Shown here: positions 1 through 64,000 of the stretch, one piece after another
Position numbering within the stretch: position 1 is the first letter of the stretch
Layout: every line of letters begins with the position of its first letter
Source: an uncultured Flavobacteriales bacterium
GTDB taxonomy: Bacteria; Bacteroidota; Bacteroidia; Flavobacteriales_G; Salibacteraceae
Length of the DNA stretch: 64,000 bases
Direction: 5' to 3'
Assembly: GCA_913020435.1 (NCBI GenBank)
Contig: CAJVZZ010000004.1
Location: 1-64,000 of the forward strand
Notes under the pieces: model-generated
The model's input: the letters and a program-made list of their open reading frames with translations, nothing else
What the model was told of the DNA's origin: nothing
Database searches by the model: none
Position numbers and translations under genes: made by a program

Positions 1-1
1 G

Positions 2-181
2 TACAAATTCATCTTCATGCATCCAAATGGTGCACATTTAAATGAAATAAAATCAATGATAGAAGATGAAAAAATCAAACCAATTGTAGACAAAGTATAT
101 CCATTTTCTGAGAGTATTCAAGCATTCATACATCTTGCATCGGGTAGAGCAAAAGGGAAAATTGTAATTAAAATCCATTAA
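2..181 (+). CDS. Zinc-type dehydrogenase / quinone reductase, C-terminal fragment (partial)
   Basis: The window opens inside this gene; only about 59 C-terminal residues are visible, ending in TAA at 179-181. The visible part contains a helix followed by a KPIVDKVYPF segment and the terminal GRAKGKIVI motif. Both are characteristic of medium-chain dehydrogenase/reductase proteins of the NADPH:quinone reductase type, where this tail closes the catalytic domain and contacts the cofactor-binding half. The nucleotide-binding and catalytic regions lie outside the window, so substrate and metal content cannot be judged. The next gene, an HchA-like enzyme, starts 34 bases downstream on the same strand without an obvious promoter, so the two may be co-transcribed as a carbonyl or electrophile detoxification unit (inference). 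Confidence 0.8.
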   Translation, partial: YKFIFMHPNGAHLNEIKSMIEDEKIKPIVDKVYPFSESIQAFIHLASGRAKGKIVIKIH

Positions 182-215
182 GTATTATTCTAATAAAAAC
201 ATAAAAATTAAAATC

Positions 216-1118
216 ATGACAAAAAAAATATTAATTGGACTTGCAAGTGTAATTGTGCTTGCATTCATAGTAATCTACTTTATATCACGACCAACGCTAG
301 AAGATGATGGTTCATATAGCCCATCAAGTTTAGCGCTGAATTTAGGAACTGTGTCTGTAACAGATTTTGAAGATATTAAATACACCAAATACCAAGGAGA
401 AAAATCAAAGATTTTAGTAATCTTCACTGAACAAAAAAACTTGGAAATGAAAAACGGCAAACTGTTTTCTACGGGAAATCACCCAATAGAAGCACTTGTT
501 CCAATGTTACACCTAAAAAATGCAGGATTTGATTTTGAAATCGTAACTCCTACTGGTAAACCTGTTGTATTTGAAATGTGGGCTTTTCCGAATGAAGATG
601 AGAATGTGAAAGCTATTTATAATGAGTACAAATCGAATTTTGAGCAACCTAAAAAATTGACAGATTTTATCACTAATTCATTTACAAATGATAGTTCTTA
701 TGCTGCTGTATTTGTGCCAGGTGGACATGGAGCAATGATTGGTATTCCAGAAGATAAAAACGTAAGTAAGGTATTGAATTGGGCACATCAAAGTGATTTG
801 TTCACTATTACGCTTTGTCATGGTCCAGGAGCATTATTATCCACTACGCTGGACAATCAAAAATTCCTTTATGATGGATACAAGATGGCTGTATTCCCAG
901 ACGCTGTGGATGAAATGACACCAATGATTGGTTATTTGCCAGGTCACATGAAAAACGGTGTGAGCGAAAGATTGAAAAACTTAGGTGCTACTATTGTTAA
1001 TACAGAATCTGATAAAACAGTTTGTGTAGATAGAAGACTAATTACAGGTGCAAGTCCATTAGCATCAAATGAATTAGGAAAACTCGCAGCTGAAACTTTA
1101 TTGAAAGAACTGAATTAA
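216..1118 (+). CDS. hchA: HchA/Hsp31-type DJ-1/PfpI family protein, membrane-anchored or exported
   Basis: This 300-residue DJ-1/PfpI superfamily protein resembles E. coli HchA (Hsp31), a glyoxalase III / protein deglycase that acts on methylglyoxal and glycated products. Visible family features are HPIEALVPM (residues 89-97, with the metal-site residues His89 and Glu92), LEMWA-like FEMWAF (119-124), the oxyanion region VPGGHG (167-172), the catalytic nucleophile elbow TLCHGPGAL with Cys201-His202, the FPDAVDE segment with the probable third triad Asp229, and a typical SPLASNELGKLAA end. Unusually, residues 4-23 form a strongly hydrophobic segment followed by a roughly 40-residue linker before the enzyme domain. 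This suggests a signal anchor, whereas the E. coli protein is cytoplasmic. A strong terminator follows at 1140-1187. Family assignment is firm; location and substrate are inferred. Confidence 0.88.
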   Translation: MTKKILIGLASVIVLAFIVIYFISRPTLEDDGSYSPSSLALNLGTVSVTDFEDIKYTKYQGEKSKILVIFTEQKNLEMKNGKLFSTGNHPIEALVPMLHLKNAGFDFEIVTPTGKPVVFEMWAFPNEDENVKAIYNEYKSNFEQPKKLTDFITNSFTNDSSYAAVFVPGGHGAMIGIPEDKNVSKVLNWAHQSDLFTITLCHGPGALLSTTLDNQKFLYDGYKMAVFPDAVDEMTPMIGYLPGHMKNGVSERLKNLGATIVNTESDKTVCVDRRLITGASPLASNELGKLAAETLLKELN

Positions 1119-1139
1119 AAACTACTTACAACAATGTAT

Positions 1140-1187
1140 AAAAGCAATAGCGGTTTGGGTTTTAACTTGAACCGCTATTGCTTTTTA
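1140..1187 (+). terminator. Rho-independent terminator after hchA
   Basis: A perfect 15-bp stem is visible: AAAGCAATAGCGGTT at 1141-1155 pairs with its exact reverse complement at 1170-1184, separated by a 14-base loop. The right arm runs into a short T stretch. It sits 22 bases after the hchA stop codon. The flanking A and T runs would also let it work on the opposite strand. Confidence 0.85.
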
Positions 1188-1695
1188 ATTAAGTATATTG
1201 CTATCCGAAAGTTAGTGCGTATAAATCTGCTACTGCTCTTATACTAAACGTTATTCACGTTTATAAAAAAACCACCACATAAAAAAAAAAGATGCTTCCA
1301 AAGAAACAACCCTTCCAGATTGAAGAACAGATTTTCAATCAACAACCACCAATCCATGTTTAGATCGCAACGGCTACCGAACAATTTTATCTGCGCGTTT
1401 TTGCGCTGCAAAATCCAACTCATCCAAGTTCATTTGCTGGAGTAGTGTTCGCTTTTAAGAATGGCTAGTTTTTAAGACTATAGAACAGCAGAGGCGCTCA
1501 CGCATTCTAGTTTTAAAGATTTGATAAATCGAATCCTTTAAATTGAATCCTTTAAATTGAATTACCAAGTAAAGGGATAATACTTCCAATCTATTTTAAT
1601 TCAATGTGCCGGAACATATTTTATAAATAATCCACAAATCAATGCAATAGACAGAAAGGATTACTTATTATTAACGAAAAAGGAAAAACACCTCT
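1188..1695. other. Gene-free stretch before the methyltransferase gene
   Basis: I find no reading frame of convincing length or composition on either strand. The only structure is a short tandem repeat at 1531-1563. No TAnnTTTG-type promoter could be placed with confidence in front of the gene at 1696. Confidence 0.5.
1531..1563. repeat. 14-bp tandem repeat, about 2.3 copies
   Basis: The unit GAATCCTTTAAATT occurs at 1531-1544 and again at 1545-1558, and the start of a third copy (GAATT) follows. The copies are identical. The function is unknown; it lies about 130 bases upstream of the methyltransferase start. Confidence 0.85.
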
Positions 1696-2763
1696 ATGAA
1701 GACTCAAATAGAAATAAATAAGCCAGAGCCAATTCCAGTTAGTGCGGAAGTACAATCGTATACAAATGGAAATGATGTTGAGCTTACAATCGAAGACCTA
1801 ATACAAGGTAAATCGGTATTAATCAATGAGTTTTATAATGACGGAGTTTCCCTTCTTCAGGAAATACACAGCTATTTAAATCTAAAGCTTCCGAATAAAT
1901 CTTTTAAGGAACAACAGAAGTACCGATCAGAGTATTTCAAACTTTCAAATCTGGTATTAATAGAAGTTGTCGATCAAGAGTTATGCGCAAAGAAAGCTCC
2001 TAGTATTGGTTGGTTAGAAAAGTTTTATCCAGAAAACAATCATTTCTTTTTGACATTCCCTCAAGTTCAGGGAATGAACAGTGCATGGCAATGGTACCAA
2101 AATGGAATTTCTATTCCTGTATTGCGGAATAAAATTCACCCGTATTACGGAACCTATTTTCCTACACGTTTTGAGCATTTAGAAGTTTTTGATAATTGGT
2201 TGAAACGTTACAAAGGACCAAAAAAAACCGCAATTGATGTTGGAGTTGGTTGTGGAGTATTGTCTTTTCAAATGGTGCAATATGGTTTTCAAAAAGTATT
2301 TGCAACTGATACAAACCCTAATTCTATTGTAGGATTGCAAGAGTTTATGGGCACCACAAAGCTCTCTCGGAAGATTGAATTAGATGCTGGACATCTTTTT
2401 GGTAAGTGGGGAAAGCAGACTGAATTAATTGTTTTTAATCCGCCTTGGTTGCCAAAAACACATGAGTTGGGTGGTATTGATAAAGCGATTTACTACAATG
2501 AGAAACTTTTCCCTGAATTTTTTGCTGAGGCAAAAAAGAGACTTTTACCTGATGGAAAGTTGGTAGTTTTCTTTTCCAACCTAGCTCAAATTACCAAAGT
2601 AACCAACAAACATCCAATAGAAACGGAATTGGCGGAAGGCGGTAGATTTCAATTGGAGAACTGTTATAAAAAATCGGTTAGAACAGCTTCCAATAAAACA
2701 AAAAGAGATCCACACTGGCGTTCTTTAGAAGAAGTAGAGCTTTGGGTACTAAACAATAATTAG
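1696..2763 (+). CDS. Class I SAM-dependent methyltransferase (HemK/PrmC-like fold)
   Basis: A 355-residue protein whose C-terminal half is a Rossmann-fold methyltransferase. Motif I is DVGVGCG (181-187), an acidic residue ends strand 2 (TDTNP, about 205-208), and motif IV is NPPW (248-251). The (N/D)PP(Y/W) signature is typical of enzymes that methylate a planar amide or amino nitrogen (glutamine N5, adenine N6, guanine N2), so an N-methyltransferase is likely. The N-terminal 150 residues match no family I recognise and contain KSVLINEF and a Trp-rich stretch WQWYQNG. That region could bind the substrate. It does not look like the true release-factor methyltransferase PrmC because the N-terminal domain and surrounding motifs differ. 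It stands alone, with no neighbours on the same strand. Confidence 0.78.
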   Translation: MKTQIEINKPEPIPVSAEVQSYTNGNDVELTIEDLIQGKSVLINEFYNDGVSLLQEIHSYLNLKLPNKSFKEQQKYRSEYFKLSNLVLIEVVDQELCAKKAPSIGWLEKFYPENNHFFLTFPQVQGMNSAWQWYQNGISIPVLRNKIHPYYGTYFPTRFEHLEVFDNWLKRYKGPKKTAIDVGVGCGVLSFQMVQYGFQKVFATDTNPNSIVGLQEFMGTTKLSRKIELDAGHLFGKWGKQTELIVFNPPWLPKTHELGGIDKAIYYNEKLFPEFFAEAKKRLLPDGKLVVFFSNLAQITKVTNKHPIETELAEGGRFQLENCYKKSVRTASNKTKRDPHWRSLEEVELWVLNNN

Positions 2764-3213
2764 ATTCTGAAAACTACTGAATTAGATCATGAATACTGCA
2801 AGCTTGTGCTACTAAGAAAGTGTTAAATGTGCGTTTTCTATTGTTGAACCTTCTTAGTATGTTCTAATGTGTCAATTAGACCAAAGTCCTTAGTCGGATT
2901 AAATGGTGCCCTCCGTTCTCTATGAAAATCAGTTGATGGTTTGCGGTATTTATTAAACAGGCCTCTATGTCTATAGTCTTGACCTTTGAAGTATCAATGA
3001 TTATTAGAAATTTGAACAGTTCTATATTTTCTCCAATATTAGATTGATCTTACTTCTTAGTTTGACAATTAAAAAGGTAGGTGAGAGGTCAAATGATTGA
3101 AAGTTTGATCAATTATTTCAAGCCTTATTTCAAAATGTATGTCTGCGTTTTGATTGCTATTAGTAACAAATTGGTTGGAGCTATTGCCTAAAGGGCTTAT
3201 TGGCTTATAGTTT
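2764..3213. other. Gene-free stretch; possibly decayed coding DNA
   Basis: No ATG-initiated gene is visible. On the minus strand two overlapping frames stay open without any start codon: 2838-2993 (51 codons, basic and aromatic-rich) and 2876-3049 (57 codons, including the stretch IDIEACLINTANHQL). Both are cut upstream by in-frame stops, and they overlap in different phases, so at most one can represent ancient coding sequence. A remnant of a degraded gene is possible but unproven. Confidence 0.3.
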
Positions 3214-3585
3214 TTATTTTATTTTTTCAAGTACTTGTTGCACTTTATCTTGGCTTAAAGGTTTTTCTATAAAGCCTATAACACTTTTAAACTGACTCGC
3301 TTGATCCCGGTCACTTTTGCGATTGGATGAGGTAAGAATTACAACGTTCATATCGTCGCACAAAAGCTCTTTTGCCTGCTTAGTAAGAAAATCAAAGCCA
3401 TTCATAACTGGCATATTGATGTCCAAGAACACCAAGTCAACGCATTTCTCGTTTATATTTTTCCATGCTTTTGTACCATCGGTGACTGCGGTAATATTAT
3501 TGAAATCCATCTTGGTTAATATCCTTTCGGATAGAAAATTCACAATATTGTCGTCGTCAACTAATAATATACTTGTATCATTCAT
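3214..3585 (-). CDS. Single-domain response regulator (CheY-like receiver)
   Basis: This 123-residue protein is a complete receiver domain with no output domain. It has the acidic pocket DDD (10-12), the phospho-acceptor Asp55 in FLDINMPVMNG, the conserved Thr85/Ser86 after strand 4, and Lys108 in FIEKPL. It would accept a phosphoryl group and signal by protein-protein contact rather than by DNA binding. Its start overlaps the end of the upstream histidine kinase gene by 8 bases, with the shared bases containing ATGAATGA. This predicts translational coupling and a cognate kinase-receiver pair. Single-domain receivers paired with PAS kinases are common in Bacteroidota, but the downstream target cannot be seen here. 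Confidence 0.93.
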   Translation of the reverse strand: MNDTSILLVDDDNIVNFLSERILTKMDFNNITAVTDGTKAWKNINEKCVDLVFLDINMPVMNGFDFLTKQAKELLCDDMNVVILTSSNRKSDRDQASQFKSVIGFIEKPLSQDKVQQVLEKIK

Positions 3586-4609
3586 ATCCTAAATATATTT
3601 TAAATGTAGTGCCTTTGTTCACCTCGCTAGTCACCTCTATGTCACCTCCATGTGATTCTATAATTGAGTTTACGATATACAGTCCAACTCCTTTACCCTC
3701 AATGTCTGTTTGCATCCGTTTAAATAGCTTAAATATAGAATCTTTTGAACTCTCTAAGTCGATACCAATGCCATTGTCAGAAATAATAAGGTACAATCCG
3801 CCATCTTTCTCCAGTGTATTTATTTTGATAACGACTTCTTTACCTGGTTGTCGGAATTTGATTGAATTGGTAATCAGGTTTTGTAAAATGCTTTGCAGAT
3901 GAAGCATTGGATAATTAATATTAGGCGCTTTAGTGAAGTCTGCCCTAATCTTTACTTTGGATTGCTTAATTTGAATCGCCAAGCTAGCTTTTACCATATT
4001 CAATACGGCTCTAAAATTGAGTTGTTCATCATTGGGAAGGTTATATTCCTGCATTGCAATAACATCGTTCAACGTATAAACGGTATTGTGCATGCTTTTT
4101 ACAGAAACATTGATTTTGTCCAATAACAATCGATTTTCGTCTTTTATGTCAGCTGACTCCTCAATTAATTGAACGAGTGATTCAAGATTAGTCAGTGGTG
4201 ATTTTAGATCATGGGCGGCTATATATGCCAGTTCTTCCAATCGTTGGTTTGTTTTGAGCAGTTGCTGCTCCGTTTTTTTTAATTCTGTTATGTCACGAAT
4301 AACTATTGAAAGGCCTTCTGCCATCATAAAAGCACGAACGCTAAATTGTTTGTTTCCAATTTTCTTTGATTGGATTATATCTTGGCTCATAAAGGGTTTC
4401 GCACCCCTAATGACTGCCCTGTATTCCTTTAAACGACCAGTGCTTTCAATACCAGGGTATAGTGTTTTTATATTCCTGCCAATTACTTCTTTATAGGTCA
4501 TGTTGTCTAACTGCAAAGCCGACTCGTTAATTTCGAGCAGATTAAGTTTTTTATCGTAGACTGAGATTGAGTCAGGAGAATTTTCTATAAAATCTTTTAA
4601 AATTTTCAT
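3578..4609 (-). CDS. Cytoplasmic PAS-domain sensor histidine kinase
   Basis: A 343-residue soluble kinase with no membrane segment. Residues about 1-110 form a PAS domain ending in the usual DIT(E/D) junction (RDITELKK), which leads into a coiled-coil linker. The dimerisation/phospho-acceptor helix contains AAHDLKSPLTN with His133. The ATP-binding domain shows the N box NLITNSIKF (Asn248), the G1 box DNGIG (278-282), an F box, and the G2 box GKGVGL (305-310). All catalytic elements are therefore present. Lack of transmembrane helices suggests sensing of a cytoplasmic or redox/light signal through PAS, but the cofactor is unknown. The gene is coupled to a single-domain receiver downstream, its likely phosphorylation target. 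Confidence 0.93.
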   Translation of the reverse strand: MKILKDFIENSPDSISVYDKKLNLLEINESALQLDNMTYKEVIGRNIKTLYPGIESTGRLKEYRAVIRGAKPFMSQDIIQSKKIGNKQFSVRAFMMAEGLSIVIRDITELKKTEQQLLKTNQRLEELAYIAAHDLKSPLTNLESLVQLIEESADIKDENRLLLDKINVSVKSMHNTVYTLNDVIAMQEYNLPNDEQLNFRAVLNMVKASLAIQIKQSKVKIRADFTKAPNINYPMLHLQSILQNLITNSIKFRQPGKEVVIKINTLEKDGGLYLIISDNGIGIDLESSKDSIFKLFKRMQTDIEGKGVGLYIVNSIIESHGGDIEVTSEVNKGTTFKIYLGYE

Positions 4610-5104
4610 TTTTAATTTTAGTTGATTTAGTTGATCTAATATTCTAACTAAAGTCTCAACGCACGATTACTTTTATATTCCATTGTTTTTTGATATCCCC
4701 TGAAAATGCGGCAAATGTCCAATGAAAGCAGACTTCGATTTGATATAAAAAATTAGTAATTCGTATTCTGAATAAGTATTCAAATTGTGTTGTAAGGTTG
4801 TTTTCATTTTATTCCTTTAATTGTAAATATCGAATTAAATGGTATCATGTATATCCAAAGCTATAACAAAGAAACTAGTGTTTCCGAGCAATTTGTTGGC
4901 TGTATGTTATTTAAAGGTTACTATTGATTGCACCAAAATTAATACTGACTAAATCAATCAATTACTACTAGATTCAACTTTCCTTTATAATCGAAGAAAA
5001 AGCTAAGTTCCACCGATTATAATACTGTTCATTCCACCAAATGCAGGGTTGAACTTTTTTGATAGCCAAATAGCTGTAGGCTTATGCTGGAACTAAAACT
5101 CCGT
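4610..5104. other. Gene-free stretch between the kinase and the SPFH gene
   Basis: No coding frame is credible here. The one regular element is an inverted repeat, TTATAATCG at 4985-4993 and its exact complement at 5014-5022, with 20 bases between. This could be an operator half-site pair or chance in AT-rich DNA. The leader of the histidine kinase must lie in the left part. Confidence 0.4.
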
Positions 5105-5952
5105 TTAGTCAACTAAATAGGGGGTTTTACCATCGGTTATAATAATCTTGGTATTTGATGATTTTGCCAACTCCAAAAAGGCTTCGATACTCCTTATTTG
5201 AATGATTTGTTCGGTTAATCCTTCTGAAATAATTTTCTGTGCGTCCTTAGAGCCTGTTGCTTCAATTATTTTCTGTTGAGCCTCCAATTTTTCTTGTTTT
5301 AGAATGAATTCCATTCGCATAGCATTTTTTTCTGCTTGTAACTTTGACTCAATCGAATTAGCCAACTCGTTTGGTAGTTTGATACTCTTCATTAATACTG
5401 CTTCCACCAAAATTCCTTGCGGATTAAGTGTTTCCGACATTTTATCTAAAATTGCTTTTTCAATTTTAGCACGCATTCCCGAGTGCATATCTTTTGCAAA
5501 GTATTGGGCACAAACATCTGCTGCTGCCGAGCGAAAAATATTTGATATTATATTCTCATAACCCGATCCTATGTTTCTTATGACTTTGGGCACACTTTTC
5601 TGATCTATACGGTACAGGATTGAAATTTGCGCCTCAACACTCAAACCTTCCTTGCTTGGCAGATTCAATAATAATTCTACGTTTTGATCGGAATATTTGT
5701 AATAATAACACGTGTTATGAATGGATTGTACCATACCGAACCTTGCGTTTTATATTCTTTACTTAAGGTTCCCAGTTTCTGTTTTACACCAACTTCGCCA
5801 GGTCTTATGACCACGCAACTTGTTGAAAATAGAAGAGCGGCAATTGCTATCATTATTTTTGTAAAATCATAAATATATTTTAATTTACTGATAGTAAGAA
5901 TGTTGAGTCGTTTTAAAATTGTAATAAAGGAAAATTTACGTTTTAGTCTCAT
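5105..5952 (-). pseudogene. SPFH/prohibitin-family lipoprotein gene, frameshifted
   Basis: Two frames together encode one SPFH (stomatin/prohibitin/flotillin/HflK) protein. The first part (probably starting at the ATG at 5853, giving a signal peptide MIAIAALLFSTSC with a lipobox-like Cys) carries RPGEVGVKQKLGTL and VWYNPFITRV, and stops at 5677-5679. The second part continues the family pattern with NVELLLNLPSKEGLSV, ISILYRIDQ and a coiled-coil tail down to 5105. The frames join at about 5680-5690: one missing base after ATCAAAAC would restore an uninterrupted PIKT-VELLLNL. The second frame has its own ATG at 5734, but the residues between there and the junction do not fit the family. A simple loss-of-function deletion or a sequencing error are the main explanations. 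SPFH proteins scaffold membrane proteases or microdomains; function here is presumably lost if the shift is real. Confidence 0.85.
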
Positions 5953-6385
5953 CTGAATTTAACAGTAATAACCTATTCAGGATAAAAAATCATAACTGAT
6001 GCTCTGCTTACCCAATTTCGACTGGAATAGTATGACTAATTGTGGTCAGCATTATTACTGATGTTATCGTTTCCAATTCAATTAAGAATACTAATTGAGA
6101 GAGCTCAGCTGGTTTCCGTAAAACGTTGTTTCATTTGTTCCAGTGCATCTATGAATTTCTTAATTCAAATACACGCATTATTTTTCTGGAAAAAAAAGCT
6201 CAGTGTATTTACCAAATAGATTGCATGCAGAGGTTCTTAAATAGTTGATTTGGGTTTTAGCATATGCAGACAACTCCGTGGTTTAAATGCATCAATTTAG
6301 ACGTAATTAGGGCTCGTTCTCCAAACTTCTTTCTTTGTGTAAAACAATAACTGCTTATTCAGTATGTCAGCCGATTGGATAAGTG
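5953..6385. other. Gene-free stretch
   Basis: No open frame with plausible composition and no clear hairpin or repeat was seen on either strand. It separates the SPFH pseudogene from the end of the racemase operon, all on the minus strand. Confidence 0.4.
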
Positions 6386-7483
6386 TTATTCAAAACGCTT
6401 TGCAATAAACTTAGAGTTAAGTAGACGAGCAACAGCCATGTAGTTTGGTGTGAACATAACTTGGTCTCCTATATTGTATTTTTTCTTGCCTTGTTTAGTG
6501 CGGTTTTCACCTAAATCCATAACTAGCATATCTGAGGTAATACCTACAAAAGATAAACTTGAATCTTGAGCTTCTATATCTTCCATAGCTACGTCAAGCA
6601 AACCAAAATCTAAAATGGCTTTAACTGTTGTCTCTTTAATATCGTCTTCATCAATTTTTGCCGTATGACCAATATTTGCGTCACTGATTATTCCTTCTGG
6701 AACAATCTTTTTTTCTTCTAGCTCAATAATATTGGCTGAAAATTCGAAGGTATCGGTATGGAGTTCTTTAAACTGTTTGTTTTCTAAAGGACTCAGTCCA
6801 AAAAAAGCAGCCTCACCTATTCTGAAATGGTTTATTTCTTTCGGCAGTGTTCCCATTTCAATAAGCGGTAAAGTGATGGATGTACCGCCAGAAATGTATT
6901 TTAATTCTTTATTGAATTTGGCAGAGATCAATTCCTTGTAAAGAACCAATTGCAGCAGTTTGTCGTAGGATGGTTCTACTCCGTACATGCAGCCTAAGTT
7001 GGATCCAATACCAATTACGTCAATATTGGAAAGGTTAAACACCTTTTCATAGAAATTCATAATATCTGATCGTTTCACACCCTCGCGCAATTCGCCCAAT
7101 TCAACCATGATAATAATGTCATGTGTTTTTTTAGCTTTTTTTGCGGCTTCATTCAGAGCAATAATGGTACTAAAGGAACTGTTTAATGAAATATCTGCAT
7201 ATTTTACTAAATCATCTGCATAAATTTTAGCAGGTGGTTTAATGTATATCGTGCGCATTTTTGGATTCACAGCTTTTAAATTTTTTAAGCTTGTTAAACG
7301 CGAATCTCCAACGGCATCTATCTTTTCAATAACATCATCGGTCAGTAAGTTTTTCAAAAACTCTTGATCACCAGAAAATACTTTGGTAATCAAACTCCAA
7401 TGAATGCCGTGCTTATTAAAATAGCTGCTTAGCGTCTTTATATTGTCTTTAATCTTTTCTGTTTGTATAATTAATTCAGCCAT
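6386..7483 (-). CDS. PLP-dependent amino acid racemase, YhfX / ornithine-racemase type
   Basis: A 365-residue fold-type III PLP enzyme from the alanine-racemase-like N-terminal barrel family, but of the predicted amino acid racemase (YhfX / ornithine racemase Orr) branch. The PLP lysine is likely Lys34 in WSLITKVFSGD. Further barrel motifs are VELGELREG (a strand end that contacts the cofactor in relatives), IGIGSNLGC, ISGGTSITLPL and HFRIGEAAFFGLSP (phosphate-binding loop region). The C-terminal beta domain includes VGITSDMLVMDLG. Relatives racemise ornithine, lysine or similar amino acids; the actual substrate is unknown. It is the last gene of a five-gene operon, 2 bases after a second racemase gene, which argues that the operon handles D-amino acids rather than only peptidoglycan alanine. 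Confidence 0.82.
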   Translation of the reverse strand: MAELIIQTEKIKDNIKTLSSYFNKHGIHWSLITKVFSGDQEFLKNLLTDDVIEKIDAVGDSRLTSLKNLKAVNPKMRTIYIKPPAKIYADDLVKYADISLNSSFSTIIALNEAAKKAKKTHDIIIMVELGELREGVKRSDIMNFYEKVFNLSNIDVIGIGSNLGCMYGVEPSYDKLLQLVLYKELISAKFNKELKYISGGTSITLPLIEMGTLPKEINHFRIGEAAFFGLSPLENKQFKELHTDTFEFSANIIELEEKKIVPEGIISDANIGHTAKIDEDDIKETTVKAILDFGLLDVAMEDIEAQDSSLSFVGITSDMLVMDLGENRTKQGKKKYNIGDQVMFTPNYMAVARLLNSKFIAKRFE

Positions 7484-7485
7484 AG

Positions 7486-8640
7486 TTATTTAGTTATTAT
7501 TCTTGGAATATCTTGAGGTAATCTAGTAAGTAATTCGTAATTAATAAGTTGACTAAAATCGCTGAAGGATGACACCGAAAGCTCTTGCTCTCCTTGGCTT
7601 CCAATCAAAACAACTTCGTCCCCTTTTTTTATGGATGGATCTGAGGTAATATCAACTGCGAGCATGCTCATATTCACGGTACCAACCACATCAAAACGAC
7701 CTCCATTGATAAGTACTTTACCTTGGTTACTAAGCGAGCGACTGTATCCAAAGGAATAACCAATTGGGATCAACGCAATCTTGGAGGTTTGATTCGTTAA
7801 ATAGGAGGTGCCATAACCGATAAATTCACCAGCTTTTACTGTTTTTGTGTCCATTACACGCGCTTTCCAACTCAATATACGCTGCATAGGGTCGATACTA
7901 GTTTTCTTTTTGGCGCAGTAGTGCACAAATATTTCTTCTGTTGGAAAAAAACCAAATTGAAGGATACCAATACGCACCATGTCGAGCTGTGAATTGGTGT
8001 ATCGCAAAGTAGCAGAGGAACTGGAAATGTGCTTTTTTGCAGTATTCCAGGGCGTATCTTTTAGCTTGAGTTGATAACGCTTAAAACGATTCAATTGATC
8101 TTTTATGCGTTTATAATTGGCTATGCTCTCGGCTCCAGCTAAATGCGTGCAAATTCCTTTTACCTCTAGATACTGTAGGTTGTTTTCTATACTTTTTAAA
8201 ACTTCAGGCAGTCCTTTTTGAGGAAAACCTGTTCGGTTCATTCCAGTTTCTAATTCAACATGAATGAGTGCCTTTTTATTCATTTTTTTGGCAACAGCTA
8301 TAGCGTGCTCTAGTCGGTCTATCTCAAAAACATAAAATTCAATGTTGTGCTCAATAGCCCATTCTAATTCCTCATTTTCGATCTGACCCATAATCATAAC
8401 CGCTTGCTCATGGTTTGGCAGTGTAGCTGATACGTTAAAGGCTTCTTGTGCACTAAATACACTAAAATGACGAACACCATACTTGTAGGCTATAGGGCAA
8501 TAATTTGCAATTCCATGTCCGTATGCATTTCCCTTTACAACTGAAGAAAACGTAACACCTTCACCTATGAAATTATGAATGAAATCAATGTTGTTTTTTA
8601 CAGCAGATTCAGAAAGTTCGATGTACGAAGTTTGAAACAT
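7486..8640 (-). CDS. alr: Alanine racemase family enzyme
   Basis: A 384-residue PLP enzyme with the complete alanine racemase layout. The catalytic Lys36 lies in SSVVKGNAYGHG, the barrel carries HVELETGMNRTGF and ICTHLAGAE, and the second catalytic base Tyr276 lies in IGYGTSY of the C-terminal domain. The segment GTVNMSMLAVDI is the conserved dimer-interface/active-site strand. It interconverts L- and D-alanine or a related small amino acid. In many Bacteroidota the biosynthetic racemase is fused to MurF. This free-standing copy sits between an M20 amidohydrolase (3-base gap) and another racemase (2-base gap), so a catabolic or broader-specificity role is plausible. Family assignment is firm, substrate is inferred. 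Confidence 0.9.
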   Translation of the reverse strand: MFQTSYIELSESAVKNNIDFIHNFIGEGVTFSSVVKGNAYGHGIANYCPIAYKYGVRHFSVFSAQEAFNVSATLPNHEQAVMIMGQIENEELEWAIEHNIEFYVFEIDRLEHAIAVAKKMNKKALIHVELETGMNRTGFPQKGLPEVLKSIENNLQYLEVKGICTHLAGAESIANYKRIKDQLNRFKRYQLKLKDTPWNTAKKHISSSSATLRYTNSQLDMVRIGILQFGFFPTEEIFVHYCAKKKTSIDPMQRILSWKARVMDTKTVKAGEFIGYGTSYLTNQTSKIALIPIGYSFGYSRSLSNQGKVLINGGRFDVVGTVNMSMLAVDITSDPSIKKGDEVVLIGSQGEQELSVSSFSDFSQLINYELLTRLPQDIPRIITK

Positions 8641-8643
8641 AGC

Positions 8644-9783
8644 TTATAGAATTTGATTAATTATTTGGTAAAACATTCCAATGCCAGTTTCTGTAATTTC
8701 ATCTGGATAATCATAATCGGGATTGTGCAGGGCAGGATTGCTCGTTCCTGATCCTACTCCAAACATGGCTCCCATATATTGTTGCGTAAAAAGACCGAAA
8801 TCTTCACCCCATCTAAATGGGTACGCTCTTTCGTTAAGCTCATAACTGTTTTTTTCGGCTGCATTTCTAATCAGTTGCACTGCATCTGGATGATTTATGT
8901 TGGCATGGAAGACTTGAGTCCACGAAATATCGGCCAATAGTTGATTGGTTTTACAAGTTTTTTCTATAAAAGCTACAATCTCGTTACTTCTCTGTGTCAT
9001 CAAATCTGTTGACCAACTTCTTATCGTAAAATGTACTTCGCCATAACCAGCAGAAATCCCATAAGCTAAATCGCCCAAAGTGGCGAATATGGGAGTCATT
9101 AAGAAGAAATCCTGCTCTTCAGGTTTGTTGTGCGTAATATCATTGGCAAAGGCAAATATTTGAGACATTGCCATACTTGGGTTGTACCCTTTTTCTGGTT
9201 CTGCTGCATGGGCAGTTTTACCTGTCATTTTTAGAATGATGCTCTTTACATTTCCGGTAAATTCATTTTCTTTTACAACTATTTGGTGGGTTTTATAACC
9301 TGGTAAATTGTGCAATGCGAATACGAAATCTATTTTTTCTTTTTGGAATTCTTTATCTTCTAATACCGCTTTGGCGCCCATACCATTTTCTTCTGCAGGC
9401 TGAAAAAGTAGGAGTACTTTTCCTCTAGCTATGGATTTTTCTGATAGGAGCATAGCTAAGCCTAATAAAATAGTGGTATGTCCATCGTGCCCACATTTGT
9501 GAGAAACTCCTTCGGTTTTTGATTTATGCTCAAAGTCATTTATTTCAACAATAGGTAAGGCATCGATATCGCCTCGAATCATTACGGTTGGTCCTGGCTT
9601 ATTGCTTTGAAAAGTGGAGATTACACCTGTTTTCCCAACTTTTTTAAAATCGCTTTCAGTTTCTTTTTCTAAGAATTGAAGAATACGTTTTTGAGTTTCG
9701 AATTCCTGCTCAGAAACCTCTGGGTTTGCATGCAACGTTCGCCGTACCTGTGCTAATTTATCCAACTGTTTTGAACTGAGCAT
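8644..9783 (-). CDS. M20 family metallo-amidohydrolase (N-acyl amino acid amidohydrolase type)
   Basis: This 379-residue zinc-dependent hydrolase belongs to the M20D branch (hippurate hydrolase, N-acetyl-L-aminoacyl deacetylase). Metal-binding and catalytic motifs are visible in order: RRTLHANPEVS near the N-terminus, RGDIDALP (about 70-77), the metal ligand motif KCGHDGHT (about 96-103), FQPAEENG with the catalytic Glu pair, a dimerisation insert with GKTAHAAEP, and the terminal LHNPDYDYPD with a further histidine. The enzyme would cut the acyl group from N-acylated amino acids or cleave small peptides in the cytoplasm. The start codon overlaps the end of the upstream sodium/solute symporter by 26 bases, strong evidence that the imported compound is its substrate. 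No signal peptide is present. Confidence 0.9.
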   Translation of the reverse strand: MLSSKQLDKLAQVRRTLHANPEVSEQEFETQKRILQFLEKETESDFKKVGKTGVISTFQSNKPGPTVMIRGDIDALPIVEINDFEHKSKTEGVSHKCGHDGHTTILLGLAMLLSEKSIARGKVLLLFQPAEENGMGAKAVLEDKEFQKEKIDFVFALHNLPGYKTHQIVVKENEFTGNVKSIILKMTGKTAHAAEPEKGYNPSMAMSQIFAFANDITHNKPEEQDFFLMTPIFATLGDLAYGISAGYGEVHFTIRSWSTDLMTQRSNEIVAFIEKTCKTNQLLADISWTQVFHANINHPDAVQLIRNAAEKNSYELNERAYPFRWGEDFGLFTQQYMGAMFGVGSGTSNPALHNPDYDYPDEITETGIGMFYQIINQIL

Positions 9784-11209
9784 TCGTTTTTGGGGTATTT
9801 TGAACGATTAAAAAAATAATTGCTGAGATAGAAATTCCGAAAAAATTGGCATCAATTTCCCAAGGCAATTGGGTGTCGAACAGAATTAATAGAAGAGTAG
9901 TGCTGCCACCAAATATCATCGATAACAGGGCGGCAGAGGAGTTGGGCTTTTTGTAAATCAAAGTACCCAATACAGGCACAAATAAGCCTGAAACCATAAA
10001 GGCATAAGAGTACAACATTAGATCCAGTACACTCGTCATTACTGTAGATAATGCGATTGCAATTACTCCAATAATAAACGTAATGAGTTGCGATTTTAAT
10101 ATGCTATGCTGTTCTTTGGTAGGCCTTATTTTATCTAAAATATCGGTGATTAAATTTCCACTAGCAGCCATCAAACAACTATCAGCGGTTGACATAATTG
10201 CTGAGAAATAGGCTGACATCATTAAGCCCATTAAACCAACCGGTAAAATATGACTTAACAGCAAGGGGAGACCTAGTTCTGGATCAAAAGCAGTATTGGC
10301 TGCAAAACCTATATCGGCAAACATTCCTTGCTCAAAAGCAACTCTAGAAAACAAGCCCAACAAAACACCCATAAAAGCCATTATTGGCCATTCAAATAGA
10401 CCGGCAATTCGCCATGCTTTTTTTGCTGTTTCAACGTCTTTACAAGCATAAATTCGCTGGTATAGCGTCATACCGATAAACCAGATGGGCACAATAGTAA
10501 TGAGCCAATTAAAAAACTGAATAAATCCAACGTTTCCCAATGAAAGGAAACTTTGCGGTAGATGATTCTGGAGTGCATCCCAGCCTCCAATGTGGACATA
10601 ACTTAGTGGAATGCCTATAAAAATGAGACCAACCATTAAAATTATCCACTGAATGGTATCGGTATAAATCACTGCTTTTATACCCCCAATTACGGTATAG
10701 ACTACTGCAATTATTCCCATCAATATCGCTGCATGATGAATAGAAAGTTCAGGGAAGGTAGCTGAAGCCAATTTTGCACCAGCTAATATTTGGGAGCTCG
10801 TAAAACCTACATAGCCAATTAAGGAAATGATGCCTGCCACGAGAGCAACGGTGGCATTATAATGAAAAGAGAGTGTTTCTGGAAAGGTAAGAAAATGGTG
10901 TTTTTTAGCTATGGGATAAATCTTAGGAATTAAAAACACTGCACTCAGCCAAGCCCCGATTAGCCCGGTAAGTAGCATCCAACTTCCCGATATTCCCATT
11001 GCAAAACCAAGACCACCCAAACCAATAGAAAAGCCTCCACCAACGTCGGTTGCAACTACTGAGAGGCCAATATGACCTGCCGACATAGAGCGACCTCCAA
11101 CAAAATAATCTTCTTTTGATTTGTTTTTGCGAAGAAAGTAAAATCCAATGCCGAGCATAAAAACGAGGTAACCAATAAAAATCGATAAATCGACGATATG
11201 AATTCCCAT
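9758..11209 (-). CDS. Sodium:solute symporter (SSS family)
   Basis: A 483-residue, highly hydrophobic protein with about 13 predicted membrane helices and the SSS (TC 2.A.21) pattern: a short periplasmic N-terminus, KNKSKEDYFVGGRSMS between helices 1 and 2, ATDVGGGFSIG in the unwound helix that binds sodium and substrate in relatives, and the helix with MSAYFSAIMSTADSCLMAAS, the second sodium-site helix. It should import a small organic solute, such as an amino acid, acylated amino acid or pantothenate-like compound, using the sodium gradient. Its 3-base gap to the acetyltransferase gene upstream and its overlap with the M20 gene place it in one operon with two racemases, so amino acid derivatives are the best guess for cargo. 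Confidence 0.9.
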   Translation of the reverse strand: MGIHIVDLSIFIGYLVFMLGIGFYFLRKNKSKEDYFVGGRSMSAGHIGLSVVATDVGGGFSIGLGGLGFAMGISGSWMLLTGLIGAWLSAVFLIPKIYPIAKKHHFLTFPETLSFHYNATVALVAGIISLIGYVGFTSSQILAGAKLASATFPELSIHHAAILMGIIAVVYTVIGGIKAVIYTDTIQWIILMVGLIFIGIPLSYVHIGGWDALQNHLPQSFLSLGNVGFIQFFNWLITIVPIWFIGMTLYQRIYACKDVETAKKAWRIAGLFEWPIMAFMGVLLGLFSRVAFEQGMFADIGFAANTAFDPELGLPLLLSHILPVGLMGLMMSAYFSAIMSTADSCLMAASGNLITDILDKIRPTKEQHSILKSQLITFIIGVIAIALSTVMTSVLDLMLYSYAFMVSGLFVPVLGTLIYKKPNSSAALLSMIFGGSTTLLLILFDTQLPWEIDANFFGISISAIIFLIVQNTPKTNAQFKTVG

Positions 11210-11212
11210 AGT

Positions 11213-11653
11213 TTATTTCTTCAATCGCATTTCTAAATAAGGAGTTGTAAATCCCATTAATTCGTACAAGAACTTTGCTGGGTTATTAGCTTCCACATGC
11301 AAGGCGATGTCACCATCAGTGTGCTCTATTGTTTGTTTCATTATTTTTTTACCAAGCCCTTCACCTCTGTGTTTTTTGTCAATGGCTACATAAACTAAAA
11401 TATTCTCAGGAATGTATCCTCCCATACCTGTGCAGTTTATTACAACTGCTCCTTTTATCTGACTGTCTGAATAGAGACAGAGAATAAAACCACCGAAGGA
11501 GGTGAATTCTTTAAGAGAATAATCTATTGCCTTTTCAATGTCTGTTTTTGGATCGCCATATTCCTCTAAATTTTCAAATAGAAAATTGACGATTTCTGAC
11601 TTTTCAATCGATGATGGCTTATTAAATGGGTCGAAAACTCTTGTTTCAGTCAT
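11213..11653 (-). CDS. GNAT-family N-acetyltransferase
   Basis: A small acyltransferase of about 146 residues starting at the ATG at 11653 (MTETRVFDPF). An in-frame ATG at 11704 would add a hydrophobic 17-residue leader that does not fit a cytoplasmic enzyme, so I prefer the shorter form. The acetyl-CoA-binding motif is VYVAIDKKHRGEGLGKKI, with the R-G-x-G-x-G pyrophosphate loop, and motif B carries HVEANNPAKFLYELMGF, typical of GNAT enzymes that modify amino acids or amines. It is the first gene of the operon with symporter, amidohydrolase and racemases. It could therefore N-acetylate a D-amino acid or be paired with the deacylase, but this is inference. A TAAATTTA box, one base off the -7 consensus, ends five bases upstream of the chosen ATG. 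Confidence 0.8.
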   Translation of the reverse strand: MTETRVFDPFNKPSSIEKSEIVNFLFENLEEYGDPKTDIEKAIDYSLKEFTSFGGFILCLYSDSQIKGAVVINCTGMGGYIPENILVYVAIDKKHRGEGLGKKIMKQTIEHTDGDIALHVEANNPAKFLYELMGFTTPYLEMRLKK

Positions 11654-11704
11654 ATTCTTAAATTTATTTAGCCCTATTATAACAAGAGAGAATAGACTGA
11701 GCAC

Positions 11705-12124
11705 CTTTTTTATGAAGATTTAGCGAAAATGAGGCACTTTTACACGTTTTTGCCCTTTTTTACTCGAATTATTCATGAAATCCGTTGTTTTAGGTCATTT
11801 TTTGGTAAAAAACTTTAGAAAAATAAATGCGTTCAAAACTGTTTGGTTGCATTCAACTCCAGTTTTCTGAGGTGGTTTTATTCGGATTTTATTTGCTTAA
11901 CGGTATTGGCTATTTTTTGAATCAAATTTTCCTTATCAAGATTTTATACTTAAAATGAAATGGTCCTACATTGATTGAATTGAACTATTGTGTTTATTGG
12001 TTCTTGGCTTCATTTAGCATTTGCAAACCGCTAAATGCATCAAGGGCAGTGATAGATTTGCTTAGATGTCGCGTACTTGGTAGCGGTGTATTTGTCACTA
12101 TTCAAACGGTGCTGATATTGCCTG
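11705..12124. other. Gene-free stretch
   Basis: An ATG frame of about 60 codons exists on the plus strand near 11971, but its composition is not protein-like and its end lies inside the opposite gene, so I do not call it. The right-hand end of the stretch is the 3' side of the phosphatidyltransferase gene. Nothing else was recognised. Confidence 0.4.
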
Positions 12125-12889
12125 TTAATAGAACACCTTTCGGATTCCGATAAACACAAAAATCATTACGGTATAACCTAAAAAGAAAGGCAGAATGATT
12201 GATTTTAAGCCTGCCACAAGTAGGACTGAAATAATGAGCAACTGAAAGCCCAAGCCAAACGTAGAAACACTCGTCATTAGCCAGTTTGGTAATATCTTTC
12301 CCTCATCTGCATTGCTATCTAAGACGTAAATGGTTTTGTCAAAAGCACCATAAAGTGTTTTATATAATGCAAAAAGAATGTTCACATGCTTTTGTTTTTC
12401 CCCTTCTAATGCGATTGGTGTTTTGTATTCAAAGACGCGACTAGTTGTATCGCCACCAAATTTATTTCTTAGAATAACATAGTAGTAATTGTAAAGCGTG
12501 CCTTGTAATTGCATGCCTAGGAATGCCAATAGGCAGATAAGGAATGCAGTGTTGGTAATGTACCAGATAGAAATAAAGAATATTGCGTTTAATATAATAT
12601 CTGCTACCGAATCTAAATAACGACCAGTATACGAAGGCTTTTCTTTTACACGAGCCAATTCTCCATCGGCAGCATCCAAAATAGACTTAAGAATCAAAAA
12701 AAATGCTGCTAGCAAGAAGTGTCCTTTCAGGATACAATAAGTGGCTATTAGTCCAGATATTATAAAACCAATAGTAACGTGAATTGGAGTAAAGGTGGTA
12801 TGCTTTAAGGAGTTCGCTATAATTTTTGCAATTGGTCTTCCATAATCTGAAAGATCAAGAAATTTATGCTCTTTTGGTAATTTGGACAT
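12125..12889 (-). CDS. CDP-alcohol phosphatidyltransferase family membrane protein
   Basis: A 254-residue integral membrane enzyme with the complete family signature D-G-x2-A-R-x8-G-x3-D-x3-D, visible as DGELARVKEKPSYTGRYLDS followed by VAD. The aspartates bind the divalent metals that activate the CDP group. About six hydrophobic helices surround the motif. It transfers a phosphatidyl or phospho-polyol group from a CDP-linked donor to an alcohol acceptor in the inner membrane. Compared with PgsA or PssA it has a long N-terminal soluble segment and an insertion between helices 4 and 5 (YKTPIALEGEKQKH), a layout also found in inositol-phosphate-type or uncharacterised branches, so the lipid product is uncertain. 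A good TTG-N19-TAATTTTG promoter lies upstream. Confidence 0.87.
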   Translation of the reverse strand: MSKLPKEHKFLDLSDYGRPIAKIIANSLKHTTFTPIHVTIGFIISGLIATYCILKGHFLLAAFFLILKSILDAADGELARVKEKPSYTGRYLDSVADIILNAIFFISIWYITNTAFLICLLAFLGMQLQGTLYNYYYVILRNKFGGDTTSRVFEYKTPIALEGEKQKHVNILFALYKTLYGAFDKTIYVLDSNADEGKILPNWLMTSVSTFGLGFQLLIISVLLVAGLKSIILPFFLGYTVMIFVFIGIRKVFY

Positions 12890-12949
12890 CTAATATCATA
12901 GAAATACGTATTTGGGAATATACCGAACTGTACTAAGTTTAAGAATTTG

Positions 12950-12979
12950 CAAAATTATAGTTTATGTCTTGGTTTTCAA
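12950..12979 (-). promoter_or_regulatory. Bacteroidota-type promoter for the CDP-alcohol phosphatidyltransferase gene
   Basis: Read on the minus strand, TTG (12977-12979) is followed by 19 bases and then TAATTTTG (12950-12957), matching the sigma-ABfr consensus TTG / TAnnTTTG. Transcription would begin near 12944, giving a leader of about 55 bases before the start codon at 12889. Confidence 0.65.
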
Positions 12980-13118
12980 GAATCAATTGCATCGGATAAT
13001 CCGTCTTTTATTTGGGTCATATTTCCATGATGAAATGTTCGTTAGATTTTCGCTTTGAGTCTCAAACAAACCGACGGGCTCTATGATTCTTTAAACGATG
13101 TTGATTCCTTTTATCAGT

Positions 13119-13187
13119 TTAAAATGGAAGAGCAGGAATGTCCACAATCCACATCATTACCATTCCTATAATTCCACCTGCGAGCAT
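13119..13187 (-). other. Possible remnant of a membrane protein gene, in a 393-base gene-free stretch (12890-13282)
   Basis: On the minus strand a short frame from the ATG at 13187 to TAA at 13119 encodes 22 residues that look like a membrane helix (LAGGIIGMVMMWI). The frame is open for a further 14 codons upstream, with the same hydrophobic character, until a TGA. It is too short to call a gene and could be the last helix of a decayed permease. The rest of the stretch holds only the promoter at 12950-12979. Confidence 0.2.
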
Positions 13188-13282
13188 TAAGGGCAGAAAA
13201 AGCTTGATTTGGGCTCCTGCATTTTCTCAATTTCTTAAAACGGATAGTATAAACTGCGTTTTACTGCAGTTTAGGGTGTACA

Positions 13283-14893
13283 TCACTCTGTTTTGACAAA
13301 TTTAATTGACTCATTATCTATCCTAATAAAGTAAATATTTGGAGGTAGCGATGAAATGTCAAGAGCTTCAATTTGTCCATTTAACTGAGCTGAGATTATT
13401 GTTTCTCCTAAAAGATTAATAATACTGAACGCTTGACCTACTTGGGTTTTACTTTCAATAAAAAGTTGATTGCTAGCTGGGTTTGGATAAATAACAAAGT
13501 TACTTTCATTTTCAGTAAACTCATTTACAGCATTTAATTGATAGTCTTTCTTATAGACCCAAGCCTTGTTTGTTGCTGTTTTACCGTTTGGATCAAAACC
13601 ACCAAAATAAAGTGCATTTTCATCCGAAAAAGGGGATGACACATAGCATCTGTTGGCAACCAAAGACTCACCATTTATATCGATAGTTCCATTTATTTCT
13701 TCTATCGAATACAGACCATTAGAAGATCGTTTAGCAAACAAAGCGCCTTTATAGTAGCCGTTCCATGTTGGGTGACCACCTCCAGATATATTTGCTTCAA
13801 ATCCTACCAAATGAAAAGTATCAGAACTTAAAGGATCAATATAATTGTAAAACTCATTGTATCCTCCAAGTACATAACTTGCAATTGACCCTGGTAAAAA
13901 ACCTTCTATCAATGAGGCTAATTCAGTTTCATAAATGCGATTAAAACCTCCAACACCAGCAGGTTCGAGGCGATAAATGATTCCTTGAGACTGACCATTC
14001 GGGCACCACATCAATAGTAAGGCATCATTAATCCCACTTGGATTATCGATTTTTGTTAAACCTCTAATCCCACCAACAGCAGAATTGATTTTAGCGCCAA
14101 GATCACTGAAATCATGATCTATGACATAATTTGGTGAAATTCCGTCAATACGTCTATAGAGTTTACTTCCAGATGAAAAATGGAGTGCACCATTTGCGAC
14201 TTCAATTCCTAAAGGTCTAATATCTAATGGACCAAATTCTGCTGTCGAAATCCAATCGATTTTTCCAGGATTTGACGCATTGTATTTCCCTTTATAAATC
14301 CCTTGGGTTCCAACAGTAGCAAATACATATTCTAAACCAGTTTGTTGGTCGACATGAATTTCAATATCTCTAATGGAATAGTTTTCCCCAGCTGGGAAAC
14401 TTCCTTGCACAATTTGACTTTCTCCCCAAGAACCATTCACATCGTTTCGCACAAAACTTTTTACAATAACAGATCTAGTGACAAAGTTTGATGAGTAACC
14501 CGCGCAAATCAAAACTGTATCTGGAGATGAGAGTGCATTACCAGATGGATCTTTAGTAAAAATGATTTGTTTAAGAACTTCAGGACGAAGATAACTTGAA
14601 CCAAGAAAAAAATCTTCCTGCCAATTTGCTAAAGGATTATCCAAACGGTTAATTTGGCCCCAACCAATATTTCTGTTTGAACCTCCGTACCAAATATTGT
14701 TAGCATCTTCCCAGTAACCAACAGATGCAAACAACATGTCTTTGTGACCAATTAATTGCAATACTTCCGATCCTCCTAGTAATTTTTTATTTGAATCATA
14801 GCCTCCTGCGGTGAAAGATTTACTCCATACTTGCGCATTTAGTCCACCGTAGAAGGATGCGAATAACATCAAGAATAAAATTTGTTTTATCAA
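13283..14893 (-). CDS. Secreted protein with type IX secretion sorting domain
   Basis: A 536-residue exported protein of unknown function. Residues 1-20 form a signal peptide ending in ...GGLNAQ with a usual A-x-A-like cleavage context. The C-terminal 75 residues are a Por-type sorting domain beginning FVIYPNPASNQLFI, with the Gly-Glu-Thr and NIYFIRI strands typical of T9SS substrates; this tail directs passage through the outer membrane and attachment or release. The central 440 residues contain several glycine/tryptophan-rich strands and aspartate-rich loops (YGGSNRNIGWG, MLWCPNGQ), consistent with a beta-propeller-like or repeat-beta extracellular domain. The gene lies behind another T9SS protein gene (140-base gap with a hairpin) and a TPR regulator, so co-regulation is likely. 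Confidence 0.85.
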   Translation of the reverse strand: MIKQILFLMLFASFYGGLNAQVWSKSFTAGGYDSNKKLLGGSEVLQLIGHKDMLFASVGYWEDANNIWYGGSNRNIGWGQINRLDNPLANWQEDFFLGSSYLRPEVLKQIIFTKDPSGNALSSPDTVLICAGYSSNFVTRSVIVKSFVRNDVNGSWGESQIVQGSFPAGENYSIRDIEIHVDQQTGLEYVFATVGTQGIYKGKYNASNPGKIDWISTAEFGPLDIRPLGIEVANGALHFSSGSKLYRRIDGISPNYVIDHDFSDLGAKINSAVGGIRGLTKIDNPSGINDALLLMWCPNGQSQGIIYRLEPAGVGGFNRIYETELASLIEGFLPGSIASYVLGGYNEFYNYIDPLSSDTFHLVGFEANISGGGHPTWNGYYKGALFAKRSSNGLYSIEEINGTIDINGESLVANRCYVSSPFSDENALYFGGFDPNGKTATNKAWVYKKDYQLNAVNEFTENESNFVIYPNPASNQLFIESKTQVGQAFSIINLLGETIISAQLNGQIEALDISSLPPNIYFIRIDNESIKFVKTE

Positions 14894-14929
14894 GTTTATT
14901 TTTATTTCAGTATGTCAAGCTTTAAAAAT

Positions 14930-14937
14930 CAAATCTA
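14930..14937 (-). promoter_or_regulatory. Possible -7 promoter box before the secreted-protein gene
   Basis: TAGATTTG on the minus strand fits the TAnnTTTG consensus and would start transcription near 14924, about 30 bases upstream of the ATG at 14893. No convincing -33 TTG is seen at the right distance. It lies just after the UUCG hairpin at 14970-15009, which would separate this gene from the one before it. Confidence 0.4.
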
Positions 14938-14969
14938 ATTATTTTAGGAGTGATATATGTTCGTTAAGT

Positions 14970-15009
14970 CTATGGTGCCTTAGCATCCCGAAGAGTGCTA
15001 TGCACCATA
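14970..15009 (-). terminator. UUCG-loop hairpin between two secreted-protein genes
   Basis: Read on the minus strand the arms TATGGTGC and TAGCA pair with TGCTA and GCACCATA, with a small internal mismatch, around a loop containing CTTCGG. It follows the stop codon of the 15034-17160 gene by about 25 bases. There is no real U tract, so it may be a processing/stabilising hairpin or a repeat element rather than a classical terminator. A related hairpin occurs at 21724-21757. Confidence 0.6.
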
Positions 15010-15033
15010 TATATTGTTAGCCAATGTATTGCA

Positions 15034-17160
15034 TTACTTCAATTGAATTTTCCTTGTATATACCCTATTATCGATTGTTAAACGCACTAGGTAGATTCCG
15101 GGTGTTTCGTTTAAATAGAATTCCCATTTTGATTCAGATAAACTTTCACTTAAAACAATTCTTCCTGTCAAATCAAAGACTTCTATATCCTTTTGTGACT
15201 TTGAGTCCATTTCAATATTAATATACCCATTGGAAGGGTTAGGGTAAATTGAGAAAATGGAAACCATCTCATCTCTATTGAATATAGCAGTAGGGGTAGT
15301 AGGTGTTTCTGGTTTATAAGAGTATATTCCGGAGAAGTTACTTGCCCACCATAAGATTCCAGCGTCGTCAAATTTGATAATTGTACTAGCAGATGTTTTT
15401 CTATTTGGGACATCATCGATGAGCAACTCCCCCCAAACACTGTCAAGCAATGTAGTTACCCCGTATTGATGTGCAAAATACATTCTTCCTTCTGAGTCGC
15501 TTTCAATTGATTTTGCGCGGTAATTATTTATATTACTTATGTTTTCCTTTATCGGATTCGTGAAATTTTCACCATCATATTTAATTGCGCCGATTTTTGC
15601 TGGTATCCAAACATTTCCATTTTTATCAAAATGAAATGCTCCTTGTGGTTGATCTAAGACCGGGTGACTCGTCTGGTCAAAAGTTGTCCAATTTCCTTTG
15701 GTATCTACTTTTTGTATGGAAGCGTCTCCACTCCAACTGAAAGATGCAATCCACAAGTTATTATTAGCATCAATACCAAGGCCCGAAGTTGCTTCTAAAT
15801 TAGATATTGGTGAATTAGTTGTATCAAACTCTGAAACAATACCATTCTCAACAATATAAATACGTTTCGAAGCTAATACATAGATTTTCCCTTGTGAATC
15901 TGAAACCATCTGCTGACCACCAATCACCAATTTATTCGTTGACCATTTTTTACCATCATAATGAGTTAGCCCTTCATATGAAGTACACCATATATCATCA
16001 TCTGCTATAAAAAGAATGTCATTTATCCCGAATCTCCAATTGAGACTGTCTGGCAATTCAAGAGAAGACCAATTACCTTTTGGGTCAACTGCGGCAATAG
16101 ACCATGTTGTTGTTCTACCCATTGTAAAAAACAGTTGTCCATTGCTGCCCTTGTGCAATCCAGTAATGTTGTTAACCTCTATGGTGTTTGAGGAAATACT
16201 TGTTGATCGAATAGTACCCTTATCATTTACAGATAGATAGATATTGTTGCAAAACCACCGTTGGTTTTGAGCATCTATGTAGTAGTAAGAATCATCAAAA
16301 ACGTTAAGATCCACTGCCACTGTTTGTGCATCGGTATAGGGTTTCCAAGTACTGTTTTGTAATTGAAAAATTTTAGATTCATAATTCATGAAAATGTTGC
16401 TGTCTTTATCTTCCACAAACTGCACACGATCACTTCCGCTTGTTTGATTGTATACTTCCCAATTACTTCCATCATACCGGGCAGTTTTAGTTAAGTCTCC
16501 ACCAAAAAATAAATCCCCTGACTTGCTAAAAAACAGTTCTGCATTGCGGTAACCTTGGAGTGAATCGTTTTTTGAAATATTAGACCAAGAACCTTTTTCG
16601 AATTTATGAACACCGTTTTTAGCACCTGCAAAGACATCACCATCGCTATTAAGTTCAATATCCCACACTCTAAAAAATGCTCCAAGCTCAGTCTTATCAT
16701 ATTTTGTCCAATTCTGACCTTGTCTTCGTATGATCCCTTCCGAAGTCCCGATCCATATATCGCCATTTGAAGCTACTTCTACATCCAAAAATTCAAGTGT
16801 ATTAATATTGACTTTTACAGATGCAGGAACTTGCACATCTATTACATCTGAACCATCAAATATTCCAATAGTTTGGACCATACTCAAATAAATATCGCCA
16901 TTTGGTGCTTCGGTTATTGAGCTGATGTGATTATTAGCAAGTTTAGAATTTCGGTTAGTGAAAGTGGTCTTTTCAAGCGTAGTTTTATCCATAACAACAA
17001 GACCATTATCTGTTGCCAAAATCAATTCACTGCCATTATCAACCAGATCATTAATTTTTTGTGGGCTTTGGTGGGGAATCCATACTTGAGCGTTTGTTGT
17101 TAGTAATGAAAACACTGCAATTATGGAGAAAAGAGCTTTTAAATATGTCATTTTGTTCAT
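15034..17160 (-). CDS. Secreted beta-propeller (two-component-regulator-propeller-like) protein with T9SS sorting domain
   Basis: A large exported protein of about 708 residues if started at the ATG at 17160 (MNKMTYLKAL), which puts the hydrophobic signal peptide ending ...LLTTNAQ right at the N-terminus. An in-frame ATG at 17229 would add 23 unlikely residues. The body consists of many repeats of the form (G)DIW(I/V)GTS-x-G-(I/V), for example NGDIWIGTSEGI, SGDLFFGGD, NNLWIASF and GNVWIPAKIGA. These are the Reg_prop blades found in extracellular propellers of hybrid two-component sensors. Here no kinase follows; instead the C-terminus is a Por-type sorting domain (FSIYPNPSNGYI ... PGIYLVRL). 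It is probably a cell-surface or released binding protein. Confidence 0.87.
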   Translation of the reverse strand: MNKMTYLKALFSIIAVFSLLTTNAQVWIPHQSPQKINDLVDNGSELILATDNGLVVMDKTTLEKTTFTNRNSKLANNHISSITEAPNGDIYLSMVQTIGIFDGSDVIDVQVPASVKVNINTLEFLDVEVASNGDIWIGTSEGIIRRQGQNWTKYDKTELGAFFRVWDIELNSDGDVFAGAKNGVHKFEKGSWSNISKNDSLQGYRNAELFFSKSGDLFFGGDLTKTARYDGSNWEVYNQTSGSDRVQFVEDKDSNIFMNYESKIFQLQNSTWKPYTDAQTVAVDLNVFDDSYYYIDAQNQRWFCNNIYLSVNDKGTIRSTSISSNTIEVNNITGLHKGSNGQLFFTMGRTTTWSIAAVDPKGNWSSLELPDSLNWRFGINDILFIADDDIWCTSYEGLTHYDGKKWSTNKLVIGGQQMVSDSQGKIYVLASKRIYIVENGIVSEFDTTNSPISNLEATSGLGIDANNNLWIASFSWSGDASIQKVDTKGNWTTFDQTSHPVLDQPQGAFHFDKNGNVWIPAKIGAIKYDGENFTNPIKENISNINNYRAKSIESDSEGRMYFAHQYGVTTLLDSVWGELLIDDVPNRKTSASTIIKFDDAGILWWASNFSGIYSYKPETPTTPTAIFNRDEMVSIFSIYPNPSNGYINIEMDSKSQKDIEVFDLTGRIVLSESLSESKWEFYLNETPGIYLVRLTIDNRVYTRKIQLK

Positions 17161-17271
17161 CTTAGAATTAGCTATTTTATTTTTTAATTTAACTGCGAAA
17201 ATGGTGATAAAAGGGCAGAAGACCTTCACGCCTAACCGTGAAAACGCAGTAATTACCCTTATAAGTGAATT

Positions 17272-18897
17272 TTAAATATCCGAGTTCGGGGCGGGGGCAT
17301 TAGAAACCTTAATGGCTTCCAGCAGTAATAGTATTTTTTTGTATTTGGATTCTTTTATTTCGAAGTATTCATACATTCTTCGCAGGGTTGACCCTATTCC
17401 ATCTAAACTCAAAAAAGCTCTTTCGGCTATTTCTTTATTCGTTATTGAAGGATCATCGAGCAATAAATTTAAGACTTTCCAATCTGTTTCATTTAATTTT
17501 CGATCTAATTTTAATTCTATTTTTTCTCGCGATAAATCAAACTTATTAGAGTCTAAAACTAATTCGTTGTTAGTATTTCTCTTTAGTTTTTTTATTTCCT
17601 CAAGTAATTGGTTTCTTCTTTTTTTATTCTTTTTACTCATGGAGAAGAGGAAGAAGATAAGTAGTGAAATGATAATTGAGGAAATTGAAATAATACCAAA
17701 TGTTCTTTTGAGTTGTTTAACTTCAAGCTCTGCTTTTCTTTTTTGGCTTTCTAACTTGTTCTCAGCTATTCTTAGCTCATAATCTGTTTTAACAGTTTCT
17801 CTGATAACAGCGTAACTATTTTTTTCAATTTGAATACTGTCTTGATAGAGTTTAAAAAGTTCATGCATTTTAAGTGATAAGCCTAAATTATTTTGAGATT
17901 TATAACACTTGTAGAGCAACTCATACAGTTCTTTTTTTAATTCTTTTGATGTTTTGTTTGGAAGGTGAGTTAGAATTAATTTTCCTTTTTTAGTTGCACT
18001 GTCTATATTGATTTTATAAGTGATTTGAGCAATAATAATTTTGGACTCCAATACGCCACTTTCAATATCCAATTCTTTATTTAGGTATAGGTTTTTTTTT
18101 GCATAAACATTTGCTTCTTCTAATTGATTTAACTCAAGGTGTATTTTGGCTAAAAGGGAGTAGCAACCGGCAGTAAGAAATTTATTGTTATCAACTTGGA
18201 GCAAGTCAAGCGCTTTTTCGAAAGATGATTTAGCTTCACTGTAGGCTTTAATCCTAAACTGCAACAAACCTATATTCATCTCAACAACAGCTATAGCTGA
18301 TTCAACTGCTTTAATTTCTTTGTAGATGATTGAAGACTTTTGATAATATTCTAAACCTAAATCGTAATTGCCAATTTCTAGATAGACACTTCCTAACGCT
18401 GATAATATACGCGCTTCGCCTTCTTTATTTTGTTGCTCTTGATAAAACTTTAAAGCGGTAGTATACCTTCTATTAGCTTCCAAATATTGTTGTTGAAAAA
18501 GAAATACATTACCAATATTTCCAGTTATAATAGCCTGTAATTCGCGATTCTCTAGTTGTTTTGCGACAACTTCAGCTTCCTTATAAAGGTTCAAAGCTTT
18601 TTCAAGTTCACCTTTATTTCTATAAATATTTGCTTTTTGATTTAATGCCCGATAAACATGGCGATTGGCACCTTTCTTTTTAGCGAGCTGATAGTAATAA
18701 TCCAAATGAATTAATGTTGAATCTGGCTGCACGGGGCTATTTACCTTAGTGTATTTTCTTAACGCATCAAATCGTGCAGAGTCAGTTTGAGTTTCATCCT
18801 CCCAGACAACTCTTAAAGAATCAATACTGATATGAGCATAGGATGAAGGTATACTTGTGAAAAGGAGAAATAGTAATACGAATAGTGTGTTTTTCAT
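17272..18897 (-). CDS. Membrane-anchored TPR protein with C-terminal LuxR-like helix-turn-helix
   Basis: A 541-residue protein with a signal peptide (1-21, ending SSYA), a periplasmic array of about seven tetratricopeptide repeats (residues 60-330, for example ALNLYKEAEVVAKQ, LGSVYLEIGNYDLGLEYYQKS and SLLAKIHLELNQLEEA), a coiled coil, one transmembrane helix near 395-417 (FGIISISSIIISLLIFFLF), and a cytoplasmic tail. The tail ends in a helix-turn-helix: LNETDWKVLNLLLDDPS, then ITNKEIAERAFLSLDGIGS, which resembles the recognition region of LuxR/NarL regulators. This arrangement is a Bacteroidota family thought to pass an envelope signal directly to DNA. It lies directly upstream of two secreted T9SS protein genes, possible targets (inference). 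Confidence 0.82.
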   Translation of the reverse strand: MKNTLFVLLFLLFTSIPSSYAHISIDSLRVVWEDETQTDSARFDALRKYTKVNSPVQPDSTLIHLDYYYQLAKKKGANRHVYRALNQKANIYRNKGELEKALNLYKEAEVVAKQLENRELQAIITGNIGNVFLFQQQYLEANRRYTTALKFYQEQQNKEGEARILSALGSVYLEIGNYDLGLEYYQKSSIIYKEIKAVESAIAVVEMNIGLLQFRIKAYSEAKSSFEKALDLLQVDNNKFLTAGCYSLLAKIHLELNQLEEANVYAKKNLYLNKELDIESGVLESKIIIAQITYKINIDSATKKGKLILTHLPNKTSKELKKELYELLYKCYKSQNNLGLSLKMHELFKLYQDSIQIEKNSYAVIRETVKTDYELRIAENKLESQKRKAELEVKQLKRTFGIISISSIIISLLIFFLFSMSKKNKKRRNQLLEEIKKLKRNTNNELVLDSNKFDLSREKIELKLDRKLNETDWKVLNLLLDDPSITNKEIAERAFLSLDGIGSTLRRMYEYFEIKESKYKKILLLLEAIKVSNAPAPNSDI

Positions 18898-19193
18898 AAG
18901 TAAATTATACCATAGAACAGAATTATGCTGTCTTGTCTGTAAGTGATTTCCATCATTTCCATAAGTTCATTTCTTGTTCATCAGTAAGCACCTTTGCCGA
19001 TTTAAATAACCTCGACAGCTTACATTCAATAATTTTTCTACTCTTAAGTAGGTATTTAAATTAAAAAGTGGCTACTCTTTTGAATCCGTAAATTTATAAC
19101 TAAGTCTAGTTCCAACTATATAGGATAGTAAATCAACTTGTGACGAGGGTGCAACTACTTATACTCCTCATAGTAGTTATTTATTAGTAGAAC

Positions 19194-19823
19194 TTAGATT
19201 TCCTCAAAGAGAACTGCTAATGGCTTTCTAACTTTTTTAGCGTTTTGGGTGTTATCATCGTTGCTCCGATAACCAATTGCAACAACTACACTTGCTGCTA
19301 AACCTTTTTCATTGAGTCCTAAGATTTCATTGTATTTATCCTGTTCAAAGCCCTCGATGGGAGTACTGTCAATTTTTAATTCCGCACAAGCATTTAAAGC
19401 ATTAGCCAGGGCCAAATAGGTTTGCTTGGACGTCCAATTACTTATTTCGTCGCTGCTTTTTTCCTTCATTTTAGACTTCATGAAGTCTCCATATCCTTTT
19501 AAATCAGATATTTCTAACCCTTGTACTTCAGCTTTTAAATTGAGGAAATCATCTATGTGCTTTTCTTGTGTATCAGTGTAATTGCAGAATACCAAAAGGT
19601 GCGATGCATCAGTTATTGGAGATTGTCCCCAAGATGCTGGTTTCAGTTTTTCCCTGATAGACTTGTTTTCTATATTCAATACTTTGAATAACTGCAGTCC
19701 ATAAGAAGACGCAGACAGTTGAATGGCTTCTTTTATTTTTTCTAGGTCTGTGTCTTTTACTTTTTTTGAAATGTCATACTGCTTAGTGGCATATCTCCAT
19801 TTTAAATTTTCTATCAATTCCAT
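19194..19823 (-). CDS. Nitroreductase family NAD(P)H-dependent oxidoreductase (NfsB-like)
   Basis: A 209-residue FMN-dependent enzyme of the nitroreductase superfamily. The N-terminal MELIENLKWRYATKQYD matches the conserved start in which Arg and Lys residues contact FMN. LSASSYGLQLFKV (about 37-49) is the usual FMN/substrate loop, ITDASHLLVFC follows, and TPIEGFEQDKYNEILGL plus VVVAIGYR form the C-terminal half found in NfsB/FRase I. It would reduce nitroaromatics, quinones or flavin in the cytoplasm using NAD(P)H. It follows a pirin-like gene after 16 bases on the same strand, and both may be controlled by the adjacent AraC regulator, suggesting a response to electrophilic or aromatic compounds (inference). 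Confidence 0.9.
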   Translation of the reverse strand: MELIENLKWRYATKQYDISKKVKDTDLEKIKEAIQLSASSYGLQLFKVLNIENKSIREKLKPASWGQSPITDASHLLVFCNYTDTQEKHIDDFLNLKAEVQGLEISDLKGYGDFMKSKMKEKSSDEISNWTSKQTYLALANALNACAELKIDSTPIEGFEQDKYNEILGLNEKGLAASVVVAIGYRSNDDNTQNAKKVRKPLAVLFEEI

Positions 19824-19839
19824 TATTTATTTTTTGAGT

Positions 19840-20718
19840 TTATAAGTTCATTGGTACATCCATTAATAATACACGAGCATCGCTATTGGCCATTAAATTT
19901 ATGCTTTCAGCGTCCCAGATGCCCATTCCATCTCTCAGCGAAAGTTGCTCCCCGTTTATTTCAACGTCTCCTTCTAGTACAAAAACATAAACCCCATTTC
20001 CAGGTTTTTGAATTTTATATTGATCTCTACTTCCTTTTGAGAACTTTCCAAGGTTAAACCATGCATCTTGATTTATCCATACACCTTGGTCTTCTTTACT
20101 AGGAGAGAGTACTTGGTAAAATTTGTTTTCCTTTTCTATATCTCTTATCGAAATCTGATCATAACGTGGGCTTACGTTTTTCTCTTTCGGAAATACCCAA
20201 ATTTGAAGAAATTTCACTTCTTTGTCTTTATTTTTATTGTATTCGGAATGTGTTATACCAGTTCCTGCACTTAATACTTGAACGTCTCCTTCTTTGATTA
20301 CTGCGACATTTCCTATACTGTCTTTATGCTCCAAATCACCTTCTAGTGGAATAGAGATAATTTCCATATTGTCGTGAGGGTGCGTTCCAAATCCCATACC
20401 TGCTTGCACTCTATCGTCATTTAAGACTCGAAGTACGCCGAAATTCATTCTTTCAGGATTGTGGTAATTAGCAAAACTGAAGGTATGGTTCGAGTTTAAC
20501 CAACCGTGATTCGCATTTCCTCTTGTTTCTGCTTTGTGAATTACAGTATTCATAGTTTTATATTCTTTATTAGGTAAATGATTAAAACCTACTTTTTTAA
20601 TCAACTTATCATAAGTCGATTCTGCTTGTTTAACATTAGCTGCGATCAATAAATGAGGAGCTATAGCTCCAATGGCACTGGCTAAAATTGACTTTGTGAT
20701 AAAATCTTTGCGGTCCAT
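19840..20718 (-). CDS. Pirin family protein (YhhW-type quercetinase-like) with N-terminal export-like segment
   Basis: A bicupin of the pirin/YhhW family. The metal-binding cluster is visible as FGTHPHDNMEIIS (two His and a Glu) plus GITHSEYN with a further His. The canonical YhhW start, ETRGNANHGWLNSNHTFSF, appears only at about residue 63. Ahead of it are 55 residues beginning MDRKDFITKSILASAIGA, which look like a Bacteroidota Tat-type or export-type leader. An internal ATG (MNTVIHK) would give a normal-length cytoplasmic pirin, so the longer start is plausible but not certain. Family members oxidise quercetin-like flavonols or act as redox-sensitive iron proteins. The gene is flanked by a nitroreductase and an AraC regulator. 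Confidence 0.85.
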   Translation of the reverse strand: MDRKDFITKSILASAIGAIAPHLLIAANVKQAESTYDKLIKKVGFNHLPNKEYKTMNTVIHKAETRGNANHGWLNSNHTFSFANYHNPERMNFGVLRVLNDDRVQAGMGFGTHPHDNMEIISIPLEGDLEHKDSIGNVAVIKEGDVQVLSAGTGITHSEYNKNKDKEVKFLQIWVFPKEKNVSPRYDQISIRDIEKENKFYQVLSPSKEDQGVWINQDAWFNLGKFSKGSRDQYKIQKPGNGVYVFVLEGDVEINGEQLSLRDGMGIWDAESINLMANSDARVLLMDVPMNL

Positions 20719-20748
20719 AAACTTGTTTTTTATTACAGTACGAATCTC

Positions 20749-21693
20749 TCACAACATAAACAGGTGGGGGATATAAGAAATCGGGATTAACTTATGAAAA
20801 TCCGATATGGGTTTACTCCGAAGGTAAAACCTCTTTTTTTTGGAAATTTGAAGGAGATAAACCAGTGCATTTTTTAAAAATGCACTGAAGTTTGCTGGTT
20901 CGTTAAAACTTAGTTCAAATCCAATTTCTTTATTAGAGAGCTTTGAGAAATACAAAAGTCTTTTGGCTTCAGTTATAATTCTGGATTGAATGTATTCTTT
21001 TGCTGTTTTACCAATCGTACTTTTAATTATTCGGTTTAAATGATCTGGTGTAACATGTAATTGATTTGCATAATAGCTTATCGAATGTTCCGTTTTATAA
21101 GATTCATTGACTTGTTTCTTAAACTCAGTGATAATGTAATTTTCTGTGGTGTCAGAATTTGATTCTACCGGGTTAATAGAAGATAGATTGTTGCACTCAA
21201 TTAAAAATAATTTTAAAAAAGAACCAATTGAGAGTTCTTTCATTTTTGATGAGTTATTGAATAAGTTTAGTACTTCACTAGCATAGGTATCTAACTTCTT
21301 AAACTGCTGATTACTGGGTGATAAGGGTGGGCTTTGTCCGTAATCATGAAAAAGATTGAGCCCCTCAATAAACGACAATTGAATAGAATTCTCAATTAAG
21401 AATTGTGAGGAAAATGTCATAGCATAACCTATGCTAGGCTCCTCCTCAATTACTTGGTGTACTTGACCGGGAGACACAAAATAAATTTGATTATTACCCA
21501 AATCATAGGCGTTAAAATCAATTTTATGTATCCCTTTAGCTTTATTGACCACTAATACCGTGAAAAAATCGTGTCTGTGGGGCTCATCAACTTTTCCACT
21601 TCCTCTAATAAAAACATCCTCCATTTTGGCAATTCCAAAACTTACATTTTCATTTGAAGAATTAACTTTTTGATATGTTTTAACGGTGTTCAT
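20749..21693 (-). pseudogene. AraC-family transcriptional regulator, frameshifted near the C-terminus
   Basis: The first 270 residues are a normal AraC regulator: a cupin sensory domain with EPHRHDFFTV and FVSPGQVHQV, then the DNA-binding domain with SISYYANQLHVTPDHLNRIIKS reading as the first helix-turn-helix (quoted parts only), TAKEYIQSRI, and the second helix-turn-helix SNKEIGFELSFNEPANFSAF. After that the reading frame runs into an atypical 40-residue tail. In the neighbouring frame the expected ending appears at once, CTGLSPSNFQKKE, and stops at 20813. Adding one T to the T5 run at the junction (about 20868-20880) restores FSAFFKKCTGLSPSNF, an exact family match. So the intact gene would span 20813-21693. 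The frameshift removes the last helix of the DNA-binding domain. It could be a real mutation, slippage, or a sequencing error. Confidence 0.88.
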
Positions 21694-21723
21694 TTTTAAT
21701 TGCCTACGTACGCTACGGTTTGG

Positions 21724-21757
21724 CTATGCGCAGTATCCCGAAGGGTATTGCGTATAG
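21724..21757 (-). terminator. UUCG-tetraloop hairpin between lipoprotein and AraC genes
   Basis: A 15-bp stem, CTATGCGCAGTATCC at 21724-21738 against 21743-21757 with three G-T wobbles, closes a 4-base loop. On the minus strand, which is transcribed here, the loop reads TTCG closed by C-G, the very stable UUCG tetraloop. It lies 20 bases after the lipoprotein stop codon and ahead of the AraC gene. There is no U tract, so termination is uncertain; a related hairpin is at 14970-15009. Confidence 0.65.
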
Positions 21758-21776
21758 GGTTTGTTTTGTGTAGTTT

Positions 21777-22145
21777 TCAATTAGTTATTGTGAAATTAAT
21801 TCTCACAATTTCAACATTGGAACATCCAGTTGACTCACCTCCAGTGCAAGTTTCAATTTCAACAAAGTCCATTCCAGCATAGTTTGGAAGAGGCTCATAT
21901 TTATAAACTACACTCCAATTTGTGCTTGAGTCTCTAATCAATTCACTTTTTTGAAAATGTTGCGCTTGAGTCTTGATAGTTGCCCCTTCTTCATCCCCTG
22001 AGAACATTAAATCAAGTTCATAGTCATCAAAATTATTGATAGTTACGTCTACCTTACTGACTACATTCTCTATTTCTTCTTTGTTACAGTTCGTGAGTGA
22101 TAAGAGACAAATTGCTATAAATGATAATTTTAGAATCTTCTTCAT
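21777..22145 (-). CDS. Small lipoprotein of unknown function
   Basis: A 122-residue protein with a clear lipoprotein signal, MKKILKLSFIAICLLSLTNC, where Cys20 would be lipidated after signal peptidase II cleavage. The mature part has about 100 residues, is acidic (KEEIENVVSK, FDDYELDLMFSGDEEG) and contains two further cysteines near the end (ETCTGG and TGCSNVE), a possible disulphide. I recognise no family. It is transcribed toward the AraC gene and is separated from the divergent DUF819 gene by a stretch with a 24-bp perfect palindrome. Start codon and signal sequence agree, so the gene is likely real. Confidence 0.75.
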   Translation of the reverse strand: MKKILKLSFIAICLLSLTNCNKEEIENVVSKVDVTINNFDDYELDLMFSGDEEGATIKTQAQHFQKSELIRDSSTNWSVVYKYEPLPNYAGMDFVEIETCTGGESTGCSNVEIVRINFTITN

Positions 22146-22553
22146 GTTTTCTAATCTTAGGTTAAAAGTTTGTCAACGCATTTTCTTAATCGATATTATA
22201 CACAAACAATTGGATATATCTACCGGTAGATATATCAGGCTTATAGCAAACACAAATGTATTTAATCTAAAGAGCTAGTAATTTTGCTTTCCATCGCTGC
22301 ATGAATTACTTGTGACAGGTGCCTTTCTTTAAATTCCGTTGTTAGGAATACTCTTCTACATTCAATGTTCATTTTGTAATTACCTATTTAGTCATAAAGC
22401 TAAAAATCATTAATAGCGCAACAATAAAATCTGTTGCAGCGAACGTTAACAAAGCGTTGAAGAATGGAAGTGTACAACTGCACTATTCTCCCTAGAATTT
22501 TATTTCTTTACGGCTTAAGGACGATTTCATTTTTTAAACTTTAGAGTTTCGCA
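22146..22553. other. Divergent intergenic region with a palindromic operator candidate
   Basis: This 408-base stretch separates the lipoprotein gene (minus) from the DUF819 gene (plus) and must hold both promoters. Apart from the palindrome at 22213-22236 I could not place a consensus TAnnTTTG promoter with confidence. No coding frame is credible. Confidence 0.5.
22213..22236. promoter_or_regulatory. 24-bp perfect palindrome, operator candidate
   Basis: The half-site GATATATCTACC is followed at once by its exact reverse complement, giving 24 bp of uninterrupted dyad symmetry centred on ACCGGT. With no loop it is unlikely to be an RNA hairpin and is better suited to a dimeric DNA-binding protein. 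It lies 68 bases upstream of the lipoprotein start and about 320 upstream of the DUF819 gene. Confidence 0.7.
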
Positions 22554-23906
22554 ATGGGTGAAGAAATTTCAATAATAGCAGAACCATTTTTATCAAAGGA
22601 TACACAGGCTTTTGGACTCCTAATGTTAGCTCTCGGACTCATTTTCTATAGTGAGTCTATCAAATCTGGATTTTGGAGTAAATTTTATAAAATAGTTCCA
22701 GGTCTATTTATTGCCTACATGGTGCCTGCAGTATTCACCACAATGGGCATAATAGCTCCGGAATGGAATGTACTCAATGAATTAGGTGAACCTATGTTGG
22801 ACTCGAAAGGTGAGCCAATAATGACTGGTGGTAAGCTTTACTTTATGGCCAGCCGATATTTATTACCAGCAGCTTTGGTGCTCATGACATTGAGCATTGA
22901 TTTAAAAGCAGTTTTTAATTTAGGTTGGAAGGCGTTGGTCATGTTTTTTACAGGAACCTTGGGGATTGTAATAGGCGGTCCAATAGCCATTCTTTTGATA
23001 TCTATGGTTTCTCCAGAAACTGTTGGAGGAGTTGGTCCTGATGCAGTTTGGAGAGGTTTGTCAACCCTTGCAGGAAGCTGGATTGGGGGTGGTGCAAATC
23101 AAACGGCAATGCTTGAGATTTATGGTTACAATCAAAAACTGTATGGCGGAATGGTATTCGTGGATATTGTTGTAGCTAATATCTGGATGGCTATCCTCCT
23201 TATTGGGATTGGAAAATCTGACAAAATTGACAAATGGTTAAATGCCGATAATTCTTCGATTGAAGAATTGAAAGAGAAAATGTCAAAATTCTCTGAAGGA
23301 GTAAAACGTACTCCAACGCTTACCGATATGATGATTATTGCCGCAATTGGTTTTGGAACAGTCAGCTTTGCACATATTGGGTCAGGCTTTTTAGCTCCGT
23401 TCTTTGGAGACTTGGTTGCGGGTATAGAATCGATTACTACAAGAAACATGTTTACCTTTCTTTCTTCTAGTTTCTTTTGGATGATTAGTATCTCGACTAT
23501 AATTGCTGTGCTATTATCATTTACAAAAGCCAAAAACTATGAAGGTGCAGGTGCCAGTAAGTTTGGAAGTGTATTTATCTACATTTTGGTAGCAACCATT
23601 GGAATGAAAATGGACCTAGCTATGATATTTGATAACGTTGGATTGATTGCCATTGGATTGGTTTGGATGACCATACATGCGGGATTATTGATACTAGTGG
23701 CTAAATTGATAAAAGCACCTTATTTTTTCTTAGCAGTTGGAAGTCAAGCAAATGTTGGTGGAGCCGCTTCGGCGCCGATTGTAGCATCGGCTTTTCATCC
23801 TTCTTTAGCTACGGTAGGTGTTTTATTGGCAGTTGTGGGCTATGCCGTTGGAACAGTTGCAGCAATTGCATGCACAATACTCTTAGAACTTGCTGCGGCA
23901 AGCTAA
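22554..23906 (+). CDS. DUF819 family integral membrane protein
   Basis: A 450-residue protein with about 11-12 hydrophobic helices, matching the DUF819 (YjcL-like) family. Recognisable parts are the repeated glycine-rich helices FTGTLGIVIGGPIAILL, STLAGSWIGGGANQTAM in the first half and VGSQANVGGAASAPIVASAF in the second half, which suggest an inverted-repeat transporter fold. The family is predicted to transport a small solute across the inner membrane; the substrate is unknown. A soluble loop (about residues 220-265, NSSIEELKEKMSKFSEG) separates the two halves. The PF04020 membrane gene begins 9 bases downstream and a secreted aminopeptidase follows, so a role in handling peptides or amino acids is possible (inference). 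Confidence 0.85.
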   Translation: MGEEISIIAEPFLSKDTQAFGLLMLALGLIFYSESIKSGFWSKFYKIVPGLFIAYMVPAVFTTMGIIAPEWNVLNELGEPMLDSKGEPIMTGGKLYFMASRYLLPAALVLMTLSIDLKAVFNLGWKALVMFFTGTLGIVIGGPIAILLISMVSPETVGGVGPDAVWRGLSTLAGSWIGGGANQTAMLEIYGYNQKLYGGMVFVDIVVANIWMAILLIGIGKSDKIDKWLNADNSSIEELKEKMSKFSEGVKRTPTLTDMMIIAAIGFGTVSFAHIGSGFLAPFFGDLVAGIESITTRNMFTFLSSSFFWMISISTIIAVLLSFTKAKNYEGAGASKFGSVFIYILVATIGMKMDLAMIFDNVGLIAIGLVWMTIHAGLLILVAKLIKAPYFFLAVGSQANVGGAASAPIVASAFHPSLATVGVLLAVVGYAVGTVAAIACTILLELAAAS

Positions 23907-23915
23907 ATTGACATT

Positions 23916-24275
23916 ATGAACTGGTTTACTCGAACAATAATTTCTTCAGTTGCAGTAGTTATTGCTGCTTACATTCTTCCTGGAGTTGAGGTAGATAATT
24001 TTTGGACTGCTATTGTTGTGGCAATTGTATTGTCGATTTTTAATGTGATCGTTAAGCCTCTATTGATTATTCTTACGCTTCCGGCTACTATAATAACATT
24101 TGGACTGTTCTTATTTGCTATCAATGCACTAATACTCCTTTTAGCTGATTATGCCGTTGACGGTTTTGAAATTGACAGTTTTTGGTGGGCGATATTATTA
24201 AGTTTTCTACTTTCAGTATTAAATAGTCTGATGGGAAATAAAGGCACATCTAAAAACAAAAAAGCATTAAATTGA
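23916..24275 (+). CDS. Small four-helix membrane protein (PF04020 / YvlD-like)
   Basis: A 119-residue protein with four hydrophobic helices. It contains the family features of PF04020 (mycobacterial 4-TMS phage-holin superfamily IV, YvlD): a Gly-Val-Glu-Val turn after helix 1 (LPGVEVDNF), the central FNVIVKPLLIILTLPATIITFGL (written here in parts: FNVIVKPLL, LTLPATI), and the second-half mirror DGFEIDSFWWAIL. Despite the holin name these chromosomal proteins are not known to lyse cells; their role is uncertain, possibly envelope-stress related. It starts 9 bases after the DUF819 gene and its stop codon overlaps the start of the aminopeptidase gene, so the three are probably one operon. Confidence 0.85.
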   Translation: MNWFTRTIISSVAVVIAAYILPGVEVDNFWTAIVVAIVLSIFNVIVKPLLIILTLPATIITFGLFLFAINALILLLADYAVDGFEIDSFWWAILLSFLLSVLNSLMGNKGTSKNKKALN

Positions 24276-26686
24276 AAAGACTAATAGTAATTGTAATCGG
24301 TTTAATTAGTTGTATTCTGATAAGCGCGCAAGACACACTGTGCTACTTGGATGATATAAATCGTTTTCCTAGAGAGCGATTTGTCGATTTTGAGGATATG
24401 AATCTTATGGTCAGCTTTCAGCCCGATTCAGGAAAGATTATCGGTAATGTAGTGCATCGATTTAATGTACTTCGATCAAATGTAGATTCCTTGTTTTTAG
24501 ATGGTATCAATATGACTATTGTCTCTTGTCAATTTGACGGAAAGCCTGTAGTATATGAAGTTTCAAAAAAGGGAATAGTATTTCGATTTGACTCTGTATT
24601 GGTCTTAAACTCTGTGCATCTGTTAGTCATTAAATATTCGGCAAAACCAAAAAGAGGAATGTACTTTATTGGTTGGGATGATCCAACAGGAAGGAGTAGG
24701 AAACAAATTTGGACGCAAGGTCAAGGAATTGATAATCGAAACTGGGTGCCGCTATTCGACGATATGTCCGATAAAATCACCACTATGATAGGAATTAGTT
24801 TCAACTCAAAATATAAAGTGCTTTCCAACGGGGCCTTACTGGCATCGCAGTCTGATGGTAATGGCGATAATACTTGGTTGTACAAAATGGATAAACCGCA
24901 TTCGCCTTATTTAATGATGATTGGAATAGGGGATTACGCCATAAATCAAGAACGCTCAACTTCTGGAGTATTGTTGAATCAATATTATTACCCCAACCAA
25001 AAAGAGACATTAGAGCCTACTTATAGATATTCGAAAAAGATTTTTGATTTCTTGGAAACAGAGATTGGTATTCCTTATCCTTGGGGCAAATATTCTCAAA
25101 TTCCGGTACAAGATTTTCCGTATGGCGCAATGGAAAATACTTCAGCAACTGTTTTTGGTGACTTCTTTTGTGTAGATGAAACCTCCTTTAACGATGCAAA
25201 TTATGTTTACGTAAATGGACATGAACTGGCACATCAATGGTTTGGAGATTTGGTTACCAGTCGAAGTCCAGCGCACCATTGGTTGCATGAAAGCTTTGCA
25301 ACTTATTTTCATTGCTTGACCAGTGGTTATGTTTTTAGCGATGATGAGTTTCGCAGAATGATGTTTGAAAATCAGGCTGCTGCCCTAAACGCAGGTCACA
25401 GCGATCATAGAGGAGTAGGGCATTCACAAGCAAACAGCAGCCGACACTATCTTAAGGGAAGTTATGTACTCAAGATGTTGCGTTATGTGGTTGGTGATGA
25501 GGAATTTAGATTAGGCTTGCAGAAATACCTTAAAGATCACCATTATCAAAACGCAAATACACAAGACTTGATTGATGCTTTTCACGATACTACCGGACAA
25601 GAAATTGGTTGGTTCATAGATCAATGGGTAAGTAAGGGAGGAGAACCACATTTACAGGTAGATTTTAGCATAAATAAAAAATCGGGAACCTATGATCTTG
25701 TTGTGGAGCAACTCCAAGACACAACTCCGTTAGTGGCGACCTTTAAAATGCCGGTATGGGTGGAGGTTTATTTTGAGTCTGGAAAAAAAGCACGAAAACA
25801 ATTTTGGTTGAAAAATCACAAAGACACCTTTCAACTAGAAATAAAGGGCAAGGAAAAAATAAGCTATGTATTGTTTGATCCGAACCAAGAAATATTGAAG
25901 CAACTCAACTTTGAGCGTTCAACAGAATGGCTGCTGAATCAAGCAGTAAAAGCTAAAAACATGCTGGATCGGCACGATGCTTTAGTCGCATTGCGATCGG
26001 TTTCAATGAAGAAAAAAGAGCAAGTTTTACGAGCAGTATTCTCTAAGGAACAATATTATTATACGCAAGCAGAGGCCTTGAATCAGTTAATAAAAGCAGG
26101 CGTAAATGTAAAAAAGGAAGTGAATTGGATGGTGGAAAAAGGAACACCACAATTGCAGAAGACTGTGTTGTCGAGTTGGGCAAGTATACCCGATGAATAC
26201 GAATCTGCAATAACAGCTTTACTGCATGCTAAATCGTATGATGTAATTCAAATCGCATTGGTTCGCGGAGTCATGAATTTCAAGGAAAACACCGATTACT
26301 ATCTGGAGCAAACCGAAGGCGTTTTTGGTACACGAGGTAAAAATGTTAGAATTCAGTGGTTAGAAATAAAGGCTGGAAAAAGTAAAGAACAAGTACTGTA
26401 TGATGAATTGGTGGATTACACCTCTAATTCGTTTGATTTTATAACGCGTCAGAAGGCTATATCGGCGTTGAAAAGATTGAGCTTTTGTAACGAACAGCTG
26501 ATCACAAATCTTTGTTTGGGAGTGCAGAAAGCAAACTGGAAACTATCGAAGTCTTGTGGTATTTTAATTCGACATTTTTACAATTCAGACTACAAAGAGA
26601 TGGTGGCGAAAACAGTAAACTCGTTTGAAACATCAGAAGAGCAAAAAGCTAGGATAAAACGGTTTTTAGTTGAAACGAAGAAATAA
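24272..26686 (+). CDS. Exported M1 family zinc aminopeptidase
   Basis: An 804-residue gluzincin. The start is a TTG at 24272 that overlaps the stop of the preceding gene by 4 bases; this start yields a signal peptide (KRLIVIVIGLISCILISAQ) and no ATG is suitably placed. The exopeptidase motif GAMEN occurs at 285-289, and the zinc motif HELAH (317-321) is followed after 18 residues by Glu340, the third zinc ligand. The N-terminal beta domain and a helical C-terminal region (about 540-804) with repeated helices (ALVALRSVSMKK, ALNQLIKAGV) complete an M1 layout. It would trim N-terminal residues from peptides in the periplasm or at the cell surface. No type IX tail is present. Co-transcription with the DUF819 transporter-like protein suggests peptide utilisation. 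Confidence 0.93.
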   Translation: MKRLIVIVIGLISCILISAQDTLCYLDDINRFPRERFVDFEDMNLMVSFQPDSGKIIGNVVHRFNVLRSNVDSLFLDGINMTIVSCQFDGKPVVYEVSKKGIVFRFDSVLVLNSVHLLVIKYSAKPKRGMYFIGWDDPTGRSRKQIWTQGQGIDNRNWVPLFDDMSDKITTMIGISFNSKYKVLSNGALLASQSDGNGDNTWLYKMDKPHSPYLMMIGIGDYAINQERSTSGVLLNQYYYPNQKETLEPTYRYSKKIFDFLETEIGIPYPWGKYSQIPVQDFPYGAMENTSATVFGDFFCVDETSFNDANYVYVNGHELAHQWFGDLVTSRSPAHHWLHESFATYFHCLTSGYVFSDDEFRRMMFENQAAALNAGHSDHRGVGHSQANSSRHYLKGSYVLKMLRYVVGDEEFRLGLQKYLKDHHYQNANTQDLIDAFHDTTGQEIGWFIDQWVSKGGEPHLQVDFSINKKSGTYDLVVEQLQDTTPLVATFKMPVWVEVYFESGKKARKQFWLKNHKDTFQLEIKGKEKISYVLFDPNQEILKQLNFERSTEWLLNQAVKAKNMLDRHDALVALRSVSMKKKEQVLRAVFSKEQYYYTQAEALNQLIKAGVNVKKEVNWMVEKGTPQLQKTVLSSWASIPDEYESAITALLHAKSYDVIQIALVRGVMNFKENTDYYLEQTEGVFGTRGKNVRIQWLEIKAGKSKEQVLYDELVDYTSNSFDFITRQKAISALKRLSFCNEQLITNLCLGVQKANWKLSKSCGILIRHFYNSDYKEMVAKTVNSFETSEEQKARIKRFLVETKK

Positions 26687-26689
26687 TTA

Positions 26690-27403
26690 ATGCTTGAACT
26701 GAATAAAATATATTTGGAATCTTGCCTTGAAGGCTTGAAAAAAATTGATGATGATTCGGTAGACTTGGTGTTTACTGATCCTCCTTATTACCAGTTTAGA
26801 GCCAAGAACTTAAAAGCGTTGAAAAACCATAAGGATCTGGTTACGGAGTTTGAATTTGACGGTTACAAATCTGAAGAAGAGTACTTGCAATTTTTAGAAG
26901 AGGTGATGATGGAGTGCTATAGAGTCACAAAACCCGGTGGTGCAGGATACTTGTTCTGTGGGGATGATTTTGTTTCGTTCATCAATAGAATTGTCGAGAA
27001 AGTAGGATTCAACTTTAGAAAGGTAATTCACTGGCACAAGACGAATCCGTTTCCAGCTATTTATACCCGAAAAATGTACGCAAATTCCATGGAAATGATG
27101 GTGCATTTTAGTAAAGGAACTCCAAAGACATGGAACCACAAACATGTGAATGAAATGCACAATTATATTCAAACTCCGATTTGTATGGGGAAAGAAAGAA
27201 CCAAACACAAAACCCAAAAACCATTGAAAGTTTGTGTTCCTTATTTAGAGATTAGCTCGAATGAAGGTGACCTAATTCTGGATCCATTTATGGGTTCAGG
27301 TACAACTGCTGTGGCAGCCAAAATGCTCAAAAGAGATTTTATCGGTTTCGAAATGAATCCTACTTATTTAGAATTTGCAGAGGGAAGGTTAGCTGCATTA
27401 TAG
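26690..27403 (+). CDS. Type II-like DNA methyltransferase (beta class, N6-adenine or N4-cytosine)
   Basis: A 237-residue compact DNA methyltransferase. The catalytic motif IV TDPPY is at 29-33, before the SAM motif I region DPFMGSGTT at 198-206; this order (IV then I) defines the beta class. HKTQKP (173-178) is the usual motif X element just upstream. Between them are about 165 residues that must include the target-recognition region, e.g. the aromatic and basic part IHWHKTNPFPAIYTRKMYAN. The protein is short for a restriction-modification enzyme, so it could be an orphan regulatory methylase. Its 3' end faces, with a 6-base gap, a convergent gene encoding a nuclease-like protein, so a paired system is possible. 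It starts 3 bases after the aminopeptidase gene. Confidence 0.9.
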   Translation: MLELNKIYLESCLEGLKKIDDDSVDLVFTDPPYYQFRAKNLKALKNHKDLVTEFEFDGYKSEEEYLQFLEEVMMECYRVTKPGGAGYLFCGDDFVSFINRIVEKVGFNFRKVIHWHKTNPFPAIYTRKMYANSMEMMVHFSKGTPKTWNHKHVNEMHNYIQTPICMGKERTKHKTQKPLKVCVPYLEISSNEGDLILDPFMGSGTTAVAAKMLKRDFIGFEMNPTYLEFAEGRLAAL

Positions 27404-27409
27404 TTGCTT

Positions 27410-28015
27410 TTATAGTGCGTACACTTTTAGTTTCACTCCGATAGCTTCCAACAAATCAAAAGGTAAACTCAGTCCTATAGTATCCCAATCTTTTGATTTG
27501 GTTTTATTGTAGGCTTTTATATAGCGCACTTTGTGACTGCTTGAGTTTATTGATATTTCATCTGTTAAGCTCGCATTTTGCTGCGGATAATTAGTCTTTA
27601 ACTCTTTAATCTTGGCAGAATTAATATTGGATAATAAATGAGTTTCAAAAGCTCTGATAAGTTCTTTTTTATCTATCCAAATCAACCGAGTAGGGAAGAA
27701 GTAGGCTAAATGATCAGCCGAACTGTTCTGCATCCAACCTTTTACATTGGGATACATGCTGTACAATTCAATATACAAATCGTCATAGTCGATAGCTCGA
27801 AACTTTTCAGATACATTGGAGTGTCTTTCCCATGCATGCAGTTGAACATCGATGTCAGCCCTTTGAAAGTCCATATCTCGTTCACTTTCCGTATCGAATC
27901 GGATAATATTTTCTACTTCGAAGACATTAAAGTAGAACTCATCAGCAAATACCGCCTTATCGCGCTCAACCTTTAAACTACTCCAGAAATTATGTGGGCT
28001 TTGGTTGGCCACCAT
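27410..28015 (-). CDS. Uncharacterised protein, possible PD-(D/E)XK-like nuclease
   Basis: A 201-residue soluble protein I cannot name with certainty. The central region reads RADIDVQLHAW (52-62), then VSEKFRAIDYDD (68-79), YIELYSMYP (81-89), KGWMQNSSADHLAYFFP (92-108) and LIWIDKKELI (111-120). That order of acidic strand, E-K-F-R strand, Y-I-E-x-Y-S and G-W...A-D-x-x-A-Y resembles a group of phage and bacterial proteins I associate with the PD-(D/E)XK nuclease fold. The catalytic (D/E)-x-K is not strict here (Ser69-Glu70-Lys71), so activity is uncertain. It starts directly after the stop codon of the 1123-residue surface protein gene (no spacer) and converges on a DNA methyltransferase gene. 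Alternatives: a non-enzymatic DNA-binding protein. Confidence 0.55.
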   Translation of the reverse strand: MVANQSPHNFWSSLKVERDKAVFADEFYFNVFEVENIIRFDTESERDMDFQRADIDVQLHAWERHSNVSEKFRAIDYDDLYIELYSMYPNVKGWMQNSSADHLAYFFPTRLIWIDKKELIRAFETHLLSNINSAKIKELKTNYPQQNASLTDEISINSSSHKVRYIKAYNKTKSKDWDTIGLSLPFDLLEAIGVKLKVYAL

Positions 28016-31000
28016 TTAGTTCATTGTTATAGAGCTAGCATTTTTTTTCAGTGCTGCAATATCCTTTTCGTATTCGACTTCAGAAATTAACTTTCCATCT
28101 TTGTAATAATCGTCAAATATCCACCACTCTGTTTCTTTAATGTACTCAGTGATTTTACTTTTTTGAAGCACTCGATCTAACTCAATAAGATATACACCTT
28201 TACCTGAATTACTGTGCTCAATTCTATAATTGAAATCTAATTTAAAGATACTATCTGTAGAAATTGGGGGAATATCATTTCTTCTAAACCCCAATGCTTC
28301 AGCTACTATTTGATTCAGCATTTGACGTGTCTCAAGTGCTTTAACCATATTTTCATTCACTTCTGCTTCAGGAGGTTGAGATACAGCATAACCCGTATTA
28401 AGGATTCGTTTCATGTCCAAGTTTACATTCCGCATGCTCTTAACTTTTCGTCCTTGAACGCCTTTCATCATATCATGAAAATCATTCATAAGTTCACTCT
28501 TAGCTGCGAGGTTTCTATTGGTTTTCCTTTGTGTTTGTCTTTCTGCACCAGCAGTACTGGTGGTTGAAGGGGTGTAATCTTTATCTAAAACTGGGATGGC
28601 GATTATTGTCTTAACAGCAAGAACTTCTGTCTTTAACTTAACAGATTTTTTTTCTTTTTTCTTTTTCTCTTCTTTTTCTTTCTTTTCTTCTTTTTCTTTT
28701 TCCGGAGCTGGAGGTGGTTTGATAAATAAATTGGCCATAAAAGCTTCTTCAACCTCGCTTATTTCAACAAATTCATTTTTATCCGCATCAAATTTCACTC
28801 TAGAGAATGGTTTTAAAAATGCCATGGCATTCACTTTAGCTTCTTTTCTATTTACGATAACCAAATCTAAACCTTTAACTTTTCTATCAACTAATCGTTG
28901 ATTTGTCGCGGTTGTTTTAGTGCTCACTGCCGCATAAGATCGATAATAATTAGCATCTTCTACTACCACTCGGTAATCCTTTTGGTAAGAAAGTAACAGT
29001 TCATAATTACCTTTTTCGTCAGATCTTACAGAGTCAATGAGGGAAGCACCTTCGTAAACCATAACCATTGCAGAGCCAATAGATTTTCCTTTAGAATCTA
29101 TTGTTTTTCCTTCTAAAGCAAGTTTTTGATTGTCTGGAATTATAGCCAATGTATTTTCAAATTCTTGCTCAATTTTAGGATCTGATTTCATAGTTCCAGA
29201 AGCAGAGTCATATGCAATTTTAGAAGACACTTTATTAAATGCTGCTGGATTTGCATCGAGATCATCTTCTTGGTACATTGTTAAAGCAGGAAGAGATAAT
29301 TCTTTATTTACTAGTTGAGGTTTGTCTTCTACTTTAGTATTTAAGGCAATCGTTGTTGTGTAATAACCTTTTTTACTCATTTCGGCTGTAAATTCTTGAT
29401 CTAAAGGCAGCTCAACACTATATTCTCCATTTTCGTTGGTAGCGGTTGACTTGATTTTTTTTCCTTCTTGCAGGAAGTCAATGTCAAGGTCTGAAATAGG
29501 TGCATTAAGTTTATCTACCGATTTACCTTTCATTGCAATCATTGTAGGTAAGGGCTCTTCTTTCACGGTATCTACTGGTACTGCAGCTATAACAGGAGGT
29601 ACGTATGCCAAAACAGATTCCATAAATGCATCATAAATCGTCATATCTTCAACGAATGCATCTTCCTTCTCGTCAAAATAGTATCCAGTTACGTCTATGT
29701 TTTCAATTAATTCAACGGGGACGATTTTCCCATTTATTTCATCATCTTTATGCACTACAATTGCAACGAGTCCTCCTTGACTAATCTCGGTGTTCTCCAT
29801 TCCTAAAGGAACTTTTGTGTCAATTTTTATACGAGTGAGATGATATTCTTCTTTTTCAAACTCTAAAAAGTACAATTTGTTCAAACTCAATTGAGCAGAA
29901 AACTTACCCTTATTATCAGTTAAAATTGAACTTACCTCAACTTTATTTTCATTTAAAATATGAACTCTTCCTTCAGTAATTCTATTACCTGTGCCGGGGT
30001 TGATTAGTTTAGCAGAGAGCACGAGGAACCCTTTTGCGCCAGCTGTATCAATAATTTTCGCATCTTCTTTAGTTAATTTATTATTAAACTCGGAGGATGC
30101 TGCAGTATCTAAAGTGAACGATTCTTTGCCTGATTCGAAATAGAATTTTTTTACTGGAAGTTGAAAAGCATCAATATTACCTGCTGTATTGTCCTTACTG
30201 AACATTTCAATAGGAACATTGAATTCTGGAGTTTTGTCCATTTCATTAAGTTCCATATTGGTGTTGATACTTACAAAAATTGGATGATATCCTTTCGCTT
30301 TATAATTAATACGTACAATGGACTGGTAGGGAATCTCTACTTTGTAATTGGGAGAATCTACTTCATATGAACCATACAAAACATTACCATCAAAAACTTC
30401 AATATCTAATGGTAGAACTGTGCCTCCGTTAGTATCGACAAGCGTTCCAGCAAGTGATAAACGTCGTTTTGAAACCGCTACAGCGTAATCGTATTTTTTT
30501 CTAACCAAAGTGTCTGCATGAAAACTTTGTTTTTTTGGATCAAAAAGGATGTTATCTTCTAGAAGTATTTTTACACTTTCTGTAATTCGTTCCTCTTCAG
30601 GAATCAATATGAAATTGTGTTTTAATGTGTAATAATCCTCTTTATTAATACTAGGTACAAGTCCTTCGATCGAAGCACTTGAAGGATGATGTTGATCGCT
30701 AATAAGAGCAAGTCTAGTTTTACTCATTAGTGGTACTTCAATTTCGTATCTACCTTTAATATCAGATTTGGTATTAGCTACTACGCGACCTAGCGTGTCA
30801 ATTGCCTCAATTCTAACACTTAAAGAATCAGCGGTGGAATCTTGTACCATTCCCGATAGGGTAAGTTTTCCTACATTGGGTTCAGTAACTTGGTCCAAGA
30901 AAGCAAATGTGTGATCAAGGTCTTCAATGAAAATCTCATAACCAGAATTGTAAGCAACCTTCATAAAAGGCTCAATTTTAGCTGTTTGTTTGTTGAAGTT

Positions 31001-31387
31001 TGATGATGTTCCTAATAAAACTATGGAAGCTTCATAGTACAGGTTTTTATAAACCTTAGATCCAGGAACTTTAGTATCAAACGTTCCAAACATTGTTACG
31101 TAACCAGAATCCTTGAAGTATACTCTAACTTTTTCATTGTACTCTAGAGTAAACTTGAATTTCCCTTTTTCATCAGTATAGCACTCATGAAGCGTTTTGC
31201 GGCCTGAACTATCTTTAACTGTTACTAGAGCACTATCTAAGTTTTTTTTCTTTTCATTCTTAATCCTGCCTGAAATTTCAAGCTTTCCTTTCTCAACATC
31301 AACTGGGATATCAGGAATAATAATGGCACTACTAAGCAGTATTAAAAAAACAGCTAAAGTGCTATTGTATAGGAATTTATTGATCAT
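28016..31387 (-). CDS. Large exported repeat protein with six carboxypeptidase-regulatory-like modules
   Basis: A 1123-residue protein with an N-terminal hydrophobic signal (FLYNSTLAVFLILLSSAIII). It carries six diverged beta-sandwich modules of the carboxypeptidase-regulatory/SpaA-like type, near residues 33-120, 175-250, 310-385, 450-535, 615-690 and 765-845. Each follows the pattern L-x-G-x-(I/V) ... (T/S)DEKGKF-x-(F/V)-x-L ... Y-x-V-x(F/V) ... GY ... TK(V/T)P, for example YTDEKGKFKFTLEYNEKV and SDEKGNYELLLSYQKDYRV. Near residue 900 there is a lysine/glutamate run (KEKEEKKEKEEKKKKEKK), then a Thr/Gln/Arg/Asn-rich linker and a different C-terminal domain with NYRIEHSNSGKGVYLIEL. No T9SS sorting tail is obvious. 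It may be a periplasmic or cell-surface scaffold. The function is unknown. Confidence 0.75.
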   Translation of the reverse strand: MINKFLYNSTLAVFLILLSSAIIIPDIPVDVEKGKLEISGRIKNEKKKNLDSALVTVKDSSGRKTLHECYTDEKGKFKFTLEYNEKVRVYFKDSGYVTMFGTFDTKVPGSKVYKNLYYEASIVLLGTSSNFNKQTAKIEPFMKVAYNSGYEIFIEDLDHTFAFLDQVTEPNVGKLTLSGMVQDSTADSLSVRIEAIDTLGRVVANTKSDIKGRYEIEVPLMSKTRLALISDQHHPSSASIEGLVPSINKEDYYTLKHNFILIPEEERITESVKILLEDNILFDPKKQSFHADTLVRKKYDYAVAVSKRRLSLAGTLVDTNGGTVLPLDIEVFDGNVLYGSYEVDSPNYKVEIPYQSIVRINYKAKGYHPIFVSINTNMELNEMDKTPEFNVPIEMFSKDNTAGNIDAFQLPVKKFYFESGKESFTLDTAASSEFNNKLTKEDAKIIDTAGAKGFLVLSAKLINPGTGNRITEGRVHILNENKVEVSSILTDNKGKFSAQLSLNKLYFLEFEKEEYHLTRIKIDTKVPLGMENTEISQGGLVAIVVHKDDEINGKIVPVELIENIDVTGYYFDEKEDAFVEDMTIYDAFMESVLAYVPPVIAAVPVDTVKEEPLPTMIAMKGKSVDKLNAPISDLDIDFLQEGKKIKSTATNENGEYSVELPLDQEFTAEMSKKGYYTTTIALNTKVEDKPQLVNKELSLPALTMYQEDDLDANPAAFNKVSSKIAYDSASGTMKSDPKIEQEFENTLAIIPDNQKLALEGKTIDSKGKSIGSAMVMVYEGASLIDSVRSDEKGNYELLLSYQKDYRVVVEDANYYRSYAAVSTKTTATNQRLVDRKVKGLDLVIVNRKEAKVNAMAFLKPFSRVKFDADKNEFVEISEVEEAFMANLFIKPPPAPEKEKEEKKEKEEKKKKEKKSVKLKTEVLAVKTIIAIPVLDKDYTPSTTSTAGAERQTQRKTNRNLAAKSELMNDFHDMMKGVQGRKVKSMRNVNLDMKRILNTGYAVSQPPEAEVNENMVKALETRQMLNQIVAEALGFRRNDIPPISTDSIFKLDFNYRIEHSNSGKGVYLIELDRVLQKSKITEYIKETEWWIFDDYYKDGKLISEVEYEKDIAALKKNASSITMN

Positions 31388-31410
31388 TTATTGGATTTTC
31401 ACCTTACCTT

Positions 31411-31418
31411 CAAAAATA
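31411..31418 (-). promoter_or_regulatory. Possible -7 promoter box for the 1123-residue protein gene
   Basis: TATTTTTG on the minus strand ends about 24 bases upstream of the ATG at 31387 and matches TAnnTTTG. No TTG occurs at the proper -33 distance, so support is moderate. Confidence 0.4.
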
Positions 31419-31455
31419 TGAAAATCAATTAGTATCTAGCCTTATTCTAGAGACA

Positions 31456-32883
31456 TTATTTGTCATTGTTTTTAGGGTCAAAATTCCAATCCCAGATCTT
31501 TATTTCTTCTTTTGTTTCAGAGTTAAAGAGTCTGGAAAAAGTTGCTTCGATTCCACCACCGGGGCTGAATGCAGGAGACTGGATAAGTTTACCATTTGGA
31601 TCGATTAAATAATACAAAGGAATTACGACGATATCGTAGGCATCAATGATACTCTCATTTGATCCTGCATACAATACAGTCCATGGGTAAGAAAAGACTT
31701 CCATGTGTTTGTCAAAACGTTTTTTTCGTTCATCAATATTGATGCTTATGAATTCGACATTGTCCTGGTACTTTGGATGTATCTGCTTCATTACCTGCAT
31801 AGATTTTATGCAAGGTTTGCACCAAGTTGCCCAAAAATCCAAATACACATACTTTCCTCTAAAGTCTTTTAATTTGACCGTTTCTCCTTCTACATTGGAC
31901 AGGATAAAATTGGGTGCCTCAGCTCCTATACCTAGTTTTCTTAAACGTTCTAGATAATATCTAGCTATCTGTTTGTTTTCTCTTGTCTTTGCTATGGTTG
32001 AAATTGTAACTAAGATTTTATCAACTGCTATAGGGTCAATATTATTATTATTTACTGCTAAACGGAACAGCTCCCTAATAATAATAATCTCACGAAGTGT
32101 ATCATTTTTAAGGAAATCATTAGTTGCTAAAAATGTACTTAGTTCGCTATAATTCGATGTGGAAATAGCGGTTTTTAATTGCTCACTTTCTTTAGTTATA
32201 TTGTAACGATTAAACCATTTATTATAAAAATTTGTGAGCAGATTTCTGTAGCCAACATTTTGATAATCAACTGGAATCATTAAACTTTTTTCATAAACTT
32301 CCTTGAAGGTATATTGGGCTTTATATAAAAGCGAACCAATAACAGCATCTGTATATTTTCTGAAAAAATCATTCTTTTTGTATAGCGTATTTCTTGTTAA
32401 AACAAGAATGAATTCCTGAACTGCAGGCTTAGCCTTGTGGTTTAGAAATGCTTTGTAATGTTTTTGTTCAAAAGAGTCTAAGCTTACATTCAATAGGCCC
32501 ATAGCATTATTGATTTTATCATCATCTTGGGCAATCAATTTAGCAGGTAAGTATTTGTCCTTGCTAAGAGGTGGAGCGGATAAAGGATCAAATTCCCCTA
32601 ATTGAACGTTGTAGTTTGAGTTGGGTGCGACGTAAAAATTACTTCGATAATCCTTAATTTTAATTGCAATTAATCGGGTTTCCTTTACCTCGTGTTCAAA
32701 TGAGAAACTTCCATCATTTCCGACGATAGACTCACCCACTAAAATTGGTTGTTGGCTAAATAGATCAGTATAGAAAATCAACTTTATCGGTTCACCGATA
32801 TAACTTTTGGCCACACCATTGACGGTAGAAGCAAAATTGCTTAGAGTACTACAAAGAATTATGAATACAATTAATGCTCTCAT
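31456..32883 (-). CDS. TlpA/ResA-like thioredoxin-fold lipoprotein-like exported protein
   Basis: A 475-residue exported thiol-disulphide protein. Residues 1-19 form a signal peptide (ALIVFIILCSTLSNFAS). The middle 300 residues are a helical, DUF4369-like Bacteroidota N-terminal region with VAPNSNYNVQLGEFDPLS. The C-terminal 150 residues are a TlpA/AhpC-TSA thioredoxin domain: GAEAPNFILSNVEGETVKLKDF (shown in parts GAEAPNF, VEGETVKL), then FRGKYVYLDFWATWCKPC with the redox pair Cys355-Cys358, ending with VVIPLYYLIDPNG, where the cis-proline precedes Tyr-Tyr. It would reduce or isomerise disulphides in the periplasm. Its start overlaps the end of coaD by 4 bases, so they are co-transcribed. 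Confidence 0.88.
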   Translation of the reverse strand: MRALIVFIILCSTLSNFASTVNGVAKSYIGEPIKLIFYTDLFSQQPILVGESIVGNDGSFSFEHEVKETRLIAIKIKDYRSNFYVAPNSNYNVQLGEFDPLSAPPLSKDKYLPAKLIAQDDDKINNAMGLLNVSLDSFEQKHYKAFLNHKAKPAVQEFILVLTRNTLYKKNDFFRKYTDAVIGSLLYKAQYTFKEVYEKSLMIPVDYQNVGYRNLLTNFYNKWFNRYNITKESEQLKTAISTSNYSELSTFLATNDFLKNDTLREIIIIRELFRLAVNNNNIDPIAVDKILVTISTIAKTRENKQIARYYLERLRKLGIGAEAPNFILSNVEGETVKLKDFRGKYVYLDFWATWCKPCIKSMQVMKQIHPKYQDNVEFISINIDERKKRFDKHMEVFSYPWTVLYAGSNESIIDAYDIVVIPLYYLIDPNGKLIQSPAFSPGGGIEATFSRLFNSETKEEIKIWDWNFDPKNNDK

Positions 32884-33338
32884 TTTTTTATAAAATTGGC
32901 AGGAACAAATTCAGAGATATCTCCGCCATTTTTTAAAATTTCTCTGACTACTGTTGAGCTTATAGCAGAATGTTCAGGTTCACTTATAAGAAATATGGTA
33001 TCCAATTCTGGAGCCATTTTTTTATTCATAAGGGCTATAGTTCGCTCAAACTCAAAATCGGCGGCAGTTCTCAACCCTCTCAATATATGATCAGCACTGA
33101 TGGATTTACAATATTCAATTGTCAATCCTTGATAGGAAGAAATACTGATTTTGGGTTCATTTTTAAAGCAATTTTTCAGTGTCGAGATTCTTTCTTCAAG
33201 TGTGAAGAAGTAGTTCTTGTTACTATTGACACCAATAGCGAGTATTATTTCGTCAAATAGCGGTAGAGCGCGATTAATTATCGCTTCATGTCCGACGGTA
33301 ATCGGATCAAAACTTCCTGGAAAAACAGCCCTTTTCAT
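32880..33338 (-). CDS. coaD: Pantetheine-phosphate adenylyltransferase
   Basis: A 152-residue enzyme of the cytidylyltransferase-like superfamily that adds AMP to 4-phosphopantetheine, the penultimate step of coenzyme A synthesis. The nucleotide-binding motif GSFDPITVGHEAII carries the T/H-x-G-H signature (Thr-Val-Gly-His), and the second signature is ISSTVVREIL, corresponding to the ISSS/TxxR motif that binds ATP phosphates. The length is usual for CoaD. A TAAATTTG box ends 4 bases before the ATG, implying its own near-leaderless transcript besides read-through from rsmD. Confidence 0.96.
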   Translation of the reverse strand: MKRAVFPGSFDPITVGHEAIINRALPLFDEIILAIGVNSNKNYFFTLEERISTLKNCFKNEPKISISSYQGLTIEYCKSISADHILRGLRTAADFEFERTIALMNKKMAPELDTIFLISEPEHSAISSTVVREILKNGGDISEFVPANFIKK

Positions 33339-33342
33339 TCGA

Positions 33343-33350
33343 CAAATTTA
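33343..33350 (-). promoter_or_regulatory. -7 promoter box abutting the coaD start
   Basis: TAAATTTG on the minus strand is followed by TCGA and then the coaD ATG, so transcription should start at about the A of ATG. It lies in the 13-base gap after rsmD. The -33 element is weak. Confidence 0.5.
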
Positions 33351-33351
33351 C

Positions 33352-33897
33352 TTAATCCTCTTCGCTAGCGCTAAAGAAGCTGAAATTCACATGACCAAAC
33401 TTTCTAGTAAAACGAAAATGAGGTTTCATTTCAAAATTGTGCTCTTTTCCGTGTTCCAAAATAAACCAGCCTTCACCATCGAGCCAATTATTTACAAACA
33501 CGAGATCTGGTAGGTTGGTAAGTTCTGGAGATTGATAAGGAGGATCTGCGAAAATTAAATCAAAGGCTTTTTCATTTTCCTTCTTCAAGAATTTGAAAAC
33601 GTTTTGTTTAGAAACACGAATTTTTAAATCTAAATCCTTGATGGTGCTAATTTGAAATGCAATACAATTTCTGTTTTGTTCAACGGAGAGGACCATTTCA
33701 GCGCCTCTGCTTGAAAACTCTAATCCAATATTTCCAGTTCCGCTAAAAAGATCTAACACACGGAGACCTTCAAAATATATTTTATGATCGAGTATATTGA
33801 AGAGACCTTCTTTCGCAAAATCGGTAGTAGGTCGAGTAGGGATGTTTTTAGGAGCGACCAACCTTCTCCCTTTATGTTTTCCTTTAATTACTCGCAA
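33352..33897 (-). CDS. rsmD: 16S rRNA (guanine966-N2)-methyltransferase
   Basis: A 181-residue RsmD. The start is a TTG at 33895-33897 giving (M)RVIKGKHKGRRL, the position expected for the family. SAM-binding motif I is LDLFSGTGNIGLE (about 48-60), an acidic residue follows strand 2 (VEQN), and the catalytic motif IV is FADPPYQ (about 115-121). The enzyme methylates the exocyclic N2 of G966 in 16S rRNA. The gene overlaps the DUF3822 gene upstream by 10 bases, the standard Bacteroidota arrangement, and is followed by coaD as in many bacteria. Confidence 0.95.
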   Translation of the reverse strand: MRVIKGKHKGRRLVAPKNIPTRPTTDFAKEGLFNILDHKIYFEGLRVLDLFSGTGNIGLEFSSRGAEMVLSVEQNRNCIAFQISTIKDLDLKIRVSKQNVFKFLKKENEKAFDLIFADPPYQSPELTNLPDLVFVNNWLDGEGWFILEHGKEHNFEMKPHFRFTRKFGHVNFSFFSASEED

Positions 33898-34727
33898 AGC
33901 AATAGTTGAAATGAGGAGAAATATGTTGAATTTAATTCTTTTGGACTGTCAAAACTGTCCTTCTGTGGTAAGGATTCGATTTTAATAAATCGTTTAATTT
34001 CATCAAGATCGAACTCAGCAGAATTCAAATTTCCGCCAATATAACAATCTATCAAATCTTTGTTAATTCCTAATTGTTCTAAGGTATATAGAGTGTAGTA
34101 TAGAATATCTTCTGTTGTATTTACCTTAAAATGGTTGTGAAATTGGAGTTCGCCTTTAGATTTAACAATCAACTCAATTGTTTCGTCTAGCACAATCAAA
34201 AGCAATACATCTTTTGAAATAGACTGCACAGTGAAATTGACATACAATTCTCTTGAAGAAAATAATTCTGGAGCTTTGAATTTTTGAGAAGCCCACGTTG
34301 CCTCTTCCTCAGGCAATATATAGGCTAGTTTACCAAATGAAGCAGATTTAATACGCATCATTTTACAATCCTCTTGAGGCAACCCATGCTCAAACACAAA
34401 TATTTTTTGAATTGTTTCATTATCAAGTGCACTTGGAAAAAGAGTCACTATGGGGCTGTGAAATCCAACTTTAGTTTCTAAGAAATCTGCACGTTGATAA
34501 GGAAGTTTTGCAAAAGCTTGATTGCATGATTCATCTACAGATTTGGAACTCAGTAATGGGAATTTGTGGTGCGAAAGAAAACGACTTCCGTTCTTCGAAT
34601 ATGTGCTGAAAGAAATCGATTTTTCTGAAAAGAAAACAAGGAGGATCAAACTTGTTTCCCCATCCCAATTTACAGTTTCGACTGTATAGTTATCCGATTG
34701 AGTGAGCGAAGAAATAGCGATTGTGAT
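33888..34727 (-). CDS. DUF3822 family protein (start codon uncertain)
   Basis: A DUF3822 protein, an actin/ASKHA-like family that in Bacteroidota almost always sits before rsmD. The part from 34649 down (253 residues beginning ILLVFFSEKSISFSTYS) contains the family features including YQRADFLETKVGF and the Gly-rich CYIGGNLN strand. From 34649 back to the TAA of the preceding gene the same frame stays open and reads family-like (SLTQSDNYTVETVNWDGE), but contains no ATG, GTG or TTG before the TTG at 34649. The first codon after the previous stop is ATC (34725-34727), where one base change would make ATG. So either a rare ATC/ATT start is used or translation begins at TTG 34649. The function of the family is unknown. 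Confidence 0.75.
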   Translation of the reverse strand: MTIAISSLTQSDNYTVETVNWDGETSLILLVFFSEKSISFSTYSKNGSRFLSHHKFPLLSSKSVDESCNQAFAKLPYQRADFLETKVGFHSPIVTLFPSALDNETIQKIFVFEHGLPQEDCKMMRIKSASFGKLAYILPEEEATWASQKFKAPELFSSRELYVNFTVQSISKDVLLLIVLDETIELIVKSKGELQFHNHFKVNTTEDILYYTLYTLEQLGINKDLIDCYIGGNLNSAEFDLDEIKRFIKIESLPQKDSFDSPKELNSTYFSSFQLLLCE

Positions 34728-35471
34728 TTATTCTCCCCAATTACCTGCGGTACTTGGATCAACCATTGACCCAACTTGAAGTACATCGTAAATATCAAAT
34801 GGAGCAGCGTCTGTTACTTTAAAAACAGGAACTTTAACTCTACCTCTTTCAACATGTCCTGCATTCATCTTAAAAGCCATTCTAGAAAATGGTACAAAAG
34901 GAAGCGAATCAATGTGAAAAGTACCTTTTCTATCCCCTAAATATTCTGCATTAAAGATTGATATTCCAGCTGGAATAGCAGTGGTATCGCGTTTAATAAT
35001 CCCCAATTCAATTGCTTGAGCTTCAGTCAGAGTGTCTGGTGCAGTTCCTACTGATTTGATTACCAATATAGAGTCGTTTTTTAAAAACGTCATCATAGTG
35101 TCCAATTCAGATGTAAATTCTCCGTACTTCTCTTTATATTTCATTTGAACTTCACGAATATCTTTCAAATTCTGAATAACATGCGAGTATCTCTTGTTCT
35201 TTTCAGCTTGAAAATCTAGAGGATCTTTAATTGCTTTGTAATTGACGAACATTAATCCAATAGAAACAACAACTAAAAGGGCGAACACAATCAAACGAGT
35301 AGACTTAGAAAAGAGGTCTAAAGTGCTTAGAGTTGCAATAATACCAACTAATAAAATGGCTGAACCTCCAAGGTTAAACCACCCAGTTTGCGTATTGGTT
35401 AATCCAAATAACAAAATAGCTAATCCAGCTACGGCTAAAACTATAGGGGCAATGGCATTTTTAAGTTGCAT
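34728..35471 (-). CDS. Membrane protein with periplasmic domain, unknown function
   Basis: A 247-residue protein with three N-terminal membrane helices (about 8-24, 33-50, 60-77) followed by a periplasmic region. The latter opens with a coiled-coil segment EKNKRYSHVIQNLKDIREVQ and YKEKYGEFTSELDTMMTFL, a pattern seen in uncharacterised Bacteroidota proteins that precede DUF3822/rsmD. The remaining part is a beta-rich domain with FNAEYLGDRKGTFHIDSLPF. I recognise no enzyme motif. It is the first gene of the minus-strand operon leading to coaD, and a TAAGTTTG box lies 31 bases upstream of its ATG. Confidence 0.7.
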   Translation of the reverse strand: MQLKNAIAPIVLAVAGLAILLFGLTNTQTGWFNLGGSAILLVGIIATLSTLDLFSKSTRLIVFALLVVVSIGLMFVNYKAIKDPLDFQAEKNKRYSHVIQNLKDIREVQMKYKEKYGEFTSELDTMMTFLKNDSILVIKSVGTAPDTLTEAQAIELGIIKRDTTAIPAGISIFNAEYLGDRKGTFHIDSLPFVPFSRMAFKMNAGHVERGRVKVPVFKVTDAAPFDIYDVLQVGSMVDPSTAGNWGE

Positions 35472-35502
35472 AAATCTTTAATTTTTTACTGTAATAATCG
35501 CA

Positions 35503-35510
35503 CAAACTTA
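35503..35510 (-). promoter_or_regulatory. -7 promoter box for the 35471-to-coaD operon
   Basis: TAAGTTTG on the minus strand fits TAnnTTTG and would give a leader of about 26 bases. It is divergent from the helicase promoter box at 35604. Confidence 0.45.
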
Positions 35511-35603
35511 CAATTTTTTTTAAACGAAAAATTACGGATGATAATTCCTTAAAACTCCTATAAACATTGACATAATCGTAAATATAAAAACTAGTAATTA
35601 ACC

Positions 35604-35611
35604 TATTTTTG
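35604..35611 (+). promoter_or_regulatory. -7 promoter box abutting the helicase start
   Basis: TATTTTTG is followed by ACAC and then the ATG at 35616, predicting a transcript with almost no leader. A TTG occurs 34 bases further upstream, too far for a standard -33 element. Confidence 0.5.
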
Positions 35612-35615
35612 ACAC

Positions 35616-37046
35616 ATGCAAGGAACAGAAGTTCGCAATCAAATATTAAAACAATTAAATCTAACTCCTACTCAGGATCAATTTAGATTTATTAAAAGTT
35701 TCAGTGACTTTATTGCAGGAGAACTGAATGTTCAGGTTTTTATTTTACGAGGGTATGCTGGTACCGGTAAAACCACAATGGTAAATACCCTGGTTAAGGC
35801 ATTACCGAACCTGAAGTTATTTTCAGTTTTATTAGCTCCTACAGGGCGCGCAGCCAAAGTACTCACATTGTATACTGGTAAACGTGCAAGTACTATACAC
35901 CGAAAAATTTATCAAACAGTAGATAGAGGCGGAGGTAGTGTCGGTTTTCGATTGGCTAAAAACACTGCAAAAAATACTGTATTTTTTGTTGATGAAGCCA
36001 GTATGATTAATGGAAAAAGCCAGCATCAAGGAGAGGGATTTGGACAAATGCATTTACTGTCAGATCTTATTGATTATGTGCGAGATGGTGAAAACTGTCA
36101 ACTTGTATTTATTGGAGATATCGCTCAGTTACCTCCAATAAATGAAAAGGTTAGTCCGGCTCTAAGTAAATCGTTGTTGCGAGGACAATTTGGAATGGAC
36201 AGCGAAATGATTGAAATAAGAGAGGTCCTACGTCAGGCAAAAGACTCAGGAGTTTTATTTAATGCTACAAAATTGCGAAATCAGCTCTTCGATAATCAGT
36301 TTACTCCTCAATTTGATTTGGATGATTTTTCAGACATTCAGTCCATTTCAGGTGGTGAATTATCAGATTTTTTAGAGGATTCTTACGGGCGATCGGGAAT
36401 TGAGCAAACGTTGTTATTGTGTCGTTCAAATAAATCAGCGAATAAGTTCAATCAAGAAATTAGACACCGGATTTTATTTCGTGAGGAACGAATTGAAGGT
36501 GGAGATATGTTGATGGTAGTAAAGAATAATTATTATTGGATTGAGGCCACTAGTAAACCAGGATTTATTGCCAATGGTGATGCATTGGAGGTGCTAAGCG
36601 TTGGACAATTAGAAAATAAATATGGTTTTGAATTCGCTACAGTGGAAGTTAGAATGGTGGATTATCCTAACGAAAAACCAATAAATGTAAAAGTGCTGTT
36701 GGATACACTTTATGTTGAGTCGCCTTCACTGCCTCAAAAAGATTTGGATAGGTTATATAATGAGCTTATGGTAGAATACAGCCACCTGAAAAATAAAAAG
36801 GCTATTCATTTTAAAATTAAAGAGGACTCTTATTATAATGCATTGCAAATAAAGTTTGCATATGCCGTAACATGCCATAAAGCTCAGGGTGGGCAGTGGA
36901 AAGAAATCTATGTAGATCAAGGATATTTAAATCCAGATCATATGGGTGTAGAATATACACGTTGGTTGTATACCGCTATAACTAGGGCAACGGAAAAAGT
37001 GTTTTTAGTTAATTTTAATCCGACATTTTTTTCTGATTATGAATAG
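35616..37046 (+). CDS. RecD2/Dda-like DNA helicase (UvrD-C-2 type)
   Basis: A 476-residue superfamily 1B helicase. Walker A is GYAGTGKTT (46-54), motif Ia is LLAPTGRAAKVL, Walker B is FFVDEASMI (124-132), motif III is FIGDIAQLPP, and the C-terminal UvrD_C_2 region is YAVTCHKAQGGQW followed by LYTAITRATEKVFLVNF. The domain order and size match the compact Dda/RecD2-like helicases common in Bacteroidota, which unwind DNA 5' to 3' in replication or repair. No RecB or nuclease domain is attached. It overlaps the downstream AlkB-like gene by 8 bases, an operon with a DNA-repair theme. Confidence 0.9.
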   Translation: MQGTEVRNQILKQLNLTPTQDQFRFIKSFSDFIAGELNVQVFILRGYAGTGKTTMVNTLVKALPNLKLFSVLLAPTGRAAKVLTLYTGKRASTIHRKIYQTVDRGGGSVGFRLAKNTAKNTVFFVDEASMINGKSQHQGEGFGQMHLLSDLIDYVRDGENCQLVFIGDIAQLPPINEKVSPALSKSLLRGQFGMDSEMIEIREVLRQAKDSGVLFNATKLRNQLFDNQFTPQFDLDDFSDIQSISGGELSDFLEDSYGRSGIEQTLLLCRSNKSANKFNQEIRHRILFREERIEGGDMLMVVKNNYYWIEATSKPGFIANGDALEVLSVGQLENKYGFEFATVEVRMVDYPNEKPINVKVLLDTLYVESPSLPQKDLDRLYNELMVEYSHLKNKKAIHFKIKEDSYYNALQIKFAYAVTCHKAQGGQWKEIYVDQGYLNPDHMGVEYTRWLYTAITRATEKVFLVNFNPTFFSDYE

Positions 37047-37590
37047 TACCTATTTTGAATTAATTGATGATTTCCTATCAGATAGTGATACTATTCTCGA
37101 AACCCTGACTGATGAAGTAAGCTGGGAAGAAAGAGAAATTAAAATTTTCGGAAAAACATATAATCAGCCAAGATTAGTTGCGTGGCAAGGTGATTTACCC
37201 TATAAGTATTCCGGTGGTATTTGGTCTGCTGCGCCATTTTCAGAAACGGTTTACTTATTGAAAAAAGCTGTCGAATTGGAAACAGAAACTACCTATAACG
37301 GAGTGCTACTAAATCTTTATCGTGATGGTCGAGATAGTATGGGCTGGCATTCAGATAATGAAAAAGAACTGGGCGTAGCACCAATAGTGTCCTCACTTTC
37401 ATTTGGAGCTGAGCGGAATTTTCGCATTAGATCAAAGCGAGAAAAAGGGAGTTCTTTTTCTATTGCATTGCGTAATAATTCACTGTTTGTGATGAAACCA
37501 GGATGTCAAGAGTTATACGAGCATACGCTCCCAAAAACTTCAAAGCCAAAAGGAATTAGGATAAATCTTACTTTTAGAAAATTATATTGA
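37039..37590 (+). CDS. AlkB-like 2-oxoglutarate/Fe(II) dioxygenase
   Basis: A 183-residue dioxygenase of the AlkB family, closest in form to eukaryotic ALKBH2/3-like or plant-type AlkB proteins. The iron ligands are His104 and Asp106 in GWHSDNE and His162 in YEHTLPK; the 2-oxoglutarate arginines are Arg174 and Arg180 in RINLTFR. YNGVLLNLYRDG leads into the jelly roll, and LSFGAERNF is a conserved inner strand. It would oxidatively remove methyl groups from 1-methyladenine or 3-methylcytosine in DNA or RNA. Its start overlaps the helicase gene by 8 bases, so unwinding and direct reversal may be co-expressed. Confidence 0.93.
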   Translation: MNSTYFELIDDFLSDSDTILETLTDEVSWEEREIKIFGKTYNQPRLVAWQGDLPYKYSGGIWSAAPFSETVYLLKKAVELETETTYNGVLLNLYRDGRDSMGWHSDNEKELGVAPIVSSLSFGAERNFRIRSKREKGSSFSIALRNNSLFVMKPGCQELYEHTLPKTSKPKGIRINLTFRKLY

Positions 37591-37613
37591 ACGTCATTAA
37601 GAACTAATAAATC

Positions 37614-38801
37614 ATGAAAAGAATAATCATAACTACTCTGTTTATAGGAGCTTTGGTAAGCACTTTTGCTCAGAATCGATCAATAAAATTTATTGATAAT
37701 TCTATTGATAAAGCAATGGAGAAGGCACAAAAAACAGATAAGCTGATTTTTGTTGATGCATACACTACTTGGTGTGGACCTTGTAAATGGATGGCGGCAA
37801 ATATGTTTACTAACGATACTGTAGCTGATTTTTTTAATGAAAACTTTATTAACCTAAAGCTGGATATGGAAAAAGGCGCCGGGAAAGATTTTGCGAAAAC
37901 GCATTCAATTCGATTTTATCCGACCTTATTATTCATAAATAAAAATGGGGAGCTTGTTCACAAGCAGGTTGGTACTATGAGAATTCCTAGTAATTATGTC
38001 GATTTGGGAAAAAATGCTAATAATCCAAAGGAAAACTTGGTAGGTATGTATCAACGATTTACTGGAGGAGAAAAATCGCAGGAATTCATTGAGAAGTATT
38101 TGAAGGTGCTTAAATCGGCATACGAACCAACCGATGAAGTTTTGAATATCTATTATGAAGGCCTTTCTGAAGATCAGTTTTTAAACCCTGAAACATTTGA
38201 TATTATCGTTTTATATGATAAATCTGTTGACTCAAAAGCCATGACTTATATTCTAGAACATAGAGATGAAGTTAAATCGGCTTATCCTGAGCAAGTTGAT
38301 GAACTTTTATACAGAAATCATGAGTCATGGGTAATGGAACAAGTTTCGGGGAAACAAGCAGATAGAAAGGAGATGGAAAAAAGAATGATTGCTGTTAAAA
38401 AACGCAACATTCCAGGTTGGCAAAAAATTATTTTAACTACAGATTTAAAGGAGCTTCAAAAAGAAAAGCGAATGGCTGAATTTTGTGAAATCGCCGCTGC
38501 CGATGTGGGAGAGTATTTCGCAGATGACCACTATGCTTTAAATAATTTTGCTTGGACATTGTTTGAGAATACCGACAATAAGGAATATTTAAGAGAAGCA
38601 ATAAACTGGACTGATATCGTTATTGCTAAGCTTCCAAATCCAGGAGTGCTAGACACTAAAGCGAATTTACTTTTTAAATTGGATAGGAAAAAAGAAGCGA
38701 TAAAAGTTCAGACCGAAGCAATTGAACTAGGGAAAGAAAATGGCATGTCTGATATTGAGTTAAAAGACTATCAGGATACTTTAAAGAAATTTAAAAAATA
38801 G
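37614..38801 (+). CDS. Exported thioredoxin-fold protein with helical C-terminal domain
   Basis: A 395-residue exported protein: signal peptide KRIIITTLFIGALVSTFAQ (2-20), then a thioredoxin-like domain of the DUF255/thioredoxin_7 type with VDAYTTWCGPCKWM containing the redox pair Cys54-Cys57 and RFYPTLLFINKNG carrying the cis-proline. The C-terminal half (about 150-395) is helical and TPR-like (YALNNFAWTLFENTDNKEYL, AINWTDIVIAKLPNPG, ALFKLDRKKEAIKVQTEA in related form). It probably acts as a periplasmic disulphide reductase or chaperone. It is 24 bases after the AlkB-like gene. A strong terminator lies after it at 38833-38869. Confidence 0.86.
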   Translation: MKRIIITTLFIGALVSTFAQNRSIKFIDNSIDKAMEKAQKTDKLIFVDAYTTWCGPCKWMAANMFTNDTVADFFNENFINLKLDMEKGAGKDFAKTHSIRFYPTLLFINKNGELVHKQVGTMRIPSNYVDLGKNANNPKENLVGMYQRFTGGEKSQEFIEKYLKVLKSAYEPTDEVLNIYYEGLSEDQFLNPETFDIIVLYDKSVDSKAMTYILEHRDEVKSAYPEQVDELLYRNHESWVMEQVSGKQADRKEMEKRMIAVKKRNIPGWQKIILTTDLKELQKEKRMAEFCEIAAADVGEYFADDHYALNNFAWTLFENTDNKEYLREAINWTDIVIAKLPNPGVLDTKANLLFKLDRKKEAIKVQTEAIELGKENGMSDIELKDYQDTLKKFKK

Positions 38802-38824
38802 AGCGTATTAGAACTCGAGTTTTT

Positions 38825-39676
38825 ATGAATTTAAAAAGCAATCAAATGTACTTTTTGATTGCTTTTTTTATGTTTTTATTAATATCTGTGTCTGCTGTTG
38901 CTCAGGATACCACGGTATTATTGGTCAACAATAACATTCGATTAATTGACGGTGCAAAGTACATGCATGCGGATCTTATTTTAGGTAATGAACACCAATT
39001 CGAAGGAAAGGTTTCCTTTAATAAGGATAGCACTATTATGCGATGTGAAAGCTGCAAATACTTCTTCCAAACAGGGAATATTGGTATTGATTTAGCTGAA
39101 GTCGATTTAGAATTAAATCCAGCTACTAATGCGGCTAAAGTCTATTACAGGAAAAGCTATACGGAGACTTTTATAATCCCTACAAAACTGAAAATTCAAA
39201 TTATTGAAATGGATTTTGATATTCGAAGCGATCAACCTGCGCTTATGAATCCATTGGTAACTGATGAATTTTTAATTTTTGAAAGAAGTCAATTAGTGTA
39301 TTATAATGGTTATCAGGATAGTACTACTTGGTTGGCAAACAGAGTAAAAATTGACCTAAAGAAAGGTGATGTATACATTGAAGGCATCGAGGTGTTTAAG
39401 CCATATGATTGTGAAATAAAAACGGTAGATAATAGCCTGAAGATTAATAAGAAAGGAAACTTTTATCCTCTGAAAAATGCAATTCTCCAATTTACAAGAT
39501 ACGGTGATATCCATGAAATCCAAGCTACTAAAGTTAGCTTTAAAAAACAATCGACTTTCTTCTCTGCTAGAGGATTTTTCGAAGAAAAAGGTGAAAAGTA
39601 TCCAATAAAAAAGATTCACCCTGAACGAGTTGGAGGAATTTATCAGATAACTGGAAAAGTAAAAGGAGTTAACTAA
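38825..39676 (+). CDS. Secreted protein of unknown function
   Basis: A 283-residue secreted protein without a recognised family. The N-terminus gives a signal peptide, best from Met8 (MYFLIAFFMFLLISVSAVAQ), so translation may start at 38846 rather than 38825. The body is rich in beta strands and acidic turns (DLILGNEHQFEGKVSF, RCESCKYFFQTGNIG with a Cys-x2-Cys pair, RKSYTETFIIPTKLKIQ). A perfect terminator-like hairpin at 38833-38869 overlaps the very start of this frame, which questions how the gene is expressed and whether it has its own promoter. The 3' end overlaps the convergent nth gene by 4 bases. Confidence 0.6.
   Translation: MNLKSNQMYFLIAFFMFLLISVSAVAQDTTVLLVNNNIRLIDGAKYMHADLILGNEHQFEGKVSFNKDSTIMRCESCKYFFQTGNIGIDLAEVDLELNPATNAAKVYYRKSYTETFIIPTKLKIQIIEMDFDIRSDQPALMNPLVTDEFLIFERSQLVYYNGYQDSTTWLANRVKIDLKKGDVYIEGIEVFKPYDCEIKTVDNSLKINKKGNFYPLKNAILQFTRYGDIHEIQATKVSFKKQSTFFSARGFFEEKGEKYPIKKIHPERVGGIYQITGKVKGVN
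38833..38869 (+). terminator. Rho-independent terminator overlapping the start of the next gene
   Basis: AAAAAGCAATCAAA (38833-38846) pairs perfectly with 38854-38867 around a 7-base loop, and the right arm is followed by T residues to 38869. It is the natural terminator for the thioredoxin gene ending at 38801. It lies inside the signal-peptide codons of the next open frame, so it could also act as an attenuator. Confidence 0.75.
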
Positions 39677-40299
39677 ACTTTTACTCCAAAGGCAAAATCA
39701 ATAGGACTGTTCTCGGGTTTAAAACCTCTCGCTGGACTGTATTCTCTTCCATAAAAAATAATTTGAAGATGGAGTTTATTCCATAATCCCCTCGGAAACA
39801 ATCGTTTCGCATCCTTCTCTGTCTGTTCAACAGACTTCCCATTCGTGAGCTTCCAACGTTTCATTAATCGGTGTATGTGCGTGTCTACAGGAAAAGCCGG
39901 TACTCCAAAAGCTTGAGCCATAACAACTGAAGCTGTCTTATGACCAACTCCAGGTAGTTTTTCTAATTCTTCGAATGATTCAGGGACAACTCCGTTATGA
40001 TGTTCCATCAGCAACTTTGAAAGATTGACTATTGCTTTTGATTTTGTGGGAGAAAGTCCGCAAGGTCTTATTATTCCTCTAACCTCTTCAGGATCCTGTT
40101 TAGCCATTATTTTTGGATTATCCGCCAATTCAAAAAGGGCAGGAGTGACTGTATTTACTCTAACATCCGTGCATTGGGCAGAAAGAAGCACAGCAATCAA
40201 TAACGTGTATGGGTCTTTATGATCTAATGGAACGGGAGTTTCGGGATAGAGCCTCTCCAAAGTCTCAAGTACGAAGTCAACTTTTTCTGCTTTTTTCAT
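39673..40299 (-). CDS. nth: Endonuclease III lacking the iron-sulphur cluster loop
   Basis: A 208-residue HhH-GPD DNA glycosylase/AP lyase. The helix-hairpin-helix LEKLPGVGHKTASVV carries the catalytic Lys121, and Asp139 lies in FPVDTHIHR (E. coli numbering Lys120, Asp138). The enzyme removes oxidised pyrimidines and cuts the abasic site. The C-terminus, where Nth normally has four cysteines for a 4Fe-4S cluster, reads YGREYSPARGFKPENSPID and contains no cysteine; serines occupy the positions of the first ones. The fold is therefore a cluster-less variant. A near-consensus TAGATTCG box lies 4 bases before the ATG. The gene is divergent from bshC. Confidence 0.9.
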   Translation of the reverse strand: MKKAEKVDFVLETLERLYPETPVPLDHKDPYTLLIAVLLSAQCTDVRVNTVTPALFELADNPKIMAKQDPEEVRGIIRPCGLSPTKSKAIVNLSKLLMEHHNGVVPESFEELEKLPGVGHKTASVVMAQAFGVPAFPVDTHIHRLMKRWKLTNGKSVEQTEKDAKRLFPRGLWNKLHLQIIFYGREYSPARGFKPENSPIDFAFGVKV

Positions 40300-40303
40300 A
40301 CTG

Positions 40304-40311
40304 CGAATCTA
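40304..40311 (-). promoter_or_regulatory. -7 promoter-like box abutting the nth start
   Basis: TAGATTCG (one base from TAnnTTTG) on the minus strand, with CAGT between it and the ATG, repeats the spacing seen for coaD and uvrB. No good -33 TTG was found. Confidence 0.35.
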
Positions 40312-40370
40312 AATTCTATTTCAAGAAAAGGATTTAAACAATTTTAGAAACTCTCAAATTTTAGATAATT

Positions 40371-40378
40371 TACATTTG
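40371..40378 (+). promoter_or_regulatory. -7 promoter box abutting the bshC start
   Basis: TACATTTG is followed by TTTT and the ATG at 40383. The 4-base spacing predicts transcription starting at or near the start codon. No clear -33 TTG. Confidence 0.5.
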
Positions 40379-40382
40379 TTTT

Positions 40383-41966
40383 ATGGAGTTAGACCGTATT
40401 AGCTACAAAAACATTGATTTTTTACCCAAGTTGATGTCCGATTATTTAGAAAGAGAACCAAACCTTGGGTCTTTATTTAATCAGCCTTCAACCCTTAAAG
40501 GGTTTAAAACTACAATTGAAAATCGTCAATTTTCTGACGATAAAAGAGCTATTTTAAGTGAAGTATTGAAAAGTCAATATCTGGGAATTGATAACGCTAA
40601 TCAGCAACTTTCTGCAATTGAATTGCTAAAAAAACCAACAACCTTTACTGTTACGACTGGACATCAATTGTGTTTGGGGACAGGTCCAATGTATTTTATC
40701 TATAAGATTTTATCAGTTGTTAAGCTTTCGGTACAACTTAAAAAAGAATTTCCTGAGAACGATTTTATTCCCATTTACTGGATGGCAACTGAAGATCATG
40801 ATTTTTTAGAAATCAATCACTTTAACACTTCAAAAAAGCGCTACGAGTGGAAAGGTGAAAACGACATTGCTGTAGGATGGAAACAACCTGAAATTAATGA
40901 TCTTATTCTAGAACTTGAAAAGGATATTGAAAAAAACACTTCAAGTAAAAAATGGTTGGAGCTTATTAAAGAAGCTTATTCTAAAAAGGATTTGGCAAGT
41001 GCTACACGTAATTTGGTGCATAGTTTTTTAGGGAAATTTGGAGTGGTTATAATTGATGGCGACGCTCCGCAGTTGAAGCAAATTTTCGCTCCTAAAATGA
41101 AACAAGAAATTGAGCATCAAACTAGCTTTAATTCAGTTACAAAGACGATAAAGCAACTCAATCAAATTGGATATAAAGAGCAAGTTTCGCCTCGAGATAT
41201 CAATTTGTTTTACTTATCAAAAACATCAAGAATAAGGATTACCAAGAAGGCGGCGGGCTTTGAATTGGCCGATAAATCTAAAATATGGACGAATGATGAG
41301 ATTGTAAACGAAATAACAACTCGTCCAGAATTATTTAGTCCAAACGTTTTGTTGCGTCCACTTTATCAAGAAACCATTTTACCTAACCTTGCTTATATTG
41401 GTGGAGCTGGTGAAATGAGCTATTGGTTCGAACTTAAATCCATGTTTGAGAATTTTGAAATTGATTTTCCGATTCTAATGCTCAGAAATTCTGCTGTGTT
41501 AGTTTCTAAAAGAGATGCGGAGCGACTTTCTAAATTAAAACTTGAGTGGGAAGACATTTTTAAGTCTGAGAGTGATCTAGAAAAGAGGCTAGTGGAGATT
41601 CATGGAAATAAAAACTTGAATCTCGATGCTTATCGTTCCAAAATTGAGTCAATTTTTCAAGAGTTGAAATTACTGGCGGGTTCTGTTGACGCTGCTTTAA
41701 AGCCAGCTTCAGAAGTTTCGAAAACACGTTCTTTAAAATCTATTGATCGTTTAGAGAAAAAACTAATTAGAGGTGAAAAGTTGAATTTAGAAACTTATCT
41801 GGAAATGATGTATCGGGTAAAAGGTTCTGTATTTCCTAGCGGAAATTTTCAAGAACGTTATTACAATATTGCTGAGTTTTACCCAAAAATAGGTGATGAA
41901 CTTTTCGATAAACTATTTGAGGCATTTAATCCATTGCAGCCCGATATTACAGTGCTTGAGTTTTAA
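40383..41966 (+). CDS. bshC: Bacillithiol biosynthesis cysteine-adding enzyme
   Basis: A 527-residue BshC. It contains the family core TFTVTTGHQLCLGTGPMYF, YWMATEDHDFLEINHF and LRPLYQETILPNLAYIGGAGE, with HQL and the ATEDHDF block typical of the family, and a coiled-coil region at about 375-480. BshC joins cysteine to glucosamine-malate to make bacillithiol, the low-molecular-weight thiol of many Bacteroidota and Firmicutes. The other pathway genes (bshA, bshB) are not in the window. The near-leaderless promoter box and divergent nth define the upstream side. Confidence 0.95.
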   Translation: MELDRISYKNIDFLPKLMSDYLEREPNLGSLFNQPSTLKGFKTTIENRQFSDDKRAILSEVLKSQYLGIDNANQQLSAIELLKKPTTFTVTTGHQLCLGTGPMYFIYKILSVVKLSVQLKKEFPENDFIPIYWMATEDHDFLEINHFNTSKKRYEWKGENDIAVGWKQPEINDLILELEKDIEKNTSSKKWLELIKEAYSKKDLASATRNLVHSFLGKFGVVIIDGDAPQLKQIFAPKMKQEIEHQTSFNSVTKTIKQLNQIGYKEQVSPRDINLFYLSKTSRIRITKKAAGFELADKSKIWTNDEIVNEITTRPELFSPNVLLRPLYQETILPNLAYIGGAGEMSYWFELKSMFENFEIDFPILMLRNSAVLVSKRDAERLSKLKLEWEDIFKSESDLEKRLVEIHGNKNLNLDAYRSKIESIFQELKLLAGSVDAALKPASEVSKTRSLKSIDRLEKKLIRGEKLNLETYLEMMYRVKGSVFPSGNFQERYYNIAEFYPKIGDELFDKLFEAFNPLQPDITVLEF

Positions 41967-42080
41967 TTAGCGAAAGAATTTTAAGGTCTTCAGCTCGTCA
42001 ATTTCATTTTCAATACCAAAAAGTAAATACTTCTTCCGAGCTGGCTGTGTTGTATAGTTATCATTTGAATTCCAGTCTCT
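41967..42080 (-). pseudogene. Possible C-terminal gene remnant
   Basis: A minus-strand frame without any ATG reads QPARKKYLLFGIENEIDEL and ends LKTLKFFR. It is protein-like in composition, but is cut upstream by a TAA at 42081-42083. It begins right after the bshC stop and may be the end of a decayed gene. I cannot assign it to a family. Confidence 0.3.
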
Positions 42081-42150
42081 TTAATTATAAAGTCAATTTT
42101 TCTTTTAGTTACAATTCATTTGACTTAATCGGTAGTAATTGATACCAAAA

Positions 42151-42621
42151 TCAGTTTGGTACGCAATTAGACTGTACTTGTTTAAATCGTTTGCTGTTCA
42201 CTGTCCTTGTAAGGTTCCTGTTTTCGGAATGGCTATTGTCAATTTTGAATTATATCGATAAGTTATCAGAGCCTTCCACAGTTCTTGCTTCACTCAGATC
42301 AATAGAAAGGGTGAGAGAGGATAGATTAGCTATAGAAATTGCAGGAGAAGTCCATTTAGCCTTTCCTTCAGTATCTCTAAATTATATTTTTTCATTTACA
42401 ACTTGAATATAGTCTGAGGCATTTTGTAAATTAACATGTGAAGTGTCCACACTCCAATTTGCTCCAGTAGTGTCTATAGTTATAACAGATGCAGATTCAA
42501 AAGCGCCCTTATTGTTTTGACCCGTGAAATTTTCGGCATACAAAGTCGTCGTACAATAAGCATTAGTAAAAAATATAGTAGTAAAAGAGAGAAGGATTAG
42601 TTGAGTTATTCTTTGATTCAT
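42151..42621 (-). pseudogene. Secreted beta-sandwich protein gene broken by in-frame TAA codons
   Basis: From the ATG at 42621 the frame encodes a signal peptide (QRITQLILLSFTTIFFTNA) and the start of an extracellular domain (LYAENFTGQNNKGAF, TTGANWSVDTSHVNL), then meets TAA at 42382-42384. In the same frame the pattern resumes, FRDTEGKAKWTSPAIS followed by LSSLTLSIDLSEA, up to another TAA at 42250-42252, followed by FKIDNSHSEN and a TGA at 42151-42153. This is the N-terminal domain found in Bacteroidota lamin-tail/endonuclease and T9SS proteins, where the two TAA positions correspond to tyrosine or a similar aromatic residue. So the gene is a remnant with nonsense mutations and a missing C-terminus. 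Confidence 0.75.
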
Positions 42622-42716
42622 GTTTGGTTTTTTTGGTCGATAAAATTTAATGTTTTTGCAATTTGATTGATATTATGGATTGTTTATGTTTTTGTTATAA
42701 AAAGGGAGCGTTTTGA

Positions 42717-42747
42717 TTGGTCTCATTCTAGGGTAAATATACTTTTG
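42717..42747 (+). promoter_or_regulatory. Promoter of guaA
   Basis: TTG (42717-42719), 20 bases, then TACTTTTG (42740-42747) is a full match to the Bacteroidota housekeeping consensus. Only CGT lies between the -7 box and the ATG at 42751, so the transcript should start at the start codon. Confidence 0.75.
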
Positions 42748-42750
42748 CGT

Positions 42751-44280
42751 ATGCAAGATACAATCCTCATTCTAGATTTTGGTTCTCAGTACACTCAGCT
42801 CATCGCCAGACGGGTAAGAGAATTAAACATTTACTGTGAAATTCATCCTTTTAATAATTTTCCTGAAATTACTTCTGATATAAAAGGAGTTATTCTTTCG
42901 GGGTCACCTTTCTCAGTTAGAGATGCTAAGTCTCCGATTCCAGATTTAAGTGCAATTAAAGGCAAACTCCCGTTATTAGGTGTTTGTTACGGTGCTCAAT
43001 TTTTGGCAAATCACTATGGTGGTGAGGTAGTTGCTTCAGAGCATCGAGAATATGGAAGAGCTAATCTTACCTATATCGATAAAGCATCTGATTTGTTTTC
43101 TGGAATAGAAACTGGATCTCAAGTATGGATGAGTCATGGTGATACCATTTCTAAATTACCCGAAAACTATTCGCGAATTGGTAGTTCAAAGGATGTAGAA
43201 AATGCTGCGTTTAAAATTGAAGGTGAAACGACCTATGCCATACAATTCCACCCAGAAGTTTATCATACTGCAGATGGCCTTACCCTATTAAAAAACTTTG
43301 TAGCTGAAATTTGTGGTTGTGACCAAAGCTGGACTCCTGCTTCTTATATCGACACGACTGTAGCCGAACTCAAGGAAAAAATAGGAAACGATAGAGTAAT
43401 TCTTGGCCTTTCGGGTGGAGTAGATTCCACCGTTGCTGCAACACTTTTGAGCAGGGCTATTGGTGAAAACTTGTATTGCATATTCGTTGATAATGGATTA
43501 TTGCGCAAATATGAATTTGAAAGTGTTCTGAAACAATACGAGCATCTTGGTCTAAATGTAAAAGGAGTAGATTCTAAATCGAAATTTTATAAAGAATTAG
43601 AGGGCGAATCTGATCCAGAAACGAAACGAAAAATAATAGGTCGAGTTTTCATAGAAGTATTTGACGAAGAATCGCATTTGGTAGAAGATGCAAAGTGGCT
43701 TGGTCAAGGAACTATTTATCCAGATGTGATTGAATCAGTTTCTGTAAATGGCCCATCGGCAACTATAAAATCGCACCATAATGTTGGTGGTTTACCTGAT
43801 TATATGAAACTAAAAGTGGTTGAGCCATTGCGGTCTTTGTTTAAAGATGAGGTTCGTAGAGTTGGAAAAGAGTTAGGGTTAGCAGCAGATTTACTAGGAA
43901 GACATCCTTTTCCTGGTCCAGGACTTGCCATTCGTATTTTAGGAGATATTACTCCAGAAAAAGTGGCAACGCTGCAAGAAGTCGATCATATTTTTATTCA
44001 AGGATTAAAAGATGAAGGCTTGTATGATGAGGTATGGCAAGCAGGCGCAATATTATTGCCAGTGCAAACGGTAGGGGTAATGGGTGATGAACGTACTTAT
44101 GAAAATGCAGTAGCTTTGAGAGCAGTTTCCTCTACTGACGGAATGACGGCAGATTGGTGTCATTTACCTTATGAATTTTTGGCACGTATTTCGTCTGAGG
44201 TTATCAATAAAGTAAAAGGAATTAACAGGGTAGTTTATGACATTAGCTCTAAGCCACCAGCTACAATTGAATGGGAGTAA
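42751..44280 (+). CDS. guaA: GMP synthase (glutamine-hydrolysing)
   Basis: A 509-residue GuaA starting at ATG 42751 ([16 protein letters not shown], the standard family start). An in-frame ATG at 42667 lies upstream of the promoter and would add 28 unlikely residues. The glutaminase half has the nucleophile Cys79 in LLGVCYGAQ and the His/Glu of [10 protein letters not shown]. The ATP pyrophosphatase half starts with [13 protein letters not shown] (the PP-loop) and ends with the dimerisation domain (PATIEWE). It converts XMP to GMP with glutamine, the last step of guanine nucleotide synthesis. The LysM-protein gene begins 1 base after its stop. Confidence 0.97.
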
Positions 44281-44281
44281 T

Positions 44282-46129
44282 TTGAAAGTTTTACTAAGAA
44301 TAATTTTTGTTTTTACTTGTTTTGCTACAGCAGAAAATGCTATTGCTCAGCAGTTTAATCAAAAACAAGTTCAATTGATTGATGGTAAAACGTATTACCT
44401 TCACAAGATTGAAAAAGGTAATACGCTTTATTCTTTAAGTAAAATGTATTCGGTAAAAATTAAAGATCTTATCGGAGAAAATCCTCAACTGGATGAAGGG
44501 CTAAAGATTGGGCAAGTTATTCGTGTTCCGATTAAAAAAGTGGATACCAAGGCAGCCGCTAACAATCCGCCTAAAGCCGAAGGTAAATACTTGATTCATA
44601 ATGTAATTGCTAAAGAAACAATGTATTCATTGTCTCGAAAATATGAGATAAATACGGATAATTTATTAAAAAGTAATCCTCAAATCAAAGAAGGATTGAA
44701 AGAAGGAATGGAGCTAAGAATACCTATTGAGCGGAATGTTGTTACTAATGTCACTCAGAAGGTAATTGCACCAGCAGTTGAAGATTCTTTTGAATTGCAT
44801 TTTGTAGGACCCAAAGAGACACTTTATTCTTTAGCCAAGGAATATGATGTGAACATGGATAGTATTCGAATCGTAAACAATGGATTAGCTGATGGTCTAA
44901 AAGTGGGTACAACTATTCGATTGCCTATCGCTAAAGCAAAATCGATTTCTGTTTCTGCTGCATTAGCTGATATTATTCCATTGAAGGAAGACTCAAGTGT
45001 TTTCAAAGAAGAATACCAGATAGTGATAATGCTTCCGTTTTATTTTGATTTAAACGATACCTTAGAACAAAAGCGTAGAAGTTTTGAACCCGAAAAAATT
45101 CTACCAGCATCTGAAGTTGCTATGGGAATTTATGCAGGAGTTAAACTTGCGTTGGATAGTTTACGAACTAAAGGCTATAAATTCAGAGTACTTGTTTATG
45201 ATACCAAATACGATAGGAAATCAAGAAGTAATCAAGTAGTTAAGGATATCCTTTTGGATATGGAATTGGTTAATACGGATTTATTTATCGGGCCATTATA
45301 TCGTCCCAATTTTGAGGTAGTTCAGAAATACGCAGATGCAATTGGGTCAGCAAATATTTCTCCAGTACCTCAGAGTAACAGCATCTTGGATACGAATCTT
45401 AGAACCATAAAAGTGAACTCAGGAAGTAATGCTCAAGTAGATTTTATTCGAAATATGGCTCTGACTAATTTTAAAGATAAGAACCTTGTTTTGATTGAAA
45501 ACAATGAATTAAAAGATGTTTTGTTAGCAGAACACTTTAAAGGGATTTACAACGGTGATACTAATAAAGTAATTTTTAGTGCTGTGAATACAAACTTTCA
45601 GAGCCTTAAAATTTGGGACTTTGATACTGCAAAAATCAAATATGTGTTAGATGATTCAATTCCAAATATATTGGTAATGCCATTGAATAGCAAAACGTTT
45701 GTAACCAGAATGTTGAACGCTCTTAACCGTTATTCAAAAGATTACGATATCACTGTCATAGGAATGGATGCTTGGGGGACGTTTGGTTATTTGGATATCA
45801 AGTATTTGAATAATCTAAAGGTGCATATTCCATACAATCAGTTTGTAGATTATAATTACAGTGCAACTGATAAGATTATTGAAAAATATAGGGTCACCTA
45901 CAAATCAGATCCATCTGATTGGACCTTTTTAGGTTACGATATAGGATTGTACTTTTTAGAATCGTTGCAGAAATATGGTAATGGATTCTACGAAAACTAT
46001 CCAACGGATACCTACCGAGGAGTAAGTAAGAATTTTAGATTCTCAAGACTAAATCCGAATGGTGGTTTTGAAAATACTGCCCTAAAAATGGTGAAAATTG
46101 AAAATTATTTTCATGTTGAGGTTGAATAA
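44282..46129 (+). CDS. LysM-repeat / periplasmic ligand-binding fusion protein
   Basis: A 615-residue exported protein beginning at a TTG (44282) right after guaA; this start gives a signal peptide (KVLLRIIFVFTCFATAENAIAQ). An in-frame ATG at 44237 would start inside guaA and add 15 residues. Residues about 30-220 contain three LysM domains with YYLHKIEKGNTLYSLSKMY, IAKETMYSLSRKY and GPKETLYSLAKEY, which bind peptidoglycan. The C-terminal 370 residues resemble the leucine/isoleucine-binding type I periplasmic fold, with YDTKYDRKSRSNQVVKDIL-like segment and VIGMDAWGTFGYLD. This LysM plus ABC-binding-like combination is widespread in Bacteroidota, function unsettled, possibly cell-wall linked sensing. 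The next gene, hemF, starts directly after the stop codon. Confidence 0.85.
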   Translation: MKVLLRIIFVFTCFATAENAIAQQFNQKQVQLIDGKTYYLHKIEKGNTLYSLSKMYSVKIKDLIGENPQLDEGLKIGQVIRVPIKKVDTKAAANNPPKAEGKYLIHNVIAKETMYSLSRKYEINTDNLLKSNPQIKEGLKEGMELRIPIERNVVTNVTQKVIAPAVEDSFELHFVGPKETLYSLAKEYDVNMDSIRIVNNGLADGLKVGTTIRLPIAKAKSISVSAALADIIPLKEDSSVFKEEYQIVIMLPFYFDLNDTLEQKRRSFEPEKILPASEVAMGIYAGVKLALDSLRTKGYKFRVLVYDTKYDRKSRSNQVVKDILLDMELVNTDLFIGPLYRPNFEVVQKYADAIGSANISPVPQSNSILDTNLRTIKVNSGSNAQVDFIRNMALTNFKDKNLVLIENNELKDVLLAEHFKGIYNGDTNKVIFSAVNTNFQSLKIWDFDTAKIKYVLDDSIPNILVMPLNSKTFVTRMLNALNRYSKDYDITVIGMDAWGTFGYLDIKYLNNLKVHIPYNQFVDYNYSATDKIIEKYRVTYKSDPSDWTFLGYDIGLYFLESLQKYGNGFYENYPTDTYRGVSKNFRFSRLNPNGGFENTALKMVKIENYFHVEVE

Positions 46130-47014
46130 ATGAGTTACCAAGAGCAAGTAATTGAGTGGTATAAATCTTTGCAGAATACTATCTGTGCAGGATTAGAGAA
46201 AGCAGACGGATTAGCAAAGTTTCAAGAAGATAATTGGAGTAGGCCAGAAGGTGGAGGAGGAAGGTCTCGAGTTATTCAAGATGGAAACGTTTTTGAAAAA
46301 GGAGGCGTTAATTTTTCTGCAGTTCATGGTGTATTGCCCGATAGTATCAAAAAGGCTTTGGGTGTTTCAAAATCTGAGTTTTTTGCCGCAGGGGTATCCA
46401 TCGTTTTGCATCCTAAAAACCCATGGGTTCCTATTATTCATATGAATACTCGATTTTTCGAAATAGAAGGAGAAACTTGGTGGTTTGGTGGTGGAATTGA
46501 TTTGACTCCAATTTACATTAACGACCAAGAAACCAAAGGCTTTCATTCGGAACTAAAATCCACTTGCGATCAATTTGACGCTGAGTATTTTCCGAAATTT
46601 AAAGAATGGGCCGATAACTATTTCTTTATCAAACACAGAAATGAAACCAGGGGAGTGGGTGGGATTTTTTACGATCGATTAAACGATAGAGATTGGAATG
46701 AACTCTTCGATTACAACAAAGCCATAGGCGATACCTTCTTAAAGGCTTATTTACCCATTGTAAATGCAAATGCAGATAAACCTTTTAACGAAGAGCACAA
46801 GAACTGGCAACTTATCAGAAGAGGGCGATACGTGGAATTTAATTTGGTTTACGATAAAGGAACTAAGTTTGGTTTAGAAACGAATGGACGAATAGAATCT
46901 ATTCTTATGTCCTTGCCTACCCATGTTAGCTGGCCTTATAATTTTCAACCGAAAGAAAACAGTCAAGAGCAGCAGACCTTAGAGAAATTGAAGAAAGGAA
47001 TTGATTGGGTATGA
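46130..47014 (+). CDS. hemF: Oxygen-dependent coproporphyrinogen III oxidase
   Basis: A 294-residue HemF, the aerobic enzyme that decarboxylates coproporphyrinogen III to protoporphyrinogen IX in heme synthesis. It shows the family blocks WSRPEGGGGRSRV, FEKGGVNFSAVHG, HMNTRFFE, GIDLTPIY, HRNETRGVGGIFYDRL, and RRGRYVEFNLVYDKGTKFGL, followed by RIESILMSLP. It is full length. It begins at the base after the LysM-protein stop codon, so guaA, the LysM gene and hemF form an operon. Confidence 0.97.
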   Translation: MSYQEQVIEWYKSLQNTICAGLEKADGLAKFQEDNWSRPEGGGGRSRVIQDGNVFEKGGVNFSAVHGVLPDSIKKALGVSKSEFFAAGVSIVLHPKNPWVPIIHMNTRFFEIEGETWWFGGGIDLTPIYINDQETKGFHSELKSTCDQFDAEYFPKFKEWADNYFFIKHRNETRGVGGIFYDRLNDRDWNELFDYNKAIGDTFLKAYLPIVNANADKPFNEEHKNWQLIRRGRYVEFNLVYDKGTKFGLETNGRIESILMSLPTHVSWPYNFQPKENSQEQQTLEKLKKGIDWV

Positions 47015-47135
47015 TCATCTAAAAAGAGGCTATTTCCATGAGTCAAACATTCTTTAGCATATGAGCCAGCGACCTCTATGTTTTGCTATTTCGAACACTT
47101 TTATAAAAATGAGTTCATTATAAAGAGAGCCCAAT

Positions 47136-47164
47136 ACTTTTTCAATTTTATCTGATGAAAAAGT
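47136..47164. terminator. Weak hairpin between convergent genes
   Basis: ACTTTTTCA at 47136-47144 and its complement at 47156-47164 form a 9-bp AT-rich stem with an 11-base loop between hemF (plus) and the convergent secreted-protein gene (minus). It could act in both directions, but lacks a proper GC-rich stem. Confidence 0.3.
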
Positions 47165-47223
47165 GTCTTTGAGCGTTTCTAAGTAATGAAACATTGTTGA
47201 ATTGGCCAATTTTGATTTCACTT

Positions 47224-48465
47224 TTACCACAACAATTTGGTAGATTTTTTAAACTCATCTAAGGTTGATTCTTTAAGAGTAAGATTTTCAATTACAGGAT
47301 CATCACCAGTAGTTAAATCTGCGATGGTCCATTTAATAGTTGTCTTATTTATAAATTCATAAACTAAAAGACTTGATTTTTTTCCGTTTGGAATTTTATT
47401 GAACTCAAGGATAGTTTTATCATGATTTGTAAAATATCCAGGCAGAATGGTTTTGTTCTCTTTAAAAATGAGGCGAACGCATACCTCAGGAGAAGTTTTG
47501 TTGACTCTTACTGTTAGATTAGTGTTATCTTCCGATTCCATGAATTTGTCTGCGTTAATCCATCCTAATTTATTGGTGGAAATGAAAATCTTATCAATTT
47601 CATTGAACTCTTCTTCATCCATTTCAAACTCTTCGTTAAGCACTGGATTTACAAGATTGATATCTTTATCCAGTCTCCAGTTAATCATGCTTCGAGAATT
47701 CACTCCAATAAAGGCCTTGAAATTTGAGACTTCAATTCGATCTAGCCAATGTATGTCGATCTTGTTTTTTAAAGTGATACTCTTACCATTACAAAAAGCC
47801 GATAGATATAACATTCCTCCAGTTTCTAAAATTTTATCATCGCTTCGTGTGGTTAAACCAGAAAGTAAAATATCAGTAATTGAAAAATATTCTTTCAGCT
47901 CAAATTCAATCTTTTCGCAAGAACAATCGAAGGAGTTTTCTGGAATACGAATTTTAATAAATTCACCATATATGTATTCCTCTTTAGATTTTTTTATTGT
48001 AGTTGTTTTTGATTTTAACCTAGACGTATCCAATGTTCCTGAAGGTATGTAAGTTTCTGGTCTATAAATAACTAAATTGTAAATACCGCTTCTATTGGTA
48101 AAGCTTCTGTATGCTTTATTTGTAGATGAAATAACTTTTTCAGGTGGGGCTAATGGTTTGAAAATATATTGAATATTTAAAGGATGAATAGTTAATGCAC
48201 TTTTACAATAATCTATGATTTTATTGCATCTACTTCTACTAAATCCAATTTTATCTTCATCCTTTAATTTTTTTATTTCTTTTGAGGAAAGAACGTTAAT
48301 TAGTAATTCGTCACCATTCTTTAAGTTCAAGTATGCTTCATTGATTTGTTGAGCAATTTCGTCATTAATCTGTGATGATTTGGTTTCAAAAACGAGATTT
48401 AACTGCGCCCAAATAGACGAGTTTGAAAGGAGTAGTATGAGAGTAAATAAGGCAGTTTTTTTCAT
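47224..48465 (-). CDS. Exported protein with OmpA-like N-terminal segment and ETGGM domain
   Basis: About 413 residues if started at the ATG at 48465, giving MKKTALFTLILLLSNSSIWA as signal peptide; an ATG at 48522 would add 19 non-signal residues. The first 90 mature residues resemble a degenerate OmpA-like region (NDEIAQQINEAYLNLKNGDE, RSRCNKIIDYCKSA). The next 250 residues are of a Bacteroidota type recognised by the motif SITDILLSGLTTRSDD and LETGGMLYLSA, here with a Cys-x-Cys (DCSCEK) before it, a domain of unknown function found in surface and gliding-related proteins. Lysine/threonine-rich linker KTTTIKKSKEE separates the parts. No T9SS tail is evident. The exact function is unknown. 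Confidence 0.7.
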   Translation of the reverse strand: MKKTALFTLILLLSNSSIWAQLNLVFETKSSQINDEIAQQINEAYLNLKNGDELLINVLSSKEIKKLKDEDKIGFSRSRCNKIIDYCKSALTIHPLNIQYIFKPLAPPEKVISSTNKAYRSFTNRSGIYNLVIYRPETYIPSGTLDTSRLKSKTTTIKKSKEEYIYGEFIKIRIPENSFDCSCEKIEFELKEYFSITDILLSGLTTRSDDKILETGGMLYLSAFCNGKSITLKNKIDIHWLDRIEVSNFKAFIGVNSRSMINWRLDKDINLVNPVLNEEFEMDEEEFNEIDKIFISTNKLGWINADKFMESEDNTNLTVRVNKTSPEVCVRLIFKENKTILPGYFTNHDKTILEFNKIPNGKKSSLLVYEFINKTTIKWTIADLTTGDDPVIENLTLKESTLDEFKKSTKLLW

Positions 48466-48616
48466 CAGATATCGAAGTTTAGTTAATAACTGAAAATCGA
48501 AACAAAAATTATGGCTGTACATCCTTTATTTATCAACAAGCTGAATCATTTCTTTTTATAGTCTGCCGATTTTCTGGCTATGAAAGTGGGGAAGCCTGCA
48601 GCTAGAAGTATCCACT

Positions 48617-51259
48617 TTATTTTTTAATCAATACTTGTTCTGTGGTTTTAACGATATTTTTAACAACGCTATCCAATTCATTTGCTGAGGTCATTAGGTA
48701 CTTTGTAAACTCTTCTTTTTCAGCAGCTGATAAGGTCACACAATTCAATACCTCTATCAATCCCATTATGTTTGTTAATGGTGCGCGCACTTCATGCGAA
48801 TGTGTCCATGCAATTTGTTTTAGTTTTTCGTTTTGAGCTTCAATGGCCTTTATATAATTATAGCGTTCTGTAACGTCTGTTGCTAATACTACTTTAGCTT
48901 TTTTTCCTTTGTGCGATATTCCATGAGCTCGAAGATCGACAATGATTTCTTCCCCGTTTTTCATTTTATGCACATGCTCGCCAAAGAATTTGGGTCCTCC
49001 TTTTTGTGCTGAAAGTTTGAGAGATTCGTCTAATTTTAAGAATTCAGATTCTGGCCTTATTTCTCTTATGGTCATATTCAGAAATTCTTGGTAAGAATAT
49101 CCATAGCGTTCAATTGCAGCTTTATTAACATCCAGAAATTTCAAAGTAGCTATTTCGTAAATATACTTAGGCTGTGGGCTAAGGTGAAATAGATTAGAAT
49201 AGCTGAGTTCTGATTTTTTAAGCGCTTTTTCGGATTTAATACGGTCTGAAATATCTTGTCCTACACATTGTATTTCAGAAGGTTTTCCGTAAGTATCTTT
49301 AAGACATACAAAATCCCAAAGAGTAGTGAAAGTTTTTCCATCGCTGCTTGGTTTGTTGATTTCAATTTTAAACACCTTTTCAGGTTCTGCAATACATTTT
49401 TCTACTGTTTCTTTTGTTCTTTGATGGTGGTAGTCCAAAATTGATGAAAAATAGTTATTCCCCAATATTTTCCCATCAGGGTAAAGCCATCCAAATTCGT
49501 CAATAAATATTTTGTTTACATAGGTGTAGTTTAAATTTATGTCAGTTCGAATAACATAGTTAGTTTGTGATTCGGATAAACCTTTGTAATATGCTTTACT
49601 CTTTTTTAGTTTCTTTTCGACAAGTATACGCGCTGTTATATCTCTAGAGTTTGCCACTATTCCAACTATAGCTGAATCGTTCATAAGATCAGTTAAGACG
49701 GTTTCTAGCCAGCACCAAGATCCATTACCATGTTTAATTCTGTAAGGTTTAGGCGTGAGCTGTTTTTTAGTTTTTAATTTCAGAAGACTTTTAATAAACG
49801 CTTTTTTATCATTTGGATGAATAATATCAAAGTTATTTTTAGCAATTAATTCCGTCGGATTAATTGCTAAAATTTTTGCGGAAGAAGGACTTATGTATTT
49901 GATGTTGCCATCATAGTCCATAATTGTAATTAAATCAGATCCATTTTGAACAAGGCCTTTAAACCTACTTTCACTTCGTTCTACTTCAAGTTCGTTTTCT
50001 TTTTCAATAGTAATATCTAGAACAATCGAGTCCCAGATAGTACTGCCGTCCTCTGCGCGTATAGGGTTTCCAACACCTTTGAACCAACGAATGGTACCGT
50101 CTGCATTGTGATGGCGCCATTCCTGCTCCCAAAAGCTTAGTTCTTGCGCTGATTTCTGAATGGATTGTACGAGTACTTCTATATCTTCATTTTCAGTATT
50201 CCCCCAAATAAGCTGGCTATTTTTCATGACTTCTTCAGCAGAGAAGCCCCAAATATCTACAGCTCCTTCGCTTACCAATAGCAACTCGTCGCTACCATCT
50301 GGGTAGAGCTTGTAGCGGAAAACTACACCAGGAATATTATTCGTAATGGTTTTAAATTGAGTTTCAGTATTTCTGATTTCGGTAATGTCGACATTAATTC
50401 CTGCCATAAGTAAAGGCTTACCATTTGATGACCACCTTATAACCTGACCTCGGCTATGTATCCATACTATGTGTCCCTTTTTGTGTAAAAAGCGCAAATC
50501 AACCTCATAAAAGTCAGTTTTTTTCTCAAGATAGGCTGCAACTTGTTCATTTACAATTTTGATATCGTCTTGGTATAAAAGCTTTTCAAATTGATCAATG
50601 TTCAAAGAGTCGAGTTCATCAATAGAATAACCTAGTATTTCTGCGTAGCGTTCATTAATAGAAACTTTTCCATCGTTAAGGTTCCATTCCCATGTGCCTA
50701 AGTGGGTTGCATCAATAATATTATCAAAGTGCTTAGATTTAATTGTGAAGCTCTCTGTCATTTTTTTTAGAAGAAATCGGTCTTTACGATTTTCAAAAAA
50801 CTGCAATACTTGATCAGCCAATAATTTTAAAGTTTTCAATTGTTTTGGCTCGAGCTTTCGAGGTTTAGTATCGATTACGCAAAGCGTACCTAAAGCATTA
50901 CCCTCATTACTTACTAATGGTATTCCTGTATAAAAAACAATTTTAGGGTTTCCAGTAACGAGTGGATTGTCACTGAAGCGATAATCCTCCCTCGCATCTT
51001 CTACAATGAAAAACTGCAGAGGATCATTAATAGCATGGGCACAAAATGACTGCTCAATGGGCGTCTCGTTAATATCTAATCCATGATTTGATTTAAAGAA
51101 CTGCCGTTTGTCAGAAACAAGAGATACTAAGGAGATAGGGGTGTCACATATTAGAGCGGCTAGACTGGTTATATTATCGTATTTTTTTTCGGGCAGAGAG
51201 TCTAAAAGTTCCAGTGTATTGAGATCTTCAAGTCGTCTTTCTGCAAAAGGTTGGTGCAT
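48617..51259 (-). CDS. GAF/multi-PAS sensor protein with HisKA helix but no ATPase domain
   Basis: An 880-residue cytoplasmic sensor. The order is GAF-like domain (about 20-160, with IEQSFCAHAIND), five PAS domains near 175-300, 305-430, 435-555, 565-690 and 690-805, recognised by (E)SRFKGLVQNGSDLITI, YKGLSESQTNYVIRTD, and repeated D-I-T/S junctions. After a coiled coil comes the phospho-acceptor helix HSHEVRAPLTNIMGL (His822). The protein ends 58 residues after His822 without N, G1 or G2 boxes. Some Bacteroidota PAS proteins end this way, probably acting as dimerisation/signalling partners phosphorylated by another kinase or as diverged signal converters. It looks complete, with its own stop, not truncated by a frameshift. 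Confidence 0.85.
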   Translation of the reverse strand: MHQPFAERRLEDLNTLELLDSLPEKKYDNITSLAALICDTPISLVSLVSDKRQFFKSNHGLDINETPIEQSFCAHAINDPLQFFIVEDAREDYRFSDNPLVTGNPKIVFYTGIPLVSNEGNALGTLCVIDTKPRKLEPKQLKTLKLLADQVLQFFENRKDRFLLKKMTESFTIKSKHFDNIIDATHLGTWEWNLNDGKVSINERYAEILGYSIDELDSLNIDQFEKLLYQDDIKIVNEQVAAYLEKKTDFYEVDLRFLHKKGHIVWIHSRGQVIRWSSNGKPLLMAGINVDITEIRNTETQFKTITNNIPGVVFRYKLYPDGSDELLLVSEGAVDIWGFSAEEVMKNSQLIWGNTENEDIEVLVQSIQKSAQELSFWEQEWRHHNADGTIRWFKGVGNPIRAEDGSTIWDSIVLDITIEKENELEVERSESRFKGLVQNGSDLITIMDYDGNIKYISPSSAKILAINPTELIAKNNFDIIHPNDKKAFIKSLLKLKTKKQLTPKPYRIKHGNGSWCWLETVLTDLMNDSAIVGIVANSRDITARILVEKKLKKSKAYYKGLSESQTNYVIRTDINLNYTYVNKIFIDEFGWLYPDGKILGNNYFSSILDYHHQRTKETVEKCIAEPEKVFKIEINKPSSDGKTFTTLWDFVCLKDTYGKPSEIQCVGQDISDRIKSEKALKKSELSYSNLFHLSPQPKYIYEIATLKFLDVNKAAIERYGYSYQEFLNMTIREIRPESEFLKLDESLKLSAQKGGPKFFGEHVHKMKNGEEIIVDLRAHGISHKGKKAKVVLATDVTERYNYIKAIEAQNEKLKQIAWTHSHEVRAPLTNIMGLIEVLNCVTLSAAEKEEFTKYLMTSANELDSVVKNIVKTTEQVLIKK

Positions 51260-51621
51260 AGATGGAGTGTTTTTAGCTCTTTAAAACTGCAATTTAACGA
51301 AAAAATACGCTTTTCAACGATTTTATTTGCGAATCCATCAGAATTATATGTGACAATTAGTGGATTGGTTATTAGTTGAAGGTGGGGGTTTCAGCAACTC
51401 TAAGAAATAGTGTCTGCTGTTTTGATTGAATGCGGCACTTTATTTATAATTATGCTCGATTTCACTCTCACTTATAGGTAAGATCGAGGATTAATTATTC
51501 AAGTAGGGTTTCCTTTTCTGAATTTTAAAACAATAAAGTTGAACTTTCAATTTGCTTTTATAAAAATAAGTCGATTAGTCAATCGATACGATTATTGAAA
51601 AGCCTAATTCCGTTTTTGTAA
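51260..51621. other. Gene-free stretch
   Basis: Only short, non-protein-like frames are present on both strands. It contains the leader of the PAS sensor gene; I could not place a consensus promoter. The right part is the 3' side of the photolyase gene. Confidence 0.4.
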
Positions 51622-52710
51622 TTACTTGAGTTCCTTATTACACTTTTTCCAAAATGCGAAAAAAGAAGGAAAGAATCCTTTGACAGAAAACATCCAATCT
51701 CGTTCGTCTTTAATTCCTGTAAAATGGAGGTTAGTTGGATGTTCTTTAAAAATTAAATTTGATTCCTTTGTTTGTTGTTTAAGTTCTATGAATTCACCTA
51801 CAAAAACTTGAATATCTTCAATATTTCTGGACAATGAAATTATAAAATCAAGCGGTTTTTGAGCAATAGGATATTTAGTAAAAAAGCTAGGCTCCAAAAT
51901 CAAAACACGATTTACGCCTTCGTCTTTTCTCCATTCAGGGTCAAGATTATAATAGGTATATATACAGGTTGAAATTTGAGTGTTTAGCACTAAATCCTTG
52001 TTGACTGGTAGCTCAGTTTTTAACTCGAAATTTTCTGTTATTTTTAATATTTCAGGAGTTTCAAGTGTCTCAAATTGTTCGTAGCCTAAGTCTAAAAAAG
52101 TATCGGATTGATCACTTTCAAAGAAGTTGTTTATGTTTTCTTGGTTTGCGTAATATTTTTTGTTGGCATTTGCGCCTGCAACCCATTGCCAGCTTAAGGC
52201 ATTACTTGCCCAGTCTCCATCCAATAAATTTGCATACAGCCATTGCGCAGGATTTAACCAATGTGAATGACCAATGTTACATACAATAGAGGCTACATAC
52301 ATGCGCATGTGATTGTGCATGTAGCCATAGTTATGTAGCTCTTGAATTGCTTTATCTATTGCGTTAATACCCGATTGAGCTTTAAGTATCGCAGTTGGAA
52401 CTTGATGATTTGACACGTCGGATTGATTATGTTTTAAATCGCGATCAATTGCATTTCCTTTTTCAATCCATACTTGCTGCCAATAGTCTCGCCAAGCTAA
52501 TTCTTGAATCAACTTTACCGAGTGAAAATAGGGTAGGTCCAAGTCAAGGATATGTTCGAATACCATTTTAGTTGAGATCACTCCTCTAGCTATATAGGGA
52601 CTTAATCGAGTTACCGCTCCAGATTTATGGTTTCTAGAAGTTCCGTATTTTTTTGGATCGATTGATAGAATACGCTCTTGGATAGATTTTAAATCTGTTG
52701 GGAAACTCAT
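51622..52710 (-). CDS. Photolyase/cryptochrome FAD-binding domain protein with C-terminal alpha/beta domain
   Basis: A 362-residue protein that begins directly with the FAD-binding helical domain of photolyases: SRNHKSGAVTRLSPYIARGVI (shown in parts SGAVTRLSPYI), LIQELAWRDYWQQVW and DGDWASNALSWQWVAGANANK, the segment that cradles FAD. The normal N-terminal antenna domain is absent. Instead, after about residue 245, a small alpha/beta region follows: RVLILEPSFFTKYPI, PLDFIISLSRNIEDIQVFVG and LIFKEHPTNLH, which has Rossmann-like strands reminiscent of that antenna domain. This suggests a circularly permuted or reduced photolyase (inference). Such proteins are known only loosely in Bacteroidota. 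Overlaps the DUF2805 gene by 4 bases. Confidence 0.82.
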   Translation of the reverse strand: MSFPTDLKSIQERILSIDPKKYGTSRNHKSGAVTRLSPYIARGVISTKMVFEHILDLDLPYFHSVKLIQELAWRDYWQQVWIEKGNAIDRDLKHNQSDVSNHQVPTAILKAQSGINAIDKAIQELHNYGYMHNHMRMYVASIVCNIGHSHWLNPAQWLYANLLDGDWASNALSWQWVAGANANKKYYANQENINNFFESDQSDTFLDLGYEQFETLETPEILKITENFELKTELPVNKDLVLNTQISTCIYTYYNLDPEWRKDEGVNRVLILEPSFFTKYPIAQKPLDFIISLSRNIEDIQVFVGEFIELKQQTKESNLIFKEHPTNLHFTGIKDERDWMFSVKGFFPSFFAFWKKCNKELK

Positions 52711-52985
52711 CGTTTGGTAATTTTATTGTTTGAAATACCGCGCTGACGCGAACATTTGAATCGAGTCATTTCAGTATTGCGCTTTTTTAGATGTTTACTG
52801 CTTACTCCGCTGTTCACTCTTTTCCTCCATAATCGAAATGATTTTGGTTTTAGTGTGCTGCGCATTACTTGGATAACCTCGTTTTCTTTTAATCCAAATT
52901 GAAAATCAATTGCCTCGAAAGGAGTGCGATCTTCCCAGGCCATTTCAATAATTCGATCGTGATCTCTTTCTGAAAATTCCGTCAT
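52707..52985 (-). CDS. TIGR03643/DUF2805 family protein
   Basis: A 92-residue basic protein starting at ATG 52985 (MTEFSERDHDRIIEMAWEDR); an upstream TTG frame from 53006 is less likely. It matches DUF2805/TIGR03643 with IIEMAWEDRTPFEAIDFQFG and VIQVMRSTLKP, with a C-terminal Arg/Lys-rich part. It could be DNA- or RNA-binding, since the helical core resembles a helix-turn-helix. In many genomes it is linked to photolyase genes, as here, where the stop overlaps the photolyase ATG by 4 bases. Function unknown. Confidence 0.9.
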   Translation of the reverse strand: MTEFSERDHDRIIEMAWEDRTPFEAIDFQFGLKENEVIQVMRSTLKPKSFRLWRKRVNSGVSSKHLKKRNTEMTRFKCSRQRGISNNKITKR

Positions 52986-53154
52986 AAAGTTAAAGACAGA
53001 TTCCAATGTGATTTGTTTGATTGTTTGTGCAGATTAATTAATGAAATGCTGCATAAATCGGCTTGAGACGAGATAATTTATGATTCAGGATTTTTGTTTT
53101 TTTACACTAGGTGATTTGCGAATAAACCGCATTTGGTTCAATGGGAATTTCGTG

Positions 53155-53685
53155 TTACTTCAATTCTAAGTTATCTAACAATAATTTAAAGTTTTCCTCT
53201 TTTTTGTTTCCAATCAGAAACATGATTTCTTCTATGTAATCACTAGAAAAATTCGGTTGGTCCAACTTTCGCCCTCTATAACCGGGGTACATATCTTTTA
53301 ATGGAATTTCTATTTCTTGCCATTTTCCAGAGGTGGAAAAGGTTGTTATGTAAGAATAGTAATCTTTGGAATTAGTTTTTACTCTAAACTGATATTGTTT
53401 GCCATCACCTTTAAGTTTAAGAACCACTTTAGAGTATTTCTTAGTTTCAATTTTTGGGAATTTATAGCGCAGCGATGAGAATCCGCCGTTATTTTCTAAT
53501 GAGATTTTTCCTTCAAAAACACCAAAACCATCTTTACTTAATTTAAAAGTGCCTGTTGACCTTCCGCCCATCACTCCATCGACTACAATTACCCAATCTT
53601 CAACATTGGATTTTTTGTTGAAATCAAAAATTACTGCCAAGCTCATTGAGGAAGATAATATCATAAGACAAATAAAGTATTTCAT
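53155..53685 (-). CDS. CIA30 family exported protein
   Basis: A 176-residue protein with a signal peptide (KYFICLMILSSSMSLA) and a CIA30 (complex I intermediate-associated protein 30-like) beta-sandwich, seen in FDFNKKSNVEDW, VVDGVMGGRSTG, NNGGFSSLRYKF and PLKDMYPGYRGRKL. In bacteria the family is a galactose-binding-like fold of uncertain function often near SDR or photolyase genes in light-related clusters. It lies between the SDR/DUF2867 gene (32-base gap) and the DUF2805 gene (about 170-base gap), all on the minus strand. Confidence 0.88.
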   Translation of the reverse strand: MKYFICLMILSSSMSLAVIFDFNKKSNVEDWVIVVDGVMGGRSTGTFKLSKDGFGVFEGKISLENNGGFSSLRYKFPKIETKKYSKVVLKLKGDGKQYQFRVKTNSKDYYSYITTFSTSGKWQEIEIPLKDMYPGYRGRKLDQPNFSSDYIEEIMFLIGNKKEENFKLLLDNLELK

Positions 53686-53717
53686 AATAAATAGTTTAAC
53701 TAAGGTTGGAATAAACG

Positions 53718-55160
53718 TTAATTTTTATGCCGTTTTACTTGATCATACTTAGTTATTTGTTTAAGCATTCCATTAAAGATAAAGCCATGAAATGGTAATA
53801 CTGAGTACCAATATAATCTACCTGCTAAACCTAAAGGTCTAAATGTTGCGGTTTGCATCAGTTTACTGTTTACTACCTTAAACTCCAGCCAAGCTTCTCC
53901 AGGAAGTTTCATTTCTGCAAACAGCAGTAGATGCCCTTCTTTTTTATTCGCGTAGAGCACACGCCAAAAGTCAATAGAGTCGCCAACGTTTATCTTAGCT
54001 TGATTCGTTCTTCCTCTTCTAAGACCAACGCCACCAAAAAATTTATCCAAAACACCTCTACTTTTCCACAACCAAGTGCCATAATACCAGCCAGTTTTTC
54101 CGCCTATACTCCAAATTTTATCAATACTATTTTTACGATTTTCCATAACCCGAGTTCTGCTATCTTTAAAACAACCGAAAGAGGGGACAGTAATAAATTC
54201 AGATATATTAAATGTTAGCCCACTACTAGCATAGGCGTCTTTCCAACTTGATAGCGTCTGGTCATTGTCAATTTTATTGAATGCTTTTTTTAAAGCTTCC
54301 TTATAACTCAAGGGTTGAATTCCAAGAAGAGTATTCAGCATATTATCACGACAAATTACTTCAACTTTCATACTGCTTACAAGCGATGTTGCAAGATTAT
54401 AAGAAGTTGAGGTTACAAAATAAAGCCAGTATGATGAAAGCTTTGGAGTCATTACTGGTATAATTATTATTGTACGTTTTAAGTTCCGAATTTTGCCAAA
54501 ATCAAAAAGCATGTTTTTGTAGGACAACACATCAGGACCACCAATATCAAAGTTCTGATTAAATGTTTTTGGGTTGAATATGGATTTGGAGAGAAATGTA
54601 ATTACATCAGTCACTCCGATGGGTTGGCATTTGGTGTTAAGCCACTTAGGAGTAATCATTATTGGTAGTTTTTCAACTAGGTCTCTTATGATTTCAAAAG
54701 AAGCACTTCCGGAACCAATAATTATTCCAGCTCGTAAAGCTGTAAAATTGTAATCTCCTTTATTTAGCTCTGTTTCGACATTTTTTCTAGAGCTCAAGTG
54801 CTTTGAAAGGTCAGATTCATTTATTATGCCTCCTAAGTAAACTACATGTTGAACATTAGTTTTTTTAAGTGCATTGCGAAAGTTTATAGCAGAAAGTTCT
54901 TCTAACGCCGTATAGTCTCCTTCGGAAGACATAGAATGCACTAAATAGTATGCTCCATCAATATCTTTTGGGATTGCTTTTAAAGATGCTTCATCTAGAA
55001 GGTCTACCTTTATAACTGAAACATTTTTTTTTAGGGATTCAGGAGGGTTAAATCGCTTAACATCTCTGACACAGCAAATTACGTCATGCCCAGCCTCAAT
55101 GAGAATAGGAAGAAGTCGCTTGCCAATGTATCCCGTGGAACCAGTAAGTAATATTTTCAT
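53718..55160 (-). CDS. SDR-family oxidoreductase fused to DUF2867
   Basis: A 480-residue protein. The N-terminal 300 residues are an atypical short-chain dehydrogenase with the NAD(P) motif GSTGYIG (7-13), DIDGAYYLVHSMS and VYLGGIINES in place of the classical YxxxK, similar to NmrA-like/complex I-associated reductases. The C-terminal 160 residues are a DUF2867 domain (WSIGGKTGWYYGTWLWKSRG, GDSIDFWRVLYANK, LPGEAWLEFKV, FRPLGLAGRLYWY). It is thought to reduce or bind a lipid/quinone-like compound. It is the first gene of the CIA30-DUF2805-photolyase cluster. The exact substrate is not known. Confidence 0.87.
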   Translation of the reverse strand: MKILLTGSTGYIGKRLLPILIEAGHDVICCVRDVKRFNPPESLKKNVSVIKVDLLDEASLKAIPKDIDGAYYLVHSMSSEGDYTALEELSAINFRNALKKTNVQHVVYLGGIINESDLSKHLSSRKNVETELNKGDYNFTALRAGIIIGSGSASFEIIRDLVEKLPIMITPKWLNTKCQPIGVTDVITFLSKSIFNPKTFNQNFDIGGPDVLSYKNMLFDFGKIRNLKRTIIIIPVMTPKLSSYWLYFVTSTSYNLATSLVSSMKVEVICRDNMLNTLLGIQPLSYKEALKKAFNKIDNDQTLSSWKDAYASSGLTFNISEFITVPSFGCFKDSRTRVMENRKNSIDKIWSIGGKTGWYYGTWLWKSRGVLDKFFGGVGLRRGRTNQAKINVGDSIDFWRVLYANKKEGHLLLFAEMKLPGEAWLEFKVVNSKLMQTATFRPLGLAGRLYWYSVLPFHGFIFNGMLKQITKYDQVKRHKN

Positions 55161-55848
55161 TTTAATTAATCATAACGTTCTTTGGCCTAAAAGTAAGAAT
55201 AGTTTTTCAACCAAATTTTAATTTGAAAATAAGAATGATTTTCTCATAAAAATTCTGTTTACAGGACTAAATTCCAGGATGCTTCTTCGATTATCTAATA
55301 ATATTTAGCCATATTTACTTGATTCTTGTCTAATATATTTGATTCTTGTCTAATATATTTGATTCTTGTCTAATATATTTGATTCTTAACTAATATATTT
55401 TATGCTATACCTCATGGTGAAAGTGCTAGCTTATAATCTACTTTCTCTAATTGTGCGCATCGTCAATTGACTTGTAATACATATGATTCAACTAATTAGT
55501 TTGAAATGCATTAATAGTCTTATTGCTATTAGTGCATGTCCTCACTCAATATTTTGATAGAATAAATAATTAAATCTAGTTCTATGATTCCTAATAATTT
55601 TGAGGATTAAAATTGCAATTCAACGAAATCGAGCATAATTGAAGGAGAAATATCAATCGAGGTGCGCAGAAAACTCTAGTGAATGACTCTTCGTATTGAC
55701 TATAAGTAACGCCGTACACTTTCGAACCATAAATGAAGTTGTAATTCGAAAGTTAATATATGGTACCTTGTGAAACATCTAAAGTTAGATTAAATATACT
55801 TTAAATAGCGTAAAAGTACTTTGCGAAAAAGGCCAGAAATAATCACTT
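55161..55848. other. Divergent intergenic region with tandem repeats
   Basis: This 688-base region separates the SDR gene (minus) from the first ice-binding gene (plus). It holds a four-copy 20-bp repeat at 55321-55400 (separate entry). No coding frame is credible. Before the ice-binding gene there is a GTACTTTG element at about 55819, a partial match to the -7 consensus only. Confidence 0.5.
55321..55400. repeat. 20-bp tandem repeat, four copies
   Basis: GATTCTTGTCTAATATATTT occurs three times in immediate succession (55321-55380), and a fourth copy (55381-55400) differs at two positions, GATTCTTAAC in place of GATTCTTGTC. Each of the first three junctions creates TATATTTG, which fits the -7 consensus. 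The 20-bp period equals about two turns of DNA. It lies 160 bases upstream of the SDR gene and about 450 upstream of the first ice-binding gene. Confidence 0.95.
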
Positions 55849-57783
55849 ATGAAAAGACTGCTAACTTACTCGACCATTTTATTGTTGCTTTTACATTTTC
55901 CAATATTTATATTCGGGCAGGTAGTTCAATTTGGTGCCCTTACTGATTTTGTAGCTTACACGGGGTTGGGGGCAGCGACAAATTCAGGATACTTTAAAGG
56001 TGATGTTGGATCTAATTCAGGGGTAATATCCGGGTTTTCGGGGTCACTTTTTACTGGTACAGTCCATAATTCTGATTCGTTAACTAATCAAGCTAAAATA
56101 GACATACTTAGAGTCTATATTCATCTGAACGACATGTTTGTTACCCATCCAGGTACTCACGTGCCTGCTTTTGGGAGTGGCGAGACTCTTACGCCAGGTA
56201 TTTATTCTATATCGGGAGCTGGGTCAATAGCTGGTGCTTTGAAGCTTGATGGACAGGGAGATACTAATTCAGTGTTTATCATTAAATTTGAAGGAGCTAT
56301 TACCACGGGGGTTGGCGCAGAGGTTATTTTAACTAAAGGAACGCGAGAGGCTAATGTATTTTTGATTGCTGAAGGTGCTATTTCAATTGCGTCAGGCTGT
56401 GTGATTAGAGGATCTTTACTTTCTCATGCAGGAGCTATTTCGTTTGGTACAAATGCCAAAATAACAGGAAAGGTGCTTACAACAGAAGGAGCTATAACCT
56501 TTGCAGCTGGAGATACGGTAATTGCGCCTGAAGGTCCTAATACAATACCCTTATCGTGTTCAGGTAAGTTTACTCCTGCTGCTGCTGCTGATGTTCTTGG
56601 AAGTGTTGGAGAATTTGCTCTTTTTACTAGTAATGGTGCTGTAGCAAATACTGCTTCATCTGGAATTGTCGGAGACATTGCTACGAATGCTGGTTCCCTA
56701 AGCGGTTTTGGTACTTCAACTCATATTGGGTCTATGACTCCTTCAGCTGCCATTATTGCTCAGGCTAAGATAGATTTAGACTCCGCCTATGCTAGACTTA
56801 TGAGAATAACTGTTACTGTTTCTAATCATGCTGCAGCTTTTGGATCTAGCGAAACTCTGACAAAAGGAGTATATTCTGTGGCAGGAGCTGGTTCGTTGGC
56901 GGGGACCATTACGTTAAATGGTGAAAATGATCCCAATGCGATATTCATTTTTAAGTTTGGTGGGGCTTTTACTACAGCAGCAAAGTCTAAAGTAATTTTC
57001 ATTAACGGAACACGGCGCTGTAACGTTTTTTGGATTGCCGAAGGTGCTATTAGTATGGGTACCTATACTTATATGAAGGGTACTGTTATTGCTCATGGAG
57101 GGGCGAATGATTTGGCGGCAGGTGGGTTTGTAGAGGGACGAATGCTTTCTACAGCTGGCGCTATAGGATTAAGTGCTGGTGTAGTCTATAACGATCCATT
57201 ATGTTTTCCGGCTCCGGGTGCTGCATTGCCTATCGAATTATCAAGTTTTACTGCTACGATTAGAGATCAGCACGTTCAGATTGATTGGGTAACGTCGACT
57301 GAAATTAACCAAGATTATTTTAATGTAGAGCGATCGGGCTCTGCTGAAGGAATTAATTTTAACTCAATCAGCGAAATAGATGGTGCTGGAAATAGTGCTA
57401 AAACTTTAAGTTATTCTGCATTAGATAATGCTCCTTTATCAGGGTTGTCTTACTATCGACTAAAACAGACTGATTATGATGGAAGGGTTAGTTATTCTAA
57501 TATTAAATCGGTAGAATTTAAGAATGCAAATGATTTCATTTTTGAGATCTATCCAAATCCATTCTCAGGCGAAACAGTTTTTCATTTTGATGAATACTTA
57601 GAAGGAGCGACTTTAGTAGTTTACAATTCATTTGGGCGAGTAGTAAAAGAGCTAAAAAATATTTCTGGTCAAACATTTACATTTCAGCGTGAAGATTTAT
57701 CAAGTGGATTTTACTTTACTAAATTATTGCGTAATGATAAGGTAATGGGGACTAATAAATTAGTGATTATAGACTATAATTAA
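55849..57783 (+). CDS. Ice-binding protein with two DUF3494 domains and T9SS sorting domain (copy 1)
   Basis: A 644-residue secreted protein: signal peptide (KRLLTYSTILLLLLHFPIFIFG), then two DUF3494 ice-binding-like domains, near 27-225 and 245-455. Domain 1 shows FGALTDFVAYTGLGAATNSG and FKGDVGSNSGVISGF, domain 2 ANTASSGIVGDIATNAG and FIFKFGGAFTTAAKSKV, both with the repeated (A/G)EGAIS and THPGTHVPAFGSGETLTPG-like features of the beta-solenoid. Residues about 470-645 are a linker and Por-type sorting domain (IYPNPFSGETVFHF, SGFYFTKLL). It should bind ice or inhibit its recrystallisation outside the cell. A paralogue of almost equal length follows at 58678. Confidence 0.93.
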   Translation: MKRLLTYSTILLLLLHFPIFIFGQVVQFGALTDFVAYTGLGAATNSGYFKGDVGSNSGVISGFSGSLFTGTVHNSDSLTNQAKIDILRVYIHLNDMFVTHPGTHVPAFGSGETLTPGIYSISGAGSIAGALKLDGQGDTNSVFIIKFEGAITTGVGAEVILTKGTREANVFLIAEGAISIASGCVIRGSLLSHAGAISFGTNAKITGKVLTTEGAITFAAGDTVIAPEGPNTIPLSCSGKFTPAAAADVLGSVGEFALFTSNGAVANTASSGIVGDIATNAGSLSGFGTSTHIGSMTPSAAIIAQAKIDLDSAYARLMRITVTVSNHAAAFGSSETLTKGVYSVAGAGSLAGTITLNGENDPNAIFIFKFGGAFTTAAKSKVIFINGTRRCNVFWIAEGAISMGTYTYMKGTVIAHGGANDLAAGGFVEGRMLSTAGAIGLSAGVVYNDPLCFPAPGAALPIELSSFTATIRDQHVQIDWVTSTEINQDYFNVERSGSAEGINFNSISEIDGAGNSAKTLSYSALDNAPLSGLSYYRLKQTDYDGRVSYSNIKSVEFKNANDFIFEIYPNPFSGETVFHFDEYLEGATLVVYNSFGRVVKELKNISGQTFTFQREDLSSGFYFTKLLRNDKVMGTNKLVIIDYN

Positions 57784-57908
57784 AATGGATAATCCACTCA
57801 ATTATTAGAGTTATGGTTTCTATAAATTTAGACTTATAAGGTTAAGTATTAAATTTTGGAGTTTTGTGGAAGTTATGGATTTTGACTTTTGACGAAAAAG
57901 TGGAGTAA

Positions 57909-58091
57909 ATCAGAAATGCATTAAGTAGTATTATCGAAGGGTTCGAATGGTTCTTTAAGGCAGAGTGTTATAAGAGTGGCGTTAAGGGTGTTGGAATCTT
58001 AATGATTTTATTATTGGGTGCTGTATTTGTTTATGGTGGTATTGCGGTTTTTATATATTTAGCTTACAGTTTATTAGCGAATTTATTTTAA
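57909..58091 (+). other. Possible small membrane protein, start unclear
   Basis: The frame is open for 60 codons between a TAA at 57906-57908 and a TAA at 58089-58091 and reads EGFEWFFKAECYKSGVKGVG, then a strong hydrophobic helix (ILMILLLGAVFVYGGIAVF). The only ATG is at 58002, yielding a 29-residue peptide that is nearly all membrane helix. Without a clear start or known relatives I do not call it a gene. Confidence 0.25.
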
Positions 58092-58528
58092 TAAACCATC
58101 AGAACCGATAAAGGGAGAGGTTTTAGTAAGTTTTTACTAAAATTTAAAATAGGAATAATCTAAAGTGGTTTTATACAAGGCACATTGAATGTCTAGGCTT
58201 TCTGTAATAATAGGATTATTCTCATCCAGCGGATATAGGGCATTGGTTATAGCCTAAATGTTTGGCTAATTATGGTTTTTATATCTCCAACTGAGTTCAA
58301 TTTTAAAAAACCAACTCAATTTAAAAGTGTTCAAAGCTGTAAAAGTCATTGTGCAATAAGAGGCCAGCATTCACTAGTATATTTCACATAATTAGCCACT
58401 AATTTTTTGTCCTAGTTTATAAATTTTAGCGTTTTCATAATAGCGTTAATAGAGTGTTGATATAGCTTTTTAGTCGAGTTCTAAAACAACGGCTATGCCA
58501 TGATTTCTTGCTGAAAATAAGGCTGTTT

Positions 58529-58568
58529 AGTGCATACTTTTCGATGTAAGTGCATAATTTTCGATATA
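58529..58568. promoter_or_regulatory. 20-bp direct repeat upstream of ice-binding gene 2
   Basis: AGTGCATACTTTTCGATGTA (58529-58548) is directly repeated as AGTGCATAATTTTCGATATA (58549-58568), 18 of 20 positions identical. The array ends 23 bases before the -7 box at 58592, the usual position for an activator site. Confidence 0.6.
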
Positions 58569-58591
58569 AGTAATATCCGAGTCATTCTAAT

Positions 58592-58599
58592 TAGCTTTG
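58592..58599 (+). promoter_or_regulatory. -7 promoter box for ice-binding gene 2
   Basis: TAGCTTTG matches TAnnTTTG. No TTG lies at the -33 position, which fits an activator-dependent promoter using the adjacent direct repeats. Transcription would start near 58604. A purine-rich AGAGGA at 58655 precedes the ATG. Confidence 0.5.
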
Positions 58600-58677
58600 C
58601 ACAGTTATAAAATTAGAGTAATTCTAATACACTAATTAAACGTTAATATTCTTGAGAGGAATTGTAAAAATCAAATT

Positions 58678-60609
58678 ATGAAAACACTTTTAACAAACGC
58701 AGTTATATTCTCTTTGTTTCTATGTTTACCTAGATTAACATTTAGTCAAACAATTCAGTTAGGAGCACTTTCAACTTTTCAGGCATATACAGGAGCGGGT
58801 GCAGTAACAAACTCGGGAACCTTTAAAGGTGATGTTGGAACAAGCATAGGAGTATTAAGTGGATTTGACGTAACATCAGATTTTATTGGTACAGCATTTA
58901 ATAGTGATTCTGTAACCAACCAAGCTAGAATAGATATTCTGAGGGTATACATTCATCTTAATAACATTTTCGTCACATATCCAGGCACCCATGCTCCGAT
59001 TTTTGGAAATGGTGAAACTATCACAGCTGGTGTTTATTCTGCAGCTGGTGCTGGATCATTAGCAGGACAATTGACTCTTGATGGAGGTGGAGATACTAAT
59101 GCTGTATTCATAATCAAATTTCAAGGAGCATTTACAGCTGGGGTTGGATCAGAGATCATTACAACAAAAGGAACGCGAGCTGCTAATATATTTTGGATTG
59201 CTGAAGGTGCTATTTCTATTGGGGCAAACAGTAAGATACAAGGATCTTTATTTTCACATCCTGGTGCTATTTCACTAGGTACAAATGTAGATTTAAAAGG
59301 AAAAATGCTTGCTACACAAGGTGCAATAACCATTGCAAATGGTAATGTGGTAGCTGGCCCTTCTAGCGATATTACCATTCCAGTAGAATGTACAGGTAAG
59401 TTCACTCCTGCACCTGCTGTTGATGTTTTAGGAACTGCTGGAGACTTCACTCTCTTTACTAGTTCTGGTGCGGTTGCGAATACTTCGTCATCTGGAATTG
59501 TTGGCAATGTTGGAACAAATGGTGGTGCTGTGACTGGTTTGCTTTCTTCAACTCATGTTGGATCTTCTGTGCCTTCAGCGGCTATTATGGCGCAAGCAGC
59601 AAAAGATTTAGATACAGGTTATAGCAAACTTGTTAAAATAGCAGTTACAGACTCTGGTCATGCTGCAGCTTTTGGTTCCGGAGATACCATGGACGCAGGA
59701 GTTTACTATATTGGTGGTGCAGGATCTTTATCAGGGACAATTACATTAGACGCTAACAATACTCCTGATGCAGTGTTTATTTTCAGGTTCAATGGTGCCT
59801 TTACAGCAACAGCACAATCAAGAGTAATTTTTATTAATGGAACACGTCGTTGTAATGTTTTCTGGATCTCAGAAGGAGCTAGTTCCTTAGGTGCTTTCGC
59901 TTACATGAAGGGAACAGTTCTAGCAAATAAAGGGGCAAATAATATCGGGGCCGGTGGATTTATAGAAGGAAGAATGCTTTCTACAGGTGGTGCAATAGGA
60001 TTAAGTACTGCTGTAATTTATGATGATCCTTTGTGTTTTCCTCCTTTGAATGCCCCTTTACCTATTGATTTGTCCAGCTTTACTGCCAAAATACAAGATG
60101 AACATGTTCAGATTGATTGGATAACTGCTACTGAGATTAATCAGAATTATTTTAATGTTGAACGCTCTGGTTCTTCTGATGGGGTTAACTTCACCTCCAT
60201 CAGCCAAATAGATGGCGCTGGGAATAGTTCACAAACCTTAAGCTATTCAGCAATAGACGTTGCTCCATTATCAGGGGTGTCTTACTATCGCTTAAAACAG
60301 ACGGATTATGATGGGGGAATTAGCTATTCTAATATTAAGTCAGTAGAATTTAATATTACGAATGATTTCATTTTTGAAATCTATCCAAATCCATTCTCAA
60401 GCGAAACAGTTTTTCATTCTAGTGAAAACTTAGAAGCCGCAAGTTTATTAGTTTACAACTCATACGGTCGAATAGTAAAAGAACTGAAGAATATTACTGG
60501 TCAATCATTTGTGATGCAACGGGAAGGTTTATCAAGTGGATTATACTATACTAAATTGTTACAAGATGACAAAATAGTAGGCACTAATAAGTTAGTAATT
60601 ACCGACTAA
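58678..60609 (+). CDS. Ice-binding protein with two DUF3494 domains and T9SS sorting domain (copy 2)
   Basis: A 643-residue paralogue of the preceding ice-binding protein, with the same order: signal peptide (LLTNAVIFSLFLCLPRLTFS), DUF3494 domain 1 (LGALSTFQAYTGAGAVTNSG, FKGDVGTSIGVLSGF, GTRAANIFWIAEGAIS), DUF3494 domain 2 (SSGIVGNVGTNGGAV, FRFNGAFTATAQSRVIF), and a nearly identical C-terminal sorting domain (IYPNPFSSETVFH, SSGLYYTKLL). The two copies are most alike in the C-terminal half, for example YYRLKQTDYDG and NDFIFEIYPNPFS. Upstream direct repeats and a -7 box suggest separate, regulated expression. A loose inverted repeat follows at 60632-60698. Confidence 0.93.
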   Translation: MKTLLTNAVIFSLFLCLPRLTFSQTIQLGALSTFQAYTGAGAVTNSGTFKGDVGTSIGVLSGFDVTSDFIGTAFNSDSVTNQARIDILRVYIHLNNIFVTYPGTHAPIFGNGETITAGVYSAAGAGSLAGQLTLDGGGDTNAVFIIKFQGAFTAGVGSEIITTKGTRAANIFWIAEGAISIGANSKIQGSLFSHPGAISLGTNVDLKGKMLATQGAITIANGNVVAGPSSDITIPVECTGKFTPAPAVDVLGTAGDFTLFTSSGAVANTSSSGIVGNVGTNGGAVTGLLSSTHVGSSVPSAAIMAQAAKDLDTGYSKLVKIAVTDSGHAAAFGSGDTMDAGVYYIGGAGSLSGTITLDANNTPDAVFIFRFNGAFTATAQSRVIFINGTRRCNVFWISEGASSLGAFAYMKGTVLANKGANNIGAGGFIEGRMLSTGGAIGLSTAVIYDDPLCFPPLNAPLPIDLSSFTAKIQDEHVQIDWITATEINQNYFNVERSGSSDGVNFTSISQIDGAGNSSQTLSYSAIDVAPLSGVSYYRLKQTDYDGGISYSNIKSVEFNITNDFIFEIYPNPFSSETVFHSSENLEAASLLVYNSYGRIVKELKNITGQSFVMQREGLSSGLYYTKLLQDDKIVGTNKLVITD

Positions 60610-60631
60610 TGCAAAGACGAGAGAAAAGTAT

Positions 60632-60698
60632 AGAAGCTACTTGAATAGGATCCAACTAATATAGTTGGAGGTGATTATATCAATTCGTTGAAGCTTCT
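60632..60698 (+). terminator. Possible terminator or stem-loop after ice-binding gene 2
   Basis: An inner hairpin TCCAAC-TAATATA-GTTGGA (60651-60669) lies within an outer pair AGAAGCT/AGCTTCT (60632-60638 and 60692-60698). No T tract follows directly. The 329-base stretch 60610-60938 shows nothing else except a 12-bp palindrome CTTCCGCGGAAG at 60858-60869. Confidence 0.4.
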
Positions 60699-60938
60699 TA
60701 TACCTTAAGCTTTCTGCTTACATCATTTCCGAGTAAAATAGGACAAACAGAGTAATTTTTTTATAGAACTACATTGTCTAATACCTTAATATTTAAAATT
60801 TTAGCGGTATAATTCATGGACTAAATTGAAACTAACTGGTTTTATATACGGACAAATCTTCCGCGGAAGCAACAAAATTTTACGGGATGTTAAGAAGTGT
60901 CCTCTTTTTTGTGTTATTTAAAAATAACCATTGAAACA

Positions 60939-61520
60939 CTAAATCCGAATCTTCTTAACTTCTCTCAATTGCCCAACCTTCATGTTTTGCAACTCAAGGC
61001 GTTCAATAGAAACTCTTACCAATCGTAAACAAGGAAAACCAACTGCAGCACACATTTTTCTTACTTGTCGGTTCTTGCCTTCGGTAAGCGTAATTTCAAT
61101 CCAACTGGTAGGTACATTTTTTCGGAATCGAACAGGTGGTTCGCGATCGGGCAGAGCAGGAGTGTCAATTACCTTTGCAACACAAGGTTTTGTCTGGTGT
61201 TGAGTTTTTCCAACTTTGATAGAAACACCATTTTCTAATGCCAAAATTGCTTCGGTAGTAACAACAGTATCGACTTGCACCCAATAGGTTCGATTGTGAT
61301 TATTTTCAGGGTTTAGCAATTTAAAGTTCAACTTCTTGTCATTACTTAATAAAAGTAGGCCCTCACTATCTTTATCTAATCTTCCGATAGGGTATATATC
61401 CTTAGGTAAATCAATCAACTTAGACAACCCAGGATTGCCATCTTCATCGGTAAATTGGCTTAAATAACCAAAAGGTTTGTAGAATATAAAGTATCTGAAG
61501 TCAATTTTATCTTCTTCCAT
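60939..61520 (-). CDS. rluE: 23S rRNA pseudouridine synthase, RluE type
   Basis: A 193-residue pseudouridine synthase of the RsuA family. The catalytic aspartate is Asp49 in IGRLDKDSEGLLLL, and GKNRQVRKMCAAVGFP and LVRVSIE are the other active-site strands. The QFTDEDG start and PPVRFRKNVPTSW segment match RluE, which isomerises U2457 of 23S rRNA, better than RluB or RsuA. No S4 domain precedes the catalytic domain, also as in RluE. It converges with the ice-binding gene and lies 12 bases from uvrB. Confidence 0.88.
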   Translation of the reverse strand: MEEDKIDFRYFIFYKPFGYLSQFTDEDGNPGLSKLIDLPKDIYPIGRLDKDSEGLLLLSNDKKLNFKLLNPENNHNRTYWVQVDTVVTTEAILALENGVSIKVGKTQHQTKPCVAKVIDTPALPDREPPVRFRKNVPTSWIEITLTEGKNRQVRKMCAAVGFPCLRLVRVSIERLELQNMKVGQLREVKKIRI

Positions 61521-61532
61521 TTTGGGGCATTT

Positions 61533-63554
61533 TTATTGTTTTCTTAATAGCTTTTTATACTCTTCAATTTCATCTCTATATCTAGCGGCTTCAATAAAAT
61601 CCAATTCCTTAGCAGCCTTTTCCATGAGCTTTCTTCGGTCTTGTATTTGTTTTTCAATCTCGGTATTTGACATGTATTTTACAACTGGATCAGCTGCTAG
61701 AGAACTCATTTCGGGTTCAATATACGCTTTGCTTAACTTTCTTCCTACTCCTGCTATAGCCGACTGTTCAATGATTTGCTCTTTAGATTTTACCAGCGCT
61801 TTTGGACTCAAGCCATGAAACTCATTGTATTGCATTTGCTTAGTGCGCTGTCGGTCGGTTTGATCCATAGTTTTACGCATGGATTCTGTTATTTTATCTG
61901 CATAAAAAATTACTCGTCCGTCTATGTTTCTTGCCGCACGTCCTGCTGTTTGTGTCAGAGCTCGTGCTGACCTTAAGAAACCCTCTTTATCTGCGTCAAG
62001 AACGGCAACCAAAGAGACTTCCGGTAAATCTAGTCCTTCACGAAGTAAGTTGATACCTACCAAAACATCAAACACCCCTAAACGCAAATCCCTAAGGATT
62101 TCAACACGTTCAATGGTATCGACATCGCTATGAATGTAGCGACATTTTATATCCAATTTACTCATGTACTTCGTAAGCTCTTCGGCCATCCGTTTGGTCA
62201 AAGTAGTTACCAATACACGCTCGTCTTTTTCAATTCGAAGTTGTACTTGTTCCAATAAGTCATCTACCTGATTGATACAAGGTCTTACTTCAATAACTGG
62301 ATCTAAAAGACCTGTAGGGCGAATGACTTGTTCTACGATAACACCACCGCTGCGTTCCAATTCAAAATCGGCAGGGGTTGCGCTTACAAATACTGTTTGA
62401 GTCATCATAGACTCAAATTCTTCGAATTTTAAAGGCCTATTATCCATTGCAGCAGGCAGTCGGAATCCGTAGTCAACTAAATTGACTTTACGGCTTCTGT
62501 CACCTCCATACATTGCTTTAACTTGCGGAATGGTCTGATGACTTTCATCGATTACCATCAAGTAATCATCAGGAAAATAATCTAATAAACAGAACGGTCG
62601 TGTTCCTGGAGCACGCTGATCAAGATAACGAGAGTAGTTCTCAATACCAGAACAATAGCCTAATTCACGCATCATTTCAAGATCGTAATTTACTCTATCG
62701 TCAATCCGTTTTGCCTCTAAATGTTTTCCTTGCTCTTTAAAATAGTCAATGTGTTCTAGCAAATCGTGCTGAATTTGCTTCATGCTATTTTGCAAGGTGT
62801 CTTTAGAAGTAATAAATATATTGGCGGGATAAATATTGATGCTCTCTAAGGCGGTTATGGTTGTTCCATGCTCAGGGTTAAAGGTTTCGAGTGATTCTAT
62901 TTCATCTCCCCAAAAAAGTATACGGACTGCAAAATCCGAATATGCTGGAAAAATGTCAACGGTATCGCCAGTTACGCGGAAGTTGCCACGTTTAAATTCT
63001 TCAGTTGTTCTTGAGTAAAGGCAGTCAACGAACTGGCCTAATAATTTATTCCTAGAAACAACAGTTCCAACTTCAATTGTGATTAGATTTTTGTTGAATT
63101 CGACAGGATTTCCAATTCCATAAATACAAGAAACAGAAGCGACTACTAAAACGTCTCTTCGGCCGCTCAAAAGCGATGAAGTAGCACTCAAACGAAGCTT
63201 TTCGATTTCTTCGTTTATACTCATGTCTTTCTCAATAAACGTATCGGTCGTCGGTAAATATGCCTCGGGTTGATAGTAGTCGTAGTAACTCACGAAATAT
63301 TCAACCGCATTGTTTGGAAAGAACTGTTTGAACTCTCCATAAAGCTGAGCAGCGAGGGTTTTATTATGGCTTAATACCAAGGTAGGTCGATTCAATTCTT
63401 TAACCATATTGGCCACGGTAAAGGTTTTTCCCGACCCTGTAACTCCAAGAAGTGTTTGAAACTGCTCGCCTTGCTCAATTCCTTTAACCAACGATTTAAT
63501 CGCTTGTGGCTGATCTCCAGTAGGTTCAAAAGGAGATATGAGTTCAAAATCCAT
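61533..63554 (-). CDS. uvrB: Excinuclease ABC subunit B
   Basis: A full-length 673-residue UvrB. Walker A is GVTGSGKTFT (about 38-47), the beta-hairpin and domain 2 carry YYDYYQPEAYLP, helicase motif II is VIDESHQT, motif VI is QTAGRAARN, and the C-terminal UVR domain is KEL-DFIEAARYRDEIEEYKK. The protein scans DNA with UvrA, opens the damage site and loads UvrC in nucleotide excision repair. A TAATTTTG box ends 4 bases before the ATG. The rluE gene follows on the same strand after 12 bases. Confidence 0.98.
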   Translation of the reverse strand: MDFELISPFEPTGDQPQAIKSLVKGIEQGEQFQTLLGVTGSGKTFTVANMVKELNRPTLVLSHNKTLAAQLYGEFKQFFPNNAVEYFVSYYDYYQPEAYLPTTDTFIEKDMSINEEIEKLRLSATSSLLSGRRDVLVVASVSCIYGIGNPVEFNKNLITIEVGTVVSRNKLLGQFVDCLYSRTTEEFKRGNFRVTGDTVDIFPAYSDFAVRILFWGDEIESLETFNPEHGTTITALESINIYPANIFITSKDTLQNSMKQIQHDLLEHIDYFKEQGKHLEAKRIDDRVNYDLEMMRELGYCSGIENYSRYLDQRAPGTRPFCLLDYFPDDYLMVIDESHQTIPQVKAMYGGDRSRKVNLVDYGFRLPAAMDNRPLKFEEFESMMTQTVFVSATPADFELERSGGVIVEQVIRPTGLLDPVIEVRPCINQVDDLLEQVQLRIEKDERVLVTTLTKRMAEELTKYMSKLDIKCRYIHSDVDTIERVEILRDLRLGVFDVLVGINLLREGLDLPEVSLVAVLDADKEGFLRSARALTQTAGRAARNIDGRVIFYADKITESMRKTMDQTDRQRTKQMQYNEFHGLSPKALVKSKEQIIEQSAIAGVGRKLSKAYIEPEMSSLAADPVVKYMSNTEIEKQIQDRRKLMEKAAKELDFIEAARYRDEIEEYKKLLRKQ

Positions 63555-63558
63555 TCTG

Positions 63559-63566
63559 CAAAATTA
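63559..63566 (-). promoter_or_regulatory. -7 promoter box abutting the uvrB start
   Basis: TAATTTTG on the minus strand is followed by CAGA and the uvrB ATG at 63554. The spacing predicts a leaderless or near-leaderless message. No clear -33 TTG. Confidence 0.5.
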
Positions 63567-63752
63567 GTGGAAATGAGTAGCATAGAGCTGCTAGATTAAG
63601 ACGTAATTTAACCTACCGATTGTCTTATTTCAAAATTATTAAAAGTCACAAGAAGCGAGCGATTCGAAACAGTCAATCGTCATCTCCGGGCGATATGGAA
63701 TCTATTTTGAAGTTGTAAGAGATTTCTTGTCAAGTTGTAATGACGTAATTTC

Positions 63753-63784
63753 TTGAATTAGTTCGGAATAGTTCTTTAAATTTG
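63753..63784 (+). promoter_or_regulatory. Promoter of the small membrane protein gene
   Basis: TTG (63753-63755), 21 bases, TAAATTTG (63777-63784), a full match to the consensus. Only 5 bases separate the -7 box from the ATG at 63790. Confidence 0.7.
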
Positions 63785-63789
63785 TGCCT

Positions 63790-63954
63790 ATGTTTTGGAA
63801 GCGACTACTGTATTACCTAGATATTACCTCGCTCTTTAGAAAAAGAAAAGGGGCAAGAGATATTAACTTATCACTCATGCATGGCATGAACAGAATTACC
63901 ATTTCGGTGTTTCTTGTTTGCCTTGTTATTATGTTGATTAAGTTTCTATCCTAA
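63790..63954 (+). CDS. Small membrane protein (DUF6728-like)
   Basis: A 54-residue protein, too short for many gene finders. It begins MFWKRLLYYLDITSLFRKRKG, with an amphipathic, arginine/lysine-rich N-terminus followed by HGMNRI and a single transmembrane helix ISVFLVCLVIMLIKFL. It resembles a small Bacteroidota family I recall as DUF6728 (FRKLLYYLDVTSLF-like start). The function is unknown. A full-consensus promoter immediately upstream supports expression. Confidence 0.65.
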   Translation: MFWKRLLYYLDITSLFRKRKGARDINLSLMHGMNRITISVFLVCLVIMLIKFLS

Positions 63955-64000
63955 ATTTTTTTACTGTCATTCTTAACTCGTACGCCCAAATTATTGAACA

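Follow-up and report, generated by a model that had tools for sequence, protein, structure and literature searches.

The photolyase locus

Within the window, the whole 64,000 nt stretch of DNA analyzed here, the gene under study encodes a photolyase-like protein in which the catalytic domain comes first and a probable antenna-type domain second, the reverse of the order in ordinary photolyases (Table 1). Its ATG start codon overlaps by 4 nt (ATGA) with the stop of the upstream gene. Only four stop-free codons precede this ATG and, consequently, no in-frame N-terminal antenna domain is hidden upstream. Scans of positions 51250-53200 for promoters and terminators yielded scores no better than those of shuffled sequences. 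Just downstream, at 48617-51259, lies a gene for an 880-aa GAF/multi-PAS protein with a HisKA-like end, for which Pfam reports no ATPase domain.

The sole Pfam match of the photolyase is FAD_binding_7 at residues 68-190 (E 6.7e-23; score 81.6 bits, cut-off 27). In the NCBIfam scan, the DASH and class I photolyase models matched far under their cut-offs, the DASH model TIGR02765 reaching 71.6 bits, below its cut-off of 317.05. Sequence matches of the protein in the PDB were photolyases and cryptochromes and spanned approximately residues 20-190. The whole protein was modeled with a pLDDT of 96.5 and a pTM of 0.93.

Table 1. Features of the reversed-order photolyase locus. Residue numbers refer to the encoded protein; conservation is given over the 77-row alignment.
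Feature	Position	Strand	Basis
Probable NewPHL-type photolyase gene, reversed domain order, 362 aa	51622..52710	-	ORF, FAD_binding_7, structure model, relatives
Upstream gene TIGR03643/DUF2805, 4-nt overlap, frequent neighbor	52707..53006	-	115.4 bits, cut-off 66.55
Catalytic FAD-binding helical domain, residues 1-224 (C-terminal in ordinary photolyases)	52039..52710	-	VIA structural alignment
Linker between domains, residues 225-245	51976..52038	-	Model mostly without helix or strand; boundaries are our reading
Antenna-type alpha/beta domain (predicted), residues 246-362	51625..51975	-	Model of residues 234-362, structural match, hhalign
E70 to W73, aligned with A. nidulans E283, W286	52492..52503	-	77/77 conserved
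V99, aligned with A. nidulans W314	52414..52416	-	V 59/77, I 13/77
N133 to M137, aligned with A. nidulans N349, M353	52300..52314	-	N 77/77, M 74/77
W151, aligned with A. nidulans W367	52258..52260	-	77/77
N170, aligned with A. nidulans N386	52201..52203	-	77/77
W174, aligned with A. nidulans W390	52189..52191	-	77/77

Relatives and distribution

A match of some sort was found in 100 of 149 related genomes and a full-length relative, with nearly the whole protein covered and E at or below 7.5e-78, in 21 of them (own genome included in both counts). Among the matches listed, the others were partial matches to ordinary photolyases, mostly of 430-500 aa. A profile search of genome contigs with a 21-row alignment returned at least 551 relatives in at least 594 pattern matches, of which the best 80 were kept. 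All of these 80 loci encode proteins of 361-381 aa without an N-terminal extension domain, shorter than the 388-457 aa of the alphaproteobacterial and Deinococcus relatives retrieved. Since full-length relatives exist in 21 of the 149 genomes and at 80 of the 80 kept loci, a chance ORF can be dismissed. We also considered a mutational loss of the N-terminus from an ordinary photolyase and rejected it, as this part is absent from all relatives too. An alignment of 77 rows (A2), consisting of the window protein and 76 of the 80 loci (L039, L046, L059, and L084 were left out), exhibits conserved blocks in both halves of the protein.

According to their record titles, the 80 kept loci belong mostly to Bacteroidota, with other phyla in a few cases. 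Four loci from metagenome-assembled genomes titled Gammaproteobacteria, Rhodobacteraceae, Verrucomicrobia, and Opitutaceae (L040, L053, L054, and L090) carry Bacteroidota-like copies with 52-58% identity, which reflect either mislabeled bins or gene transfer. When an alphaproteobacterial relative served as the query in a phylum-wide search, the matches were mainly ordinary photolyases and further members of the window protein's family, so that the range of phyla sampled was not extended. A scan of viral contigs retrieved only three ordinary photolyases with 27-28% identity to the catalytic part.

Catalytic domain and active-site residues

The initial annotation, made from the sequence alone, had placed the FAD-binding helical domain first and quoted two motifs from it. 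Both are present, SGAVTRLSPYI at residues 30-40 and DGDWASNALSWQW at residues 164-176, and the placement is borne out by structural alignment (VIA), in which residues 1-224 match the entire catalytic domain of solved photolyases: they align with residues 196-463 of Escherichia coli photolyase 1dnp (Z 15.9, rmsd 3.0, 218 residues aligned) and with the solved photolyase 1iqr (Z 16.1).

Active-site residues were mapped by sequence alignment to the Anacystis nidulans photolyase 1owl, and their conservation was assessed over the 77 rows. In the A. nidulans enzyme, we take E283 and W286 (here E70 and W73) as well as W392, which aligns with the invariant W176, to be contact residues for the cyclobutane pyrimidine dimer (CPD). 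The pair N349/M353 (here N133/M137) is assumed to be of the CPD type, as opposed to the His pair of 6-4 photolyases, and N386 (here N170) presumably adjoins the flavin N5. The first, second, and third tryptophans of the electron-transfer chain are taken to be W390, W367, and W314, respectively. The first two correspond to W174 and W151, and the third is replaced by V99, so that the chain is a dyad (W174, W151) and the triad is incomplete. No Trp is present among the residues listed for the V99 column, which is not one of the Trp-rich columns of the 77 rows. W157 was also evaluated as the second tryptophan of the chain and ruled out, as the alignment puts W367 at W151. A cysteine cluster was not found in the 77 rows: Cys occurs in at least 20 rows at five columns and in more than 60 rows only at 144 and 357.

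These residues bear on two alternative functions. The lack of a cysteine cluster in the Bacteroidota family and the CPD-type Asn and Met at positions presumably occupied by His in 6-4 photolyases make it extremely improbable that the protein is a 6-4 photolyase. This activity was suggested by Haney et al. for the Fe-S proteins Phr4/5 and Phr6, and the domain order is the same in Phr6 as described in the available part of PMC9426592. A cryptochrome-like sensor of blue light, no longer capable of DNA repair, would fit the Trp dyad, which implies poor photoreduction (PMC8948257, in excerpt), the presence of three other photolyase-family genes in the genome, including the class I gene L001, and the PAS/GAF sensor protein encoded just downstream. 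The residues aligned with CPD contacts are, however, kept in 74 to 77 of the 77 rows, the PAS/GAF gene is not among the recurring neighbors in relatives, and described NewPHLs repair CPDs (PMC13274461, in the part available), which renders a sensor quite improbable.

A probable antenna-type fold at the C-terminus

For the C-terminal part, the initial annotation had expected a resemblance to the photolyase antenna domain, which structure prediction and Foldseek could establish and an unrelated fold would contradict. Modeled alone, residues 234-362 gave a pLDDT of 92.6. Foldseek itself retrieved no significant match in the PDB (best E 0.11) or BFVD, and its ranking put other alpha/beta proteins first. 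When its top 1000 PDB chains were re-aligned to the model (998 aligned, 50 rows displayed), photolyases or cryptochromes occupied the first 13 ranks and a total of 38 of the 50 displayed rows, the best partner being residues 2-158 of the Synechococcus elongatus 6-4 photolyase 8ijy with a middling Z of 7.3 (rmsd 2.4, 117 of 129 residues aligned). The photolyase and cryptochrome rows align over 114-119 of the 129 residues, with the last helix included in nearly all of them, whereas the remaining 12 displayed rows align over 81-94 residues only. The partner region in nearly all photolyase rows is the N-terminal 150-180 residues; row 5 reaches 296 at an rmsd of 6.3. The domain also includes a helix that comes after the antenna domain in ordinary photolyases. 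As Z values below 8 may reflect a common arrangement, the assignment of an antenna fold rests on consistency and coverage and not on Z alone. The expected resemblance was thus recovered by the model and its re-alignment, in which antenna domains and not an unrelated fold cover the C-terminal domain, while the Foldseek search itself did not reveal it.

One profile comparison points in the same direction. The profile of the Bacteroidota C-terminal domains matched the class I antenna domain in hhalign with an E of 0.0033 (probability 9.8) and in the expected register, and the score of 24.55 exceeded all 60 column shuffles (highest 19.19). Matches to the alphaproteobacterial, Deinococcus, and L4-type antenna profiles were weak (E 0.28, 0.14, and 0.24, respectively), and the observed scores were reached by shuffles in 1 of 60 cases for L2, 3 of 60 for Deinococcus, 26 of 60 for L4, and 6 of 60 for the alphaproteobacterial profile, so that these four comparisons did not clear the shuffles. 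For calibration, even the antenna domains of class I and L4, each located at the N-terminus of its photolyase, match each other with an E of just 0.023. A Pfam scan of the 77 C-terminal domains revealed scattered chance matches only and no antenna family. Threonyl-tRNA synthetase, which appeared as a candidate relative of the domain in a PDB sequence profile search, was rejected (E 1.4).

The antenna domain is more readily recognized in the reversed-order relatives from Deinococcus. The 457-aa protein of Deinococcus psychrotolerans has a C-terminal match to PF00875 with an E of 0.001, which improves to 7.8e-5 for the piece scanned alone; the other E value obtained for the Deinococcus C-terminal pieces was 2.4e-4. 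None of these matches reached 26.6 bits, the curated cut-off. In hhalign, a profile built from four C-terminal domains of Deinococcus matched the class I antenna with an E of 1.2e-9 and a probability of 96. No PF00875 match was obtained for the four alphaproteobacterial reversed-order proteins scanned. In Deinococcus sp. QL22 (L171:1336-2627), the catalytic and antenna-type domains are encoded by two ORFs with a 4-nt overlap, representing a frameshift or a true split, and this arrangement resembles the split Phr4/Phr5 of marine Synechococcus.

A fusion of the photolyase catalytic domain to an unrelated Rossmann/USP-like alpha/beta domain would explain why Foldseek returns nothing significant and places other alpha/beta proteins on top, why Pfam and PDB sequence matches are missing, and why universal stress proteins reach a Z of up to 5.8. 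Such a fusion appears improbable, however, given the predominance of photolyase antenna domains among the re-aligned structures and their greater coverage, the Deinococcus relatives with the same domain order and an antenna domain recognizable by sequence, and the alignment to the class I antenna profile in the expected register above every shuffle. An antenna-type fold of the C-terminal domain is therefore supported, as judged from the structure model.

Phylogeny of the reversed-order photolyases

With the FAD-domain profile, the alphaproteobacterial and Deinococcus reversed-order proteins scored 105-154 bits, class I photolyases 65-96 bits, and the genome's other two photolyase types (L2 and L4) 22-42 bits. 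In a 41-row tree, calculated without six class I rows (L026, L028, L034, L126, L161, and L174), the reversed-order rows lie away from class I and L2, as do the L4 rows (PF04244 type), which have long branches. After removal of the long branches of L4 and L032, a branch with an SH-aLRT of 100 separates all 24 reversed-order rows from the rest. With the L4 rows included, the tree does not resolve the reversed-order clade and the AU test does not reject it (p-AU 0.448). The Bacteroidota clade groups with the alphaproteobacterial and Deinococcus reversed-order proteins, none of those rows being a characterized NewPHL. These results are compatible with a single origin of the reversed domain order, which may have arisen by circular permutation or through a separate fusion.

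Gene neighborhood

Clustering of the ORFs at the 80 loci identified an L4-type photolyase in at least 51, TIGR03643 in at least 46, an L2-type photolyase in at least 33, and a flavin reductase (PF01613) in at least 26. These counts are lower bounds, as loci end at contig ends. In all 45 loci having both clustered ORFs, TIGR03643 is located no more than 300 nt upstream of the photolyase gene. Across L035-L114, the order within a few kb is TIGR03643, the reversed-order photolyase, an L2-type photolyase and/or a flavin reductase (PF01613), and an L4-type photolyase (PF04244), with varying completeness. In the window's own genome, the L2- and PF04244-type photolyase genes are adjacent to each other on another contig (C16, approximately 8880-10903), apart from the gene in the window.

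Co-occurrence with DASH photolyases

NewPHL-type proteins are said to stand in for DASH proteins, an idea reportedly put forward by Emmerich and colleagues in 2020. DASH genes above the TIGR02765 cut-off were found in 37 of the 149 genomes. They are present in two of the 21 genomes with a reversed-order photolyase compared to 35 of the 79 genomes that have only other photolyases (Fisher p 0.004; kinship is ignored in this and the following Fisher tests). Within the window's family, DASH occurs in one of 13 genomes with the gene and in nine of 19 without it (p 0.024); outside this family, the numbers are one of eight and 26 of 60 (p 0.13). The contrast is weaker when all genomes are considered (two of 21 against 35 of 128, p 0.10). 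The DASH contrast supports the idea that reversed-order photolyases replace DASH proteins.

Discussion

The reversed-order photolyase is a real and well conserved protein that is widespread in Bacteroidota, and the arrangement itself has already been published for NewPHL/short photolyase-like (SPL) and Phr6 proteins. The published descriptions were available in part. In PMC13274461, NewPHLs are equated with SPLs and described as having an inverted topology and repairing CPDs in single-stranded DNA, with four alphaproteobacterial examples given. SPLs are described as being without an N-terminal domain (PMC9649867, citing Xu et al., 2021; PMC9178010 likewise cites Xu et al., 2021 for SPLs) and as a possible origin of the photolyase family (PMC9498864); NewPHL is also mentioned in PMC12083526. 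A Trp dyad is reported for the NewPHL of Dinoroseobacter shibae (PMC8948257). Phr4/5 and Phr6 with reversed domain order, as well as Phr7 with a C-terminal Z-domain, are presented in PMC9426592, which cites Emmerich et al. (2020). In the titles and passages covered by our literature search, we encountered no description of a Bacteroidota clade of reversed-order photolyases.

Going by these partial descriptions, the window protein shares with NewPHL/SPL proteins the N-terminal catalytic and C-terminal small alpha/beta domain (inverted topology), the absence of an N-terminal antenna domain, and the Trp dyad of the D. shibae NewPHL (PMC8948257). It differs in that the Bacteroidota proteins form a clade of their own in the tree, separate from their alphaproteobacterial and Deinococcus counterparts, and carry no Fe-S cysteines. 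Phr4/Phr5 and Phr6 of marine Synechococcus and Cyanobium likewise have the reverse order, in one gene or two adjoining ORFs, but possess Fe-S cluster cysteines that are absent from the Bacteroidota family (PMC9426592). Phr7 of Prochlorococcus, which has no Fe-S cysteines and in which a short atypical photolyase domain (Z-domain) comes after the FAD domain (PMC9426592), is likened to the window protein by description only and belongs to another phylum. Class I CPD photolyases (1owl, 1dnp, and L001 of the same genome) have the catalytic fold and CPD-contact residues in common with the protein, whereas their antenna domain is N-terminal and longer and their Trp chain is a triad. Taken together, sequence and structure model indicate that the protein is very probably a Bacteroidota CPD photolyase of the NewPHL/SPL class, as assigned from the published description of that class.

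As such a photolyase, the protein would hold FAD in its N-terminal helical domain, as suggested by the fold and the conserved residues. Blue light would excite the reduced FAD, and transfer of an electron to a CPD flipped into the pocket, where E70, W73, N133, M137, and W176 are putative contacts, would split the dimer. Oxidized FAD might be re-reduced via the two-tryptophan chain of W174 and W151. The antenna-type domain, moved behind the catalytic domain and shortened, would probably act as a lid or scaffold and not as a strong light harvester. A preference for single-stranded DNA and a replacement of DASH proteins may be envisaged as well. A further-reaching scenario treats the Bacteroidota clade as a separate subclass, whose antenna-type domain has been shortened to approximately 100 residues, has diverged so far that its sequence is hardly recognizable, has lost its chromophore, and has become a lid. 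Together with TIGR03643, the flavin reductase, and the L2- and L4-type (6-4-type) photolyases, it would form a conserved photorepair cluster, in which the flavin reductase would make up for the weak Trp dyad by supplying reduced flavin. We regard this scenario as rather doubtful.

Reversed-order photolyases, described from Alphaproteobacteria and cyanobacteria in the cited papers as far as these were available, are thus common in Bacteroidota too, where family models recognize only their FAD-binding domain. The "missing" antenna domain of these proteins would be an antenna fold at the opposite end, which bears on the claim of Xu et al. (2021), as cited in the partially available sources, that SPLs are without this domain and close to the photolyase family's origin.
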